64,000 nucleotides of DNA, taken from contig JADGDG010000001.1 of the NCBI GenBank assembly GCA_016744995.1, positions 288,011 through 352,010 on the forward strand. Reading direction: 5' to 3'. Origin of the DNA: Gammaproteobacteria bacterium. Lineage in GTDB: Bacteria > Pseudomonadota > Gammaproteobacteria > GRL18. The position numbers and the translations under genes are program-made. A model generated the notes under the pieces. The model saw only the letters and a program-made list of their open reading frames with translations. It searched no databases and was not told where the DNA came from. Below are positions 1-64,000 of the stretch, in pieces (positions within the stretch are counted from its first letter, which is position 1; the number at the start of each line of letters is the position of its first letter).

Positions 1-1486
1 GTAATTTTTCTTTTATTGCTTCCCTGGAGACAGGCTCAGAGCCACTAAGAGTTTCGTCATCCCTTTTTTTTATCTGCACATATGTCGGCACATCTATCGG
101 CACATCTGTCGGCTGAAGCAATTGTTCAAAATGCTGCTGAACTCGTGTTCGTACTGACTTTAATTCTCTGGCAAAAACATCCCAGTCGTCATAACCCATA
201 GCATATGCAATTTGAGCTCTTGGATGATCAGTACCCGGGATATCATGGCTTTGTTGATCATTAATTTGCTGAATGCGGTGCTCTGTCCGGCGTAAAAAAT
301 CATAGCTATCTAATAACTCCCGTACCATAGCTTGAGGTAAAATTAATTGCTCGCCAAGGTAGGCTAAGATTTTCTGTACGGGTCGTTGCTGTAAATGAGG
401 ATCCTGACCGCCTCTCACTAACTGAAACACCTGTGCCATAAATTCGATTTCTCTTATCCCTCCTGCCCCGAGTTTAACGTTGTGTTCTTTTTTCTTTTGT
501 TTCACTTCACGAGCAATCATAGATTTCATCTCACGCAGTGATTCAAACACACCAAAATCAATATAACGTCGATACACAAAAGGCATCAGTAAGGAGTTAA
601 TTAATTCTTTATCCTGATGGCTGCCAGTAACCATACGTGCTTTGATAAGGGCATAACGTTCCCATTCCCGACCATGTTTTTCATAATAATCTTCCAGGGC
701 ACGATAAGTCACAACCAGAGGACCACTTTGACCAAATGGACGCAGACGCATATCAACCCTGAAAACAAAACCATCAGCAGTTTGTTGATCCAGTGTTTTT
801 ATCAGTCTCTGAGCTAATTTAATGAAATATTCATTATGACTGATGCTTCTCGGACCATTAACGGTCTGTCCATGCTCTGAAAAAGTAAAAATCAGATCAA
901 TATCAGATGAAAAATTCAGTTCATAAGCGCCCAGTTTACCCATAGCAATGACAATAAGAGGCATGGCCTTTCCCTGCTCATCCAGAGCCAGACCAAATTC
1001 TTTTTGCTGAGCTTCCTCCAGCCATTGCAAAGCATACTTAATACTTGTATCAGCCAACTCTGATAATTCAAAAAGCACTTCATTTAACTTAGCCAGACCG
1101 TTAATATCACGATAGCAGATGCGAACTAACTGCTGGTGACGAAACACTCGTAAGCACTGTAACAGCTGGGCTTCAGTTTTAACTTCCTGTAACTCTCTGC
1201 TCAGCTTTTCATCAAGTTCATTTTTTTTCATTGCCCGGGCATAATCACCAGCCAGCCATTGCTCAAAAATATTCTCTTTATTCAAGGTCAACTGACGTGT
1301 TACATAGTCACTGCAGACCATTACTCTGATCCAACGCTGTAGATTTGTTTTATCATCCGCATCAGCCAGCATAGCCAGTTCAGTACCATTGATAATTTGC
1401 AAAAAATAGTCGAAGTTCTTTTTTGAGTGCTTTTTCAGAGCCTCCGGCAAGATATTACGGCTATTATTTATATTAGATCCGCTCAT
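1..1486 (-). CDS. glnE: Glutamine synthetase adenylyltransferase/deadenylase, N-terminal part (partial)
   Basis: Bifunctional enzyme that adds or removes AMP on glutamine synthetase in response to PII, in nitrogen control. The reading frame is open from the ATG at 1486 to the left edge, giving about 495 N-terminal residues of a protein usually near 950. The nucleotidyltransferase signature GKLGAYELNFSSDIDLIF is seen, followed by RVDMRLRPFGQSGPLV, then YYEKHGREWERYALIKAR and KLGAGGIREIEF, all typical of the GlnE N-terminal (deadenylylating) catalytic half. The C-terminal adenylylating half lies outside the window. No strong ribosome binding site is seen before the ATG. It is divergent from the small gene at 1692. 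The family call is secure; only the 3' end is missing. Confidence 0.95.
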   Translation of the reverse strand, partial: MSGSNINNSRNILPEALKKHSKKNFDYFLQIINGTELAMLADADDKTNLQRWIRVMVCSDYVTRQLTLNKENIFEQWLAGDYARAMKKNELDEKLSRELQEVKTEAQLLQCLRVFRHQQLVRICYRDINGLAKLNEVLFELSELADTSIKYALQWLEEAQQKEFGLALDEQGKAMPLIVIAMGKLGAYELNFSSDIDLIFTFSEHGQTVNGPRSISHNEYFIKLAQRLIKTLDQQTADGFVFRVDMRLRPFGQSGPLVVTYRALEDYYEKHGREWERYALIKARMVTGSHQDKELINSLLMPFVYRRYIDFGVFESLREMKSMIAREVKQKKKEHNVKLGAGGIREIEFMAQVFQLVRGGQDPHLQQRPVQKILAYLGEQLILPQAMVRELLDSYDFLRRTEHRIQQINDQQSHDIPGTDHPRAQIAYAMGYDDWDVFARELKSVRTRVQQHFEQLLQPTDVPIDVPTYVQIKKRDDETLSGSEPVSREAIKEKL

Positions 1487-1691
1487 GCTTTATACACTGA
1501 CTTCTATTCGTGAAAAGGGCTTACTGCTTATAGCTATTTTAGCCTCAGTAAATGGCTAAATAATAGAAATATCTCTGCTAAACTGCTATTATTACTTAAA
1601 TATACGCTCTAATACTCAACTGATATCTATTTTTTAACGTATATGTCTCTAACAATTTATCTCTAACAAGTAGAGAGGAGCGACACACATC

Positions 1692-1919
1692 ATGCCAAAA
1701 CTAAGAGATATGGTTGTTGATAACGTAGCAAAGAACAATGAACAACAAAAAATAATGGATAAAGCCATGTTTTTCATCACCATGGCGGTTTATTCATTAA
1801 CTGCAGGCACTTTAATAGAGTATGTAAGCATCCCAACATTACTAAAAATTATTGGTCTGATGCTGACTGGGCAGGCATTTTATTTCTTATGGAAAAGTGA
1901 CACGGCTCTCAACCTTTAA
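1692..1919 (+). CDS. Small two-helix membrane protein, unknown function
   Basis: A 75-residue protein with a charged N-terminus (MPKLRDMVVDNVAKNNEQQK) followed by two hydrophobic segments at about residues 26-44 and 48-66. An AGAGAGGAG ribosome binding site lies about 11 bases upstream of the ATG, which supports translation. It sits alone between divergent glnE and the DUF1631 gene, with 134 bases to the latter, so it could share that transcript. I do not recognise a family; a small inner-membrane protein is the most that can be said. Confidence 0.6.
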   Translation: MPKLRDMVVDNVAKNNEQQKIMDKAMFFITMAVYSLTAGTLIEYVSIPTLLKIIGLMLTGQAFYFLWKSDTALNL

Positions 1920-2053
1920 TAAGTACACACTGGCTCACTTAGGAATAAGACTGACGTTTCAGCTATAACTTCAAAGGCAGCCTCAGTGATAATCTCAATG
2001 ATAACTTAAATTGTTTATATCTATTTACCTGAAAAAAAGAATAATACTGGTAT

Positions 2054-4978
2054 ATGAAGCAAACTATCCCCCCCTCCTTAAACCCATTGTTTGCTATTGT
2101 GGATCAATGGTTCACAGTCGCTCTGAGTGAGTTTTCTGAACAACTTTCTGAATATTTAAGTGATAAGGCTGAAAAATCAAATATAACCACAGTCCAGTCT
2201 GATTGTTTTACGGCTTTACACAGCATTAATAAATCTTCAAATGAAGCCATTCATATTTTTATGGATTCTCTGGGCAAAAACTTTCAACTTGTTGGCTCAG
2301 AGCATCAGCCATCTTCTTCCTTGCTCCACACAAACAGGGCGGATCAACTTAACCTGATAGAAACAAAAGTTCTGGAAGAAAATCTTTCATTTGATACCGC
2401 TGTGGGGAAAATTACAAATAATAACCGTGAAGCCTTTGAGCATCTGGAAATTCGAATTATAGCCTTACTGGAAAGCAAGGGCGAACACATTTCTAAAAAT
2501 CCTTTAAGTGGTGAAAATATTATCTCTGCTTTTCGTGATAGCATGGAACTACTTGATTTTTCACCCTCACTTCGTCTTGAAGTCTATCGGCTTTTTGAAC
2601 AATATATCTCCAAAAATATTAACAAGCTGCTGGAAAAACTCAATAATGTATTGATCAGTGAAGGGATCATGCCTGAAATTTTAACTGATTATTCCATCAA
2701 AAAGAAAACAAAAGAAAGTCAACAGATTAAATCTGTATTGCCTGAATCACCTGTACCAAATGAACAAGATTTCAGCACCTCAAGCCCAACTGCAATATCT
2801 GCTGATCCACAAATACCATCATCTGGTGGATTTAATATTCCAGTTAACAGACCCGCTGCTGCTCCCATATCGGATGGAAGTCTCCCCCCTCCCAATAGAA
2901 ACTATTCTCAGGGTGCTATGGGGCAAAACATGGGAAATCAAAATGCAGGACAGCATGATTTAGGGAGTCCTGGTTATAGAAGCTCTGATGTTGGAAGCCC
3001 TAATTTTAGAAATCAGCAGGCAGACGCTCCAAGCACCTCTGGAACACAATCCAGACAACAGGGAGCTGGCTTAAATAACCGCTACCTTGATCTTGCCAAC
3101 CAACTGTCAAAGAATAAAAATATCCCGCAAGAAGTAGAAGCAGGACTCAATCCATCATCAGTGCCAGCAGATAAGACAACGCAAGAAATTAGCCAGGATA
3201 TAAGCTCTTCTGCAAACTCAATTAACAACTCAATTAACAACTCAATTAACAACTCAATTAACAGCAGCAGCCAGCTGAACAAGCTCCTTGGACATTCAAA
3301 TCATCCCTCAACAAACACCAATAATGACTCAAGCGTTAATTATTTTAGTTCTCTAAAACAAATATATGCTGATAAACACCAAGAGCAATCCAACCCGGGA
3401 GCTTCTGCATTTACCCATGAGCATGAGACCACTACAGAAGAAATCATTGAGGCTTTATTTGATGTTCAGTATATCAGCTCTTTGAGAAAAAGCGGGCAGG
3501 ATACTCCAATACCCTCAGTCCATAAACAGATTAAACATAATATTCTTGCCGGCACAGATAAGTCTCCTGAAAGTACTCAATTAAAAAATAATAAATTATA
3601 TCTTATTGATATGATCGAAGACTTATTTAATCATATTGCCGATAATAAAAAGCTTTCCACCAGTGCACGGAATTTATTTCAAAATTTAACTATACCACTT
3701 ATTCATTTAACTCTGGTTGATGAAACCTTCATTGATAATACAAGTCATGTTGCACGTCTTTTCCTGGATAATTTTGCTGATGCCGCAATGGGGATCACTG
3801 ACTCAGAAGGTAATTTTAACAATCCAATTTTTTTGAAGCTGAAAAAGATGACTACCCAGCTTGCTCAAAATAATAAGATTAACAGTGCTGTTTTTTCTGA
3901 TCTTCACAGCGATCTTAAACGCTTTATCAATCATAGGAAGCAATTCGCTAACACTAAGAGTCAATCTTCAAGAGCATCAATGACAAAGAAAATTGATGCA
4001 ATCCTTAAGCACTGTATTAATGGCAAAAAATTGCCAACAGGTATTACTTTAATCCTCAATAAAATCTGGAAAAACGTGATGCTTAATCTTTATTTAGATA
4101 ACACCAGCAATGATGAACGTCGAGAAAAAGCAACAGCCTTTATTAACTCTTTACTCTTTAGCATTAAGCCTGTTAAATCCAGCATTGAGAAGAAGCGTCT
4201 GGAAACATTAATTCCAATTATTGATAAAGAACTGGAATTTGGCCTTACTCGTATTAATTGCCCCCCGTTAGTTAAAGATAAGGTCACCACTTATTTAGAA
4301 AAACTTCATCACAACGCACTGAATGCATTTTCTAAAACCTCAGGCAAGAACGCATCAGATGCTGATAATGAGGTCATTATTTATAGAAATGAATTATTTG
4401 ACGATTCAGGGAATACAGATTATAGAAACAATTCTATAGCAGCATCCGCAGAAGATGAAACCATTTCAGATGATCTTATTTTATTTGATGAAAGCATTAA
4501 CAAAAACCCAGCCGCTAAGGAAGTTGAGTCACTGGAAGAAGCTCTTGTTGACGAGAGTATGTCAAGTGAAGCTGAAATTGAAACAGGCTTTAGTGATACA
4601 GTCGATAATAAACTACAAAAAAACAACCAGCCGGAAAGACTATCAAAAACAGACTTTGAGTTGATTCGCCTGGTTGGCCATAGTTATAAAATGAAACTTA
4701 TCGAGGACGACTGCACCCGCATTGCTAAAAACATAGTTGAGGATGCCTGGCTGGAATTTCGTTTTGAAACACGTTTCTCTCGAGTTAAAATCACCTGGAT
4801 TGAAGATGATCACAGTCATTTCAATTGTTTAACACAAAACAATCGTGTCATTGAAATATCTTTAGAAGCTTTAAGTGATAGCTTCCGTCAAGGCATTTGT
4901 ACTGTCATCCAATCATCTTCAATCATTGATGAAGCGATTAAAGCAATCAGTGATGACGTATCACAAAACCCCATCTAG
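2054..4978 (+). CDS. DUF1631 family protein with long low-complexity insert
   Basis: A 974-residue protein. Conserved DUF1631-type blocks are seen in the C-terminal half: the helical stretch around residues 515-600 (LYLIDMIEDLFNHIADNKKL, then IPLIHLTLVDETFI), the block at about 675-760 (ILNKIWKNVMLNLYLDN and onward) and the C-terminal beta-type domain with AWLEFRFETRFSRVKITWIE. The N-terminal 200 residues are helical. Between about 240 and 460 lies a Ser/Asn/Gln/Pro-rich, probably disordered linker with an Asn-Ser-Ile repeat. DUF1631 proteins are large cytoplasmic proteins of unknown biochemical role; links to c-di-GMP and surface behaviour have been suggested for some but cannot be read here. 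The stop codon overlaps that of folA on the opposite strand. Family call rests on remembered motif resemblance. Confidence 0.8.
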   Translation: MKQTIPPSLNPLFAIVDQWFTVALSEFSEQLSEYLSDKAEKSNITTVQSDCFTALHSINKSSNEAIHIFMDSLGKNFQLVGSEHQPSSSLLHTNRADQLNLIETKVLEENLSFDTAVGKITNNNREAFEHLEIRIIALLESKGEHISKNPLSGENIISAFRDSMELLDFSPSLRLEVYRLFEQYISKNINKLLEKLNNVLISEGIMPEILTDYSIKKKTKESQQIKSVLPESPVPNEQDFSTSSPTAISADPQIPSSGGFNIPVNRPAAAPISDGSLPPPNRNYSQGAMGQNMGNQNAGQHDLGSPGYRSSDVGSPNFRNQQADAPSTSGTQSRQQGAGLNNRYLDLANQLSKNKNIPQEVEAGLNPSSVPADKTTQEISQDISSSANSINNSINNSINNSINSSSQLNKLLGHSNHPSTNTNNDSSVNYFSSLKQIYADKHQEQSNPGASAFTHEHETTTEEIIEALFDVQYISSLRKSGQDTPIPSVHKQIKHNILAGTDKSPESTQLKNNKLYLIDMIEDLFNHIADNKKLSTSARNLFQNLTIPLIHLTLVDETFIDNTSHVARLFLDNFADAAMGITDSEGNFNNPIFLKLKKMTTQLAQNNKINSAVFSDLHSDLKRFINHRKQFANTKSQSSRASMTKKIDAILKHCINGKKLPTGITLILNKIWKNVMLNLYLDNTSNDERREKATAFINSLLFSIKPVKSSIEKKRLETLIPIIDKELEFGLTRINCPPLVKDKVTTYLEKLHHNALNAFSKTSGKNASDADNEVIIYRNELFDDSGNTDYRNNSIAASAEDETISDDLILFDESINKNPAAKEVESLEEALVDESMSSEAEIETGFSDTVDNKLQKNNQPERLSKTDFELIRLVGHSYKMKLIEDDCTRIAKNIVEDAWLEFRFETRFSRVKITWIEDDHSHFNCLTQNNRVIEISLEALSDSFRQGICTVIQSSSIIDEAIKAISDDVSQNPI
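3215..3262 (+). repeat. Four perfect 12-bp tandem repeats inside the DUF1631 gene
   Basis: The unit AACTCAATTAAC occurs four times without interruption and encodes repeated N-S-I-N steps in the disordered linker. As a multiple of three, copy-number change by slippage would lengthen or shorten the linker without a frameshift. Confidence 0.9.
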
Positions 4979-5502
4979 GAGTGTGGTATTCTTTTATAGA
5001 TACTGAATCGATAATAATGTGGATTATGTTCATCCGGAGAATTATCCTGAAAGAAATCTTCCTGCCAAGATGAAAAATCAACCTCAGGAAACCAGGCATC
5101 TCCTTTAAACTGTCCTTTAACTAGAGTGAGATACAAGCGATCTGCTTTTTCAAACACCTGCTCATAAAGTGTTGCACCACCGATAAACATCAGTTCTTCA
5201 TATCCCTGTTGGCTGGCATAATTAATCGCTTCATCAACAGAACAACAAATAATAGCCTCTTCAATCAATTGCTTTTTTTTATTGCTTGCCTGATAAGTTT
5301 TGTCTCGGCTAATAATAATATTATCCCTCCCCGGCAACGGACAAAAAGGCAATGACTCCCATGTTTTTCGCCCCATAACAATGGGTTTATTGAGAGTATT
5401 TTTTTTAAACCAGGCCAAATCTGCCGGCAATTTCCAGGGCAGTTTATTATCAATGCCGATCACACGATCTTCTGCCATCGCAGCAATAAGTGAAATTTTC
5501 AT
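4975..5502 (-). CDS. folA: Dihydrofolate reductase
   Basis: Reduces dihydrofolate to tetrahydrofolate with NADPH for one-carbon metabolism. The 175-residue protein begins MKISLIAAMAEDRVIGIDNK, continues with LPWKLPADLAWFKKNT (catalytic acidic residue in the LPADL context), then IVMGRKTWESL and the cofactor-binding FIGGATLYEQ, all in canonical order and at normal length. It is the last gene after the MoxR/DUF58 operon, starting 20 bases beyond the DUF58 stop, so probably cotranscribed. Its stop and that of the convergent DUF1631 gene share the palindrome CTAG at 4975-4978. Confidence 0.97.
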   Translation of the reverse strand: MKISLIAAMAEDRVIGIDNKLPWKLPADLAWFKKNTLNKPIVMGRKTWESLPFCPLPGRDNIIISRDKTYQASNKKKQLIEEAIICCSVDEAINYASQQGYEELMFIGGATLYEQVFEKADRLYLTLVKGQFKGDAWFPEVDFSSWQEDFFQDNSPDEHNPHYYRFSIYKRIPHS

Positions 5503-5522
5503 AAATTTATTATCTTCCTGAA

Positions 5523-6887
5523 TTACAACTGACCACTACTCTTAATATCCAGATAACGATTGACTAATCGCACTGCTAACAGATCCGGTGTTACATCTAA
5601 ATAATTAACACCGCGTGCATATAAATTGTCAAACATTTTCTTACGCTGCTCCTGATAATCACAGGTGGAAGCCAATGTAAGTGCCTCTGAAAAATCATTT
5701 ACCGGTTGGCTCATCACTTTTTCTAAGGCCTGCTCTTTCAAACTAGCTAAAATAACCAGGTGTTTACGTTTCAGCAACTGTAAAGCATTAAGTAAATCAT
5801 GGCTGTCTTCATCTCGTAAATTAGTTAAAACTATGATCAATGCACGTTTTTTCTGCCTGAGTAATAGTTGTGTTACAGCCTTGGTGTAGTCAGGGGTAAT
5901 GGCATGTGCATGCAGATCATAAACATTATTAAGTAAAGATTGAATCGTTGCCATGCCTTTTCTGGCGGGAAACCAACGTTGAGATTTTGTCCCAAAGGTA
6001 TTAAAACCAACCGCATCACCCTGATGCAGAGCAACATAGGAAAGCAGCAGCATGGCATTTAATGTGTGATCAAAATGAGATAATTCATCATCCTGAGATA
6101 ACATTCTTCGTCCGCAGTCCAGTAAAAATAAAATTTCCTGATCTTTTTCATCCTGATATTCACGAGAAATTAACTTTCTTATTCGCGAAGTTGCTTTCCA
6201 GTCAATCTGCCGGAGCGGATCACCTTCCCGATATTCTCGTAATTGATTAAAATCCATTCCTTCACCACGTCGGCGTATCTTCCTTATCCCCAACTGACTC
6301 AGGCGATTTTCTGTGGCTAATAATGCGTACTGGCTAATAGCAGCAAAATTGGGATAGACCATTGTTGAAGTCTGTTCATTAATATAATGATTACGCAGCC
6401 AGAAGCGCCAGGGTGAATCAATTAAACATTGTACGCCCTGAAATAATTCATTGCCTCTTTTTAATGGCTTAAGCTGATAATCGAGGCAGCCCCATTCACT
6501 TGATTTCAGTGTTAGCTGCTGTGGCAAATAACGAAATTCACAATTAACCGGATAAAGATCAAAAACCTTAACTCGGATCTCTTCGGCAGAGAAGCGCCCG
6601 GATTCATAGTGGATAGTCAGTTTAATATCATGCCATAAGCCCAGTGACATTTTTCCGGGAGACTGCCGCTCAACCCAGAAAGCCTTCATACCATAGAGGC
6701 GAAACAGATCCACTGTGACAATGATAGAACTCAGCAATAAACTGATGTTCCAGAGCCATACAAATTCGCCCCATACTGACACCAGCGCACCCAGAAAACT
6801 GAGTAGCACCAACAAAATGAATAAATTCATTCCCGGCTTTAGCCTGTGCCAGAGTGCATGCAAAAAATGTCGAATGAAATTGAACAT
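5523..6887 (-). CDS. DUF58 domain membrane protein (MoxR-associated)
   Basis: 454 residues with two hydrophobic segments in the first 60 residues and a cytosolic DUF58/VWA-like domain. The family signature is clear: GMDFNQLREYREGDPLRQID followed by WKATSRIRKLISREY, then ILFLLDCGRRM where a VWA MIDAS would lie, although the classical DxSxS is absent. DUF58 proteins are partners of MoxR AAA+ ATPases in envelope-stress or protein-maturation complexes; the client here is unknown. It overlaps the moxR stop by one base (TGATG), which indicates translational coupling. Confidence 0.9.
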   Translation of the reverse strand: MFNFIRHFLHALWHRLKPGMNLFILLVLLSFLGALVSVWGEFVWLWNISLLLSSIIVTVDLFRLYGMKAFWVERQSPGKMSLGLWHDIKLTIHYESGRFSAEEIRVKVFDLYPVNCEFRYLPQQLTLKSSEWGCLDYQLKPLKRGNELFQGVQCLIDSPWRFWLRNHYINEQTSTMVYPNFAAISQYALLATENRLSQLGIRKIRRRGEGMDFNQLREYREGDPLRQIDWKATSRIRKLISREYQDEKDQEILFLLDCGRRMLSQDDELSHFDHTLNAMLLLSYVALHQGDAVGFNTFGTKSQRWFPARKGMATIQSLLNNVYDLHAHAITPDYTKAVTQLLLRQKKRALIIVLTNLRDEDSHDLLNALQLLKRKHLVILASLKEQALEKVMSQPVNDFSEALTLASTCDYQEQRKKMFDNLYARGVNYLDVTPDLLAVRLVNRYLDIKSSGQL

Positions 6888-7849
6888 CAGTTTCTTGGCG
6901 CTTGTATTTTATCCAGAATGTTTTCCAGGACTCGATCCACATGAACCCCTTCAAGTTCCATTTCCGGTGACAACACAATTCGATGCCTTAAAGCCGGCAG
7001 GGTAATTTTTTTCACATCATCCGGGGTAATAAAGTCACGCCCATCAACTACCGCATAAGCTCTGGCCGCTCGAATTAAGGCAATACCGCCACGAGGTCCT
7101 GAACCGAGAGATATACCCGGCCATTTTCGTGTGGCACGAACAATATCAATGGCATATTGGATAACTTTTTCATCAATCTCAAGCGATGCAGCATGCGCCT
7201 GTAATGCAGAAATCATTTCAGGTTTAACACACACCATCACATTAGAAACATCCAGCTTATCCCCTAATTTTTTATCTGTGATGTACTGCACTAACTGTAG
7301 TTCTTCTTTATCATCAGGATAGGCTATCAGGACTTTAAATAAAAAACGATCCAGTTGTGCTTCCGGCAGAGGGTAGGTACCTTCCTGTTCAATTGGATTT
7401 TGTGTTGCCAGCACCATATAGGGTTTTGGCACAGGCATCGCACGCCCTTCAAGAGTCACTTGCTGCTCCTGCATGACTTCAAGTAATGCAGACTGAGTTT
7501 TTGCCGGGGCACGATTAATCTCATCTGCCAGTAACAAATTAGTGAAAACCGGCCCCTTTCTTACTTTAAAACTTTCTGATTTCATATCATAAAGCACATG
7601 CCCCGTGACATCACTGGGCATCAGATCAGGAGTAAACTGAATGCGTGAAAAGTTGCCACTAAAAGTTTTCGCCAGAGCCTGCACTAATAAGGTTTTCCCC
7701 AGCCCCGGAACCCCTTCAATTAAAACATGTCCGCTGGCAATTAATGCCACTAATATCTGTTCAATCACTTCACTCTGCCCGATCACTGCATGGGAGATTT
7801 CTGTTTTAATTGACTGACAAATCTGAGTCATCGTTTCTTTATTTTCCAT
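6887..7849 (-). CDS. MoxR family AAA+ ATPase
   Basis: 320-residue AAA+ ATPase of the MoxR group, chaperone-like enzymes acting with VWA/DUF58 partners. Walker A is GVPGLGKTLLVQAL, Walker B is LLADEINRAPAKTQSALLEV, sensor 1 is the ATQNP stretch with EQEGTYPLPEAQLDRFLFK following, and the C-terminal lid carries SLGSGPRGGIALIRAARAYA. Length is normal and all nucleotide-binding motifs are intact. It lies between the DUF4350 and DUF58 genes, the conserved arrangement of this operon type. Confidence 0.95.
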   Translation of the reverse strand: MENKETMTQICQSIKTEISHAVIGQSEVIEQILVALIASGHVLIEGVPGLGKTLLVQALAKTFSGNFSRIQFTPDLMPSDVTGHVLYDMKSESFKVRKGPVFTNLLLADEINRAPAKTQSALLEVMQEQQVTLEGRAMPVPKPYMVLATQNPIEQEGTYPLPEAQLDRFLFKVLIAYPDDKEELQLVQYITDKKLGDKLDVSNVMVCVKPEMISALQAHAASLEIDEKVIQYAIDIVRATRKWPGISLGSGPRGGIALIRAARAYAVVDGRDFITPDDVKKITLPALRHRIVLSPEMELEGVHVDRVLENILDKIQAPRN

Positions 7850-7889
7850 ACTTCTTTCCTAAATATTATCCTTCAGTAAATGTGATTAT

Positions 7890-9167
7890 CTACAAACTCT
7901 TGCGTATCACTTCTAACATTTTGATTCGTTTTAAAAATTCCTGTTCAGTGATATGATCAACACTCATTAATGATTGCTTAATTAATGATTGTTTAATTCC
8001 TGTAATTTGTTCCAGTTTATTGTAGGCCTGAACCGGATTCTCACGATTTACTCCAGGGTGAATTGTCTGTATTTTGTCCCATAGGGTATTCTGAACTTTT
8101 GACAATAAATAACCTGATTGCTTTTTATGCCAGCGATAGTAACCACTGGCTTGAATATGTTCCATCAGACTACGCCGCGCCATCTGCTCATCATTCATCA
8201 AAGGGCCAAAACGCAGCGGCACTCGCCATAACCAGAAAAAAAACAATAAGGCCAGACTGAACATAAGATACCAGGCATTTGTCCACAACCACTGCCATAA
8301 GGGCGGCATATCATCAACACGAATTAACCAGACACCAGCATCATGCCCTTGTTGTTGAACCAGATAATGCAGAAAACGGGCATGATCATATTTGGCTATC
8401 TGGTCATTATTAAACATGACCGTTGAAGTGAGTACTGTCAACAATCCATTTTCAAGTGGAAATTGCATAAGATATTGCCCCGCATCGTCATTCACCAACC
8501 AGGAGAGCGCAACTTCAGAAGCCTTCTTTGGCAAAGAGTTTTGTAATGACTTGTAATAAGGAAAATTAACTTCAATTTCTATCTTTTCATCAAGAGTAAC
8601 AAGAACCGGGACTAGTTCATCTTCATCCTCTTCCTCAGTTTCTTCTATGTCAACTTCTACTTCATTGATTTCCATGCTATCACTCTCATCTGAGCTGTTT
8701 TTCTCAGTATCACAGCCACAGGGATCACCTGCCTCAGTAAAGATAAAAAATTCTTCCAGCAAATCATCATCCATTTTGAGTTCAGAGTCTTTGTTCTCTT
8801 TAAGCTTAGTTTTTTCTTTTTCTATTGGTCTTGCTTCAATGATCAGATGGCCTCCTGACCGAACCCATGCTAATAGTTTTTGGCTGAGTTCTTTATTTAG
8901 TGTTTCTCTTTGAGTTGCTATCAATAGAGTGTGTTTTTCAGAGGGCAGGTCACGAAATGCCACTAAACCATTAACCTGCTGAACCTGGACACCCATTTTT
9001 CTTAAAAAGAATTCTGAAGCCAGTAACTTATTTGTTTTTGCTATACCCTGAAACCCCACTTCCTGTTCTTCATTGACCCAGGTAAAATTATTGTAAAACC
9101 AATATCCACTAGCCAGACTGATTAATAACAGAAAAATATACAATAAGAGCTGTCCTGAATTATTCAT
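7890..9167 (-). CDS. DUF4350 domain-containing membrane protein
   Basis: 425 residues from the ATG at 9167, chosen because the protein then begins with a membrane anchor (MNNSGQLLLYIFLLLISLAS), a GAAGGGG ribosome binding site precedes it, and upstream in-frame codons lie inside the preceding gene (8-base overlap). The domain after the anchor has the GATase-like beta/alpha pattern of DUF4350 (KTNKLLASEFFLRKMGVQV, LLIATQRETLN, WVRSGGHLIIEA). An unusually acidic stretch (EVDIEETEEEDEDELV) follows, and a second membrane helix near residue 300 leads to a cytosolic C-terminal domain. Likely a component of the MoxR membrane complex; function unknown. Confidence 0.8.
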   Translation of the reverse strand: MNNSGQLLLYIFLLLISLASGYWFYNNFTWVNEEQEVGFQGIAKTNKLLASEFFLRKMGVQVQQVNGLVAFRDLPSEKHTLLIATQRETLNKELSQKLLAWVRSGGHLIIEARPIEKEKTKLKENKDSELKMDDDLLEEFFIFTEAGDPCGCDTEKNSSDESDSMEINEVEVDIEETEEEDEDELVPVLVTLDEKIEIEVNFPYYKSLQNSLPKKASEVALSWLVNDDAGQYLMQFPLENGLLTVLTSTVMFNNDQIAKYDHARFLHYLVQQQGHDAGVWLIRVDDMPPLWQWLWTNAWYLMFSLALLFFFWLWRVPLRFGPLMNDEQMARRSLMEHIQASGYYRWHKKQSGYLLSKVQNTLWDKIQTIHPGVNRENPVQAYNKLEQITGIKQSLIKQSLMSVDHITEQEFLKRIKMLEVIRKSL

Positions 9168-10752
9168 GGGCCCCTTCTTTTTTATTCTCTTGCTGCTGCT
9201 TTTGTTGAAAATAGACAGACCATTCAAGACACAATTTTTCCATTTGCTCATCAGGAACAATTCGATGTGCATAGGCTGTTAATTGCCAGGCTCGTGTCAG
9301 GTCAATAAAATAATTAACTTCAGCTTCTGAGGACAGGGACAGTTTGTTTTTAACCCACGCCAGGCAATCACCTTCTGTCGCTCCCTTTGGCAGGTTAAAC
9401 TCATAATTTTTAACCAAATGGGCCAGAGTTGCCCGATATAATAACGCCAGTGAGGCACGATAGTCATGTTGTTTATAAAGAAGCAATGCCTGAGCAGTTA
9501 CGTCATCCGGCAGAGATTCTTCTCTCAGGTCAAGACCAAATAACATCTCGGGCATTTCAACGGCTTTTTCTTTTGCTCTGAATAAACTGCCCAGCCCCAA
9601 TTGTAAGCGATTCCAGTATTTCACCAATAAAAAAATAATGACCAGAGCAAGCAGCCAGAGTCCTGCTTCAAAAACAAAAGCAAGGGTCTTACCAATGCCC
9701 TCAAACATCCCAGATAACCAGCTTCGAGTCTCTTCGATATCGACTTCATCTTCATCAACATCACCCGTATATTCCAGAGTCTCTACCCATTTAAAGCGAT
9801 TAAAAGCAGGTTCATCCATGACTTGCTCTATTGTCTGTTTTGATAATTCCGGAGCTAAAGCAGGTACGGCAACAGGCGGGAGAATTTTTTCATAAGTCGA
9901 AGAGGCATTTTGTGAAACTGCCTGAGCATCCTGAGGTATGGAACTGCCGAACAAAAAGAATAACAGACAAAATAAAACTGCAGGAATCGACTGTACCTTC
10001 TGAGCCTTCTTACGTTGTGTCAGTTTACGAAAAACCAACTCAATATCCCAGCCTTCCAGAATAATGCGACGATTTAAATACAGCACAAAACCACCAGAAA
10101 TATACAATGTTTCAACAAGCATCATGACAAAAAAGTACATCAGCATTGATACAATATTGCTCAATAGCTCTGGCTCTTCATCCGTAAAAAGCGTTTCGAC
10201 ACTTTGTATTGCCATATCAAGCGGCAACATCAACAAAAGCATTCCAATCAATCCCCAGGAAATCAGAGTTTCCAAATGAGCACAAAGTATAAAAAGCCAG
10301 ATCTCACGATTATTGTAACCACGTCTCAGTGCATCCATTCTTTGTCTTCTCGCTTTTCCTTTCAGCAGTTCAAGCTGTCTGACAGGTAGAGCAAAAGCAC
10401 GACCAGGGTCTAGCCGATACAATGTTAGAGAGCTAAATAAACCAGTTTTAAAAAAAGAAGGTATTGCATTCAATACATCTTTAATACTGGTTGTTTCGGA
10501 AAAGATCACCCGAGAAAGAATAAAAAGAGGTACCCGATCATAAAGGGGTTTTAGAAACCAGACTAAAAAGAAAGCCCAGTAGGGGTGATCATTAAGTAAA
10601 ATAATATTAATGATTAAAAATAAAGGAAAGACACAAACCATCCAGCTGGAAAATAATATACGCCAGTGAGATACAGCCAGACGAACGGCCAGATCCATCG
10701 CCTCCCAGGGATTTCTTGGCCGGACTTCCAGTGTCATTGCCTCAAGATTCAT
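9160..10752 (-). CDS. DUF4129 domain-containing membrane protein
   Basis: 530 residues with several membrane helices (about 36-72, 150-180, 200-225, 258-275, 365-385) and a C-terminal cytosolic DUF4129 domain: ALLLYKQHDYRASLALLYRA, then TEGDCLAWVKNK and FIDLTRAWQLTAYAHR. An acidic loop (DVDEDEVDIEETRSW) precedes the last helix. The start ATG at 10752 overlaps the SpoIIM-like gene by four bases. Such proteins occur beside MoxR/DUF58 genes in many bacteria. Biochemical activity is unknown. Confidence 0.8.
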   Translation of the reverse strand: MNLEAMTLEVRPRNPWEAMDLAVRLAVSHWRILFSSWMVCVFPLFLIINIILLNDHPYWAFFLVWFLKPLYDRVPLFILSRVIFSETTSIKDVLNAIPSFFKTGLFSSLTLYRLDPGRAFALPVRQLELLKGKARRQRMDALRRGYNNREIWLFILCAHLETLISWGLIGMLLLMLPLDMAIQSVETLFTDEEPELLSNIVSMLMYFFVMMLVETLYISGGFVLYLNRRIILEGWDIELVFRKLTQRKKAQKVQSIPAVLFCLLFFLFGSSIPQDAQAVSQNASSTYEKILPPVAVPALAPELSKQTIEQVMDEPAFNRFKWVETLEYTGDVDEDEVDIEETRSWLSGMFEGIGKTLAFVFEAGLWLLALVIIFLLVKYWNRLQLGLGSLFRAKEKAVEMPEMLFGLDLREESLPDDVTAQALLLYKQHDYRASLALLYRATLAHLVKNYEFNLPKGATEGDCLAWVKNKLSLSSEAEVNYFIDLTRAWQLTAYAHRIVPDEQMEKLCLEWSVYFQQKQQQENKKEGAHE

Positions 10753-11867
10753 TGATGTTTTTCCTCTTGCTCCCGCTCATGGCCCACAAAAGCAAAATAG
10801 GCAAAAACAATCAACCACATTATAACACCGACAACATATTTGATATTGGCAGGTATTGTTTGTGAAGATGACCAGAAGGCTTCAATAAAAGCAGCAATAA
10901 AAAACATCAATGCCGCACCACCCATAATTTTCACTGATACCCGGGCCGTATCCAGCATCGCCTGGTAGCGAGTTTTTCGCCCCGGCATTAACAATGAAAA
11001 CCCCAGTTTTAATCCAGCCGCCCCACTGAGCGCAATGGCTGTAAGTTCCATGGCACTATGACCTGAAACAAAGGGCCAGAAAGTACTGCCATAGCCTATC
11101 TGTGTAATATGCCCGGCAGCAGCACCAATATGCAGCCCATTAAACAGGAGAGTTACAATACTGCCAATCCCAAATAACAAACCAGTTGCAAAAGTTCGAA
11201 AGCCGATCCCTGTGTTATTAAAAATATAAAAACCAAACATTTTGCTGTCTGAATCAGAACCTCGCTCACGCCCTATATGTTCAGCCTGCGGATCATACAT
11301 AGCCTCCATACCTGAAACCATATCCGGAGACATCACACTATAGACAAATTCCGGCCATAGCTGGATAAGCACAATCATTAATATCAGCGGCAGATAAAAA
11401 ACGAGAGAAGAAAACCACAGCCACTGGCTTTCATTTCTAACCGTTTGTGGAAAGGTACGGGTAAAAAAAGCAGTCAGAGCCGCCAGGGCACTTTCTCCAT
11501 GGACATGACTTTGTCGATAAAAAATCTGATGTGCCTGACTAATCAAAAAGTTTAAACGTTCGATTAAATGAGGGCTGTAACGTCTGGATTGTGCCAGAGA
11601 TAAATGCTGACAGACTTCTCGATACAGCCCGGGGAAATCAGCCTGAGAAATAAGTTCTGGCTCCAGGAGCGCTATTTTTTCTTCATTAGGACTTTTTTGT
11701 GTCGCTTTCTTTTTAGCTGCCCGGTTTTGCTTCCATGATTTAAACCAACTATTTTTAAGCTTATTTTCAGGCTCATGTTTTAATAAGCTTCTTAATGAAG
11801 GGCTTAATAAAACTTCAAGAATAAGCCATTGCTGTTCATGGGCATGAATAAATTGTTCCTGATTCAT
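10749..11867 (-). CDS. SpoIIM-like (stage II sporulation M family) membrane protein
   Basis: 372 residues. The N-terminal 110 residues are soluble and basic; then come about five hydrophobic segments. The family pattern is visible in FGFYIFNNTGIGFRTFATGL, LFNGLHIGAAAGHI, and FVSGHSAMELTAIALSGAAG, which matches the conserved N-N, G and H-S/G-x-E-L features of SpoIIM-family proteins. In non-sporulating bacteria these proteins accompany RDD, DUF4129 and MoxR genes and are of unknown function, possibly envelope remodelling. Overlaps both neighbours by four bases, so translation is coupled. Confidence 0.85.
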   Translation of the reverse strand: MNQEQFIHAHEQQWLILEVLLSPSLRSLLKHEPENKLKNSWFKSWKQNRAAKKKATQKSPNEEKIALLEPELISQADFPGLYREVCQHLSLAQSRRYSPHLIERLNFLISQAHQIFYRQSHVHGESALAALTAFFTRTFPQTVRNESQWLWFSSLVFYLPLILMIVLIQLWPEFVYSVMSPDMVSGMEAMYDPQAEHIGRERGSDSDSKMFGFYIFNNTGIGFRTFATGLLFGIGSIVTLLFNGLHIGAAAGHITQIGYGSTFWPFVSGHSAMELTAIALSGAAGLKLGFSLLMPGRKTRYQAMLDTARVSVKIMGGAALMFFIAAFIEAFWSSSQTIPANIKYVVGVIMWLIVFAYFAFVGHEREQEEKHQ

Positions 11868-12580
11868 CGTCGCCCCATAAGATAATTGGCAATTCCCAAT
11901 AAGCGTTCACTCGCAGGATTAGATGGTTTATCCTGCGCTGAAACAGGCAGCTCATTCAGCAGAGGAACAGCCAGCAATGCCAACTCTTCTGCCCGTTCAG
12001 GAGAAAATTGATTGAAACGTTCAGCATAACTCAGAATGATCTGCTGCTCTCTGGCACTTAAAGTCATCTCTGGTGCACAGGCTGTTATCTCTGCTTCCCC
12101 CTGTTTTAAAATAACTTTCTCCTTCAACTCACGTTTATAGACAACAATAGTATTGGCAACCAGATCACCCAGACGACGAAAATCTTTACTCATTAGCATT
12201 GTAGCTACTCCAAGAGCATAGAAAAAAGGTAGAAAATCAACTGTCCTGAGCAAGTTTCTCAGTAATGAAGCCCCCCAGTTGACCATGGTGCCGTCAATAA
12301 GCAGCACCTGAATTTTCATCATCTTTTTACCCGGAGTCTGTCCCTGAAAATAGATCTCAAAGAAGACTGGATACAACCAGTGTAAAAAAAACATAATAAT
12401 AAATAATAAGCCCATACCAAAATCACCCAATCGGGGCAAAATAAATAAAAATAGCACAACAACAGCACTCTGGATCAGGAAGTCAATGAACCATGCAAGG
12501 CTACGGGCAAAAAAGCTCACACAGGTTAACTTCAATTCCACACCTTCAGGAGTTTCTGCAATTTTTATTGTATCCAGCAT
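11864..12580 (-). CDS. RDD family membrane protein
   Basis: 238 residues. The RDD domain spans about residues 20-155: FFARSLAWFIDFLIQS carries the R and D residues, then membrane helices, then GQTPGKKMMKIQVL, LLRNLLRTVDFLPF and SKDFRRLGDLVANTIVV. The C-terminal 75 residues are soluble. A strong AAGGAGG ribosome binding site precedes the ATG. It is the first gene of the RDD-SpoIIM-DUF4129-DUF4350-MoxR-DUF58(-folA) operon. RDD proteins are poorly characterised; transport roles are known for a few. Confidence 0.9.
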   Translation of the reverse strand: MLDTIKIAETPEGVELKLTCVSFFARSLAWFIDFLIQSAVVVLFLFILPRLGDFGMGLLFIIMFFLHWLYPVFFEIYFQGQTPGKKMMKIQVLLIDGTMVNWGASLLRNLLRTVDFLPFFYALGVATMLMSKDFRRLGDLVANTIVVYKRELKEKVILKQGEAEITACAPEMTLSAREQQIILSYAERFNQFSPERAEELALLAVPLLNELPVSAQDKPSNPASERLLGIANYLMGRR

Positions 12581-12927
12581 TTCCAGCCTCCTTACTCTGC
12601 TTAAATGAATTAAATGAACAGCTTGTTATTTTGTCACAAAAAAAGAAGGGATTGTAGCTCAGTCTGAACACAAATAATGGTGACAGGATATCAATTCTTT
12701 GACAAAACTGAAATACAGGACAGTATTCTACGTATTTTCAACAAGTTGAAAGCAACTTCAAAAATAAGGCAAGATATCATTCATATCACATTGATATACA
12801 TAAAAAAATAAAAAAATCTGACATAATATTACGTAAATTATTACAATATTTTCAGATTTTACCTACAGTTATCAGCAGATGTTCTCTGTATAGTACCTGT
12901 ATTGAAATGAGATCCGGGCAAATTGAA
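12581..12927. other. Divergent intergenic region, 347 bp
   Basis: No gene seen. It must hold the promoter of the minus-strand RDD operon. On the plus strand there is a TTGACA at 12699-12704 followed after 19 bases by TATTCT, a weak promoter candidate for the small gene at 12928. The sequence is A+T rich with no clear hairpin or operator. Confidence 0.4.
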
Positions 12928-13113
12928 ATGAAAAAAATATTAACCATTCTCACAACAGCAAGCTTTTTTGCCATTGCCTGCTCCCTGATCGATCAACTCA
13001 TCTGGAACAATGACTTTTACTGGATTAACGTATTTGTCGGCTTCTTTACTGGTGCTATTTTAGCAATCTTAAGTAAAACACAACGCATCAAAGACACTAA
13101 TTTTATTGCCTGA
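12928..13113 (+). CDS. Small membrane protein, unknown function
   Basis: 61 residues from the ATG at 12928 (an in-frame ATG at 12907 would add seven residues; neither has a convincing ribosome binding site). The N-terminus MKKILTILTTASFFAIACS resembles a signal or lipoprotein-like segment, and a second hydrophobic stretch (INVFVGFFTGAILAILS) follows an aromatic loop. It converges on the sigma54 response regulator gene, with 34 bases between stops. No family recognised. Could be spurious, but codon use and two-helix composition argue for a real small membrane protein. Confidence 0.45.
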   Translation: MKKILTILTTASFFAIACSLIDQLIWNNDFYWINVFVGFFTGAILAILSKTQRIKDTNFIA

Positions 13114-13147
13114 ATTTCTTTCTCTGAGAAAAATCTGCTGAAAATTA

Positions 13148-15058
13148 TTATTCTGGACGCTCGATACCCAATTTTTTCATTCTTGAACGTAGGGTACTTG
13201 CCGGCACATCCAAAATTGCTGCAGCACCTTTTTTCCCTCCAATAACCCAATGGAGATCAGTTAATAAATCAATAATGTAAAGCTTTTCATTTTCCGCCAG
13301 AGTTTTATATTCAGAAGGTCTGCGTATCATTCCTCCCGCATCATTTTCCTGTATGTTATCAGTTCTGTTTTTTTCATCCTTAACTTGATTTACTGACACA
13401 GGAACCAGAGCATCATCCACTTCAATGATTTCTGATTTAGAGAGAATGGCTGATCGTTCAATGACATTTTGCAGCTCACGTATATTTCCCGGCCAATGGT
13501 AATCCATCATGAGTGCCATACTGACCCCTGATATGCCTTTTAAAGATTTTCCCAGTTTTTTACTGAGATTATCTATGAATTTAGCCAGCAGCAGAGGTAT
13601 ATCAGATTTTCTATCTCTTAATGGTGGGACTGTGAGGGGAAAAACATTTAAACGATAGAAAAGATCCATCCTAAAGGTGCCTTCTTCAACCATCTGTTTC
13701 AGATCTCTATTGGTCGCAGCAATAATCCTCACATCAACCTTAATCACTTCCCCGCTGCCAACCCGCTGGATTTCCTGTTCCTGCAGGACTCTCAACAATT
13801 TAACCTGAACCTCTAATGATAACTCACCAACTTCATCAAGGAATATAGTACCTTTATCTGCCAGCTCAAAATGCCCGCTTCGATCACTGATTGCACTGGT
13901 AAAAGCACCTTTTACATGCCCAAAGAGCTCACTTTCTACTAAGGTTTCAGAAATAGCACCACAATTCACTTTGATCAGGGGACGCTTCTTTCTTGAGCTA
14001 AACTGATGGATAGCACGAGCCATGGATTCTTTTCCAGTTCCAGATTCACCATTAATCAATACAGTGGTATCCGTCATCGCCACCTGCTCTGCTTCTTCCA
14101 TTGTTTTTATCAAAGCAGAACTATTTCCTATAATTTCACCATAGTTTTGTTCACTACGGATCTCTTCTTGCAGGTAAGAGCTTTCCGCTCTTAAGGAGAT
14201 GTTTTCATGTTGTAGTTTTTCTTTCAGGTGTTCAACTTCTTTTAATGCCTGCTGCAGCTCTTTTTCATGCTTTTTTCGCTGCGAAATATTTTTGAAAACA
14301 ACACAGGCACTACTGATATCAGTTTCCCCTTCAATGGCAGTGACCGTATATTCAACGGGATAAGCTTCCCCTGCTTTATTCCAGAAAATATCATTATCAC
14401 TCTGCCTGACCATATGATCGTGTAGTGTATTAAAGACACTATCTTTTTCTATAGGATTTCTATGACCATGAATATCTGTATGCATAAATAAATCATGGAA
14501 ATTTTTACCAATGATTTCATACTCCAGCCAACCAGTTATTTTAGAACCTGCCGGGTTTATAAATGTTAATGATCCCTGCTTATTAACCCCAAGCAATCCC
14601 TCACCCATTGACTCAAGAATAAAGGTATTATCATCTTCTAATTGTCGGTTTTTTTGTTCCAGTGTTTTTTCAAGCTGCCTGATTTTTATGTGAGTCTCCA
14701 CTCGAGCAATAACTTCTTCAGACTGAAAAGGTTTAGCTACATAATCCACTGCACCGGAGTGAAATCCTTTCACTTTGTCTTTTACTTCATCCAGTGCCGA
14801 GAGGAAAATAATAGCCACATCAGAAAGTTCTGGATCTGATTTTATTGTCTGACAGACATCATAACCATCCATTCCCGGCATCATTATGTCCAGTAAAATC
14901 AATGACGGATGTACTTTTCTGACAATATTTAATGCATCTTCACCATTTTTTGCCAATAATAATTTATAGCCATGACCTTCCAGTGTCTGGTACAAGACCT
15001 GCAAGTTAGTCGGATTATCATCCACCAACAAGAGTGTTTCCTGATAATTATCAATCAT
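13148..15058 (-). CDS. Sigma54-dependent response regulator (REC-PAS-AAA+-Fis HTH)
   Basis: 636 residues from ATG 15058, chosen because MIDNYQETLLLVDDNPTN then places the receiver domain normally; it overlaps the kinase stop by 8 bases. Order: receiver (DD pair, phospho-Asp in LILLDIMMPGMDG, Lys in AKPF), PAS (about 145-265), short coiled coil, AAA+ with GESGTGKE Walker A, DEVGEL Walker B and RELQNVIERS, then a Fis-type helix-turn-helix at the C-terminus. The sigma54-contacting loop reads GAFTSA instead of GAFTGA. Presumed target of the adjacent hybrid kinase; the regulated promoters are unknown. Confidence 0.92.
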   Translation of the reverse strand: MIDNYQETLLLVDDNPTNLQVLYQTLEGHGYKLLLAKNGEDALNIVRKVHPSLILLDIMMPGMDGYDVCQTIKSDPELSDVAIIFLSALDEVKDKVKGFHSGAVDYVAKPFQSEEVIARVETHIKIRQLEKTLEQKNRQLEDDNTFILESMGEGLLGVNKQGSLTFINPAGSKITGWLEYEIIGKNFHDLFMHTDIHGHRNPIEKDSVFNTLHDHMVRQSDNDIFWNKAGEAYPVEYTVTAIEGETDISSACVVFKNISQRKKHEKELQQALKEVEHLKEKLQHENISLRAESSYLQEEIRSEQNYGEIIGNSSALIKTMEEAEQVAMTDTTVLINGESGTGKESMARAIHQFSSRKKRPLIKVNCGAISETLVESELFGHVKGAFTSAISDRSGHFELADKGTIFLDEVGELSLEVQVKLLRVLQEQEIQRVGSGEVIKVDVRIIAATNRDLKQMVEEGTFRMDLFYRLNVFPLTVPPLRDRKSDIPLLLAKFIDNLSKKLGKSLKGISGVSMALMMDYHWPGNIRELQNVIERSAILSKSEIIEVDDALVPVSVNQVKDEKNRTDNIQENDAGGMIRRPSEYKTLAENEKLYIIDLLTDLHWVIGGKKGAAAILDVPASTLRSRMKKLGIERPE

Positions 15059-18000
15059 TTTTTGGGCCAGCACTCTTAATAGAAAGCTCAACAGAGAGTT
15101 TATTTAATACCGATTCTACAATGCTGCGTATACTATCAAAGTCAAATTGTTTAATCATATTTTCCAGTTCTTCACTGACATTATTTTGCAGTACATCAGT
15201 TTCATTAATAGTTTTATAGGTTGATTTTATCAAACTAATATCACCCATTTCACTCGCTGCTTTTAACTGTTTCAGAAAAACGACAACATCTTTTACAGGC
15301 AGCGTTTTTTTATTTTTTGCAGATGATTTTTTTTGGTCTGTCATAAGTGATTTATCTAAGCTTTTATACTCAAATTGGATCCCCATATGTTGTTCAATTT
15401 TTTTAAATACATCTGCAATTTTAAAGGGTTTGCTAATATAATCATCCATACCTGTTTCAGCAACTATTTCTTTTAACTTATCTTCATTAAATCCTGGCTC
15501 TTCTAATTGAAGTTCATTTAGCATAGGAAAAACACTGGCAGTTACAGCAATAATAACCACATTATCTATTTCTTTACGAATAAGTTTTGCTGCATTGATA
15601 CCATCCATTTCAGGCATTCTTATATCCATGAGTATTAATGGAATATTATATTGAACGGCCATTTCAACAGCTTCCTTACCATCCACAGCTTCCATGGTTT
15701 TAAAACCTGAAGCCTGTAATAAGCGTTTCAGGATATCACGATTAATCGCTCTGTCATCAACAATTAAAGCAGTAAGCTGTGTATTTTCCGGTAGCATTGG
15801 AATGGTGGAGTTATCATAATTTTCATTTTGAGGCGCCAGTACCTCCAACTCATCATCACTAACCTCAAGCAGTGGTAAAGAAAAGGAAAAGGTACTGCCT
15901 TCATCATAGGTGCTGTCAAGTTTAATTTTTGTACCACCCATTTCCTGAATCAACCTCTGACTTATCGCCAGCCCCAAACCTGTACCTCCAGCATCCATCC
16001 CCTCTTTTGCCTGTTTGAAAGCATCAAAAATTGACTGCTGTTTTTCTTCGGGAATTCCAATACCAGTATCTGCAACAATAAAACAAATAGAACGTTCATC
16101 TTTAGCGTCATTTTCTCTTCTTTCACCATCTTCCATAACATGAAGAGAAATAGTACCTTTGTGAGTAAATTTAACCGCATTTCCTAATAAATTAACCAGG
16201 ATCTGACGTAATTTAGTAGCATCTGTTTTTATACCGCGCGGCAGACCATCCTGTATCATCAAATCCAGATGAATTCCCTTTGCTGTGACACGATGCAGTA
16301 CCATATCATAAGCACCCTTAATCAGCTTAGGCAGATCAACCACACTAATATTAAACTCCATGTTACCTGACTCAATCTTTGACAGATCAAGCACATCATT
16401 GATCAGAGTTAACAGGTGATGACCACAGCTCTTAATCGCACCCAGACTTTCTAATTGTTCACTAGTCACCTGTTTATCATTTTGTAAAATTTGAGCATAA
16501 CCTAAAACTCCATTTAACGGCGTTCTTAACTCATGTGACATATTGGACAAAAACTCACTTTTAGCTTTATTTGCTTCTTCAGCTGCCTCTTTGGCATTAA
16601 TAATTTCCTGTTCAGTTAGTTTTCTTTCGGTGAGATCCTGTATAAGACCAATAAAGACTGGTTGTTCATTCATCATTGCCGCAGTTAAAATAATTTCCGC
16701 AGAAAAAGACTCACCGCCAACTCTCTCAAAGACCAGCTCATGCTGTTGATAACCCACCTCAGTTGCCTGCATCATATATTGATTTAATTTATCAAATGAA
16801 GCCTGACCATCAGGTTGTGTAGGTTTAGCCAAAGAGTAAAGATGTGAGCCCAGAACTTCCTCCTTACTTGAAAACCCGAATAGCTCTAAAAAGGCATTAT
16901 TGCAATCCAGCAAACCTTTATCAGAACAAAGTAAATTTGCCTGTGAAGAGCTTTCAAATAAAACCCTGAATTTTTCCTCTTCTCGTTTACGCTCGGTAAT
17001 ATCATGTGCCATACCTTCCAGGGCAATAATCTCTCCATTTTCTCCTTTAACTGGCACCTCAATCACTTCAAAGCGTAATAACTCTCTATTTCGGGCAATC
17101 AGTTCCAGCTCGAATGCTTCTTGCTGCTCACCATTAAATGATAGCTGTATTAATTTTGATGCTTCATCATTTAAAGGGCTGTCAACAAAGTATTGCTTAA
17201 AGAAATTTTGAAACTCATCTGGAGTGTAACCCAGAATTTCTTTAACTGATGGACTTACATAGGAAACATTTCCCTGTCGGTCGTGAGTAAAATAAAAATA
17301 ACGCCCCTTTAATCCCTGAACAATTCGGCTAAAACCCTGTGAACGTGCCTCTCTGATATCCTGTTCACGTTTACTCAGTTTTGCCGCCATATCAGTAAAA
17401 TTTTGTGCCAGCAAACCAATTTCATCATTACTAGTAACCTCAACAACAGCATCAAGATTACCCTCTGCAACTGACTTAACACCAGCCGTTAATCGAGCCA
17501 GTGGATGGGTGATTTTGCCAATCACTAACCAGACTGTAATTATAATTAAAAACAATGAAAACAATAAAACACCCGCTATTTGCATCCCCTGTTTTCTCAC
17601 CTGGGCAAGAACTATTTTTTCCGGGACTCTAAGTGCAATACTCCACTCAGTATTAATGATGGGATAAAAAGCAACCCAAAGAGGCTGACTGGTTTCCCAG
17701 CCATCAACCTGAAAAATTCCCCTTTCACCGGCAGTCATTTTATCTGCAAGGATCTTGATACCATTTTGCTGATACTTTTCGGCATCCTGGTAGATTGAAT
17801 TCGTCAGGATCTGACTCGGATCAGGATGATAAATATATTCTCCTTTATTGGTAATAATCAGCAAGTCTAGATCTGCATCAATACCCTGATTAACTGCTTC
17901 TTCCAGAATTTCCATTTGCACATCAATTGTTGCAACACCCTTAAACTCCTTTTTATAAAAAAAAGGGACTGCATAAGTTGCCATAACAATATCCCCAACG

Positions 18001-18494
18001 CCTTTATCAAAATAGGGATCAGTCCAGACCGGATGCTTCGCCTGCTTGGCCTTATCCCACCATTGCCAGCGCCCGGCGGTATAATCAGTGATATCAGCTA
18101 TATCCAGAGTTTGTACTCGTCCAGAAATTCGATAGGCATAAGGAGCAAACAGTTCATTGTCATATTCAGGATCACGCTCAAAAGCAATGGCACTACCGTA
18201 AACAATTCGATTATGCCTTAAGTTTGATTTGATCAAAGCATAAATTTGATGATCGGGAATTTTAGGATTTTGTTCAATAATAGCCGCTGTAGAGCGAGCA
18301 ATTTGGGCTGATTCATTCAAAAACCCGGAAAATATACCCGCATAATGTTGTGTCAGGCGTTCCATTTCCTGTTCAACATCAGCACGCGAATGCAATTGAA
18401 TTTTGTAGACACCAAACCCAAAAAGCAAAAGGTAGATCAAGGCAATAGGGATAACAGTCAGTAAAATGGTTTTAAATCGTATGGAAAAACGCAA
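15051..18494 (-). CDS. Hybrid sensor histidine kinase (Cache-HAMP-PAS-PAS-HisKA-HATPase-REC)
   Basis: 1147-residue inner-membrane sensor. A membrane helix at about 11-31 and another near 305-325 bracket a periplasmic dCache-type sensor domain (RWQWWDKAKQAKHPVWTDPY is typical). HAMP follows (ITHPLARLTAGVKSVAEGN), then two PAS domains, HisKA with SNMSHELRTPLNG (His654), a HATPase with NLLGNAVKFTH, ADTGIGIPEE and GTGLGLAIS, and a receiver with LMDIRMPEMDG. A helical tail of about 110 residues ends the protein but shows no obvious HPt histidine motif. Cotranscribed with, and overlapping, the sigma54 regulator at 13148, its likely phosphorelay partner. Ligand unknown. Confidence 0.93.
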   Translation of the reverse strand: MRFSIRFKTILLTVIPIALIYLLLFGFGVYKIQLHSRADVEQEMERLTQHYAGIFSGFLNESAQIARSTAAIIEQNPKIPDHQIYALIKSNLRHNRIVYGSAIAFERDPEYDNELFAPYAYRISGRVQTLDIADITDYTAGRWQWWDKAKQAKHPVWTDPYFDKGVGDIVMATYAVPFFYKKEFKGVATIDVQMEILEEAVNQGIDADLDLLIITNKGEYIYHPDPSQILTNSIYQDAEKYQQNGIKILADKMTAGERGIFQVDGWETSQPLWVAFYPIINTEWSIALRVPEKIVLAQVRKQGMQIAGVLLFSLFLIIITVWLVIGKITHPLARLTAGVKSVAEGNLDAVVEVTSNDEIGLLAQNFTDMAAKLSKREQDIREARSQGFSRIVQGLKGRYFYFTHDRQGNVSYVSPSVKEILGYTPDEFQNFFKQYFVDSPLNDEASKLIQLSFNGEQQEAFELELIARNRELLRFEVIEVPVKGENGEIIALEGMAHDITERKREEEKFRVLFESSSQANLLCSDKGLLDCNNAFLELFGFSSKEEVLGSHLYSLAKPTQPDGQASFDKLNQYMMQATEVGYQQHELVFERVGGESFSAEIILTAAMMNEQPVFIGLIQDLTERKLTEQEIINAKEAAEEANKAKSEFLSNMSHELRTPLNGVLGYAQILQNDKQVTSEQLESLGAIKSCGHHLLTLINDVLDLSKIESGNMEFNISVVDLPKLIKGAYDMVLHRVTAKGIHLDLMIQDGLPRGIKTDATKLRQILVNLLGNAVKFTHKGTISLHVMEDGERRENDAKDERSICFIVADTGIGIPEEKQQSIFDAFKQAKEGMDAGGTGLGLAISQRLIQEMGGTKIKLDSTYDEGSTFSFSLPLLEVSDDELEVLAPQNENYDNSTIPMLPENTQLTALIVDDRAINRDILKRLLQASGFKTMEAVDGKEAVEMAVQYNIPLILMDIRMPEMDGINAAKLIRKEIDNVVIIAVTASVFPMLNELQLEEPGFNEDKLKEIVAETGMDDYISKPFKIADVFKKIEQHMGIQFEYKSLDKSLMTDQKKSSAKNKKTLPVKDVVVFLKQLKAASEMGDISLIKSTYKTINETDVLQNNVSEELENMIKQFDFDSIRSIVESVLNKLSVELSIKSAGPKND

Positions 18495-18669
18495 TTAAAT
18501 ACCCTTAATAAGCCAGAACTCATTCCTCCCGAAAGCTTACTTCAAACCTCAAGAGTAAAATTTTATGTTGTTTAGAAGTATACAAAAGCACTTAGAATGT
18601 AGCAAATTTGTGCTAGTTATAGTACGGTACAAACTTTGGATAGCCCCACATAAGAGTGATAATAAAGCA

Positions 18670-18912
18670 ATGAAGACAATTACAGATTACCCAATTGGTG
18701 AGTTAAAGCTGATATATAATCTACTGCATGCAAATGTCCAGTTACATTTTGAATTAATGGATTCCGAGCTTTTAGCTGATCTTCAAAAACACCTTCAAAA
18801 AATTGCCGCATCTGAAAACATTGATGTCACACACCACGCTCAGTGGAAGGCCTGGCTGGATAACCAAAGTCCATTTCCTCTTGATGAAGCACCAGGGGAT
18901 ATCGGGGCTTAA
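18670..18912 (+). CDS. Small acidic/amphipathic protein, unknown function
   Basis: 80 residues from ATG 18670 (MKTITDYPIGELKLIYNLLH). A longer form from 18565 is open but starts with a basic stretch lacking a ribosome binding site, so the internal start is preferred. The body is mostly helical with leucines spaced as in small coiled-coil proteins and a Trp pair near the end (QWKAWLDNQ). It is divergent from the hybrid kinase and ends in a bidirectional terminator shared with adk. I do not recognise the family. Confidence 0.5.
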   Translation: MKTITDYPIGELKLIYNLLHANVQLHFELMDSELLADLQKHLQKIAASENIDVTHHAQWKAWLDNQSPFPLDEAPGDIGA

Positions 18913-19004
18913 AGGTTCAAGTAATTTTAATTTTTCTCTTAATTCAAAATTGCTGTTCTAAGCAGTAGAGCAAACATTTAATTAAGAAAAAAGACACACA
19001 ATAA

Positions 19005-19028
19005 AAAAGGGGCTTTTCAGCCCCTTTT
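19005..19028. terminator. Bidirectional intrinsic terminator
   Basis: Perfect 10-bp stem AAAAGGGGCT / AGCCCCTTTT with a TTTC loop; the A/T ends give a U-tract on both strands. It lies between the convergent small gene (18670-18912) and adk. Confidence 0.85.
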
Positions 19029-19034
19029 ATGTAT

Positions 19035-20831
19035 CTACTTATTTTTCTTCACTTTTTTCCTGGTAGCTAGCTTCTTCTTAGCCGCTACCTTCTTTTTAGT
19101 GGTAACCTTTTTCTTAGCCGCTACTTTCTTTTTAGGGGCTACCTTCTTCTTAGCCGCCACTTTCTTTTTAGTGGCAACCTTTTTCTTAGCCGCTACTTTC
19201 TTTTTAGGGGCTACCTTCTTCTTGGCCGCTACTTTCTTTTTAGGGGCTACCTTTTTCTTAGCCGCTACTTTCTTTTTAGTGACAACCTTTTTCTTAGCCG
19301 CTACTTTCTTTTTAGGGGCTACCTTCTTCTTAGCCGCTACTTTCTTTTTAGTGACAACCTTTTTCTTAGCCGCTACTTTCTTTTTAGGGGCTACCTTCTT
19401 CTTAGCCGCTACTTTCTTTTTAGTAACAACCTTCTTCTTAGCCGCTACTTTCTTTTTAGGGGCTACCTTCTTCTTAGCCGCTACTTTCTTTTTAGTAACA
19501 ACCTTCTTCTTAGCCGCTACTTTCTTTTTAGTAACAACCTTCTTCTTGGCCGCTACTTTCTTTTTAGTGGCAACCTTTTTCTTAGCCACTACTTTCTTTT
19601 TAGGGGCTACCTTCTTCTTAGTCGCTACTTTCTTTTTAGGGGCTACCTTCTTCTTAGCTGCTACTTTCTTTTTAGTAACTACCTTCTTCTTAGCCGCTAC
19701 TTTCTTTTTAGTGGCAACCTTTTTCTTAGCCGCTACTTTCTTTTTAGTAACAACCTTCTTCTTGGCCGCTACTTTCTTTTTAGTGGCAACCTTTTTCTTA
19801 GACACTACTTTCTTTTTAGGGGCTACCTTCTTCTTGGCCGCTACTTTCTTTTTAGTGACAACCTTCTTCTTAGCCGCTACTTTCTTTTTAGTGACAACCT
19901 TCTTCTTAGCCGCTACTTTCTTTTTAGTGACAACCTTCTTCTTAGCCGCTACTTTCTTTTTAGGGGCTACCTTCTTCTTAGCCGCTACTTTCTTTTTAGT
20001 AACTACCTTCTTCTTAGCCGCTACTTTCTTTTTAGGGGCTACCTTCTTCTTAGCCGCTACTTTCTTTTTAGTAACTACCTTCTTCTTGGCCGCTACTTTC
20101 TTTTTAGGTGTTTCTTTCTTATCTTCTTTCACTTTTTCAACCTTTTTCTCTATTGACACAGGCTCTGCATCGACTGGGGTTTTAACTAATGGATCAAGAA
20201 TTTCAGTGAGATGAGCAAAGATTTCGTCAACACTTCCAACACCTTCAATGACAATATTTTTACTTTGCTGCTTATAATAGGAAATTAGTGGTTCTGTTTG
20301 TGAAGTGTATATTTTCAGGCGATGACCAATAGTTTCTTTATTGTCATCAGCTCTTTGAATTAACTTGCCGCCACATTTATCACAGACTTCGGTCAATATA
20401 GGAGCAGAAGTATAGACGTTGTACATCTGACCGCAATCAGCACAGGTTCTTCGACCAGTCAGGCGATGCATCAGATCGTTAAGATCAACATCAATCAGAA
20501 TTGTTTTTTCCAGAGGTTTATAAATTGTGTTAAGCATATTATCAAGCGCTTCTGCCTGAGGAATATTTCTTGGGAAACCATCAAGAATAAATCCATAAAA
20601 AGCATCAGGCTCTTTTAAGCGTTCTTCAATGATCCCAAGAACAATCTCATCGGTTACTAATTCGCCAGCTTCCATTGCTTCTTTTGCTTTGATTCCAAGA
20701 GGCGTTTCATCTTGAACAGCGGCACGTAATAAGTCGCCTGTAGATATTTGTGGAACACCATATTTTTCTACTAATTTTTTTGCCTGTGTACCTTTACCTG
20801 AACCTGGAGCACCTAATAAAACAATTCGCAT
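19035..20831 (-). CDS. adk: Adenylate kinase with a ~356-residue lysine-rich repeat tail
   Basis: Residues 1-215 are a complete adenylate kinase (ATP + AMP to 2 ADP): GAPGSGKGTQA P-loop, STGDLLR and LDGFPRN AMP-binding motifs, LTGRRTC LID, and the RADDNKETIGHRL arginine segment. The LID carries CxxC-x16-CxxC (C130, C133, C150, C153), the zinc-type LID. A linker (residues 216-241) leads to about 58 hexamers KKKVxx (xx alternately AA and AP, VT or AT) up to residue 598, ending RKKVKKNK. Normal Adk is about 215 residues. The tail resembles histone H1-like basic tails and could bind nucleic acid, polyphosphate or ribosomes; that is inference. Start ATG 20831 chosen as it gives MRIVLLGAPGSGKG; codons upstream are not conserved. 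Monocistronic with its own terminator. Confidence 0.93.
   Translation of the reverse strand: MRIVLLGAPGSGKGTQAKKLVEKYGVPQISTGDLLRAAVQDETPLGIKAKEAMEAGELVTDEIVLGIIEERLKEPDAFYGFILDGFPRNIPQAEALDNMLNTIYKPLEKTILIDVDLNDLMHRLTGRRTCADCGQMYNVYTSAPILTEVCDKCGGKLIQRADDNKETIGHRLKIYTSQTEPLISYYKQQSKNIVIEGVGSVDEIFAHLTEILDPLVKTPVDAEPVSIEKKVEKVKEDKKETPKKKVAAKKKVVTKKKVAAKKKVAPKKKVAAKKKVVTKKKVAAKKKVAPKKKVAAKKKVVTKKKVAAKKKVVTKKKVAAKKKVVTKKKVAAKKKVAPKKKVVSKKKVATKKKVAAKKKVVTKKKVAAKKKVATKKKVAAKKKVVTKKKVAAKKKVAPKKKVATKKKVAPKKKVVAKKKVATKKKVAAKKKVVTKKKVAAKKKVVTKKKVAAKKKVAPKKKVAAKKKVVTKKKVAAKKKVAPKKKVAAKKKVVTKKKVAAKKKVAPKKKVAAKKKVVTKKKVAAKKKVAPKKKVAAKKKVAPKKKVAAKKKVATKKKVAAKKKVAPKKKVAAKKKVTTKKKVAAKKKLATRKKVKKNK
19050..20105 (-). 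repeat. 18-bp/36-bp tandem repeat array encoding the KKKVxx tail
   Basis: About 58 imperfect copies of an 18-base unit (on the coding strand AAGAAGAAGGTnGCn-like), organised as 36-base pairs because AA alternates with AP/VT/AT. Third positions and a few codons vary between copies (for example GGCC versus AGCC, and single variants such as KVVS or KVVA), so the array has partly diverged and is not a recent clean expansion. Confidence 0.9.
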
Positions 20832-21201
20832 TTTTTTCTCACTGAATAGAATGATTTGAACACTACTTAAAGTTAACAAAGTCTTTATTAACTTTCATGA
20901 CTTCATCTTAACTTAAAAGAACGAAAACTTAATAATAATGATAAGATTAAAATATTTATAGACTCTTATTAAGACATTCTAACCCAGAGTTTGATAAAGT
21001 AAAGTTTTGACCCGATTATTTTATAAAGAAGTTGACTTTTTAGTATTGTCAGTCCTTTATTTATGTTATTAATTTGTGTTCTGAGGCAAGTGTATCTTCA
21101 ATTTTATAGATCAGCTAAAATACCTTTCTGATAAAATTGGTATAACTTTTCTAGCTGAAGGTTCTTATATTTTCTTGTATTTCAGCTGAAGGCTCTTAAT
21201 T
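20832..21201. other. Divergent intergenic region with direct and inverted repeats, 370 bp
   Basis: No gene seen. An inverted repeat AAAGTTAA (20869-20876) / TTAACTTT (20888-20895) lies just upstream of adk. A 15-base direct repeat AGCTGAAGG(T/C)TCTTA occurs at 21153-21167 and 21184-21198; the second copy places its GAAGG as ribosome binding site for the moeB-like gene. The middle is A+T rich with no further structure recognised. Confidence 0.5.
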
Positions 21202-21975
21202 ATGAATGATGATCAATTACTTCGTTACTCCCGACAAATCATGCTGCCCTATATAGGAATTGAAGGGCAGGAAAAATTACTGAATGCCAGAGTTCTAGTT
21301 ATAGGTATGGGTGGATTAGGTTCACCTATTGCAATGTATCTTGCATCTGCAGGCATTGGTCATCTGGTTATCTGTGATTTTGATAAAGTTGATTTATCCA
21401 ACTTACAAAGACAAATCATTCACAGCTCAGCTGATCGTATTGGTCAGAACAAAGCAGAATCTGCAAGAGAAACCCTATTGCAACTTAACCCCGAGATTCA
21501 GGTCACTGCACTAACTCATAAATTAGATGAAAAACACTTATCAGAACAGGTAAATTATGCTGATGTTGTGATTGATGGCACTGATAATTTTGATTCTCGA
21601 TTTTTACTTAATAAAATATGTCATGATACACAAACACCCTTAGTTTCAGGAGCAGCCATCCGTATGGAAGGGCAGGTCATTGTTTTTGCTAATCAGGGTA
21701 AAGGCCCCTGTTATCGTTGTTTGTACAAAGATGATGCCAATGACACTGCAACCACCTGCTCTGAAAATGGCGTGCTTTCACCAGTTGTTGGGATCATTGG
21801 CAGTATTCAGGCTGTTGAAGCAATGAAGATCATTATGTCTTTAGGTAAACCACTTTTCTCTCGCTTATTATTATTAGATGCATACACAATGGATTGGCGC
21901 AGTTTAAAACTACCGGCGGATCCACAGTGTCCTGTTTGTTCTCCACTCTCTTCTAAAGAGAACTCTAAAGATTAG
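21202..21975 (+). CDS. moeB: HesA/MoeB/ThiF family sulfur-carrier adenylyltransferase
   Basis: 257-residue E1-like enzyme that adenylates the C-terminal Gly-Gly of a MoaD- or ThiS-type sulfur carrier. It opens with DDQLLRYSRQIMLPYIGIEG, has the nucleotide loop VIGMGGLGSPIA, DFDKVDLSNLQRQ, the arginine-containing VDLSNLQRQII segment, DGTDNFDSRFLLN, and two zinc-binding CxxC motifs (CYRC and CPVC). Length and motifs fit MoeB or ThiF; no rhodanese domain is attached. The neighbours (dusC 11 bases downstream) do not tell molybdopterin from thiamine synthesis, so the symbol is provisional. Confidence 0.88.
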   Translation: MNDDQLLRYSRQIMLPYIGIEGQEKLLNARVLVIGMGGLGSPIAMYLASAGIGHLVICDFDKVDLSNLQRQIIHSSADRIGQNKAESARETLLQLNPEIQVTALTHKLDEKHLSEQVNYADVVIDGTDNFDSRFLLNKICHDTQTPLVSGAAIRMEGQVIVFANQGKGPCYRCLYKDDANDTATTCSENGVLSPVVGIIGSIQAVEAMKIIMSLGKPLFSRLLLLDAYTMDWRSLKLPADPQCPVCSPLSSKENSKD

Positions 21976-21986
21976 TTATCATTTTT

Positions 21987-22997
21987 ATGAAAATAATTTT
22001 AGCTCCCATGGATGGTTTAACTGATGTCTATGCACGTGAATTATTAACCAGGATTGGTGGTTATGATTTATGTGTAACTGAATTTCTGCGCGTTACCGAT
22101 ACATTATTTCCATCCCGTGTTTTTTATCGTCGTTTTCCTGAGCTAAAACAAAATCCAGAAATTCATAAACAGCTAAGTCATAATCACCCCTCTTACAGCA
22201 AGGCAATTCAGTGCCATACAAAATCAGGCACCCCTGTTTTTTTACAGCTCTTAGGCAGTGACCACTCTGCCATGGCAGAAAATGCAGCTAAGGCTGTTCA
22301 GTTGGGAGCAATAGGTATTGATCTCAATTTTGGCTGCCCTTCAAAAACTGTGAACAAAAGTGATGGCGGCGCCAGCCTGTTAAAATACCCGGAGAAAATT
22401 AATCAAATTGTCTCCTCTGTCCGCCGTGCAGTCCCCCAGGATATCCCTGTGACTGCAAAAATGCGCCTTGGATTTAATGATCAATCGCTTGCCCATGAAA
22501 ATGCACTGGCTATCCAGGATGGTGGTGCTAACTGGGTCACTATTCATGCACGCACCAAAAAAGATGGTTATCGCCCACCCGCCTATTGGGATGCATTAGC
22601 CCCCATCTCAGATCTGCTTGATATTCCTGTTATTGCTAATGGTGAAATCTGGAGTATAGATGATTATTTTAATTGCAGAGAACGCAGTACCTGTGACAGT
22701 GTCATGTTAGGCCGAGGTGCCATGGTGACACCGAATTTGGCATTACAGATTAAACAAACGCTTAACAATGAAACAGTACAAACTTTAAGCTGGCAGGCAG
22801 TTACTCAAATATTAGAAAATTTATACGGATTAATGCTCAGTAATCCAAACCTCAAAGAACGATACATAGCACCACGACTGAAATTATGGGTTAAGTGGTT
22901 AATGCCGACTTATACTCAGGCTGAAGAAATTTTTACTCAACTTAAGTTAATCAAAGATCCACATCAGGCTATAAAATTAATTAAGAGAAGTCGGTAA
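21987..22997 (+). CDS. dusC: tRNA-dihydrouridine synthase (DusC type)
   Basis: 336-residue FMN enzyme reducing uridine to dihydrouridine in tRNA. MKIILAPMDGLTDVYARELL is the flavin-binding start, ITEFxRV-like LCVTEFLRVTDTLFPSRVFY identifies the DusC branch, NFGCPSKTVNKSDGGASLL contains the catalytic cysteine, and TIHARTKKDGYRPPAYWD plus VIANGEIWS and MLGRGAMVTPNL complete the barrel. Starts 11 bases after the moeB-like stop, so cotranscribed. Its stop is immediately followed (no gap) by the stop of the convergent kinase gene. Confidence 0.93.
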   Translation: MKIILAPMDGLTDVYARELLTRIGGYDLCVTEFLRVTDTLFPSRVFYRRFPELKQNPEIHKQLSHNHPSYSKAIQCHTKSGTPVFLQLLGSDHSAMAENAAKAVQLGAIGIDLNFGCPSKTVNKSDGGASLLKYPEKINQIVSSVRRAVPQDIPVTAKMRLGFNDQSLAHENALAIQDGGANWVTIHARTKKDGYRPPAYWDALAPISDLLDIPVIANGEIWSIDDYFNCRERSTCDSVMLGRGAMVTPNLALQIKQTLNNETVQTLSWQAVTQILENLYGLMLSNPNLKERYIAPRLKLWVKWLMPTYTQAEEIFTQLKLIKDPHQAIKLIKRSR

Positions 22998-24977
22998 TTA
23001 GTTTTTCTGTCTTTCAAAATAAGGCAGTGTAATTGACACCGACGTACCCTGTTCAATTGACGACGTTATTTCAAGAAAACCACTATGAGCTTCTACCATA
23101 CGCTTTACAATACCCATTCCCAGCCCTGTGCCACGATTTTTAGTAGTAAAAAAGGGCTCACCAATTCGCTTTAAGATATTTTCAGGGATGAAATCACCTT
23201 GATTAGTTATCATTATAGTCACCACATGTGCTACCTGGTTACTCTTTAGTAAGCATTGAATTTTACTGTCACTATCAGCGGCTTCTACGGCATTACGGTA
23301 AATATTTAATAGTATTTGATTTAAACGATCACTATCTGCTTTAACAAGCAATTGATGTTCATTTTTACCCCTCTGCTCTGTATTGGGCAATAATAATTGT
23401 ATACTATTTGCGCCACCAATCTCTTTATTGGTTTGAATAAAGTCAGTGGTAAAATCAAACAGGTTAATCGTGTGTAAATCTAATTTTACAGGTTTGGCAT
23501 AAAGTAAAATATCTTCAAGTAAGCGTCCCATTCTTGCAGACTCACGTTGAGATATCACTGCCCATTCACTGCCGTCTTCATCCAGTTCTAATCGCCCAAA
23601 GTACTTTAACGCCAGTCCAATTGTTGTTAAGGGATTGCGGACTTCATGCACAATCCCTGAGGTAAATTCACCAATAGCAGCTAAGCGCTTCTGCTCCGCC
23701 ATTTTAACTGTTTTACCAAAGCTATGAGTGACCAGATGTGCAATGTTACTAAGCAGTTCTATATGTTCTTCATTATATGCATTAGCTTGCCTTGAAGCAA
23801 AAATAAGCATCCCAGGGACCTGTGTTTCCTGGGTCAGGTGCAAAAAAATAGCACTTTGCATACCTTCATTTGCTAGCAACTTTAAAAAGACATAATTTTT
23901 ATTGCTTTCTGCACGTTCCCGTAAATTTGATATGAGCAATGGTTTATCACTATTAATAGCCTTTTCTAATAGCGTCGCTTCAACTGAAAAAATAGTTCTA
24001 GGCAGGGCATGCGGCCTGCCATCCATATATACTTTTTGCAGTTCCAGCATGGTGGCATTGCCGTTATGTAATAGCACACTAGTCCAGTCAATGGGTAAAA
24101 TTGAAGAAAATTGCTCTGCAATAAAACCTAGAGTGGAATCCAGATCATCACCCTGCTGAACTCGGTGTATTAACTGAAAAATGGAGTTTAACCTAAGGGA
24201 TAAATGATTAAAACTTTTGGCAATTGAGGCAATTTCATTATCACTATTAAGGACAACCTGATGGCCAAAATCACCTTTTGCAACACGATTAAAACCTTCA
24301 ACAGCACGATTTAATGGAATAATTACTTTAATATAGAAACCAACCAGAGTAAGAAAAGCAACTACAAATGCGACACCCAGGACTAATTTATTAACAAAAT
24401 TAATCCAGTTTATTCGATTTTTTAGATCTTGCTGTAATTGTTTGACTACAACATCTTCAATTATTTTTATTTTTTCCTGATTTTCACTAATGTAATGCGC
24501 CGCCGCCGCTAATTTTGGCGAATCATCCCGATCCCCCAAAGTTGCACTTAGTTCTTTATAATAATTATTCCATGTTTCTTCTAATTGAGTGAGTGTTTCC
24601 CTGGTTTTCATATCCAGATTAAGATCAACACCCGAATCCATATCAATAAGTTCTGCAGTCAGATGCTCATCAGCAAAGCAAGTGATAATATCATTTTTAT
24701 TATTCAACTGCCCCTTTAAATCATCATAATACAAATTAATATCGCGCTTATATGCACTGCTGCTTTGCGGTGCATTTTTCAAGTAGTTAAAACTCTGCAT
24801 ATCCATATAATTTGTAATGAGTTGCAGACGATTAATCAAATGCAATGCTGCCATTTCTTTTTCCCGCTCTTCAATATTGTAAAGCGTATAGCTAATGGCA
24901 AATGAAAAGAGAGATAATAAAATGCCCATGACGGCAGTAATTTGAAATTTAAGTGAATGGATCAATTTTTTTGGCAT
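22998..24977 (-). CDS. Sensor histidine kinase (TM-HAMP-GAF-HisKA-HATPase)
   Basis: 659 residues. Membrane helix at about 9-31, periplasmic helical domain to about 190, second helix near 197-217, HAMP (RVAKGDFGHQVVLNSDNEI), a GAF domain at about 275-420 and an NtrB-like kinase core: GEFTSGIVHEVRNPLTTIGL with phosphoacceptor His444, N-box LLNIYRNAVEAAD, and GTGLGMGIVKRMVE. All kinase motifs are intact. No response regulator is fused or adjacent on the same strand; it is divergent from the FixL/FixJ-like pair, whose kinase lacks its histidine, so it is a candidate phosphodonor for that FixJ (inference). Confidence 0.92.
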   Translation of the reverse strand: MPKKLIHSLKFQITAVMGILLSLFSFAISYTLYNIEEREKEMAALHLINRLQLITNYMDMQSFNYLKNAPQSSSAYKRDINLYYDDLKGQLNNKNDIITCFADEHLTAELIDMDSGVDLNLDMKTRETLTQLEETWNNYYKELSATLGDRDDSPKLAAAAHYISENQEKIKIIEDVVVKQLQQDLKNRINWINFVNKLVLGVAFVVAFLTLVGFYIKVIIPLNRAVEGFNRVAKGDFGHQVVLNSDNEIASIAKSFNHLSLRLNSIFQLIHRVQQGDDLDSTLGFIAEQFSSILPIDWTSVLLHNGNATMLELQKVYMDGRPHALPRTIFSVEATLLEKAINSDKPLLISNLRERAESNKNYVFLKLLANEGMQSAIFLHLTQETQVPGMLIFASRQANAYNEEHIELLSNIAHLVTHSFGKTVKMAEQKRLAAIGEFTSGIVHEVRNPLTTIGLALKYFGRLELDEDGSEWAVISQRESARMGRLLEDILLYAKPVKLDLHTINLFDFTTDFIQTNKEIGGANSIQLLLPNTEQRGKNEHQLLVKADSDRLNQILLNIYRNAVEAADSDSKIQCLLKSNQVAHVVTIMITNQGDFIPENILKRIGEPFFTTKNRGTGLGMGIVKRMVEAHSGFLEITSSIEQGTSVSITLPYFERQKN

Positions 24978-25226
24978 AGTGTTTACTATTATTATGCAAT
25001 CAATGAGTTGATTAGTTGTTGTAAAAATACCAACAGACAGGCCATATTGATATCTGTTTTCCCTTCATTATTATATAGAACGTTTATTTGACAAAAAAAT
25101 TACATAAAAGTGCAACAAGTCTGGGAAAAACTCTCTTAAACTTCGGTTTCTACATATTGTAAACAATCCCGGGCTAAACGATAATAGTTTTATTATAAAA
25201 AATGATCGGCTGAAGAATAAACTACT

Positions 25227-26351
25227 ATGTATCTATCAACCTTAGAAGCTGCCCAACAAACCATACTGGATCATTTACCTGTCGCCATTATAATTATCGA
25301 TGACACAGGATTAGTGCACTACTATAACCAGACAGCAGATAAACTATTGCCGACTGATTTTTTTAAGTCTGCCAACCTGACTCTGTTCACAAATGAGTTT
25401 AATAGTGATGATCTTCAGCAAGTGATTAAGCAACTTAAGGAGCATTCAGCAGAACAAATATTGGCACTTCATTTAATACATGACAGATTATTTCAGCTGA
25501 AGCTAGTGGCCAATCCTGAACAACAAGGTTTCTATTTGATCACACTTAATGCCATTGAAGAAAAGAGTGAGCAAAAAGTTGATAAAAAAATTGAAAATAA
25601 TAGCTTATTAAAAAAGAATTTCAAAGAATTAAAACAATTTTCACGTCTGAGTGCTATGAGGGAAATTTCCAGTTTTTTTGCTGACAAATTAAATCAGCCT
25701 CTGACCGCTATTTTAAGTTACACTCAGGCGATGCAGCGTCTTTATCTAAGTGATGCCTCTTCAGATGAAATCAAAAAAGCCATGAAACGAGTTGTGGTCA
25801 ATGCTGAAAATACCGGAAAAATTATCAAGGATATACGTGCCCAGCTTAATGTTAATACCTTGAACTATCAAAAAGTTTGTATGAATCAACTGATTCAGGA
25901 AAGTATTCATCTAACAGAGTTGGACAACCTGTTCTCACCGATTAAATTCACCACGCACTATGAACCTGCTTTTATGACTTTGTGTGTTGATAAAACCCAG
26001 ATGAGACAGGTTATTTTTAGTTTATTAAACAATGCCATTGATGCCGTGATGGAAGGCTCCATCAGTGCCCCTGAGATTGTTTTAAGCACTCATTTAAGCT
26101 CTCACTCAGGCACTGACTCAAAATATAAAATTACAATCTCTGATAATGGCCCCGGTTTCCCTGCAGAAATTATAAAGCATTTATTTGAACCCTTTAACAC
26201 CAGCAAAAAAAATGGCATTGGCATTGGTTTATCAATGTGCCATCATATTATAAGCTTGCATAAGGGCAGTATCAGTCTTAAGACTCAAGGTTCTACTGAA
26301 ATTACTATTTGTCTGCCTGTTACTTCAAGTGAAGATGATCATTGTCAATAA
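25227..26351 (+). CDS. FixL-like PAS histidine kinase lacking the phosphoacceptor His
   Basis: 374 residues, no membrane helix. PAS domain at about 10-110 (ILDHLPVAIIIIDDTGLVHY), then a FixL/NtrY-type dimerisation helix and a HATPase. In this family the H-box reads AHELNQPL; here it is FADKLNQPLTAILSY, so the His is Asp153 (codon GAC, 25683-25685) and the next Glu is Lys. The ATP-binding side is intact: N-box LLNNAIDAV, DNGPGFP and GIGIGLSMCHH. It probably binds ATP but cannot autophosphorylate in the usual way. It precedes a FixJ-like regulator by 15 bases. Possibly a pseudokinase, a phosphatase-only partner, or a recent mutation. Confidence 0.88.
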   Translation: MYLSTLEAAQQTILDHLPVAIIIIDDTGLVHYYNQTADKLLPTDFFKSANLTLFTNEFNSDDLQQVIKQLKEHSAEQILALHLIHDRLFQLKLVANPEQQGFYLITLNAIEEKSEQKVDKKIENNSLLKKNFKELKQFSRLSAMREISSFFADKLNQPLTAILSYTQAMQRLYLSDASSDEIKKAMKRVVVNAENTGKIIKDIRAQLNVNTLNYQKVCMNQLIQESIHLTELDNLFSPIKFTTHYEPAFMTLCVDKTQMRQVIFSLLNNAIDAVMEGSISAPEIVLSTHLSSHSGTDSKYKITISDNGPGFPAEIIKHLFEPFNTSKKNGIGIGLSMCHHIISLHKGSISLKTQGSTEITICLPVTSSEDDHCQ

Positions 26352-26366
26352 TTTTCGGAGAAGCTT

Positions 26367-27014
26367 TTGTTAAATCAAACACCACAATCTACAGTAAGCG
26401 ATAACAACACACAAACTGTTTTTATTGTTGATGATGAACCCGATGTCAGAGCAGCATTACGCTTGCTGATCAAATCCGTTGGTTATACCGTTGAGTGTTT
26501 TGAATCAGCTGATGTTTTTTTTAATCAGTTTGAATCCAGTCGTAAGGGCTGTCTGATCCTGGATGTTCGCATGCCGGGAATGAGCGGCATGGAACTACAG
26601 GAAAAATTATCCAGCATGGAAACGCTACTGCCTATTATTATGATCTCAGGACATGGTGAAATACCCATGGCAGTTAAAGCCGTACAAAACGGCGCCATTG
26701 ATTTTCTGCAAAAACCCTTTAGTGATCAGCAATTACTGGATCGTATCTCCCAGGCGATGGAACTAAATAATAAACGGCATGCGAGTCATGATGTTCGGCA
26801 AAATGCCCAGGATAAATTTGCTTCACTGACCCCAAGAGAGCGTGAAATTTTTACTGAAGTTGTTTCCGGAAAACTCAATAAAGTTATTGCCTATGATTTA
26901 AATATCAGCACCAGAACTGTTGAAATTCATCGCGCCAAGGCAATGGAAAAGATGGAAGCAAAAAACTTATCTGAATTAATTAATCTGGCAAATTTGTTAA
27001 AAGCAGCAGATTAG
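26367..27014 (+). CDS. FixJ/TodT-family response regulator (REC-LuxR HTH)
   Basis: 215 residues from a TTG start at 26367 preceded by CGGAG. Receiver: VFIVDDEPDVRAALR, phospho-Asp in CLILDVRMPGMSGMELQ, IMISGHGEIPMAV and QKPF, which is the FixJ subfamily pattern; then a LuxR-type helix-turn-helix (LTPREREIFTEVVSGKLNKV, ISTRTVEIHRAKAMEKM). All phosphorylation residues are intact. Paired with the FixL-like protein upstream. Cognate genes and signal are unknown; no haem PAS can be claimed. Confidence 0.93.
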   Translation: MLNQTPQSTVSDNNTQTVFIVDDEPDVRAALRLLIKSVGYTVECFESADVFFNQFESSRKGCLILDVRMPGMSGMELQEKLSSMETLLPIIMISGHGEIPMAVKAVQNGAIDFLQKPFSDQQLLDRISQAMELNNKRHASHDVRQNAQDKFASLTPREREIFTEVVSGKLNKVIAYDLNISTRTVEIHRAKAMEKMEAKNLSELINLANLLKAAD

Positions 27015-27193
27015 TTAAATCTGGGTACGTAACCCACCCACTTACCTTCAACCATTGTTTCTTCATTATGTGAATTTGTCACACTCACAGAGTGATCCGG
27101 ATGGACTCGAACAGAAACAACACCATCATCTTCACAAGTCACCTGTGTACCATCATCCATTGTACAACCAAAAACCATTATGCTTCTTCTCAT
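27011..27193 (-). CDS. Small beta-rich protein, unknown function
   Basis: 60 residues from ATG 27193, which has AAGGTGAG just upstream; a GTG at 27202 in frame is an alternative and an ATG at 27178 would give MVFGCTMDDGTQVTCEDDGV. Alternating hydrophobic residues and G/D turns suggest a small beta barrel with two cysteines (GCTM, VTCE). Its stop overlaps that of the convergent fixJ-like gene. Family not recognised. Confidence 0.5.
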   Translation of the reverse strand: MRRSIMVFGCTMDDGTQVTCEDDGVVSVRVHPDHSVSVTNSHNEETMVEGKWVGYVPRFN

Positions 27194-27404
27194 TTTCCTC
27201 ACCTTTTCTATAAAGCCAATAACCTAGCGTTTTAGTCAAGTATTATGATACTAACTTTTTTGACCTGGATCAAGTAAATTAGTTTAGAAAAATTAAATCA
27301 GGTTAGATGTCTCAGATAATTACAAATAATAAGCATTACAAAGGCATGCTTATTATATTCCCAAGGCCTGTAGCAGAACATACCAGTCCTGAATATTTAG
27401 AGTA

Positions 27405-28316
27405 CTAGTGCTTAGTTGAAAGATCGGAGGGCTGGCTGTTTTTGCTGTAGATCCCGGCAATATCAATCTCATCAAATTGATAGATTTTACCACAAAACTC
27501 ACAATCCACTGAGATATTGCCCTGTTCTTTTATAATCGCACTGGCTTCCTGCTGGCTAATCGAACGCAGCATATTGGTCACTTTGTCTCTGGTGCAGCTG
27601 CATTTGAAATAAATAGACTCCGAGTCAAAAAGACGGACATCTTCTTCATGATAAAGGCGATGCAAGATTTCTTTAGCCCTAAGTTCAAGCAACTCATCAG
27701 TTTTAATGGTATTTGCCAAATGAGTCACACGCTCCCAACTGTCATCATCTTCATTCTGGCCCGGCAACTGCTGCAGTAATAGACCGCCAACTGAGTTTTC
27801 ATCCGAAGCCAGAAATATCCGTGTTTCTAATTGTTCTGAGCGTTCCAGATAAGCCTCTAAAAAATCAGCCATACTATTACCCTCAAGAGCAACAATCCCC
27901 TGATAGCGTTCTTTTGTTTTAAACTGTTCAATGGTAATAATAAGAGTGCCATCACCTAAAAGTGTTTTCAGATCAGTTTCATCGGGCAAGCCATTAAGCA
28001 TTTCATCGACTAATGATTGCTGATACTTTGCCACACCACGAACACCAAAATCATTTCGGCATTCAATCACCATCAAGGTTAATGCGCCATCACCACTAGC
28101 CTGTATGGTCAAAGAGCCTTCAAACTTGAGGGTCGCAGACAATAAAACAGCTGCCGCAACTCCCTCTCCCAGGTATTGACGAATGATCTCAGGATAATTA
28201 TGATGAGATTGCATGGTTTTCCAGACATCAGTTAAACTGGCGATCTCACCGCGAATGTTGGCCTTATCAAATAAAAAACGATAGATTTTGTCTTTTTCTT
28301 CAGCATTCATATTCAT
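27405..28316 (-). CDS. hslO: Redox-regulated chaperone Hsp33
   Basis: 303 residues. Cytoplasmic holdase activated by oxidation of a C-terminal zinc centre. The zinc cysteines are seen as KCSCTRDK and DCEFCGK, in the normal CxC...CxxC order. The N-terminal core has LGEGVAAAVLLSATLKFEGS, QASGDGALTLMVIEC and GDGTLIITIEQ. Length is normal. It is followed 202 bases downstream by the small gene at 27011 without a clear terminator, and preceded at 57 bases by gatB on the same strand. Confidence 0.96.
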   Translation of the reverse strand: MNMNAEEKDKIYRFLFDKANIRGEIASLTDVWKTMQSHHNYPEIIRQYLGEGVAAAVLLSATLKFEGSLTIQASGDGALTLMVIECRNDFGVRGVAKYQQSLVDEMLNGLPDETDLKTLLGDGTLIITIEQFKTKERYQGIVALEGNSMADFLEAYLERSEQLETRIFLASDENSVGGLLLQQLPGQNEDDDSWERVTHLANTIKTDELLELRAKEILHRLYHEEDVRLFDSESIYFKCSCTRDKVTNMLRSISQQEASAIIKEQGNISVDCEFCGKIYQFDEIDIAGIYSKNSQPSDLSTKH

Positions 28317-28373
28317 CGACTTCTTTTACTTCCTCTTTTTTCAAAAGGGGCACTAAGGAATTTAGCTGAAGGT

Positions 28374-29822
28374 TTATGGCTTTAGCTTTTTCATCAGCAG
28401 TTGATTAACCTGACCGGGATTTGCTTTGCCTTTAGAGGCTTTCATGACCTGCCCGACAAAAAAGCCGACAAGCTTATCTTTACCTGACAGGAATTCAGCA
28501 ACCTGGCCGGGATTATTGTTAATGACTTCATCAATAATTGCTTCAATGGCAACCGTATCAGTGATTTGTTTCAGACCTTTTTTCTCAATAATGGTATCCG
28601 CATCAGCCTCATCACCAGTGCCTTCTCCTGAATAAATGGCTTCAAAAATTTCCTTAGCAATTTTTCCAGAAATGGTATTGTCTTTGATGCGTTTTAATAA
28701 TCCGGTTAATTGCTGCGCATTAACTGGACAGTCTTTAAATTCCAGACCATTTTTATTATTCATTGCGGAGACATCACCCAGCAGCCAGTTGGCGGCCATT
28801 TTTGCATCACTAATGGACTGCTGAACCTGTTCAAAATATTCAGCCATATCTCTGTCAACGGTTAAAGCCTTTGCATCTTTCTCAGATAAACCCAGCTGTT
28901 CAATATAGCGAGAACATCTTGCATCTGGTAATTCTGGCAGAGCTTGTTTTATCGCCTCAATTTCTTCTACCGAAATAACAATTGGTAAAAGATCAGGATC
29001 GGGGAAGTAGCGGTAATCATTGGCTTCTTCTTTGCTGCGCATGGAACGAGTTTCATTTTTTTCTGAGTCATACAGGCGTGTTTCCTGAATTACTGTACCA
29101 CCGCCTTCAAGGATGTCCATTTGCCGCTCAATTTCAACATTAATGGCTTTTTCAACAAAGCGGAATGAATTAATATTTTTTAATTCAGCCCGTAAACCTA
29201 GTTCTTCCTGACCTTTGGGACGCAATGAAACATTGGCATCACAGCGGAATGAACCTTCCTGCATATTGCCATCTGAAATGCCCAGATAACGGACAATGGA
29301 ATGAATTTTTCGCATATAGGCAACCGCTTCTTTGGCACTGCGCATATCAGGCTCTGAGACAATTTCCAATAACGGAGTACCAGCGCGATTTAAGTCTATG
29401 CCAGTCTGATTTTGAAAGTTCTCATGAAGAGATTTACCCGCATCTTCTTCCATGTGCGCCCGGGTAACACCAATGCGTTTTTGTGAACCATCTTCCAGAT
29501 CAATATCAATATGACCCTCACCCACAATCGGGTAGTATAATTGACTGATCTGATAGGCTTTTGGTGAATCCGGATAGAAATAATTCTTGCGGTCAAAAAC
29601 AGAACGCTCATTAATTTGGGCACCAACGGCCAGACCAAACATCACTGATTTATAGAGCGCTTCACCATTAAAAACAGGCAGGACACCGGGTAAACCTAAA
29701 TCAACTGTACAGGCCTGAGTATTTGGCTCAGCACCATAGGCGGTTGAAGCGCCAGAAAATATTTTTGATTTGGTAGACAATTGAACATGGATTTCCAAAC
29801 CAATAACGACTTCCCATTGCAT
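28374..29822 (-). CDS. gatB: Asp/Glu-tRNA amidotransferase subunit B
   Basis: 482 residues from ATG 29822 ([20 protein letters not shown]); codons further upstream are open to 29900 but are not family-like. GatB activates misacylated Asp-tRNA(Asn)/Glu-tRNA(Gln) with ATP and completes amidation using ammonia from GatA. Seen: [60 protein letters not shown], and the C-terminal YqeY-like tail ending [21 protein letters not shown]. Third gene of gatCAB, 96 bases after gatA. Confidence 0.97.
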
Positions 29823-29918
29823 AATAATTGTTAACCCCTCAGGTTTCTCTTTTTCTGTAAAAGAGTTTTGTAATAATGAACGTAACTGTTCAGCAGACAT
29901 GCATAAATTAATATGGCA

Positions 29919-31373
29919 CTATTTAAATAAATCAGGTGTTTTCAGATGCCAGTCTGTTTGTTTCTGGAACTGGTGTGCCGCATTCAGTAATTTTGACTCA
30001 GCAAAGTGTTTACCAATTAACTGCAGTCCCACAGGCATGTTATTTGCAAAGCCTGCCGGAATTGACATCCCGGGTAGTCCTGCTAAATTAACAGCTATGG
30101 TATAGATATCAGATAAATACATAGTAATTGGATCATCCGTCAGCTCGCCAATATTGAAGGCTGTTGATGGTGCCGCAGGCCCCATGATTACATCAACTTG
30201 TTCAAATGCCCGGTTAAAATCATTGCTGATAAGACGACGTGTTTTTTGTGCTTTCACATAGTAAGCATCATAAAAACCTTCAGACAAAGCATAGGTACCC
30301 ACTAGAATACGGCGTTTTACTTCCGTACCAAAACCTTCTCCACGTGAGCGAATATACAGATCATTCAGATCTTTAGGATCATCACAGCGATAGCCGTATC
30401 GGACGCCATCCATACGAGACAAGTTTGAAGAACATTCTGATGGCGCAATAATATAATACGTGGGTACAGCCAGATGGCTGGTCGGCAAACTGATTTCTTT
30501 AATAACAGCGCCCATTTTTTCGTATTCTTTAACCGCTGACTCAATGACCTTTGCTACCTCGTCATCCAGCCCTTCTGCGAAAAATTCTTTAGGCAAACCA
30601 ATCTTTAAACCATCCAGACTGTCATTTAAATCAGTGCTGTAGTCTGGTACCGCCCGATCAATGCTGGTGGAATCCCGTTGATCAAAACCCGCCATAACAT
30701 TTAACATTAAGGCCGCATCTTCTGCGGTACGAGTCATGGGGCCAGCCTGATCCAGACTGGAGGCAAAAGCGATCATGCCGTAGCGTGACACTCGGCCGTA
30801 TGTGGGCTTTAAGCCTGTAATACCGCAAAATGAAGCTGGTTGACGAATTGAACCACCAGTATCAGTGCCAGTTGCCGCAGGCGTCAAGCGAGCTGCAACA
30901 GCCGCTGCTGAGCCACCAGATGAACCACCGGGTACCGCATCTAAATTCCAGGGATTTTTGACCGGACCATACCAGGATGTTTCATTGGATGATCCCATTG
31001 CAAATTCATCCATATTGGTTTTGCCCAGCATGACCGCACCTGAATCATTAAATTTTGTGATCGTAGTTGCATCATAAGGAGAAATAAAAGGCTCAAGCAT
31101 TTTTGAACCACAGGATGTTTTTACACCTTTGGTACAAAAAATATCTTTCTGCGATAAAGGGATACCGTTTAACAGGCCCGCATGGCCTGATGCACGTTGC
31201 GCATCCGCTTCTTTTGCTTGCTCAAGTGCTATTTCCGGTGTCACCGTAATAAAGCAATTAAGCTGTTCATTCAGTGTCTTTATTCGATCCAGGTAGGTTT
31301 GGGTCAATTCAACGCTTGAAAATTCCCCGGCTTTGAGCCCAGCGCTAAGTTCAGCAATGGTTTTGTTATACAT
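29919..31373 (-). CDS. gatA: Asp/Glu-tRNA amidotransferase subunit A
   Basis: 484-residue amidase that frees ammonia from glutamine for GatB. The Ser-cisSer-Lys triad region is visible: [14 protein letters not shown] (Lys), [14 protein letters not shown] and [16 protein letters not shown] (Ser pair), followed by [14 protein letters not shown]. Length is normal. It lies between gatC (about 120 bases upstream) and gatB on the minus strand. Confidence 0.97.
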
Positions 31374-31494
31374 CTTTATTTTCCAGTCAGTCTTTGTTCA
31401 GATAAATTATAGTTATTTCACCTGATTAATGTCTACCCGTACCCCAAGGACACTGCCTTCGGGACTAAAAGCAGAATAAACGGATGAACACGAG

Positions 31495-31785
31495 TTAGTC
31501 TATAACCTTTGGCACCAGATACAGACCATCGGCAGTTTCTGGTGCATGGGCCTGTAAGTTTTCCCGATCATTCACTTCTGTCACTTCATCAGCTCGTAAG
31601 CGCTGTACTGCATCAAGAGGATGAGCCATGGGTTTGACTCCCTCTGTGTCCACTGAATCCAGTTGTTCAACCATATCCAGAATATTAGATAAATTGGTTA
31701 CATATTCAGGAATATCCTGCTTATCGACTCCAAGCCTTGCTAAAAAGGCTATTTTTTCAACATCACTTTTATCCAGTTTGGACAT
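31495..31785 (-). CDS. gatC: Asp/Glu-tRNA amidotransferase subunit C
   Basis: 96 residues, the small belt subunit that wraps GatA and GatB. Characteristic features are DVEKIAFLARLGVD, LSNILDMVEQLDSVDTEGV and the C-terminal LRADEVTE ... HAPETADGLYLVPKVID. First gene of gatCAB, divergent from mreB. The ribosome binding site is CGGGAGTTACTG before the ATG. Confidence 0.96.
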   Translation of the reverse strand: MSKLDKSDVEKIAFLARLGVDKQDIPEYVTNLSNILDMVEQLDSVDTEGVKPMAHPLDAVQRLRADEVTEVNDRENLQAHAPETADGLYLVPKVID

Positions 31786-31865
31786 CAGTAACTCCCGCTA
31801 TGTTTAAATAAGTTGCTTAAGTTACCATAAATATGCAAAATTTAGCAGTCATTCACAAATGAAAG

Positions 31866-31895
31866 TTGGACATTTTTTATCATTATTCCTAAAAT
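31866..31895 (+). promoter_or_regulatory. Candidate sigma70 promoter of the mreB operon
   Basis: TTGGAC (31866-31871), an 18-base spacer, then TAAAAT (31890-31895), about 170 bases before mreB. Weak alternatives exist nearby (TTGAAA at 31910). Confidence 0.35.
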
Positions 31896-31966
31896 ACTAA
31901 GATCTATGCTTGAAATAGCTCTGATAGAGTCTTAAATCAGACTAATAATACTTCACTGACACTGAG

Positions 31967-33118
<1,152 letters not shown>

Positions 33119-33148
33119 CACTGGTCACTCTTTGCTGGAGCAAATGCT

Positions 33149-34021
33149 ATAAAACAGTTATTTGATGAAGACTCATCCTATCTGGCACGTTTAATCTTTG
33201 TGACGGTTTTATCCATCATATTGATGAGTGCCGATCATCGAACCAATATGCTCAGCGGTGTCAGGAGTCTGTTCAGTCTGGCCATTTATCCTCTGCAAAC
33301 CATTGCCAGCATTCCTTCTGATGCAGGGCTCTGGCTGGATCGACAGCTCAACTCACGACAGCTCCTTATCTCTGAAAATGAAGTCTACCGCACGGATAAT
33401 CTACTGCTTAAAGCCCAACTGCAAAAGTTTACATCTTTACAGGCAGAAAACATTCGCCTGCGCTCTTTATTAAAATCTTCACGTAAACTCAGTGATCAAA
33501 TGCTGATTGCTGAAACCATTGCGGTTGCACTTGACCCATATAAACGGCAAATTGTCATTAATAAAGGCCAGCGCAATAGCATTTATTCCGGCCAGCCGAT
33601 CCTTGATGCATTTGGTATTATGGGGCAAATTATTCACCCTGGAGTTGTTTCCAGTACAGCAATACTAATCACTGACCCCTCTCATGCTATCCCTGTGCAG
33701 ATCAATAGAAACGGTTTAAGAACAGTTTTATATGGCACTGGTGCCGCTAATTACCTGGAAGTACAAAATCTACCCAATAATGCCGATATTGAGCTGGGTG
33801 ATCTATTAATTACATCAGGATTGGGAGGACGTTTTCCTGAAGGTTATCCTGTTGCCGTCGTGGTTAATATAAAACGTGATCCAGGATTGCCCTTTGCGAC
33901 AGTCATTGCAGAAGCTTCTGCACATCTGGAGCAAAGTCGGGAAGTGTTACTGGTCATGGCACAGGAGAATCCACCACAGCTAATATCTGAGCAAATAGAA
34001 GGACCGCCAGAGCATGAGTAA
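33149..34021 (+). CDS. mreC: Rod shape-determining protein MreC
   Basis: Bitopic elongasome protein linking MreB to the periplasmic synthases. The first standard start codon in frame is GTG 33200, which would begin inside the membrane helix and has no ribosome binding site. The frame is open upstream to the mreB stop, and the segment from 33149 (IKQLFDEDSSYLARLIF) matches the usual MreC N-terminus; GGAG at 33137-33140 is ideally placed for an ATA codon at 33149. I therefore annotate from 33149, 290 residues. A coiled coil (about residues 70-105) and the beta domain follow (IVINKGQRNSIYSGQPILD, GLGGRFPEGYPVAVV). Confidence 0.9.
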   Translation: MKQLFDEDSSYLARLIFVTVLSIILMSADHRTNMLSGVRSLFSLAIYPLQTIASIPSDAGLWLDRQLNSRQLLISENEVYRTDNLLLKAQLQKFTSLQAENIRLRSLLKSSRKLSDQMLIAETIAVALDPYKRQIVINKGQRNSIYSGQPILDAFGIMGQIIHPGVVSSTAILITDPSHAIPVQINRNGLRTVLYGTGAANYLEVQNLPNNADIELGDLLITSGLGGRFPEGYPVAVVVNIKRDPGLPFATVIAEASAHLEQSREVLLVMAQENPPQLISEQIEGPPEHE

Positions 34022-34505
34022 TAGACCAGTATCTCATGGCGGCATCATCATTCTAGTCAGCTTTGGAGTAGCCTTTGTGCTCACTATGCTGCCTATTCCT
34101 GAAACATTCGAAATTTACCGCCCTGAGTGGATTACTCTGGTGCTTATATACTGGTGTATGGCTCTGCCCCATCGTGCCGGCATATTTACTGGATGGATGA
34201 TTGGATTTTTACTGGATATCCATATGGGCAGCCTTCTGGGTCTGCATGCATTGACACTTTCTGTGGTTGCTTATTTATCTTATAAACTGCATGCCCGCAT
34301 TCGACTTTATCCTCTGGCTCAGCAATCACTGATTGTTTTACTACTTGTAACTTTATCTCAGATGCTGGTTTTATGGCTCAACGGCGTCACTGGTGAAGCA
34401 TCGGGTAACTGGTCTTACTGGTATCCTTCATTAACAAGCATGCTTGTCTGGCCATGGTTGTTTTATTTAATGCGTGCCATTCGACGTTTATATGGTGTTA
34501 ACTAA
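34014..34505 (+). CDS. mreD: Rod shape-determining membrane protein MreD
   Basis: 163 residues with about five membrane helices. The gammaproteobacterial MreD pattern YRPEWITLVLIYWCMALPHR followed by GWMIGFLLDIHMGSLLGLHA is clear. Overlaps mreC by 8 bases and precedes mrdA by 11. Functions with MreB, MreC, PBP2 and RodA in lateral wall growth. Confidence 0.95.
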   Translation: MSNRPVSHGGIIILVSFGVAFVLTMLPIPETFEIYRPEWITLVLIYWCMALPHRAGIFTGWMIGFLLDIHMGSLLGLHALTLSVVAYLSYKLHARIRLYPLAQQSLIVLLLVTLSQMLVLWLNGVTGEASGNWSYWYPSLTSMLVWPWLFYLMRAIRRLYGVN

Positions 34506-34516
34506 GAGCTAAGCAT

Positions 34517-36508
34517 ATGGCAGAAAGGCAACATCTTAAAGATCATTTTATTGAGCAGCGAATATTTCATAATCGCAGTATCTTTGCCATTTTTTTTACC
34601 CTGATTTTATTTGGAATTCTGATTTTTCGCCTGTTTATCCTGCAGATTAATAATCATGAGCACTTTACCACTCTGTCCCAAAATAACCGTGTCTCTGTTC
34701 AGGCCATCCCTCCCACACGAGGTCTGATTTATGACCGTAATGGCATTATTCTGGCAGAAAATCTGCCCTCTTATACATTGCAGATCATACCTGAGCAAAC
34801 CACTATTGACATTGACATACTTATCAATGAATTATCACTATTGATTAACATTCGTGAAATCGATATAAAGAAATTCAAAAAAGAAGTCCGCCGTAAACGG
34901 CGATTTGAAGGAATACCCCTGCGCTTTCGTTTGAGCGATGAAGAAGTTGCTATTGTCTCAGTAAACCTGCACCGCCTTCCCGGCGTGGAGATAAAAGCAC
35001 AATTAAGTCGTTTTTATCCCTATGGCAAAGAAACTGCACATGTGGTTGGTTATGTAGGGCGTATCAATGAAAAAGAACTTAAAACATTGCCCGTCACAAA
35101 TTATAGCGGCACCAACCACACCGGGAAATTAGGTATTGAGAAATCCTATGAAGCCCTGCTTCATGGGCAGGTTGGTTACCAGAAGGTTGAAACCAATGTC
35201 CGGGGTCGAGTACAGCGGGTTCTTGAACGCCATAACCCGACTCCTGGAGATGATCTTTACCTCAATCTGGATATTAAATTACAGCAAGTTGCCATTGAAG
35301 CATTTAATGGCAAACGAGGAGCATTAGTTGCTGTTAACCCTGAAAATGGTCATATTTTATCGATGGTCAGCATGCCTGATTATGATGCCAATTTATTTGT
35401 AAACGGCATTGATTCAAAAACCTACAACGCCTTAAACCAGTCATGGGAACGGCCATTATTTAATCGTACTATTTTAGGCAGCTACCCCCCGGGATCAACA
35501 GCCAAACCTTTCTTTGCTCTGGCAGGGCTTGAAACCAATACCATTCAGCCTGACCATCAGATATTCTGCCCTGGTTTTTACCAGCTCAAAGGCAAGGCTC
35601 ATAAATATCGCGACTGGAAAAAGTGGGGCCATGGTAAAACAGATATAGAAAAATCCATTGTTCAGTCCTGTGATGTTTTTTATTATGATCTGGCCTTCAA
35701 ACTAGGCATTGATAAAATGCATAAATTTATGACTGCATTTGGCTTTGGCCAGCGCTCAGGTATTGATATGCTTGGCGAACGCAGCGGCTTAATGCCCTCA
35801 AAAGAATGGAAGAAAAGAGTGCGCAAGCAAGTCTGGTTTCCCGGTGAAACCGTTATTGCAGGCATTGGTCAGGGCTATGTACTGGTCACTCCTCTGCAGC
35901 TCGCTCTTGGCACGGCAACATTAGCTAATGGCGGACACTATTTTCAACCACAACTGGTTAGCGCCATTCAAAGAAAAGTTGATAGAATCCCTCGCCCGGT
36001 CACTCCGCAAATGATTCGAAAAATACCAATAAAGCGCCAGGAAAACTGGGATCAGATTTATCATGGTATGACAGAGGTGATTCATGGTGCCAGAGGCACT
36101 GCAAGACGCCTTAACAAGCCAGGAATGCGCTATAAAATTGCCGGTAAAACAGGCACTGCCCAAGTTTTTTCTGTGGCTCAGGATTCCAGTTACAAAGAAG
36201 ATGAGCTTGAAGAGCGTCTTAAGGATCATGCACTTTTTATGGCCTTTGCACCCGCAGACAATCCCAAAATTGCCATTGCTGTGATCATAGAAAATGGCGG
36301 CCATGGCGGTTCAGTTGCTGCCCCTATCGCAGGCCAGGTGATTGCTGCCTACCTCGACCAGTTCAGCGATGAAGAACTTAAACGCCCCGCTCAAAAGATA
36401 CCAGCAATACCATCAGGGCAACCATCCACACCCTCAACTCCCCCTGATAGTACAGCGCCCGCCTACTCGCTTAAATCAATACAACATGGGGGACACAATC
36501 ATGGCTAG
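34517..36508 (+). CDS. mrdA: Penicillin-binding protein 2, peptidoglycan D,D-transpeptidase
   Basis: 663 residues. Class B PBP of the elongasome. Membrane helix at about 22-45, then PTRGLIYDRNGIILAENLPS of the pedestal domain. Transpeptidase motifs: SxxK in GSTAKPFFALAG, SxN as SCD in VQSCDVFYYDLA, and KTG in AGKTGTAQVF. The C-terminal 30 residues are Pro/Ser/Thr rich. Partner of RodA, whose gene overlaps by 8 bases. Symbol mrdA is equivalent to pbpA. Confidence 0.96.
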   Translation: MAERQHLKDHFIEQRIFHNRSIFAIFFTLILFGILIFRLFILQINNHEHFTTLSQNNRVSVQAIPPTRGLIYDRNGIILAENLPSYTLQIIPEQTTIDIDILINELSLLINIREIDIKKFKKEVRRKRRFEGIPLRFRLSDEEVAIVSVNLHRLPGVEIKAQLSRFYPYGKETAHVVGYVGRINEKELKTLPVTNYSGTNHTGKLGIEKSYEALLHGQVGYQKVETNVRGRVQRVLERHNPTPGDDLYLNLDIKLQQVAIEAFNGKRGALVAVNPENGHILSMVSMPDYDANLFVNGIDSKTYNALNQSWERPLFNRTILGSYPPGSTAKPFFALAGLETNTIQPDHQIFCPGFYQLKGKAHKYRDWKKWGHGKTDIEKSIVQSCDVFYYDLAFKLGIDKMHKFMTAFGFGQRSGIDMLGERSGLMPSKEWKKRVRKQVWFPGETVIAGIGQGYVLVTPLQLALGTATLANGGHYFQPQLVSAIQRKVDRIPRPVTPQMIRKIPIKRQENWDQIYHGMTEVIHGARGTARRLNKPGMRYKIAGKTGTAQVFSVAQDSSYKEDELEERLKDHALFMAFAPADNPKIAIAVIIENGGHGGSVAAPIAGQVIAAYLDQFSDEELKRPAQKIPAIPSGQPSTPSTPPDSTAPAYSLKSIQHGGHNHG

Positions 36509-37607
36509 CCAAACCTCTTCACAGAGTCTTTTTTTTCGTCTGCACATTGATGTGACTCTACTCATGGGTCTGATTGCTTTGGTTGCACTGGGTCAGATCA
36601 TTCTTTATAGTGCTGGCGGTGAAAGTAGCGCACTAATGCAGCGCCAGGCCATTCGTCTGGGGATTGCTTTTATCGTGATGCTGATGATTGCTCAGATTTC
36701 ACCAGACACCATGCGTCGCTGGTCGCCTATCTTATTCATTATCGGTACGGTTATGCTTATTGCCGTGTTATTTTTCGGTACTAAGGCGCTCGGTGCTCAA
36801 CGATGGCTGGATCTTGGTCTGTTTCGTTTTCAACCATCAGAAATGATGAAGCTGGCAGTTCCCATGATGTTAGCATGGTATTTATCAGGCAGACATATTC
36901 CACCGCGCAAACTACATCTGCTGCTGGCTCTGGTTATTTTAATGCTGCCAGTATTACTTATAGCCAAACAGCCTGATCTGGGCACTTCACTTCTAGTCAC
37001 CTGTGCAGGACTGCTGGTAATTTTTATGGCCGGTGTTTCCTGGCGACTCATTCTGGGTTTTACTTTCGCCGGCCTTGCTTTTACCATACCCATGTGGCTT
37101 TTTCTAATGCGCGACTACCAACGTCAGAGGGTTCTTACAATGCTGAATCCCGAATCTGATCCTCTGGGAAGTGGCTATCACATTATTCAATCCAAAATTG
37201 CCATTGGTTCGGGGGGAACATTTGGTAAAGGCTGGCTCAACGGCACCCAGTCACATCTTGAATTTTTACCTGAGCGTCATACCGACTTTATATTTTCTGT
37301 GTTTGCAGAAGAATTTGGCTTTAGCGGTATTTTATTACTCTTAAGCCTTTATCTGTTTATTATTTTTCGTGGTATCTATATCACTACCCAGGCACATGGT
37401 ACTTTTGCCCGTTTACTTGGTGCCAGTATTGTCTTAACCTTTCTAATCTATATTTTTGTTAACATTGGTATGGTCAGCGGTATATTACCGGTTGTTGGTG
37501 TGCCGCTCCCACTGGTGAGCTATGGTGGTACATCTATTGTCACTCTGATGGCAGGTTTTGGTATTTTGATGTCAATTCATACCCACCGGAAGTTATTAGC
37601 TCATTAG
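36501..37607 (+). CDS. rodA: Peptidoglycan glycosyltransferase RodA
   Basis: 368 residues from ATG 36501, chosen because GGGGGA precedes it and the upstream frame lies inside mrdA. SEDS polymerase with about ten membrane helices. Seen: LLMGLIALVALGQIILYSAG, GAQRWLDLGLFRFQPSEMMK, AKQPDLGTSLLV containing the catalytic Asp, ERHTDFIFSVFAEEFGF and the C-terminal VGVPLPLVSYGGTSIVTLM. Operates with PBP2. Confidence 0.97.
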   Translation: MASQTSSQSLFFRLHIDVTLLMGLIALVALGQIILYSAGGESSALMQRQAIRLGIAFIVMLMIAQISPDTMRRWSPILFIIGTVMLIAVLFFGTKALGAQRWLDLGLFRFQPSEMMKLAVPMMLAWYLSGRHIPPRKLHLLLALVILMLPVLLIAKQPDLGTSLLVTCAGLLVIFMAGVSWRLILGFTFAGLAFTIPMWLFLMRDYQRQRVLTMLNPESDPLGSGYHIIQSKIAIGSGGTFGKGWLNGTQSHLEFLPERHTDFIFSVFAEEFGFSGILLLLSLYLFIIFRGIYITTQAHGTFARLLGASIVLTFLIYIFVNIGMVSGILPVVGVPLPLVSYGGTSIVTLMAGFGILMSIHTHRKLLAH

Positions 37608-37686
37608 GACTTATTAGAAATTTATTTTTTACCAGCTCGGATCCCAGCGATTAGGAGCTTTAAAGTTTAAAAACAGGAATATTTTT

Positions 37687-38730
37687 ATGTTGTCAGGATA
37701 CAGAACATTTTCCACCATCCTATATCTTTTCTTTTTTTGCCTTGTCTCGATAAGCAGCAGCTCTGCTGGTGATCTGGAAAAAGATCCTGAGGTACAAAAA
37801 TTTATTAAAGAAATGGTTCAGAAACATCATTTTAAGAAAAGTGAGCTGGAAAGCTTATTTTCTCAGGTCAAAATCAAGCAAAAAATTCTTGATGCCATTA
37901 GTCGACCAGCAGAAAGAAGTAAAGCATGGCATGAATACAGAAAAATTTTCCTGACTAAAAAGCGGATTAAGGGCGGGGTAACATTCTGGCAGGAAAACAA
38001 TGAGATCATCAACTACGCTGAAAAAGTATATGGCGTCGCTCCTGAAATTATTGTTGCCATTATTGGTGTTGAAACTTATTATGGCCGTCTGCAAGGCAGC
38101 TATCGAGTCATGGATGCACTGTCGACTCTGGCATTCAAATATCCGAAGCGAAGTAAATTTTTTCGTAGTGAATTAAAACATTTCCTTCTCATGAGCCAGG
38201 ATGAAAAATTTGATCCACTGAGTAAAAAAGGCTCCTATGCTGGAGCAATGGGGATGGGGCAGTTTATTCCCAGCAGTTATCAGGCTTATGCTGTTGATTT
38301 TAATGGCGATGGTGAAAAAAACATCTGGACAAACAAAACTGACGCTATAGGCAGCGTCGCCAATTATTTTAAACGCCATGGCTGGAAAAGAGATCAACCG
38401 GTGACTGATAAGCTGGTATTGGCTGAAAAAAATACCATTACCAAAAAAGATGGCTGCACCAGAAGCTGTAAACCTAAGCTCTCGGTCTCAGATTATAAAC
38501 AAAAAGGCATACAGGGGAAAACGATAGTAAGTGACGAAACTCCCTCTGTTTTATTAATTTTAAAACAAAAAAGTGGCAAGGAATACTGGCTCGGCTATAA
38601 TAATTTTTATGTGATATCACGCTATAATCACAGTACACTCTATTCCATGGCTGTTTATCAATTGAGCCAGGAAATTAAACAGGCCTATCTGGCTGCACAA
38701 AAGGCAAATACCCGGACAAACTCACAATGA
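37687..38730 (+). CDS. mltB: Membrane-bound lytic murein transglycosylase B
   Basis: 347 residues with an N-terminal signal (LYLFFFCLVSISSSSAG; no clear lipobox). GH103 lytic transglycosylase: AIIGVETYYGRLQGSYRVMD contains the catalytic Glu, then KKGSYAGAMGMGQFIPSSYQ and DFNGDGEKNIW. Cuts glycan strands to 1,6-anhydroMurNAc ends. It begins 79 bases after rodA and overlaps rlpA by four bases (ATGA). Confidence 0.95.
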   Translation: MLSGYRTFSTILYLFFFCLVSISSSSAGDLEKDPEVQKFIKEMVQKHHFKKSELESLFSQVKIKQKILDAISRPAERSKAWHEYRKIFLTKKRIKGGVTFWQENNEIINYAEKVYGVAPEIIVAIIGVETYYGRLQGSYRVMDALSTLAFKYPKRSKFFRSELKHFLLMSQDEKFDPLSKKGSYAGAMGMGQFIPSSYQAYAVDFNGDGEKNIWTNKTDAIGSVANYFKRHGWKRDQPVTDKLVLAEKNTITKKDGCTRSCKPKLSVSDYKQKGIQGKTIVSDETPSVLLILKQKSGKEYWLGYNNFYVISRYNHSTLYSMAVYQLSQEIKQAYLAAQKANTRTNSQ

Positions 38731-39629
38731 GTAATTCAAAACTAAATATTAAATCATCGGACAAACCATTTTCACACCACTTTTTTTCACGAGGATTGCT
38801 GCCAGCCTTATATCTGTTAAGCATCTTGGGACTGGTTTCCTGTGGTGGAGAAGGCAGCAGCCCTTCCGGTCGATATGATCAGAAATACGATGGCCCGCCA
38901 TCGCAAAACGTCGATGTCAGCCAGATACCCGATGCTGTTCCCCAACCGACTCAGCGCAGTAAATCAGGCAACCCATCGTCTTATGTTGTCTTCGGCAAAA
39001 GATATCATGTCCTGTCTTCCAGTCAGGGTTACAAAGAGAGAGGTCTTGCTTCCTGGTATGGCAGTAAATTCCATGGTAAACGCACTTCAAGTGGCGAGCC
39101 CTATGATATGCACGCCATGACCGCAGCTCATAAAACACTTCCACTACCCACCTATGTGAGGGTTACTAATTTAAAAAATGGCCGTCAGGTAGTCCTTAAA
39201 GTCAATGATCGAGGTCCCTTTCATGAAAACCGAATCATTGATTTATCCCATACTGCTGCCGTTAAATTAGGTATAAAAGGTACAGGCACTGGACTCGTTG
39301 AGGTTGAAGCAATTACCCCTGGACAGACTCCAGCCCCCACAGTGACAAGCATATCAAAAGCCCCCCCATCATCTGTCTCAATACCTTCCAGTATTAACCT
39401 GTACCTGCAATTAGGTGCATTTGTTAGTTCCAAAAATGCGTATCAATTAAAAAATCAGATTAATTCAGCCCTCTCGTCAGATGATGCAAGTGTTTCCACC
39501 ACAGTAAAAAACGGCCAGCAGTTCTACCGGGTTCGCCTTGGCCCCCTCAACGGTGCCAAACAGGCTGATACTCTGGCACTTCAACTAACAGAAAAGGGCT
39601 TTGTAAATCATCGAATAGTTATTGATTAA
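38727..39629 (+). CDS. rlpA: Septal ring lytic transglycosylase / rare lipoprotein A
   Basis: 300 residues. Lipoprotein signal with lipobox LVSC near residue 38, a DPBB domain at about 105-200 (GLASWYGSKFHGKRTSSGEP, VKVNDRGPF-type VLKVNDRGPFHENRIIDLS) with the acidic and His residues of RlpA, and a C-terminal SPOR domain (about 225-300, YLQLGAFVSSKNAYQLKNQI). RlpA cleaves denuded glycans at the division site. Last gene of the mre-rlpA block, closed by the terminator at 39744. Confidence 0.95.
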   Translation: MSNSKLNIKSSDKPFSHHFFSRGLLPALYLLSILGLVSCGGEGSSPSGRYDQKYDGPPSQNVDVSQIPDAVPQPTQRSKSGNPSSYVVFGKRYHVLSSSQGYKERGLASWYGSKFHGKRTSSGEPYDMHAMTAAHKTLPLPTYVRVTNLKNGRQVVLKVNDRGPFHENRIIDLSHTAAVKLGIKGTGTGLVEVEAITPGQTPAPTVTSISKAPPSSVSIPSSINLYLQLGAFVSSKNAYQLKNQINSALSSDDASVSTTVKNGQQFYRVRLGPLNGAKQADTLALQLTEKGFVNHRIVID

Positions 39630-39743
39630 ATTCTTTTTAGAATATGTTGCCTCAGCCCCTACGTCTATTTCAACAATATTAATTGCTTTAAAAAGAAAGC
39701 TGCAGAACGGACAGGATAAGGTGATTTGAAAAAGGGATAAACA

Positions 39744-39781
39744 AAAAAAGCCTCAGATAGCTGGCTATCTGAGGCTTTTTT
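39744..39781. terminator. Strong bidirectional intrinsic terminator
   Basis: Perfect 18-bp inverted repeat (AAAAAAGCCTCAGATAGC and its complement) with a two-base loop, giving a 12-bp mixed stem plus A/T flanks that act as a U-tract on either strand. Lies between convergent rlpA and the PEP-CTERM gene. Confidence 0.95.
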
Positions 39782-39799
39782 GAACTCTATTATTTGATG

Positions 39800-40558
39800 T
39801 TAAGCTGTTTTTCTTTTCTTAGCAAAACCAAATCCAGCTAGTCCAAGACCTAGTAAAGCAAGGCTTGTTGGCTCAGGCACATCATGAGTCTCTGCTGTTA
39901 ATAAATTTTCAAACATTCTGGCATTGTCATTGTTAGAGTTTCCGACTCTATCCCAAACATTTTGATCTGTGATTAAAAAAACAGAGCCTTCACCAACATT
40001 ATCAAATGCCATCATAACAGAACTTAAGTTAGTGCCTAGCATCAAGGCTTCAGCATCACCGCTAAGATCTACTAATGGAGCATATGCTGCATATTCGTAT
40101 GAATCCACACCCGCAGTCAAAGAATGATCCAAAATTTGACCATTTCCTTTTGTCGCCATATGCCATCCACCATCTTCTGTAGAATTCATAATTTCCATTT
40201 CGGCTCCGAGAAAGGATAAGGCAGCATTTATACGGTTATTTTCATTTGGAGCATAACTACCATGTTCACCCATAAAAGCAATACGGCCGCCATTGCTAAG
40301 ATAAGTTGACATTGTTGTTAGTTCTGTTGCTGTGTAACCATTACTTGGCTGAACTGCCCACAATAAATCAACGCCAGAGAGGTCATTTGAATCTAATGAG
40401 CCGGTAATAATACTTGATGAATGTCCCGCCAATCCATCATAAAAATTATTGATCACATTTAGGTTAAATCGCTCTCCCCAAACATTGACAACGCCTGCAG
40501 ATGCATTAGTTGATAGTAAAATCAAAGCAGCTAAGCTAAGTTCTTTAAAAAATTTCAT
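39800..40558 (-). CDS. PEP-CTERM sorted exported protein with GATase-like domain
   Basis: 252 residues from ATG 40558, preceded by GAAGG at correct spacing. Signal peptide MKFFKELSLAALILLSTNASA, a central domain with the beta/alpha pattern of DUF4350/GATase-like proteins (LWAVQPSNGYTATELTTMST, YLSNGGRIAFMGEHGSY), and a C-terminal PEP-CTERM anchor VPEPTSLALLGLGLAGFGF with KKRK. Such proteins are processed by an exosortase in EPS-producing Gram-negatives; no exosortase is in this window. No other gene in the region appears to belong with it. Confidence 0.85.
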   Translation of the reverse strand: MKFFKELSLAALILLSTNASAGVVNVWGERFNLNVINNFYDGLAGHSSSIITGSLDSNDLSGVDLLWAVQPSNGYTATELTTMSTYLSNGGRIAFMGEHGSYAPNENNRINAALSFLGAEMEIMNSTEDGGWHMATKGNGQILDHSLTAGVDSYEYAAYAPLVDLSGDAEALMLGTNLSSVMMAFDNVGEGSVFLITDQNVWDRVGNSNNDNARMFENLLTAETHDVPEPTSLALLGLGLAGFGFAKKRKTA

Positions 40559-40711
40559 GGTATTACCTTCATATCGATTAGAGTTAGTATATTTAAATAA
40601 GCACATACAATGCCGAATCACATAACATACTAATAAATTTAATATTATTTTTAAAAAACAGATAATTTCTTATTTTATTTATCGTATGTGTAAAAAAAAT
40701 GGACATATAAT

Positions 40712-40891
40712 ATGCAATTATTATTGACACCCAGAAAAAAGTCAGTTGAAAATATCAGGGATCACTTGTTGAAATGTGATATCCCGGACATCCATAAAAG
40801 TGGCTTGAGAGAAGTCCATCTGTACGAGTGCTGTTATCTATGTCAAACATTAAGAATTCATCAAAAGCAGGTACTTTATGTAAAAAATTAA
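40712..40891 (+). CDS. Possible small Cys-containing protein (59 aa)
   Basis: Open frame of 59 residues from ATG 40712 to TAA 40891, within the 537-base gap between the PEP-CTERM and dacA genes. It begins MQLLLTPRKKSVENIRDHLL and contains C-D-I-P and ECCYLC, three cysteines close together. A weak GGA lies 8 bases upstream. No family recognised; coding status is uncertain. The rest of the gap holds A+T-rich sequence and the dacA promoter candidate. Confidence 0.3.
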   Translation: MQLLLTPRKKSVENIRDHLLKCDIPDIHKSGLREVHLYECCYLCQTLRIHQKQVLYVKN

Positions 40892-41008
40892 TAATGCCAA
40901 TTATATACGTCCAATAAGTTTGAACAATTTAGATTATCACATGTCTAAAAGTTCTCTATTAAACAATGCATAAACAATGCAATAATTAACCCTCTGGATA
41001 TAAAAACT

Positions 41009-41037
41009 TTGACCTGTCACATTTAATTTTTTAATTT
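41009..41037 (+). promoter_or_regulatory. Candidate sigma70 promoter for dacA
   Basis: TTGACC (41009-41014), 17-base spacer, TAATTT (41032-41037), about 60 bases before the dacA ATG. Confidence 0.4.
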
Positions 41038-41095
41038 GACTCAATTTAAGTTAAAATTTCACTTCACTAAATTATCAAACTTGAGCTGGAAATTT

Positions 41096-42241
41096 ATGAA
41101 ACGGACTCTTACCTATTTCTTAATCTGTATATTCTCTTTATTTTTTACATTAAATACATATGCTGCCCCAAAAATTATTCCAAAAGCACCGGCAATTGCG
41201 GCTAAATCTTATATTCTTATTGATTACAGCAGTAACAAGGTTATCGCTCAAAATAATGCTGACATGGCTGTCGCGCCAGCCAGTATCACTAAGGTAATGA
41301 CTGCTTATGTTGTTTTTGCAGAACTTGAGCAAGGTAACATTCAGCTGAGTGATCTGGTTACCGTCAGTAAAAAAGCCTGGAAAACACCCGGCTCCAGAAT
41401 GTTTATCAAGGTTAATACTAAAGTCTCTATCGAAGATTTGCTTCAGGGTATGATTATTCAATCTGGAAATGATGCCAGCGTAGCTCTGGCTGAACACATT
41501 GCTGGCAGCGAGGAGACTTTTGCTGCTCTGATGAATCAACATGCCCAGGAATTAGGCATGCATAATAGCCATTTTATCAATAGCACTGGTTTACCCGACC
41601 CCGCTCATAAAACAAGCGCCAATGACCTGTCGATTTTAGCCCGAGCATTAATTCAGAATTTTCCTCAATACTACAAGTGGTACTCAACCAAAGAGTTTAC
41701 TTATAATAACATTAAGCAGCCTAACCGAAATAAATTGCTCTGGCGTGATAATAGTGTTGACGGTATGAAAACGGGCTATACAGAAGATGCAGGATATTGC
41801 CTGCTGTCATCAGCAAAACGCAATAATATGCGCCTTATCTCCGTTGTCTTAGGGACCAAGAGTACTAATGCCCGGGCTCAGGAATCTCAAAAATTATTAA
41901 ATTTTGGTTTTCGCTTTTATGAATCACATATTATTTATCCCAGAACAAAAGCCTTAAAAAGCGTAAGGATATTTAAAGGCAGCAAGCAACAGCTTCCTGT
42001 CGGTGTTGCAGAAGATATGGCCATCACCATCCCTCGAGGCCAGTATAAAAACTTAAAACCTGCCATCAATATTAATACCCCGCTTATTGCCCCTGTCAGT
42101 AAGGGACAACAGTTAGGCAGTGTTGAAATTAAGCTGGATGGAAAAGTATTAATTAGTTTACCCTTAGTCGCTCTCAAGACCATAGATGAAGGCAGTTTGT
42201 GGCAGCAAGCCAAAGACAGTGCTTTAATGATGCTTGAATAG
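41096..42241 (+). CDS. dacA: D-alanyl-D-alanine carboxypeptidase (PBP5/6 type)
   Basis: 381 residues from ATG 41096 (MKRTLTYFLICIFSLFFTLN, signal peptide), preferred over the in-frame ATG at 41036 because it starts the signal directly and has GCTGGA upstream. Class C low-mass PBP removing the terminal D-Ala. Motifs: SxxK in APASITKVMTAY, SGN in QSGNDASVALAEH, KTG in GMKTGYTEDAGYC. The C-terminal PBP5 beta domain and a terminal amphipathic helix (SLWQQAKDSALMMLE) follow. Precedes the D-Ala transaminase gene by 14 bases. Confidence 0.95.
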   Translation: MKRTLTYFLICIFSLFFTLNTYAAPKIIPKAPAIAAKSYILIDYSSNKVIAQNNADMAVAPASITKVMTAYVVFAELEQGNIQLSDLVTVSKKAWKTPGSRMFIKVNTKVSIEDLLQGMIIQSGNDASVALAEHIAGSEETFAALMNQHAQELGMHNSHFINSTGLPDPAHKTSANDLSILARALIQNFPQYYKWYSTKEFTYNNIKQPNRNKLLWRDNSVDGMKTGYTEDAGYCLLSSAKRNNMRLISVVLGTKSTNARAQESQKLLNFGFRFYESHIIYPRTKALKSVRIFKGSKQQLPVGVAEDMAITIPRGQYKNLKPAININTPLIAPVSKGQQLGSVEIKLDGKVLISLPLVALKTIDEGSLWQQAKDSALMMLE

Positions 42242-42255
42242 CACCTGAAAAAAAC

Positions 42256-43122
42256 ATGAATACCCATGAGCCCATTGTTTATTTAAACGGAGAATTTGTT
42301 GCTTTAAACAATGCCCATGTCTCGGTTCTGGATCGGGGTTTTATTTTTGGTGATGGTGTTTATGAAGTTATTCCAGCTTATGGAAAACACCTTTTTCGTC
42401 TCCAGCATCATCTGGAACGGCTTAATAATAACCTTAAAGCCATCCAGATAAAAAATCCACTGAGTTCAAATGACTGGCAATTGCTAATCGAACAACTGAT
42501 TATTAAAAATAATTTTAATAATCAGTCTGTTTACCTGCAGATCACACGGGGTGTTGCCCCCCGTGATCACAACTTTCCGCATCAGGAAAATCCAACTGTT
42601 TTCATGATGACATCAGCCCTCGAAAAGCAATCTGTGGATATTGCGAACAATGGTGTGCATGCCGTCAGTTTACCGGATAATCGTTGGCAAAATTGTCATA
42701 TTAAGTCAATTTCACTCTTGCCCAATGTACTCTTGCGCCAGCAGGCACTTGATAAAGGTGCTGTAGAAGCTATATTAATCAGAGATGGCATGGCAACTGA
42801 AGGGGCAGCCAGTAATTTATTCATTGTGCTCGATGATTGCCTGATCACACCACCCAAAGGACCTCTACTTTTACCTGGGGTGACACGCGATTTGGTTGTT
42901 GAGCTTGCCATAAAGAAAAACACATGCCTGAAAGAACAGACAATCACAGAGGATGATCTGAATAATGCACAGGAAATTTGGTTAACCAGCTCAACTAAAG
43001 AAATCTTACCCGTCACTAAACTCAATGATAAATCGGTCAGTTCAGGAAAGCCCGGATCGCATTGGCATGAAATGATGGCCGACTACCAACATTATATACA
43101 AACTTTAGAACAGAGCTCTTAA
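42256..43122 (+). CDS. dat: D-alanine (D-amino acid) transaminase
   Basis: 288-residue fold-type IV PLP enzyme interconverting D-Ala and D-Glu, feeding wall synthesis. VLDRGFIFGDGVYEVIPAY, LFRLQHHLERLNNNL, IKSISLLPNVLLRQQALDKG (PLP lysine in IKSIS) and TEGAASNLFIV are typical; the DNRWQNCHIKS pattern is closer to D-amino acid than to branched-chain transaminases. Sits between dacA and ybeD, a usual gammaproteobacterial arrangement. Confidence 0.92.
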   Translation: MNTHEPIVYLNGEFVALNNAHVSVLDRGFIFGDGVYEVIPAYGKHLFRLQHHLERLNNNLKAIQIKNPLSSNDWQLLIEQLIIKNNFNNQSVYLQITRGVAPRDHNFPHQENPTVFMMTSALEKQSVDIANNGVHAVSLPDNRWQNCHIKSISLLPNVLLRQQALDKGAVEAILIRDGMATEGAASNLFIVLDDCLITPPKGPLLLPGVTRDLVVELAIKKNTCLKEQTITEDDLNNAQEIWLTSSTKEILPVTKLNDKSVSSGKPGSHWHEMMADYQHYIQTLEQSS

Positions 43123-43175
43123 CTTAAATGGAAAAATTAGATGAAGAAATTAAGAGAACGTATCAGAGAGAAAGT

Positions 43176-43457
43176 ATGAGTAATAAAGACAGCATCGACG
43201 AAGATCAATTAATAACATTTCCCTGCGACTTCCCCCTTAAGGTCATGGGGCTTAATCTTGATAATTATCCTGATTATGTTTTGTCAGTTTGCCAAAAGCA
43301 CGTTAAAGGTGTCACCAGTGACTGTGTTCACACGCGACCCAGTCGCAATGGAAAATATATTGCTGTCACAGTCCGGCTTGTTGCCACAAGTCGCCAGCAG
43401 CTTGATGATCTGTATCTTGAACTTAATGCCTGCAAACACACTAAAATGGCTCTATAG
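43176..43457 (+). CDS. ybeD: DUF493 / YbeD family protein
   Basis: 93 residues from ATG 43176, preceded by GAGAG; an in-frame ATG at 43128 lacks a ribosome binding site. Small ferredoxin-like regulatory protein family: LITFPCDFPLKVMGLN, PSRNGKYIAVTVRLVATSRQ and LDDLYLELNACKHTKMAL fit YbeD. Position directly before lipB is conserved. Function unproven, an ACT-like regulatory role has been proposed for the fold. Confidence 0.93.
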   Translation: MSNKDSIDEDQLITFPCDFPLKVMGLNLDNYPDYVLSVCQKHVKGVTSDCVHTRPSRNGKYIAVTVRLVATSRQQLDDLYLELNACKHTKMAL

Positions 43458-43460
43458 CTC

Positions 43461-44099
43461 TTGTCTTTGACTGATACTATAACCATAAAAACATTAGGAC
43501 GTCAGCCATATCAACCCATTTGGCAAGCCATGCAGCGTTTTACAGAACAACGAGGCCCTGAAACACCAGATGAAATATGGCTGCTGGAACATGAACCGGT
43601 ATTTACTCTGGGACGAAACGGTAAAAAAGAACATATCTTAAAAAAAACAGATATTCCGATCCTGTCGATTGATCGCGGCGGACAGGTCACCTACCACGGA
43701 CCTGGTCAACTGATTGTTTACCTGATGATTGATATTAAACGTCGAGGCATAGGTGTTCGTCAGCTGGTCACTCTCATTGAACAAAGCATTATCGATACTC
43801 TGGCTGAATACCAGCTCAGTGCTGCTGCTAAAAAAGAAGCCCCCGGTGTTTATATAGGTGATGCAAAGATTGCCGCTCTTGGCTTAAGAATTAAAAAAGG
43901 CTGCAGCTTCCATGGGCTCAGCTTGAATTTAGACATGGACCTGAAGCCTTTTACGCAAATAAATCCCTGTGGTTATAAAAATCTTGAAGTCGTGCAACTT
44001 TCTGACTATATTGAAGATGTTAATCTGCTAAAGGTTGAACAGCAAATTATCACCCATTTATCAAAATGCCTTGGCTTTTATCCAGCAATAAAAATTTAA
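43461..44099 (+). CDS. lipB: Octanoyl-ACP:protein N-octanoyltransferase
   Basis: 212 residues. Transfers octanoate from ACP to lipoyl domains. RGGQVTYHGPGQLIVYLMID, the catalytic Lys in AKIAALGLRI, CSFHGLSLN and the catalytic Cys in INPCGY are all present. The start is a TTG at 43461 or a second TTG at 43467; no ATG is available at a family-like position and the ribosome binding site is poor. Starts 3 bases after ybeD. No lipA is seen in the window. Confidence 0.95.
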   Translation: MSLTDTITIKTLGRQPYQPIWQAMQRFTEQRGPETPDEIWLLEHEPVFTLGRNGKKEHILKKTDIPILSIDRGGQVTYHGPGQLIVYLMIDIKRRGIGVRQLVTLIEQSIIDTLAEYQLSAAAKKEAPGVYIGDAKIAALGLRIKKGCSFHGLSLNLDMDLKPFTQINPCGYKNLEVVQLSDYIEDVNLLKVEQQIITHLSKCLGFYPAIKI

Positions 44100-44123
44100 C
44101 AACATGAGCAGCTAAAAAAATCA

Positions 44124-44576
44124 ATGTCTGACAATATTATTATAAGAAAAGCTAATGAAAGTGATCTGGAAGAGATCCTAACACTCATAAACTCACCAGA
44201 GGCTGACAATGGCACAGCAATGGAAACGCGTGATGCCAATACCATTTATCAATCTATTCTTGGTGATCCAAATTATTTTCAGATTGTTGCAAGCTCAGAA
44301 AGTGGGATTGTAGCGATTGTTACTCTGGTGATTATTATGCAGATGACACATGAAGGTGCCACCACAGCCTATGTGACCGATCTCATTGTTTCACAATCAT
44401 GCACAGAAAAGGCCGCAATAATATCCGATTTGATGCAAAATGCTAAGGAACTGGCAGAAGAGTATGGCTGCTATAAAATTTTATTCCAAAATGACTATCA
44501 TCATGACATGATTGAATCATCCAGCCGGGAATTGGGGCTGAAAAAAGGGGCGGCTTCATTTCTTTTGCCGTCTTAA
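44124..44576 (+). CDS. GNAT-fold acetyltransferase-like protein
   Basis: 150 residues. IRKANESDLEEILTLINSPE and AYVTDLIVSQS give the GNAT start and central strand, and AKELAEEYGCYKILFQNDYH the last helix and strand. The acetyl-CoA loop (usually R/Q-x-x-G-x-G/A) is replaced by SCTEKAA, so activity is doubtful. Follows lipB by 24 bases and may be cotranscribed. Substrate unknown. Confidence 0.75.
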   Translation: MSDNIIIRKANESDLEEILTLINSPEADNGTAMETRDANTIYQSILGDPNYFQIVASSESGIVAIVTLVIIMQMTHEGATTAYVTDLIVSQSCTEKAAIISDLMQNAKELAEEYGCYKILFQNDYHHDMIESSSRELGLKKGAASFLLPS

Positions 44577-44612
44577 AGAGCAAATTTTTATGGTGAATTA
44601 AATTCAGCTGGC

Positions 44613-45572
44613 TTAATTCAGAGTATATTTTTTCATACGATAAAGAAGTGTATCACGAGTTAAACCTAGAAGACGGGCCGCACGGCTTCGGTTTCCAGAT
44701 GCCTGTGCCAGAGCTTGCTGGATTAATTCTATTTCAACTTTTTCCAGTGACAAACCTGACTCGGGTAACGACACAATGCTCTCTGGCTTCATTTTTTGTG
44801 CCATTTTAATTTCTATTGGCAAATTTTCAACCTCAATGGTTTTTCCTGCCAGTAAAATGCTCATCCGCTCACAAAAATTACGTAATTCACGTACATTACC
44901 CGGCCATGAATAAGCCTTCAGGCACTTTATTGCATTTTTACTATAGACCGCTGGTTTAACATCGTACAGAGCTGCCAGAGAATGGTTAAAATGTTTTAAT
45001 AACAGTGGTAGATCACCCGTACGCTCACGCAATGACGGAATTTCCAATGGTACAATATGCAAACGGTAAAATAAATCCTCACGAAAATTACCTTTAGCCA
45101 CTTCAGCTCTAAGGTTACGATTGGTAGCAGCAATCACGCGGACATTGACTTGTTCTGAAACAGTTGAGCCGACTTTCTGGCACTCAGAAGACTCCATAAA
45201 ACGCAACAACTTTGCCTGAACTGAAAGTGACAACTCACCAATTTCATCTAAAAATAAGGTGCCTTTATCCGCAGACTGAATATACCCCTGCTGGTTAGAA
45301 ACCGCACCGGTAAAAGAACCTTTCAGGTGTCCAAAAAACATGGATTCTGCCAGATTCTCAGGGATCGCAGCACAATTTACTGAAACCAGTTTTTCTGAAC
45401 TTCTTTTACTGCCATTGTGAATAAGCTTGGCAAATATTTCTTTACCACTTCCACTTTCACCCTGAACAAGTACAGTTACATCAGAAGAAGCCGTGATTTT
45501 TGCTGCCCAGATAACGCTATTGAGCTCAGGAGACTCACCAATTAAGCTATTTTCAAAGTTTTCTAATGCCAT
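44613..45572 (-). CDS. PspF-like sigma54-dependent activator (no N-terminal sensor domain)
   Basis: 319 residues consisting only of the AAA+ domain and a Fis-type helix-turn-helix, as in PspF. Walker A GESGSGKEIFAK, sigma54 loop GSFTGA, Walker B TLFLDEIGEL, arginine-rich EIPSLRERTGDLPLL, YSWPGNVRELRNFCERM, and C-terminal NRSRAARLLGLTRDTLLYRM. Without a receiver it should be controlled by a partner protein or by expression; no pspA-like gene is nearby. Divergent from guaD. No clear -24/-12 promoter in the gap. Confidence 0.92.
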   Translation of the reverse strand: MALENFENSLIGESPELNSVIWAAKITASSDVTVLVQGESGSGKEIFAKLIHNGSKRSSEKLVSVNCAAIPENLAESMFFGHLKGSFTGAVSNQQGYIQSADKGTLFLDEIGELSLSVQAKLLRFMESSECQKVGSTVSEQVNVRVIAATNRNLRAEVAKGNFREDLFYRLHIVPLEIPSLRERTGDLPLLLKHFNHSLAALYDVKPAVYSKNAIKCLKAYSWPGNVRELRNFCERMSILLAGKTIEVENLPIEIKMAQKMKPESIVSLPESGLSLEKVEIELIQQALAQASGNRSRAARLLGLTRDTLLYRMKKYTLN

Positions 45573-45741
45573 TTTATTACCATTGGATATTACTTAAGTT
45601 GATTTTATTCATTCCACATGTGACTTTATTTTATCAGAAATATCTCTTGTTTAATAATGATAAAGATCAAGAATAAAGACAAGAAGTGATGGGCTATGTA
45701 TACTAAATTAACAAATGGTATCACGGACAACGAAAATACTT

Positions 45742-46221
45742 ATGAAAAATCAATTTATTAATGAAGCAATAGAACTTGCCCGTCAATCTATACATGAACA
45801 CCATGGCGGACCTTTTGGTGCCGTTATTGTAAAAGACAATGAAATCATTGGCCGCGGCATTAATCAGGTCACCCGGCACAATGATCCCACTGCACATGCT
45901 GAAATTGAGGCAATTCGTGATGCTTGCCAGAACATTCAATCATTTTCTCTTGAAGGATGTACGCTCTATGCCAGTAGTGAGCCTTGTCCTATGTGCCTTT
46001 CTGCCATCTACTGGGCTCATATTAACACTGTTTTATATGCCAATGCTTATGAGCATGCCGCTCAGATAGGTTTTGATGATCAGTTTATTTTTAAGGAATT
46101 AAGCCTCCCACATCAGCAAAAAAACCTTACTATTTCACAAGTTCAGGATAAATCCGTGCTCAATGATGCCCTTGCCGTATTTCAGGCATGGGAAGATTCA
46201 TCATCAAAAACACATTATTAG
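45742..46221 (+). CDS. guaD: Guanine deaminase (cytidine-deaminase fold)
   Basis: 159 residues from ATG 45742 (MKNQFINEAIELARQSIHEH); a frame-extended ATG lies at 45715. Converts guanine to xanthine. GGPFGAVIVKDNEIIGRG, the zinc motif HAE in PTAHAEIEAIRDAC, PCPMC in SSEPCPMCLSAIYWA and the C-terminal domain-swapped tail (GFDDQFIFKELSLP) match the B. subtilis-type guanine deaminase rather than TadA, which is why tRNA adenosine deaminase is the less likely alternative. Confidence 0.87.
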   Translation: MKNQFINEAIELARQSIHEHHGGPFGAVIVKDNEIIGRGINQVTRHNDPTAHAEIEAIRDACQNIQSFSLEGCTLYASSEPCPMCLSAIYWAHINTVLYANAYEHAAQIGFDDQFIFKELSLPHQQKNLTISQVQDKSVLNDALAVFQAWEDSSSKTHY

Positions 46222-46280
46222 AAAATTTATTCTTTTGCTGCTAAGAATCCGATCGACAGACTTTGGAGAACAATGCTAAA

Positions 46281-49115
46281 ATGGCCGTTTTGAAGCAAAT
46301 TATAATAAAGAAAATGGACATACTGAAAACATCTCCGCAATTCAGCCGGAAGCAGGCTAAAAACAACCCGCTCAAAACAGACTCCAGTACGAGACTTGTA
46401 TCCTGTTCAGGACGTTCCTGCTCAGAACTGTTTTCTTGCTCAAGGCTGTTTTCTCACTCAAGACTGCTATCCCGCTCAAGGCTGTTTACTTTTTCTATAA
46501 TGTTATCAACACCATTGCTCTTTACAGTTCAGTCAGCCAGTGCCGATGTTTTTCAGTCAAATGGCTGGCAATGTCAAGCACTGCCTGATAACAAGTGGAA
46601 TTGTGCCGCTGCTGAAGGCCCATTTGCACCCGCTTTGGACTCTGTAAATGGAAAGAATCTTATCCCTCTTCCTAAAGCATCTGTAATAGCCGCAGCCCCT
46701 TCTTTCCCGGAACCGGATTTTTCTGATCCCAATATCGGACCAACTGGTGGTGGTGCAATAATACAGCCAAGGCTTAAACCTCTATCACCCACAGAGTCTG
46801 GAGTCTGGTCCAGCTGTGCCGTACAACCGCTTGCTGAATATGATCGAGACAGCATGGCAGCTCAGGCTGATGACAGCACTGACATTGAAGCTGATAGTGC
46901 GCAGTCACCCAATAGTGAACAAATTAACTTTGCAGGCAATGTCGTTATCAGCAAGGACATTCAAAAACTTACTTCTGATAAAGCAAGCTATAACAAAACA
47001 TCCGGCATGTTTCATGCCGAAGGCAATGTAGTCATTTCTGAGCCAGACATGGTGCTTAAAGGGGACACTGCCCGCTACCAGACAGATGAACGTAAAGGTC
47101 GGATAGATAATGCAATCTATGAACTCCCTGCACGTCCGGCGCAGGGTGTGGCTGAGAGCATCCGTTTCAAACCCGGTGAAATTGATTTGGAAAACCCCAC
47201 ATACTCAACTTGTCCGGCAGGTGATCAGGATTGGGCACTCAGCGCCAGCGAAATGGAACTGCATACAGAAGAAGGCTATGGTGAAGCGAAACATGCCATC
47301 ATGAGATTTAAAGGCTTCCCCATTGCCTACACACCTTATATTACTTTTCCACTCAATGATGAGCGCAAGAGTGGTTTTCTGATGCCGGATATTGGTTTCT
47401 CTGATTCAAATGGATTTGAACTCGCAACGCCCTATTATTTTAATATCGCACCGGATCAGGATGCTACTGTCACCCCTAGAATTCTATCCGATCGCGGTCT
47501 GATGCTGGGCGGTGAATACCGCTATCTGAGTGAAAAACATTCTGGTGAGGTCTATGCTGAATGGCTCAATGACAGTACTTATAATGATAGCCGTACTGCA
47601 GCGGATGTTGCTTTACGAGAAGGGACTGCCGGTATAGGAACGACTGATCCGGAAGGCAATGTTAAACCCGGGGATATTCCCAAAAACCGTGGAGCATTCA
47701 GCTTACAACAAAGGGGAAACTGGGGTAACGGCTGGTCTGGCAATGTTGACTATAATTACGTCAGCGACAGCTATTATATTGAAGATTTTGGTAATAATCT
47801 CAGAGATAAGAGCGAAACGCACCTGCTTCGTGATGGGCAGATACATTACAATGGCAGTTTATTCAGATTTATGGCTCGTGCCCAGGGTTATCAGGAACTT
47901 CAGGCGGGTACACATACCTATAGTCGCCTGCCTCAACTGACCCTGTCAGCCAATGATAGTTATACACCTTATGGTGTCGATCTGGATGCTGGGTTTGCCT
48001 CTGAATTTGTTATGTTTGCTCAAAACTGGGATGATTTTCAAGATCAGCGGGTTGAAGCAAGCCGTCTGCATTTAAAACCACATGTCAGCATGCCGTTCAA
48101 AAATAGCTACAGCTTTATTATCCCTAAGGTCAGTCTGGATATGGTGACTTACAAACTGGATAGTGAGGATACCGATCCCAGTCGCTCTGCTAACTGGGAT
48201 GATGATAGCCCTTCAAGAGTCGCACCGATTTTTAGTCTGGACAGCGGTCTGTTTTTTGACAGAGAATTTTCAATGTTTGATTTGCCCATGCAGCAAACAC
48301 TGGAACCCCGATTATTTTATTTAAATGTTCCGGAAAAAGATCAGGACGATATTCCACTCTTTGATACCGGCCTTTCAAGTTTTAGTTTTAATCGCTTATT
48401 CAGAGAAAACCGCTTCACCGGTGCTGACCGCCTGGGCGATGCCAACCAGTTAACCGCAGCAGTAACCACTCGGTTTATTGATGACAATTCTGGTTCTGAA
48501 TTGTTAACCGCTTCAATTGGCCAAATCTATTACTTTGAAGATCGTGAAGTTACTCTAACTTATGATAATAATGGTGATCCGGTACAATCCTTAAATGATA
48601 CCGACTCCAGCTCAAGCATTGCCGCTGAAATCACCAGTCGTTTCGCTCCAAGCTGGTATACCTCCTATTCATTACTTTATGATCCTCATCGCAGTGGTAA
48701 AACCGAAGAAAGTCGCTACCGTCTGCAATATAAGTCCGATCGTTACCATCTGGCCAACCTGGATTATACCTATCGTGCTCAAGATTATGAGCAGATTGAA
48801 CTCTCTACTTATTGGAAAATTGCACCACAGTGGCAGGCTCTGGCTCACTGGTACTATTCACTCTCTGATGCACGAGCTCTACAGCCTGATACCCGGGACG
48901 GTTACACCCTGGACTCAAAAATTGGTGTTGAATATGATAGCTGTTGTTACGCTTTACGCTTTTTTGTTGGTCGTGAACAGGATGGTCGATACAGTGAAGC
49001 TGAAAACTACGTCATGCTGCAAATACAGTTTAAAGGGCTTGGTTCCCTTTCTCAGTCCATTGCCGGCGGCGGGCAGGATTTAGAAGAGGATATCCCTGGT
49101 TTTGAACCCTGGTGA
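46281..49115 (+). CDS. lptD: LPS-assembly outer membrane protein LptD
   Basis: About 944 residues. Outer-membrane beta barrel that inserts LPS with LptE. The N-terminal OstA/LptA-like jelly roll (NVVISKDIQKLTSDKASYNK), ENPTYSTCPAGDQDW, FKGFPIAYTPYITFPLNDER and the barrel, with the C-terminal CC pair (YDSCCYALRFFVGRE) for the rearranging disulfides, are present. Start is uncertain: ATG 46281 has GGAG 12 bases upstream; a TTG at 46263 and ATG at 46314 are alternatives. Signal-like segment FSIMLSTPLLFTVQSASA is preceded by an odd Ser/Leu/Arg repeat. Heads lptD-surA-pdxA. Confidence 0.94.
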   Translation: MAVLKQIIIKKMDILKTSPQFSRKQAKNNPLKTDSSTRLVSCSGRSCSELFSCSRLFSHSRLLSRSRLFTFSIMLSTPLLFTVQSASADVFQSNGWQCQALPDNKWNCAAAEGPFAPALDSVNGKNLIPLPKASVIAAAPSFPEPDFSDPNIGPTGGGAIIQPRLKPLSPTESGVWSSCAVQPLAEYDRDSMAAQADDSTDIEADSAQSPNSEQINFAGNVVISKDIQKLTSDKASYNKTSGMFHAEGNVVISEPDMVLKGDTARYQTDERKGRIDNAIYELPARPAQGVAESIRFKPGEIDLENPTYSTCPAGDQDWALSASEMELHTEEGYGEAKHAIMRFKGFPIAYTPYITFPLNDERKSGFLMPDIGFSDSNGFELATPYYFNIAPDQDATVTPRILSDRGLMLGGEYRYLSEKHSGEVYAEWLNDSTYNDSRTAADVALREGTAGIGTTDPEGNVKPGDIPKNRGAFSLQQRGNWGNGWSGNVDYNYVSDSYYIEDFGNNLRDKSETHLLRDGQIHYNGSLFRFMARAQGYQELQAGTHTYSRLPQLTLSANDSYTPYGVDLDAGFASEFVMFAQNWDDFQDQRVEASRLHLKPHVSMPFKNSYSFIIPKVSLDMVTYKLDSEDTDPSRSANWDDDSPSRVAPIFSLDSGLFFDREFSMFDLPMQQTLEPRLFYLNVPEKDQDDIPLFDTGLSSFSFNRLFRENRFTGADRLGDANQLTAAVTTRFIDDNSGSELLTASIGQIYYFEDREVTLTYDNNGDPVQSLNDTDSSSSIAAEITSRFAPSWYTSYSLLYDPHRSGKTEESRYRLQYKSDRYHLANLDYTYRAQDYEQIELSTYWKIAPQWQALAHWYYSLSDARALQPDTRDGYTLDSKIGVEYDSCCYALRFFVGREQDGRYSEAENYVMLQIQFKGLGSLSQSIAGGGQDLEEDIPGFEPW
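46416..46487 (+). repeat. Four 18-bp tandem repeats in the lptD leader
   Basis: Four consecutive six-codon units encode SCSELF, SCSRLF, SHSRLL and SRSRLF, with a degenerate fifth at 46401. They lie between the start codon and the hydrophobic core of the signal peptide, extending the basic N-region by about 25 residues. Confidence 0.85.
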
Positions 49116-49141
49116 AAATAGTTGCTTAGTTAGGAATTTTA

Positions 49142-50482
49142 ATGTTATTTAATGCAAAACAAACAAACAATACGTTTTTTTCAAAACAGTTTAATGCAGG
49201 CATCATCAGCATCGCATTAACTCTTGGTTTTATGACTCTAACGGCAAAAGCCGAAGATATTATTACTCTGGATACTATTGTCGCTATTGTTAATGATGAT
49301 GTGATCACTCAGCTTGAACTCAGAGATGAATTTCGCAATGTCGTCAGGAATCTAAAGAAAAAACAAACCAAACTACCTCCCGCAAATGTTCTGGGCAAAC
49401 AGGTTCTGGATCGCATGATATTAGAGCGCGTACAGCTTGATCTGGCAAACCGCACCGGAGTTAAAGTAGATGACACCACCCTCAGTCGTGCTATTAATCG
49501 TATTGCTGCTCAAAATGGTCTGTCACTAAGTGAATTTCGTGAAAACCTGGCCACTCAGGGCATTGACTTCAGACAATTCCGTGATGAAATTAAGTCACAG
49601 ATTGTTTTAAAGCGTCTGCTGCAACGCAGTGTCATCAACCAGGTGAATATTACCGATCAGGAGATTGAAAACTTTCTCTTCAATGTCGATAAACAGGGCG
49701 GTCTTGAACAAGCTTATCATATCAAGCATATTTTAATTGCCACACCAGAGGGCGCCTCTCCAGACACCATCAAAAAAGCCCAGGCTAAAGCACTTACAGT
49801 GGTTGAAACATTACGTTCCGGCAGTGATTTCTCATCAACTGCTCTGGCCGTTTCTGATGGCCAAAATGCTCTTGAAGGCGGCGACCTGGGCTGGCGTAAA
49901 GCCGGTGAAATTCCCACTCTATTTTCTGACATTGTTTCAACAATGAAAGTCGGTGATATCTCAGAGCCCATTCGCAGTCCCAGTGGCTTTCACATTATTA
50001 CCATTATCGAGGAAAAAGGCGGCCAGACCCATATGGTCACACAAACCAATGCCCGGCATATTTTAATCAAAACCTCTATCATCAATGACAATGAAAGAGT
50101 TATTTTACGTCTTAAGCAGATCCGATCTCGCATTATTAATGGTGAAGACTTTGCTACTATGGCCAAAGCACATTCTGAAGATACCTCTTCGGCATCGCGC
50201 GGTGGTGACCTGGGATGGACAAAACCCGGCACGATGGTGCCGCCATTTGAGGAAGCAATGGATAAGTTACTGCCGGGTGAACTCAGTGATATTGTACAAA
50301 CCACTTTTGGTTATCACATTATCGAAGTCTTAGGACGTCGTACTCATGATGATGCTGATGAGCTGATTAAGGAAAGAGCGCGCCAGATCCTTAAAGCACG
50401 AAAAGTGTCCGAAAAAACAGAAGCTTTTTATCGCAAAATTCGAGATGAAGCATTTGTTGAAATTCGCCTCAATAATAGCTAA
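49142..50482 (+). CDS. surA: Periplasmic peptidyl-prolyl isomerase/chaperone SurA
   Basis: 446 residues. Outer-membrane protein chaperone needed for LptD assembly. Signal peptide ends near ALTLGFMTLTAKA; the mature part starts ITLDTIVAIVNDDVITQLEL as in SurA. Two parvulin domains are seen: AYHIKHILIATPEGASP ... GGDLGWRKAGEIP, and NARHILIKTSI ... SRGGDLGWTKPGTMVPPFEE. TTAGGA precedes the ATG. Follows lptD by 26 bases and precedes pdxA by 39. Confidence 0.97.
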   Translation: MLFNAKQTNNTFFSKQFNAGIISIALTLGFMTLTAKAEDIITLDTIVAIVNDDVITQLELRDEFRNVVRNLKKKQTKLPPANVLGKQVLDRMILERVQLDLANRTGVKVDDTTLSRAINRIAAQNGLSLSEFRENLATQGIDFRQFRDEIKSQIVLKRLLQRSVINQVNITDQEIENFLFNVDKQGGLEQAYHIKHILIATPEGASPDTIKKAQAKALTVVETLRSGSDFSSTALAVSDGQNALEGGDLGWRKAGEIPTLFSDIVSTMKVGDISEPIRSPSGFHIITIIEEKGGQTHMVTQTNARHILIKTSIINDNERVILRLKQIRSRIINGEDFATMAKAHSEDTSSASRGGDLGWTKPGTMVPPFEEAMDKLLPGELSDIVQTTFGYHIIEVLGRRTHDDADELIKERARQILKARKVSEKTEAFYRKIRDEAFVEIRLNNS

Positions 50483-50521
50483 ATTGGCCTTAATAACAAC
50501 TAACTAATAGGCCCCTGAAAC

Positions 50522-51505
50522 ATGGATAAACTTGCCATCACGCCCGGAGAAGCTTCTGGCATCGGGCCTGATCTTTGCATCGCTTATGCTCAACAGAAGC
50601 ATGACTTCCAGATGATTCTGCTGGCCGATCCTGTCATGCTGCAGGAACGCGCACAATTATTGGGGCAAACACTTGAACTGATTAAGTTTGATGAACAACA
50701 ACAGGCTCCCTCAGGTTCCGGCAGCCTGTATTATTTACCCATTTCATTGCCGAAAACAGCCGTTCCCGGCTCGCTCAATGTTCACAATGCCCCCTATATT
50801 TTAAAAACACTGGACGCTGCCATTCAAGGCTGTCTCAATGGCACATTTGATGCCATGATAACCGGCCCCATTCATAAAGGCATTATCAATGAAGCTGGCA
50901 TTCCCTTCACTGGTCATACAGAATATCTGGCTGAACAAACTGCAAGCTCTAAAGTAGTCATGATGCTGGCTACTGATGAAATGAAGGTCGCTCTGGCCAC
51001 CACACACCTGCCCTTAAAAGACGTTGCTCAGGCAATATCACAGGACAGTCTACGCCAGGTTATTACAATATTAGATCATGATCTGAAAACAAAATATGCC
51101 ATCAACTCACCCCATATTCTTATCTGCGGATTAAATCCCCATGCTGGAGAAGACGGCCACCTGGGCAGAGAAGAACTGGATATTATGATCCCGCTGATTG
51201 AACAAATGAAAAGTGAAGGTTTTAACTTAACCGGTCCCCTGCCCGCTGACACGCTTTTTTCGAAAACAACACTGGCACAGGCCGACGCAGTGCTGGCAAT
51301 GTACCATGATCAGGGCTTGCCGGTACTCAAGTATCAAGGATTTGGAAAAGCAGTCAATGTCACTCTGGGGCTGCCAATAATTCGCACCTCTGTTGATCAT
51401 GGTACTGCACTGGATCTGGCAGGGACAGGAAAAGCCAGTACCGGCAGCCTGAATTATGCAATACAAATCGCCAGACAAATGGTCAGGGCAAAAAGAAGTC
51501 CATAG
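50522..51505 (+). CDS. pdxA: 4-hydroxythreonine-4-phosphate dehydrogenase
   Basis: 327 residues. NAD-dependent step of pyridoxal phosphate synthesis (DXP-dependent route). LAITPGEASGIGPDLCIAYA, AMITGPIHKGIINEAGI with GHTEYLAE (substrate and metal histidine), LICGLNPHAGEDGHLGREE, and ADTLF, AMYHDQGLPVLKYQGFGKAV, IIRTSVDHGTALDLAG are canonical. It is followed not by rsmA/apaG, as is frequent, but by a convergent regulatory gene. Confidence 0.96.
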   Translation: MDKLAITPGEASGIGPDLCIAYAQQKHDFQMILLADPVMLQERAQLLGQTLELIKFDEQQQAPSGSGSLYYLPISLPKTAVPGSLNVHNAPYILKTLDAAIQGCLNGTFDAMITGPIHKGIINEAGIPFTGHTEYLAEQTASSKVVMMLATDEMKVALATTHLPLKDVAQAISQDSLRQVITILDHDLKTKYAINSPHILICGLNPHAGEDGHLGREELDIMIPLIEQMKSEGFNLTGPLPADTLFSKTTLAQADAVLAMYHDQGLPVLKYQGFGKAVNVTLGLPIIRTSVDHGTALDLAGTGKASTGSLNYAIQIARQMVRAKRSP

Positions 51506-51548
51506 TCTGTTATCTTTGTCTTCTGACTAACGACAATAGACATTTTTA

Positions 51549-53630
51549 TTAATGAGAAGCAACTACTTGTTTTTGCAATAAAGCCAGCTTTTCAAGTATC
51601 CGATCCTTCAACTGAAGCAATTCTCTGGCTTTTTTTCTTGCACCATCCAATTCACCCTGATCACAAAGTTGAATAATATTGTGGCCCAGATGATGAATAG
51701 AAATATGGGTGGGTTCAATTTCTGAGAATTCTTTAATGTGTTTATAGCGCTGCCTCCCATAACTATAATACCAGTGCCCAAAACGGCATTCCTGATGATT
51801 GATCAAACTAGCTTTATTAAAACTATTAGTCTTACCTTCAATATAAAATAGTATATTTTTTACCCAGCTAATATGATCATGCTGGGCGACCAGCAGTGGA
51901 AAATCACTGATTTCCCAGCTGGTATCTGCCCAAATAGACCATTCTTTATCTGGTTGAAAATTCTTTACCCATGGCAATAAGTTTTCAGCAGGCATAGGCC
52001 TGGCAATACCAAAGCCCTGCCCCAGATCACAACCCAGACGCATCAGCAAGACCCCCTGTTCAGTGTTTTCAATGCCTTCAGCAATTACCGTTCGTTGAAA
52101 TGCTGTGGCCAGCCCAATAATACCTTCAACCAGAGCCAGATCTTTTCTTTTATCCAAAAGGTTAAAAATAAAAGATTGATCAATTTTAAGAATATCCGCT
52201 GGGATATCCCTTAAGTAAGACAGCGAGGCATAGCCTGTACCAAAATCATCCAGTGCAAAATGAATCCCCATTTTTCTGCATTGTTCAATGACCCGAGCAA
52301 CATGATCGGTGTTTTCCAGAGCAGCAGATTCCAGTATTTCCAGCTCCAATAACTCAAGAGGAACGTCATTAAAATTATTAAGGATCTCTTTCAACCTTGG
52401 AACAAAATCAAGCTGCAAAATCTGACGTGCTGAAATATTGACACTGACAGATATTTTCAGATCTTTTTTTAACCAATACCTTAACTGTGTCAGTGCTTTG
52501 CAGATAACCCACTCACCAATATCAATAATGAGATCATGATATTCAACATGTGGAAGAAAATGTCCCGGCCCGAGGAATCCCTCTTCAGGATGCTGCCAGC
52601 GAATGAGTGCTTCAACACCAACAATTTTACCCGTCCTCATATTGACTTTAGGTTGATAAAATAAAACCAGTTGATTTTTTTCAAGTGCAACAGATAATTG
52701 CTGCACCAGCTCACGTCGAGTTTGTGCCTGCTGATCTTTTTCAACATCAAACAAATGAGATTGGTTTTTACCATTCTCTTTCGCCTTATACATTGCCTGA
52801 TCTGCATGTCTTAAAAGCAACTCAGCATCTGCTTCATCAAAGGGATATAGAGTAACACCCAGAGAAGTGGTTAAACGATATTTCTCACCATTTACCGTGA
52901 TCGATGAGGCAACCAGACAATTAATTCGGTGAGTCATCTGCTCAACTTCATCAAAATTATTTAAATTTGATAAAATGATAGCAAACTCATCTCCTCCCAG
53001 ACGGCCCACCATATCTGTGCTTCGAATTAATCGCTGTAAACGTTGTGCAATGACAACCAGTAATCGATCCCCCAGATCATGACCAAATTTATCATTCGTA
53101 GATTTAAAATCATCCAGATCAAGCATAACAACAGCAAGTAACTTATGATTTTTTCTGGATTTATTGAGTTTATTCTGTAGATAGTGAATCGTTTGAATAC
53201 GATTAGGCAGCTCAGTTAAGACATCATATAGTGCAGCCCTGTCCAGCCGCTGCTCAGCTTTACGTTTTTCATTAATATCAGTAAAGACCGCAACATAGTG
53301 CTCGACATCACCTCTACAATTTTTTATTGCACTAATGGATAAGAATTCAAGGTAAATTTCACCATCTTTTCGCCGATCCCAGATTTCACCTTTCCAATGA
53401 CCTGTCTCTTTAATAGTCTTCCACATATTAAGAAAAAACTCTTCATCATGATGAGAGGAGTTTAATAGCCGGGGATCACAGCCCATGACATCTGCTTCCG
53501 AATAACCAGTGACTTCAGAAAAGGCATTATTAATAAACACAATTTCATTTTTGGTATTAGTCACCATAATACCGTCACGAATATCACTAAAAACAATACT
53601 GGCAATTTCAGGTGAGAGTAGGTTAATCAT
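51549..53630 (-). CDS. PAS-GGDEF-EAL-CZB cyclic-di-GMP enzyme
   Basis: 693 residues, no membrane helix. PAS at about 8-120, GGDEF (about 130-300) with intact RLGGDEFAIIL active site and R-x-x-D-like I-site region, EAL (about 310-560) with VGVEALIRWQHPE, EILESAALENTDHV, ALDDFGTGYASLSYLRD and VIAEGIEN, so both catalytic motifs look intact. The last 120 residues match a CZB zinc-binding domain: HDHISWVKNILFYIEG, HQECRFGHWYYSYGR and HISIHHLGHNI supply the His/Cys ligands. In E. coli DgcZ a CZB domain makes c-di-GMP synthesis zinc-inhibited; a similar role is likely here. Monocistronic. Confidence 0.9.
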   Translation of the reverse strand: MINLLSPEIASIVFSDIRDGIMVTNTKNEIVFINNAFSEVTGYSEADVMGCDPRLLNSSHHDEEFFLNMWKTIKETGHWKGEIWDRRKDGEIYLEFLSISAIKNCRGDVEHYVAVFTDINEKRKAEQRLDRAALYDVLTELPNRIQTIHYLQNKLNKSRKNHKLLAVVMLDLDDFKSTNDKFGHDLGDRLLVVIAQRLQRLIRSTDMVGRLGGDEFAIILSNLNNFDEVEQMTHRINCLVASSITVNGEKYRLTTSLGVTLYPFDEADAELLLRHADQAMYKAKENGKNQSHLFDVEKDQQAQTRRELVQQLSVALEKNQLVLFYQPKVNMRTGKIVGVEALIRWQHPEEGFLGPGHFLPHVEYHDLIIDIGEWVICKALTQLRYWLKKDLKISVSVNISARQILQLDFVPRLKEILNNFNDVPLELLELEILESAALENTDHVARVIEQCRKMGIHFALDDFGTGYASLSYLRDIPADILKIDQSFIFNLLDKRKDLALVEGIIGLATAFQRTVIAEGIENTEQGVLLMRLGCDLGQGFGIARPMPAENLLPWVKNFQPDKEWSIWADTSWEISDFPLLVAQHDHISWVKNILFYIEGKTNSFNKASLINHQECRFGHWYYSYGRQRYKHIKEFSEIEPTHISIHHLGHNIIQLCDQGELDGARKKARELLQLKDRILEKLALLQKQVVASH

Positions 53631-53714
53631 TATAATAGAGTATCTTTCTGAGAAAAATCAATGGCATCCATAATCCGGTAGTTAATTTAAGATTAGGCTA
53701 TTAAATATAGATGA

Positions 53715-54311
53715 TCAAGTTACTAAGGTGGCACGTGATGAAATTTTGTGTGTCCAGGGAAGCCAGGGCAATCCCTCTCGCAATCCTTCTCGCATACTTT
53801 CAGCAGAGCCTTGTCGATAACCATAAATTCTCAACCCAAAAATGTGTATCATGAGGCTGACCACACGCTGTTGGCTCTCTGTTTTAGTGAACTCTTTTTC
53901 AAGATAGCTTTGGAAAAGTGTTTCAATTTCAACCAGCTTGACAGATGCAATGTCATAAAGCTCACTCTCCTCAGCAGCCAACTCAAGTTGGGTTTTGATC
54001 AGGAAGCAACTGCAATAATTTTTTTGGCTTGATTCCCGAATAATACTTTCAAGAAACAGACAAATCCCTTCCCCGACACCAGGAGCACTATCCAGTGTGC
54101 TGCGAATTTGTACAATGATCTTTTGAGCATAATAATTCAGGGCTTCACGAAACAAACCTTCCTTATTGCCAAAAGCCAGATAGATTGAGCCAGGCTTAAG
54201 GCCTGTAGCTTGTACAACTTGCTGCATTGATGACGCGCTAAAGCCATTTTTCCAGAAAAGCTGGATTGATTTATCAAGGATATTGTTCCTGTCAAATTGA
54301 GCTCTTGCCAT
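53715..54311 (-). CDS. TetR/AcrR family transcriptional regulator
   Basis: 198 residues. N-terminal TetR helix-turn-helix (ILDKSIQLFWKNGFSASSMQ, GLKPGSIYLAFGNKEGLFRE) and a helical ligand domain with a Cys in YCSCFLIKTQLELAAEE. The subgroup resembles AefR/NemR-like regulators. Divergent from the gene at 54510; two palindromes in the shared region are the expected operators, so it probably represses itself and the 54510-56055 pair. Ligand unknown. Confidence 0.93.
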   Translation of the reverse strand: MARAQFDRNNILDKSIQLFWKNGFSASSMQQVVQATGLKPGSIYLAFGNKEGLFREALNYYAQKIIVQIRSTLDSAPGVGEGICLFLESIIRESSQKNYCSCFLIKTQLELAAEESELYDIASVKLVEIETLFQSYLEKEFTKTESQQRVVSLMIHIFGLRIYGYRQGSAESMREGLREGLPWLPWTHKISSRATLVT

Positions 54312-54366
54312 ATATTTATCTTCTTACCTGTATTCATTATTTCGCTTTTATAAATGCACTATAAAT

Positions 54367-54390
54367 CATTTTGAACGTTTGTTCAAAATG
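54367..54390. promoter_or_regulatory. TetR operator 1 (perfect palindrome)
   Basis: 10-bp arms CATTTTGAAC / GTTCAAAATG around GTTT, directly upstream of a TTGACA -35 element. Shares the core TTGAACrTTTrTTCAA with operator 2. Confidence 0.85.
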
Positions 54391-54392
54391 TA

Positions 54393-54420
54393 TTGACATT
54401 AAATACTCCAGGTTTTATAT
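54393..54420 (+). promoter_or_regulatory. Sigma70 promoter of the 54510 operon
   Basis: TTGACA (54393-54398), 16-base spacer, TTATAT (54415-54420). The -10 overlaps operator 2 and the -35 abuts operator 1, so repressor binding would occlude polymerase. Confidence 0.75.
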
Positions 54421-54450
54421 TTAACTTGAACATTTATTCAAGTTAAATAT
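54417..54450. promoter_or_regulatory. TetR operator 2 (perfect palindrome)
   Basis: 14-bp arms ATATTTAACTTGAA / TTCAAGTTAAATAT around CATTTA. Centre lies 55 bp from that of operator 1. Confidence 0.85.
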
Positions 54451-54509
54451 ATTTATAAATTAACACGACTTAAAAGAACTTTTCTGCCAAAGTCTCAGGA
54501 GGATCCATT

Positions 54510-55280
54510 ATGATTGAATCTATAAATAGCGTATATCATGACGTTACCCAGTATCCTGAAAAATATTTACATATTGATATGGATAATATTCATATCCTCG
54601 TGACCTATAAAAAATCCTGGGATGACGGGTTTGGTGCCAGAGGCTGGAAAGTCAATATCACAATTGCTGATCCACAGATTATTGCCAGCACTCGTGAAAC
54701 TGGTCCACAAATAAACACCTCAGTTTTTGTCCACGATATTCTTGATCATTTTTTGTCAGGTTTTGGCGTAAGTGGACACAAAAGCGAAGCAATGGCATTA
54801 ATTCAGCTGTCAAAGCGTACTGGCTCTAGTCCAGAGCCCGATTATAAACAGATCATTGAAGAAGACATCCTCAATGGGAGAGTTAATGGTGAATCAATGA
54901 AATCATTTCTCCCTTCGAGTCTGATAAATTTTTTACCAGAAAATGCTAATATGACGGACAAGGAAATAATATCATTACTTAAAAACAAAATAGGCGTTGA
55001 ATGTTTAACTAACACTCTTGTAAATCATTTCTTTACTCTAGGAAAGGAGGGGGAAAAACATGCCGAAAATAACTGGAAAAAGTTAGGACTAGAGCGTCAT
55101 AAACAAAAAGAAATTGGTGATGCTTTACAAAAACTTCTTGTTGAAATAGATCGCAAAGTTGAAGAGATGAATATAGATGAGATTGAGGGAAGTATCACAA
55201 TAGGCAGCAAGCATGTTTCATTTGATGATTCAGGTGTTAGTAATGTCCAGCATATAGGTGCTTACAGGCTAAGCTACTAA
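54510..55280 (+). CDS. Unknown protein controlled by TetR regulator
   Basis: 256 residues, soluble, with a strong AGGAGG ribosome binding site. Family not recognised. N-terminal third is beta-rich with aromatic residues (NIHILVTYKKSWDDGFGARG), then VFVHDILDHFLSGFGVSGHK with E following, a cluster of His, Asp and Glu spaced as HDxxDH...GHxxE that could bind metal. The second half is helical and charged (ENNWKKLGLERHKQKEIGDA), and the C-terminal 30 residues return to beta type. The promoter carries two TetR operators; the HAD gene follows 88 bases downstream. Confidence 0.75.
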   Translation: MIESINSVYHDVTQYPEKYLHIDMDNIHILVTYKKSWDDGFGARGWKVNITIADPQIIASTRETGPQINTSVFVHDILDHFLSGFGVSGHKSEAMALIQLSKRTGSSPEPDYKQIIEEDILNGRVNGESMKSFLPSSLINFLPENANMTDKEIISLLKNKIGVECLTNTLVNHFFTLGKEGEKHAENNWKKLGLERHKQKEIGDALQKLLVEIDRKVEEMNIDEIEGSITIGSKHVSFDDSGVSNVQHIGAYRLSY

Positions 55281-55368
55281 CTAAACTAAACAAACTAAAC
55301 AAACTGGCAAGTTTAACTTTTTATGCATTTTTTAGATCAGACAACAATTTTCAACGAAGGTGATTTGC

Positions 55369-56055
55369 ATGCCACGTAACACGATACTATTCGATATTAA
55401 TGAAACAGTTCTCGACCTGAATTCATTAAAGCCAAAATTCAAAGCTGCTTTTGGCAGTGAAGCTGTCACCGCAACATGGTTCTCAATGCTTTTACACTCA
55501 TCAACAGTTTGTATATTAACGGATACCGAAAGCAACTTTGCCACCTTAGCCGGCATCATGCTTGACTCTATTGCAGCACGCTCAGGTGTTGAACTCTCAG
55601 GCGAAATGCACGCCGATATTCTCAGCAGCTTTGCCAGCTTGCCTCCTCATACTGACATTAAGCCAGCTTTAACCCGACTGCAGTCTGCTGGCTACCGTAC
55701 GGTGGCTTTTTCAAATTCCTCTCTCAAGCTGATAACGGCTCAAATCAAGAATGCAGGATTAACGGAGTACTTCAATGACATAGTCTCAGTTGAGGAAGCT
55801 GGGAGCTTTAAACCTGACCCTGAGGTGTACAAGTTTGTAGCCAGGCGCATTAATCAACCAATCAATGCATTGCGCCTTGTCGCTGCTCATGATTGGGACA
55901 CACATGGTGCATTATCAGCAGGGATGAACGCTGCATACATTGATCGATCTGGTGCACCGTATCATTCACAGTACCTTCAACCCGATGTCTATGCAACAAC
56001 CATGGATGGTATCGTTGAGCAGATTATTGCAAAGGATACTGAAAAGCAGTCATGA
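55369..56055 (+). CDS. Haloacid dehalogenase type II-like HAD hydrolase
   Basis: 228 residues from ATG 55369 (GAAGG 8 bases upstream); a GTG at 55360 is less likely. HAD superfamily with the L-2-haloacid dehalogenase arrangement: nucleophile Asp in LFDINETVLDLN, FSNSSLKLITAQIKNAGL, SFKPDPEVYKFVARRIN with the conserved Lys, and LVAAHDWDTHGALSAGMNAA. Substrate is not certain: some type II members dehalogenate 2-haloacids, others are phosphatases. Probably cotranscribed with 54510 under TetR control. Confidence 0.88.
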   Translation: MPRNTILFDINETVLDLNSLKPKFKAAFGSEAVTATWFSMLLHSSTVCILTDTESNFATLAGIMLDSIAARSGVELSGEMHADILSSFASLPPHTDIKPALTRLQSAGYRTVAFSNSSLKLITAQIKNAGLTEYFNDIVSVEEAGSFKPDPEVYKFVARRINQPINALRLVAAHDWDTHGALSAGMNAAYIDRSGAPYHSQYLQPDVYATTMDGIVEQIIAKDTEKQS

Positions 56056-56081
56056 CTAATACATATAACTAATACATATAA
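56056..56081 (+). repeat. Two perfect 13-bp tandem repeats
   Basis: CTAATACATATAA occurs twice in succession immediately after the HAD stop codon. No function evident. Confidence 0.8.
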
Positions 56082-56159
56082 TTATGAATGGTCAACAAAT
56101 TTATATCCGTGAGTAATATTAACCTGCCGCAAAGTCAGATTAATCACTATAAATTAATG

Positions 56160-58247
56160 TCATTTACTGGTCATTACAGTGATAGGAGTCCAACTTTCAT
56201 CTGGTTCACTTGATATGTAACGATCACATCTTTCAATATAAATTTTTGATACTTGATCATGAGGAAAAACTTCCAGGATTTGTTTCAACAGATCTTTTGC
56301 CTTTAACCACTCCCTGTTCTCATATAAATCATAGGCCTGTTTGAATTTTCTTGATAGATACTCTTGATCTTCTGCTCCTTCAGCTCCTTTTTCTATCAAC
56401 AATTCATAAATAACTTCACTTTGTGTTTTTCCTTTTACTGCTATTTGATCCAATATACGACAGATAAAATGATTTTGAACATACCGGTAAGTTGATTGTG
56501 CTATTATAATTTCGGTACCATAAAAAGTGTTAACACCTTCCAATCTTGAAGACAAATTTACAGTATCACCAATTACAGTATAATTCATACGTTCTTTGGA
56601 GCCCATATTACCAACAATAACATGACCCGTAGCAATCCCTATTCTGGTATAAAAAGGCCTTTTCTCATTGCTTAACCATTCATCATTTAATTTTTTGATG
56701 GCTTTTTTACATCTTAAAGCCGCTTTGCAAGTTAAAACGGCATGCTCATCATTAATGATCGGAGCTCCCCAAAAAGCCATTACCGCATCACCAATATATT
56801 TGTCCAGAGTGCCTTTTTCTTCTGCGATGATCCCGCAAACTTGATCAAAATATTCAGACAGTTGGATGCTTAACTCCTGAGGCGGCAGATTTTCTGAAAT
56901 AGTCGTAAAACCAACAATATCAGAAAAAAATATGGTCAATTCTCTATCCTTTCCACCAATCGAAACATCCTCTCCAGAATCAAGAAGTTGTTTAACCAGA
57001 GTAGAAGGAACATAAAGTTGAAAAGCCTTAAGGCCTGATTTCATACCTTCAATAGCACTACTCATCTGACTAATTTCCCGAATAGTTGAGCGGATTGGAT
57101 TTTTTTTCTCAAATTCAAAATTTTTAATATTAAGCACATTTTGTGTTAAGCTTTCAATTGGTTTTGAGATTTTTCGTGCCAAAATAATTCCAACCCCAAT
57201 AGAAATAACAAGAATTATTAATGAAAGGACAAGTGACAGATATGTCGTTTGTTTTAATGAACCTAAAAAATCATCTTCCGGTGCTATAATCCCCATATAC
57301 CATTTTTTTCCAAAGTCATCTGGAAAAGAGGAAAAGTAAGTGATGTATTTTTTTCCTTCTGCTTCCAGAAACAGCAAGCTTTCTTTTTTATCTTCATATT
57401 GCCTCACCGCTTTTGTCAAAAAGGGAAGTTCCAGCTCATGTGGTCTTAGTCTTCTCAGCTCACCATCTTCATAAGACATCATTTTATTTGCATCAGGAAA
57501 AGCCACAAACCTTCCTGATTCATCGATAATAAAGGAAATTCCATTCTGACTAAAATTCATGTTTTTTAGAATTTTTGAAAGTCCTCCAAGAGTGATGTCT
57601 GCAGCTACAACACCTTTTAAACTTTTATCATTATTATAAACAGGCGATGCAACAGTAATTCCAGGTTTACCACTTTCAAAAAAAATATAGGAATCAGTCC
57701 AATAAGTATTACCGCTTTTCTTTGCACCTAGATACCAGGGTCTCAATCTGTGATCATAGTCCTCCAGTTTATGTGCTTGTTTAATCAGATTTAAATCTTC
57801 ATCCAGATATTTAAGGTTTGTTTCCAGCTTACCTCCAGAACGATCCATATGCTTGGTGATAATTTCATTATTAAAATTACTGGCCTGCATAAAATCACCT
57901 TTTTCATCGCCATAATAAAAAAGGCCAATTTGACTTTGCAATTGCACCACTTCAAGCAAGTACTGTTCCACTCTGGAATCCAGCTTCAGCTCCATGTCTG
58001 GATCTTCAAATATTCTAACGGACAGTTCTGAGAGTATCTGAGCAGCTCTCATATATCCAATTGTTTTATCAATAACGGTGATTGCAGATTTTTCAAAATT
58101 GGTCACAGCAATATCTAAAGTGGATTGACGATTTTTATAAAATGTAAATCCAATAATAGTACTGAATGTTGACATCAGCAACAGACTAAAAACAACAACG
58201 ATATCAATTTTAAAGGTTCTTTTTTTTTCTACTGATTCCATTAACAT
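56160..58247 (-). CDS. Membrane adenylate cyclase, class III (dCache-HAMP-cyclase)
   Basis: About 695 residues from ATG 58247 (TTG 58265 and ATG 58241 are alternatives). Membrane helix near the N-terminus, periplasmic dCache domain to about 325 (PWYLGAKKSGNTYWTDSYIF), second helix, HAMP, and a class III cyclase at about 440-610. Metal Asp residues are in FFSDIVGFTTIS and GDAVMAFWG; TLDKYIGD gives the adenine-selecting Lys, VIGDTVNLSSRLEG the Asp and transition-state Asn/Arg. These choices favour ATP over GTP. Follows the Crp-like gene by 36 bases on the same strand. Confidence 0.92.
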   Translation of the reverse strand: MLMESVEKKRTFKIDIVVVFSLLLMSTFSTIIGFTFYKNRQSTLDIAVTNFEKSAITVIDKTIGYMRAAQILSELSVRIFEDPDMELKLDSRVEQYLLEVVQLQSQIGLFYYGDEKGDFMQASNFNNEIITKHMDRSGGKLETNLKYLDEDLNLIKQAHKLEDYDHRLRPWYLGAKKSGNTYWTDSYIFFESGKPGITVASPVYNNDKSLKGVVAADITLGGLSKILKNMNFSQNGISFIIDESGRFVAFPDANKMMSYEDGELRRLRPHELELPFLTKAVRQYEDKKESLLFLEAEGKKYITYFSSFPDDFGKKWYMGIIAPEDDFLGSLKQTTYLSLVLSLIILVISIGVGIILARKISKPIESLTQNVLNIKNFEFEKKNPIRSTIREISQMSSAIEGMKSGLKAFQLYVPSTLVKQLLDSGEDVSIGGKDRELTIFFSDIVGFTTISENLPPQELSIQLSEYFDQVCGIIAEEKGTLDKYIGDAVMAFWGAPIINDEHAVLTCKAALRCKKAIKKLNDEWLSNEKRPFYTRIGIATGHVIVGNMGSKERMNYTVIGDTVNLSSRLEGVNTFYGTEIIIAQSTYRYVQNHFICRILDQIAVKGKTQSEVIYELLIEKGAEGAEDQEYLSRKFKQAYDLYENREWLKAKDLLKQILEVFPHDQVSKIYIERCDRYISSEPDESWTPITVMTSK

Positions 58248-58283
58248 CCAACCAATTATGAACAATACATGCTAAAAATAATC

Positions 58284-58934
58284 TTATTGAAGTTTCTCAG
58301 GTAATGTTCTCAAGACAAAAAGAACATCATTATCAAAGCTGATATAATTTCCTGCTTCCAGCTTATTTAACAATCGTATGACAATATCTTTTGAGCTTCC
58401 TATCTGATCAGCAACATATTCAGGCGTGAGTTTTGGTGCTTTTTTTCTAAAGGTGGGCATATCACTACGTTCTATAAGAAAACTTCTTAAACTGCCATAA
58501 GTATCCTTCATCGCTAATATTCGTATCACATTATTCAATTTTCTAACCATACCAACCAGATTTTTTACCAGATCCGTATAAATTTCTGGATAATCACTTA
58601 GAATCTTAGTGAAGGCCTCTTTACTGATTGTCAGGAAATAAGTTTCTTTTAATGCCATAACTGATGCTGTGCGTTTTTCTTCATCAAGAAAAGCTAATTC
58701 TCCTAAAAAACTATCATTGCCTAAAACATTTAATACATACTTGTCACCATTACTATTACTAATAAACACTTCCACTTCACCCGTAACCAGAATAAAGAAT
58801 GTAGTTGATAACTCTCCTTCCTGAATAACCAAACTTCCCTTAGGATAAATTTTGGCAACCATAACGTCTGAAATTGCATTCTGCTCATCTAATGACAAGC
58901 CTGAGAACAATGAAATGTTCGATATATCATACAT
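58284..58934 (-). CDS. Crp/Fnr family cyclic-nucleotide-binding regulator
   Basis: 216 residues. Cyclic-nucleotide domain with the phosphate cassette FLGELAFLDEEKRTASV and a C-terminal Crp-type helix-turn-helix (LTPEYVADQIGSSKDIVIRL). No FNR cysteines. It forms a likely two-gene operon with the class III adenylate cyclase, giving a self-contained cAMP sensing unit; its distance to tadE (66 bases upstream on the same strand) allows cotranscription with the Tad genes. Confidence 0.93.
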   Translation of the reverse strand: MYDISNISLFSGLSLDEQNAISDVMVAKIYPKGSLVIQEGELSTTFFILVTGEVEVFISNSNGDKYVLNVLGNDSFLGELAFLDEEKRTASVMALKETYFLTISKEAFTKILSDYPEIYTDLVKNLVGMVRKLNNVIRILAMKDTYGSLRSFLIERSDMPTFRKKAPKLTPEYVADQIGSSKDIVIRLLNKLEAGNYISFDNDVLFVLRTLPEKLQ

Positions 58935-58999
58935 ATTGTTGGTATTCTCCTGAAGAAATTTAACTTTCCATATTCATTTTATTAAGAAAAAATATTAGT

Positions 59000-59737
59000 T
59001 TATTTGCAATTAGCAGGAAAAAGATCATTTTTTGCATCAGATTGCATTCTTACAATGGCTTGAGAGACAATAGGGATCCTTTCATTGTTATAACAATTTT
59101 TTTGAAAGTTGCCTGATAAGGCAATAGTTATACCATCAGGATCAGAACCATTTGCCATTTTTTTCATCATTCTCCCAAAAAATGGGACAATCATTTTATG
59201 ACAATATGTAACTCTAAGCTTCAATAAATTAGCATCCTGTATAGAAACACCACTGACACCGACTTGCGCACTACGATACATAAGATTATTATTTGGGATC
59301 ATACCATCATCCCCTTTACCATAATCATTGAATGCACTAACACCTGGACTTAAGCGCTCAATACAAATATAACCATTCTCATGAATTTCACGTATTTTAT
59401 CTCTACCGATTTGTAATTCCTGGACATCACTGGTACTACCATCTATTGATGTAAATAAAGGTGCTAAGCCACGATATAAAGCAAGATCAATCATCGTTTT
59501 TTCTGCATGATTAACGGCTCCTGCACGAGCCGCATTAAAAACAGCATAATTCAGGGTTGTTTTAGCATTGTAAATAAGAGCCAGCTGGAATAAGCCTAAT
59601 GTCAATAACGCCAGGATTGGAAATATTATAAGAAACTCAACCATACTTTGGCCAGTTTGATGCTCATAAACAAAACCTTGTTTGTGAGCAAAGTCTGTAT
59701 TTGCAGTATTGATTTTGAATTTCCAAACCTTGCACAT
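59000..59737 (-). CDS. tadE: TadE-like pseudopilin/pilus assembly protein
   Basis: 245 residues. TadE signature GQSMVEFLIIFPILALLTLG at about residue 29 is a prepilin-type motif (Gly before cleavage, Glu at +5) followed by the hydrophobic helix and AVFNAARAGAVNH. The long C-terminal region has several cysteines (CIERL, YCHKM, NCYNN, final NCK) that may form periplasmic disulfides. Last Tad gene; start overlaps the tadD stop by one base (TAATG). Confidence 0.85.
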   Translation of the reverse strand: MCKVWKFKINTANTDFAHKQGFVYEHQTGQSMVEFLIIFPILALLTLGLFQLALIYNAKTTLNYAVFNAARAGAVNHAEKTMIDLALYRGLAPLFTSIDGSTSDVQELQIGRDKIREIHENGYICIERLSPGVSAFNDYGKGDDGMIPNNNLMYRSAQVGVSGVSIQDANLLKLRVTYCHKMIVPFFGRMMKKMANGSDPDGITIALSGNFQKNCYNNERIPIVSQAIVRMQSDAKNDLFPANCK

Positions 59738-60201
59738 TATTGATCCTGGCCTGTTTCAATGACTTCATCAAAGAGCAACAAAAGCTTTGTTGCATGCACA
59801 TTAAGTGGAGAACCTGGTTCTGAGTTTTGTTTTACATTTAAAAAACTAAGAACTGCTTTGCGTAATTGAACAACACCCAGGTTGTGCCAAATTTTGGCAT
59901 TATTTGGATCCCTCAATAAAGCTTCCTTATAGGCTTTTTGAGCTTCACCTGGATTATTTTTTCGCGCATAAATGTTACCAAGCTTATACCAACTCAACGC
60001 GTCACCGGGCATATCAAGAGTTAATCGTTTATAAGCACGCTCAGCTTGAACATAATCTTTATTTTCATAAGCAGTTCTGGCAATGATTTCATCTTCTGCC
60101 AGGGTATTACCCGTACGTATCAATTCGGGATCATTTTGAGAAATGGTTTGACAGCCGCTCAATAACAAAAAAATAAAAATGGCTGTTAATCGTTTTTCCA
60201 T
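59737..60201 (-). CDS. tadD: TadD-like TPR lipoprotein
   Basis: 154 residues. Lipoprotein signal with LLLSGC, then TPR repeats (RTAYENKDYVQAERAYKRLT, LSWYKLGNIYARKNNPGEAQ, AKIWHNLGVVQLRKA). TadD aids Tad pilus secretin assembly or localisation in characterised systems. Overlaps the DUF192 gene by 16 bases and tadE by one, so translationally coupled. Confidence 0.85.
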   Translation of the reverse strand: MEKRLTAIFIFLLLSGCQTISQNDPELIRTGNTLAEDEIIARTAYENKDYVQAERAYKRLTLDMPGDALSWYKLGNIYARKNNPGEAQKAYKEALLRDPNNAKIWHNLGVVQLRKAVLSFLNVKQNSEPGSPLNVHATKLLLLFDEVIETGQDQ

Positions 60202-60539
60202 ATCAGTTTTTGTCCTGTTTTTAAATTTAATTTTTTAGCTGCACCAGCCGCTAATTCCAATGTTGTTTTGCTTTTAAAACACCATGAAAAATTCCATGGT
60301 TTAAGGTGGCAAACTATTTTTTTTATTACATTGTTTTTATCTAAGTAGATAACATCAATACTATATTTCATAAATAAAGTATGCACTGAATTACAAGGAT
60401 GGATGAGCAATCCACTGTTCTGATCCAACATTTTTGTCCCTAGTAAACCTGTCATTCGTTCAGTTGCAGTTTCGGTCAGATAAACCTGACTCAACAATAT
60501 TTTCTTCGTTGAATAATCAAATAAATGACAGACAATCAA
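60186..60539 (-). CDS. DUF192 family protein
   Basis: 117 residues. DUF192 features: ERMTGLLGTKMLDQNSGLLI, HPCNSVHTLFMKYSIDVIYL and AAGAAKKLNLKTGQKL. Unlike many family members no signal peptide is seen. It is embedded between tadC (overlap of four bases) and tadD, an association repeated in some tad loci; function unknown. Confidence 0.9.
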   Translation of the reverse strand: MIVCHLFDYSTKKILLSQVYLTETATERMTGLLGTKMLDQNSGLLIHPCNSVHTLFMKYSIDVIYLDKNNVIKKIVCHLKPWNFSWCFKSKTTLELAAGAAKKLNLKTGQKLIWKND

Positions 60540-61417
60540 AACATTCCTTCACTCATAAATTTCATCACAATTGGGAATCCCAGGATAATAAAGGTCACTG
60601 GAAAAATAAAAATAATCAAAGGAAAAACCAATTTTACTGGGGCTTCCATTGCCATTTTTTCTGCCCGCTGAAAGCGTTCATTGCGCCGTTGTTCAGACTG
60701 AATTCTTAATGTTGAAGCCATACTGGAACCCATTTTTTCAGATTGGGTCATCGCATTAACAAAATTTGAGATATCTGGCACATCCAGCCGCGTTGCCATT
60801 CGAACAAGAGCTTCAGAACGAGTCAGGCCATAGCGCAGGTCACGTAAAATAATAGAAAACTCATTTCGCAATGGCCCCTTAGGCCCTTTTTCAACACTTT
60901 GCTGCAATGCTCCGGTCAAATTCAAACCTGCTTCAACGGCCATAGTAATAAAATCAAGAAATACAGGTAAATCTTTAATCACTTGTTTATGCCTACGTTT
61001 TTTAGTATCACTCAGCCAGATTAGTGGGAAAAAAAATGCTGCAATCGGTACAATAAAGACAAAAATCGGCTCAAACTCATTCATCATCATCATGACATAG
61101 ATGCTGATGACTATTGAGATCAGAGAGCCCACAATACGAATTGAGAAAAATTCTTCAGCGGATACAACATAGCTAACACCAGACTTTTGTAATTTTTGTT
61201 CAATAGCTTCAAGGTATTCAAACGGTAGATTAGAGGCAATATAATATTCAATAATTTTTACCGGCCGCCAAATGATTTTTAATAGCCGGGGCAATGGATC
61301 CATAAAGTCACGATTATCATCTGATTTTTCAGGACTCGCCAGAATACTCCCCCATACAAATAAAAAGACCCCGATCCCCATACTTAAAACAGCAATATAA
61401 AAAATAATATTATTCAT
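60536..61417 (-). CDS. tadC: Tad pilus inner-membrane protein TadC (T2SS F family)
   Basis: 293 residues from ATG 61417 (MNNIIFYIAVLSMGIGVFLF); upstream codons overlap tadB and are rejected. Type II secretion F domain: LPVFLDFITMAVEAGLNLTG, RYGLTRSEALVRMATRLDVP, FVNAMTQSEKMGSSMASTLR and a C-terminal membrane hairpin. Forms the platform with TadB. Two bases after the tadB stop. Confidence 0.93.
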   Translation of the reverse strand: MNNIIFYIAVLSMGIGVFLFVWGSILASPEKSDDNRDFMDPLPRLLKIIWRPVKIIEYYIASNLPFEYLEAIEQKLQKSGVSYVVSAEEFFSIRIVGSLISIVISIYVMMMMNEFEPIFVFIVPIAAFFFPLIWLSDTKKRRHKQVIKDLPVFLDFITMAVEAGLNLTGALQQSVEKGPKGPLRNEFSIILRDLRYGLTRSEALVRMATRLDVPDISNFVNAMTQSEKMGSSMASTLRIQSEQRRNERFQRAEKMAMEAPVKLVFPLIIFIFPVTFIILGFPIVMKFMSEGMF

Positions 61418-61419
61418 AA

Positions 61420-62268
61420 TTAAACATCGATTGTTGTTATTTTTTTTATAAAAAAGTAGCCTAGAATTTCCATAACAATAATTACTACCATTACTGCCCA
61501 ACCTGTTTGCGTAGTATACAATTTAGCCATATTTTCAGGTTCAATGAAGGACAACATAATACCGATTGCTATCGGTAGTCCTGACATCACAATCCCCTGC
61601 ATTCTTCCTTGTGATGTCAGACTGTCAATTTTTCCTTCCATAGTGGTTTTACGACGTAATGTTTCTGCTAATGTCTCTAGTGTTTCAGCAAGATTGCCTC
61701 CAATTTCACGAGAGATTTTCAGTGCAGAAACCAGCATATTGACACTCTGTATAGGGATCCTTGATTCCAATACATCCAGCGATGCATCAAAATCAATTCC
61801 CAACCTTTGCTGACGAACCAGCAGAGCTATTTCCTGATTCATTGGTGCCGGTTGTTCTTTAATTAATGACTGTAAAGCCATATTTAAACTGGCACCTGCT
61901 TTTAAAGCGCCGGTGATCATTACTAACGCATCAGGTAATTGAGACTCAAATTTTTTCAATCGCTTGTTACGCATGGATTTATATATCAAAGGAGGTGAAA
62001 CCAAAAAGAAAACAAAGGATCCTCCTGTAATAAGAAGATCACCCGTGAGTATAAAAAAAATAAATGGCATTACAGCCAACACACCCAGGTTATACAAAAA
62101 TAACTTGGAAGGTTCAATAAACATAAACATATCAGCCATATTCATATCAGCAGATTCTTCAAAGGTATTTTTGTACTCACCAAAAAATTGCTTAAAATGA
62201 CTTATTACGACATAAGCAAGCAACATAGCTGAGAACGAGCCACAGACAAGAGCCAGAATCCAAATCAC
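61420..62268 (-). CDS. tadB: Tad pilus inner-membrane protein TadB (T2SS F family)
   Basis: 282 residues with N-terminal and central membrane helices and a type II secretion F domain: LPDALVMITGALKAGASLNM, IALLVRQQRLGIDFDASLDV, LVSALKISREIGGNLAETLE, TSQGRMQGIVMSGLPIAIG. Two bases after the tadA/cpaF stop. Partner of TadC in the platform driven by the CpaF ATPase. Confidence 0.93.
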   Translation of the reverse strand: MIWILALVCGSFSAMLLAYVVISHFKQFFGEYKNTFEESADMNMADMFMFIEPSKLFLYNLGVLAVMPFIFFILTGDLLITGGSFVFFLVSPPLIYKSMRNKRLKKFESQLPDALVMITGALKAGASLNMALQSLIKEQPAPMNQEIALLVRQQRLGIDFDASLDVLESRIPIQSVNMLVSALKISREIGGNLAETLETLAETLRRKTTMEGKIDSLTSQGRMQGIVMSGLPIAIGIMLSFIEPENMAKLYTTQTGWAVMVVIIVMEILGYFFIKKITTIDV

Positions 62269-62270
62269 GT

Positions 62271-63923
62271 TTAAGAAGCTCCATTACTAAACAAACTCAT
62301 ATCAACATCAATACCCCGTTCAGATAGTGTTTCATAAAAATAGGGGATCAAACCTGTGGCAGCAAATTTTCCTGCAACATTCCCCTCATCATCATAGCCT
62401 GATTGTTTATACAAAAAGATATCCTGCAAGGAGATCTTGCCGCTTTCAACACCGGTTATTTCTGAAATATGAGTAATTTTTCGACTGCCATCAGCAAAAC
62501 GAGTTTGTTGAACAATAATGTCAACTGCTGAACCAATTTGTTCTCGTATGGCAGATATGGGCAGCTCCATTCCGGACATCATAACCATAACTTCAAGACG
62601 TGACAGTACATCTCGTGGAGAGTTTGCATGGGCAGTCGTTAGTGAACCATCATGGCCAGTATTCATTGCCTGTAACATATCCAGAGCTTCTCCACCTCGA
62701 CACTCACCAACAACAATACGGTCAGGACGCATACGTAAACAGTTTTTCACCAATTCACGAATAGGGACTGCTCCCTTACCTTCCAGATTAGGAGGTCTGG
62801 CTTCCAGTGAGACCAGATGAGGCTGGCTAAGCTTAAGCTCAGCGGCGTCCTCCACTGTAACAACTCGCTCACTATGAGGAATGAAATTTGACATCACATT
62901 CAGCAGCGTGGTTTTACCCGAACCCGTGCCGCCTGAAATCACAATATTACAACGCTCTTCTACTGCTTTTTGTAGAAAAGCAACCATATTGCTATTAATG
63001 GAGTTAAAACCAATTAAATCCTCACCCGTTAATTTTTCTTTGGCAAACTTTCGAATAGTGATACAAGGGCCACGTAATGCCAGGGGTGGAATAATAGCGT
63101 TTACCCTTGAGCCATCTTTGAGTCGGGCATCGACCATAGGTGAGCTTTCATCAATACGTCTTCCTAATGGCGACACAATTCTTTCTATGGAGGAAAGAAC
63201 AGCATGGTCATCACTAAAAGTCACATTTGTTTTGACCAGTTTGCCTAATTTTTCTACATAGATATCATCAAAGCTATTAACCATGATTTCAGATACGTCA
63301 TCATCTGCTAACAAATCTTCCAGAGGCCCAAGCCCAACCGCTTCATTCAAGACCTCTTTAGCCAATTTATCTTTTATTATATGTTCCGGAATACTAGCAG
63401 ACATACCCTCAATGATCTGGTCAATATATTTAGACACACTTTTTCGCAGCTCAGCATCATCCATGTCTCCCACATCGGTACGGCGGATATCCATCAGCGT
63501 CAACAATTCACCATGTACCTGCCGTCGCCATTTAATATTATCCTTATTAAATTTTTGCTGATCCAGATCATCTGAATCTAATGTAATTTGTTCAACACTT
63601 TGAGTCTCATTGGCATCATTAAGAATGACATCATCAAGACTAAAAGTAATGATATAAGCACCAATGCTCAACTCATCTTTTTCCAGGAGAGGACCATACT
63701 GCTGAACAATTTGACCATTGACTTTTATGCCATCACTATTACTGATATTGTTCACAAACAATCCATTTGGGTTGAGTTCAATCTCAGCATGATATTGAGC
63801 AATTTTCCAACCTCTCAGGACAACTAAATTTTCTCTGGACTTACCTATTGTGCATTTATTAACTAAACAATGTGTTTTATTAACAGGTTTTCCGTTATTG
63901 GTTTCAATGACAATCTCAAACAT
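62271..63923 (-). CDS. tadA: FHA domain-fused Tad pilus ATPase (CpaF/TadA)
   Basis: 550 residues from ATG 63923, which has AGGAATG upstream. Residues 1-105 form an FHA domain (CTIGKSRENLVVLRGWKIAQ, YHAEIELNPNGLFVNNIS, DGIKVNGQIV), then a CpaF-type secretion ATPase: EIMVNSFDDIYVEKLGKLVK, Walker A SGGTGSGKTTLLNVMS, Asp box VVTVEDAAELKLSQPHLVSL, Walker B RPDRIVVGECRGGEALDMLQ, His box GHDGSLTTAHANSPRDVLSR. Typical CpaF lacks an FHA domain, so phospho-Thr control of pilus assembly is suggested. Head of tadABC in this window. Confidence 0.92.
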   Translation of the reverse strand: MFEIVIETNNGKPVNKTHCLVNKCTIGKSRENLVVLRGWKIAQYHAEIELNPNGLFVNNISNSDGIKVNGQIVQQYGPLLEKDELSIGAYIITFSLDDVILNDANETQSVEQITLDSDDLDQQKFNKDNIKWRRQVHGELLTLMDIRRTDVGDMDDAELRKSVSKYIDQIIEGMSASIPEHIIKDKLAKEVLNEAVGLGPLEDLLADDDVSEIMVNSFDDIYVEKLGKLVKTNVTFSDDHAVLSSIERIVSPLGRRIDESSPMVDARLKDGSRVNAIIPPLALRGPCITIRKFAKEKLTGEDLIGFNSINSNMVAFLQKAVEERCNIVISGGTGSGKTTLLNVMSNFIPHSERVVTVEDAAELKLSQPHLVSLEARPPNLEGKGAVPIRELVKNCLRMRPDRIVVGECRGGEALDMLQAMNTGHDGSLTTAHANSPRDVLSRLEVMVMMSGMELPISAIREQIGSAVDIIVQQTRFADGSRKITHISEITGVESGKISLQDIFLYKQSGYDDEGNVAGKFAATGLIPYFYETLSERGIDVDMSLFSNGAS

Positions 63924-63933
63924 TATTTCATTC

Positions 63934-64000
63934 CTAGTCAATAATTTCTTTTAAGCCTGTTGCTGATTTAAAGCTGGCAATCATTGCTCTTTGACGTTCA
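63934..64000 (-). CDS. C-terminal end of upstream gene, probably CpaE/TadZ (partial)
   Basis: Only the last 21 codons are in the window (ERQRAMIASFKSATGLKEIID, then TAG at 63936). The position directly before cpaF/tadA suggests TadZ/CpaE, but too little is visible to identify it. Confidence 0.35.
   Translation of the reverse strand, partial: ERQRAMIASFKSATGLKEIID

Follow-up and report, generated by a model that had tools for sequence, protein, structure and literature searches.

Most HisKA sensors are bifunctional, acting on their response regulators as kinases and as phosphatases. NifL, which joins a PAS domain to a histidine kinase-like core, acts negatively on NifA by binding and not by phosphotransfer. 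Laboratory point mutations have uncoupled the kinase from the phosphatase activity, one example being CrdS, in which the substitutions E372A, E372D, E372G and E372Q abolish the kinase activity and leave the phosphatase activity fully in place, and in which H371A loses the kinase activity and largely keeps the phosphatase activity, CrdA~P having a half-life of 2.6 min in its presence versus 53.5 min alone (PMC3510030). The E372A protein, kinase-minus and phosphatase-plus, is dominant over the wild type in vivo, and in HK853, HK1190 and HK4262, too, changing the Glu to Ala impairs the kinase activity and leaves a working phosphatase (PMC3510030). The polar residue (Asn or Thr) found four positions after the His is required for the phosphatase and dispensable for the kinase; the N375A change abolished the phosphatase activity of CrdS, and with N375Q no phosphatase activity could be measured (PMC3510030). 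As to the His itself, PleC is cited in the same paper (PMC3510030) as a case in which it is required for the phosphatase as well. The phosphatase activity of HisKA proteins is strongly stimulated by ADP (PMC7005713), and chimeric kinases carrying the FixL core are measured FixJ phosphatases (PMC11164954).

We also have multiple examples of kinases that have degenerated. One is the pseudo-histidine kinase DivL of Caulobacter, which has Tyr for the acceptor His, is inactive as a kinase and as a phosphatase, binds ATP poorly and has DivK~P as a binding partner (PMC4211667). Others are RocA and ChrS-CA-fs, both modulating another two-component system, the former by acting on CovS (PMC7028121), the latter in Corynebacterium glutamicum, where the ChrS pseudokinase and HrrS heterodimerise (PMC9491836). 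RocA keeps its His (PMC7028121) and ChrS-CA-fs carries a laboratory frameshift that falls in its CA domain (PMC9491836), neither of which is true of the protein described below.

This protein, here called FixL*, is encoded in the window, by which we mean the whole stretch of gammaproteobacterial DNA analysed (64,000 nucleotides), to which all positions refer (Table 1). With FixL, the rhizobial oxygen sensor kinase, it has in common the domain order, the LNQPL context of the H-box and a FixJ-like operon partner, and it differs in the replacement of His by Asp, of Glu by Lys and of Gly by Arg and in the lack of a conserved His in the PAS domain; kinase activity is not expected. The H-box reads SAMREISSFFADKLNQPLTAI. 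When a profile of the family is aligned with 4gcz (YF1, a LOV-FixL chimera whose FixL kinase core served as the reference), Asp153 (codon GAC, 25683-25685) stands opposite the His, and Lys154 (AAA, 25686-25688) opposite the Glu, of AHELNQPL, in agreement with an earlier note on this DNA, which had located both replacements correctly. The change of Gly to Arg145 (AMREI versus AMGEM) is a third conserved one in the H-box region. The ATP-site motifs (N-box N269, G1 D306xGxG, F-box, G2 GIGIGLS) are intact, again as the note had it for N, G1 and G2, and the key residues of all four boxes are invariant in the 11 orthologues described below.

Table 1. Features of the FixL* locus, in window coordinates.
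Feature	Position	Strand	Remarks
HK659	22998..24977	-	HAMP-GAF-HisKA-HATPase_c membrane sensor kinase, divergent from FixL*
His444 codon of HK659	23646..23648	-	coordinates computed from the ORF
Conserved box CGGTTTCTACATATTGTAAA	25144-25163, within 25144..25185	+	between HK659 and FixL*
Sigma70-like promoter	TTGTAA 25157-25162; GATAAT 25180-25185	+	17 bp spacer; overlaps the box, faces FixL*
FixL*	25227..26351	+	ORF of 374 aa; PAS-HisKA-HATPase_c order
FixL* domains			PAS about 10-110; DHp about 129-208; CA about 220-366 (residues)
Arg145	25659..25661	+	no variation in FixL*; the FixL-type kinases compared nearly all have Gly
Asp153-Lys154	25683..25688	+	stand where FixL has the phosphoacceptor His and kinase-specific Glu
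Asn156	25692..25694	+	His+3 position, HisKA phosphatase residue region; invariant
FixJ-like response regulator	26367..27014	+	REC and GerE; shares the operon, 15 bp downstream of FixL*

No transmembrane segment is evident in the FixL* sequence. The protein scores 75 bits against PF02518 and 24.2 bits against PF00512, slightly below the cut-off of 26.9, and a HisKA/HATPase_c fold, with DHp and CA and with the N, G1 and G2 motifs, is found by sequence, in the AF2 model and by Foldseek. The AlphaFold monomer (nine rows) is of modest confidence, with a pLDDT of 68.5 and a pTM of 0.46, weakest at residues 112-149 and in the ATP lid, and thus served for the domain order only. By sequence and by fold alike the best PDB match is the FixL/YF1 kinase core (4gcz), and DivL (4q20) is among the Foldseek matches of the model. 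Against the curated FixL model of NCBIfam (NF041777) FixL* reaches 128.6 bits, the cut-off being 850, and matches in the kinase core only; no haem-binding His is conserved in its PAS domain, where N34, Y103 and L104 are the only invariant columns, and thus the name FixL applies loosely. The FixL-like identity proposed earlier holds for the kinase core and the operon with FixJ, and fails for the FixL model and the PAS His. Lacking the acceptor His and a conserved PAS His, and falling short of the model cut-off, FixL* does not qualify as a FixL; formally it is a pseudo-histidine kinase, with the absence of the acceptor His conserved in 11 of 11. The NifL model gives 87 bits, under its cut-off, and the partner of NifL, NifA, is an enhancer-binding protein and not a phosphorylated response regulator.

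Eleven orthologues, that of the window included, are present among 24 genomes of the family and belong to two genera (G000, the window, and G004, G007, G008, G009, G011, G012, G013, G014 and G015 of the same genus; G019 of another). All 11 frames are open, the G019 copy ending at the end of its contig. The acceptor position is occupied by Asp in every one and by His in none, a result that rejects a strain mutation or a sequencing error, the alignment having been set beforehand as a test by the earlier note; the next position is Lys in 10 and Gln in G019, and L-N-Q-P-L follows in all, with Asn156-Gln157-Pro158 invariant. Mean pairwise identity is 0.38 in the PAS domain, 0.81 in DHp and 0.63 in CA, and the median dN/dS is 0.36, about 0.05 and 0.16, respectively; thus selection has been strongest on the least divergent domain, the one that has lost the His. 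Where the genomes also carry canonical FixL paralogues, these slightly exceed FixL* in conservation (0.88 in DHp and 0.76 in CA, versus 0.79 and 0.56 for FixL* there). A decaying gene, or a mutation private to a strain, might be suspected from the loss or breakage of the system in G005, G013 and G014, but it is refuted by eleven open frames with the same H-box change in two genera and by the low dN/dS of DHp, and we consider such an explanation scarcely credible.

With an ATP site both intact and constrained, FixL* might still be a kinase, with Asp153 or another residue as the acceptor. No His occurs in DHp of the window protein and none is invariant in DHp across the family, and so an alternative acceptor His there is rejected. 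An Asp borne on a helix, with no acidic metal pocket, is a poor phosphate acceptor, which counts against Asp153. The Glu has also been lost, and in CrdS its change to Asp or Gln is enough to kill the kinase activity (PMC3510030). Retention of kinase activity is, on these grounds, very improbable.

In a FixL-type box, H-E-L-N-Q-P, position His+3 is taken by Asn and position His+4 by Gln, the equivalent of N375 of CrdS being Gln157; as N375Q of CrdS is inactive, the residue rule derived from that protein can be transferred to FixL* only with care. Asn156 and Gln157 are the same as in canonical FixL, and with the FixL* box matching canonical FixL at these positions and FixL-core chimeras dephosphorylating FixJ, the FixL box appears to support the phosphatase reaction. 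Having lost His and Glu and otherwise kept the FixL H-box, along with the DHp surface and the ATP site, FixL* looks like a natural kinase-minus, phosphatase-plus genotype, its Glu-to-Lys change not being among the substitutions reported for CrdS. Stimulation of HisKA phosphatases by ADP would explain why the ATP site has been conserved. We infer, by analogy, that kinase activity has been lost and phosphatase activity retained, and that FixL* may work most like an engineered HisKA mutant of this genotype; it seems to be the natural counterpart of CrdS E372A and HK853 E261A, although these are single engineered changes that keep the His and lose the kinase residue, whereas FixL* is devoid of both His and Glu.

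Our main reading, to which we assign a probability of a little under one half (about 0.47), is that FixL* is a dedicated negative partner that dephosphorylates FixJ~P, FixJ being phosphorylated by another kinase, most likely HK659. According to this scheme, FixL* would be soluble and PAS-gated, incapable of autophosphorylation, and would retain the four-helix bundle for regulator docking, the polar H-box residues Asn156 and Gln157 and a nucleotide-binding CA domain, dephosphorylating FixJ~P as its PAS domain and nucleotide state allow; FixJ would receive its phosphate most likely from His444 of HK659, and the output would depend on how a signal at the membrane, read by HK659 (on), weighs against one in the cytoplasm, read by FixL* (off). 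PleC, whose phosphatase activity needs the His too, and DivL, which has lost both activities, count against this reading. The earlier idea of a pseudokinase or phosphatase sensor fits the conserved Asp and the retained Asn156 and ATP site, the activities themselves being assigned by analogy.

The chief alternative is that FixL* possesses neither activity and binds FixJ, FixJ~P or HK659, sequestering its partner or sensing its phosphorylation state, as a DivL-like pseudokinase. Like FixL*, DivL has a PAS domain and conserves HisKA and HATPase_c without the acceptor His, its action on a phosphorylated regulator parallels what would be expected of FixL*, the match to 4q20 points the same way, and RocA provides a precedent of a pseudokinase that modulates a partner. 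DivL, however, is of another lineage, has Tyr and not Asp, and binds ATP poorly, whereas the ATP motifs of FixL*, along with Asn156 and Gln157, are conserved; and FixL*, unlike DivL, shares its operon with a full FixJ bearing a DNA-binding output. We regard a DivL-like role as the main competitor, if a rather unlikely one, of the phosphatase reading.

The gene neighbourhood suggests a candidate for the separate kinase. His444 of HK659, noted earlier as intact in the window, lies in HEVRNPL and is conserved in all orthologues read, and no response regulator other than FixJ adjoins HK659. Counting against a role as donor of FixJ, its kinase core is AtoS/ZraS-like, and kinases of that group are known to work with NtrC-type regulators. 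HK659 is present with FixL* in 11 of 11 genomes (broken copies included) versus one of the 13 family genomes that are without FixL* (p about 1e-5 by Fisher's test, which takes no account of relatedness). The order DusC, HK659 (-), FixL* (+), FixJ (+), Hsp33, GatB is kept in most loci with long enough contigs, and the three-gene neighbourhood that the earlier note proposed to look for in relatives is thus conserved there; in G019 a relative of HK659 is found on another short contig, and in G007 extra DNA lies between FixJ and Hsp33. From this neighbourhood, HK659 is the probable phosphate donor of FixJ.

The locus has natural variants. In G005 (L083:2750-5528) FixJ and HK659 stand head to head, about 130 bp apart, with no trace of FixL* in that genome, representing either a natural deletion or a locus that FixL* had yet to join. 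Another, partial copy of HK659 in G005 (L088) may stem from another strain in the assembly. In G013, a high-quality relative, HK659 is split after the H-box, apparently by a mobile element: its two halves (L047:6228-7622 and L085:5066-5740) lie on a single contig with 2.95 Mb between them, and both are flanked by similar element ends, TATCAACACCTTTnTTTATCGGCTTG, and a common CACCAGTATC, with transposase-like and methylase-like ORFs nearby. FixL* and FixJ are intact in G013 despite the split, and HK659 is therefore not an obligatory donor everywhere; together with a frameshifted FixJ in G014, this indicates that the trio is not essential and that FixJ may have other donors. The window genome also holds three canonical FixL-FixJ type pairs. 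The three-protein system proposed earlier is thus supported by the conserved neighbourhood and by the HK659-FixJ pair standing alone in G005, and is weakened, as an obligatory arrangement, by G013.

The same variants bear on a split kinase, in which FixL* would be an activator, its CA domain phosphorylating the His of HK659 or of a canonical FixL within a heterodimer. The CA motifs of FixL* are conserved, heterodimers of this kind have the precedent of ChrS and HrrS, and HK659 and the canonical pairs provide candidate partners; but the DHp-CA identity of FixL* is about 22-28% to HK659 and about 27-32% to the canonical FixLs, low enough to make mixed four-helix bundles unlikely, and G005 maintains HK659 and FixJ without FixL*. 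A split kinase appears improbable to us.

The FixJ-like partner has an intact phosphorylation pocket (Asp22, Asp23, Asp66, Ser94 and Lys116), the earlier note having called the partner FixJ intact, and the pocket is kept in all unbroken copies. Against the FixJ model the protein scores 232 bits, the cut-off being 255. The start of alpha1, the surface that docks DHp, is D-V in all genomes carrying FixL*, and the two that have FixJ without FixL*, G005 and G010, show A-I or E-I there; this is the pattern expected if FixL* docks there, but with two cases it is only suggestive. In G010 the FixJ relative (69%) follows a gene for pyruvate phosphate dikinase and stands by itself (L084:5206-5853), and neither FixL* nor HK659 was found in this genome, which is 64% complete. 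In G014, a symbiont of Bathyaustriella thionipta, FixJ is frameshifted and HK659 is cut at a contig end, FixL* being intact (L037/L086:2259-2881). Downstream of FixJ in the window is a small ORF of ~60 aa (27029-27210, minus strand, MRRSIMVFGCTMDDG...), a relative of which occupies the same place in G005 (L083:2031-2213).

The box upstream of FixL* is present in all 10 loci whose sequence extends that far; eight copies are identical and two carry a single change. It is absent in G005, which is without FixL*. The box probably serves the FixL*-FixJ operon as operator or promoter. No second copy within 3 mismatches occurs in this genome, and targets of a FixJ regulon were therefore not found by this route.

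The Asp variant itself is rare. The genome has 63 HisKA matches, and all others read possess the acceptor His, FixL* being the exception. A scan of 369 genomes of the class for the pattern A-D-x-L-N-Q-P-L gave 11 further matches, all of them unrelated proteins or spurious frames, a stricter version run on 398 genomes of the phylum gave a single further match, in a spurious frame of 42 aa, and in the family genomes nothing but the FixL* orthologues and two spurious frames was matched; these scans cover the LNQPL-type H-box only, and other types could escape them. In the open-access literature searched we found neither a natural HisKA protein with Asp as the acceptor residue nor a natural HisKA kinase that is a phosphatase only. 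The parts are known, and for their combination (a conserved FixL-type protein with Asp-Lys, an intact phosphatase surface, a separate kinase and FixJ) no precedent was found. We suggest, tentatively, that a histidine kinase conserved at the genus level has been turned into a dedicated regulator phosphatase by the changes of His to Asp and Glu to Lys, the opposing activities being split between two proteins, and two sensors, of one locus. The locus would then look like evolution's version of the separation of kinase and phosphatase, with the activities on different sensors beside one regulator. FixL* makes it easy to ask if a HisKA phosphatase can do without both His and Glu and, as a natural non-phosphorylatable FixL core, could serve in optogenetic circuits based on FixL/FixJ.

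Elsewhere in the window, an adenylate kinase ORF (19035-20879, minus strand) carries a lysine-rich repeat tail of ~390 residues (KKKVAAKKKVV/AP/T...), similar to the tails of histone H1 and AlgP, and the reverse strand of the repeat holds a mirror ORF (19099-20214) with the same repeat.
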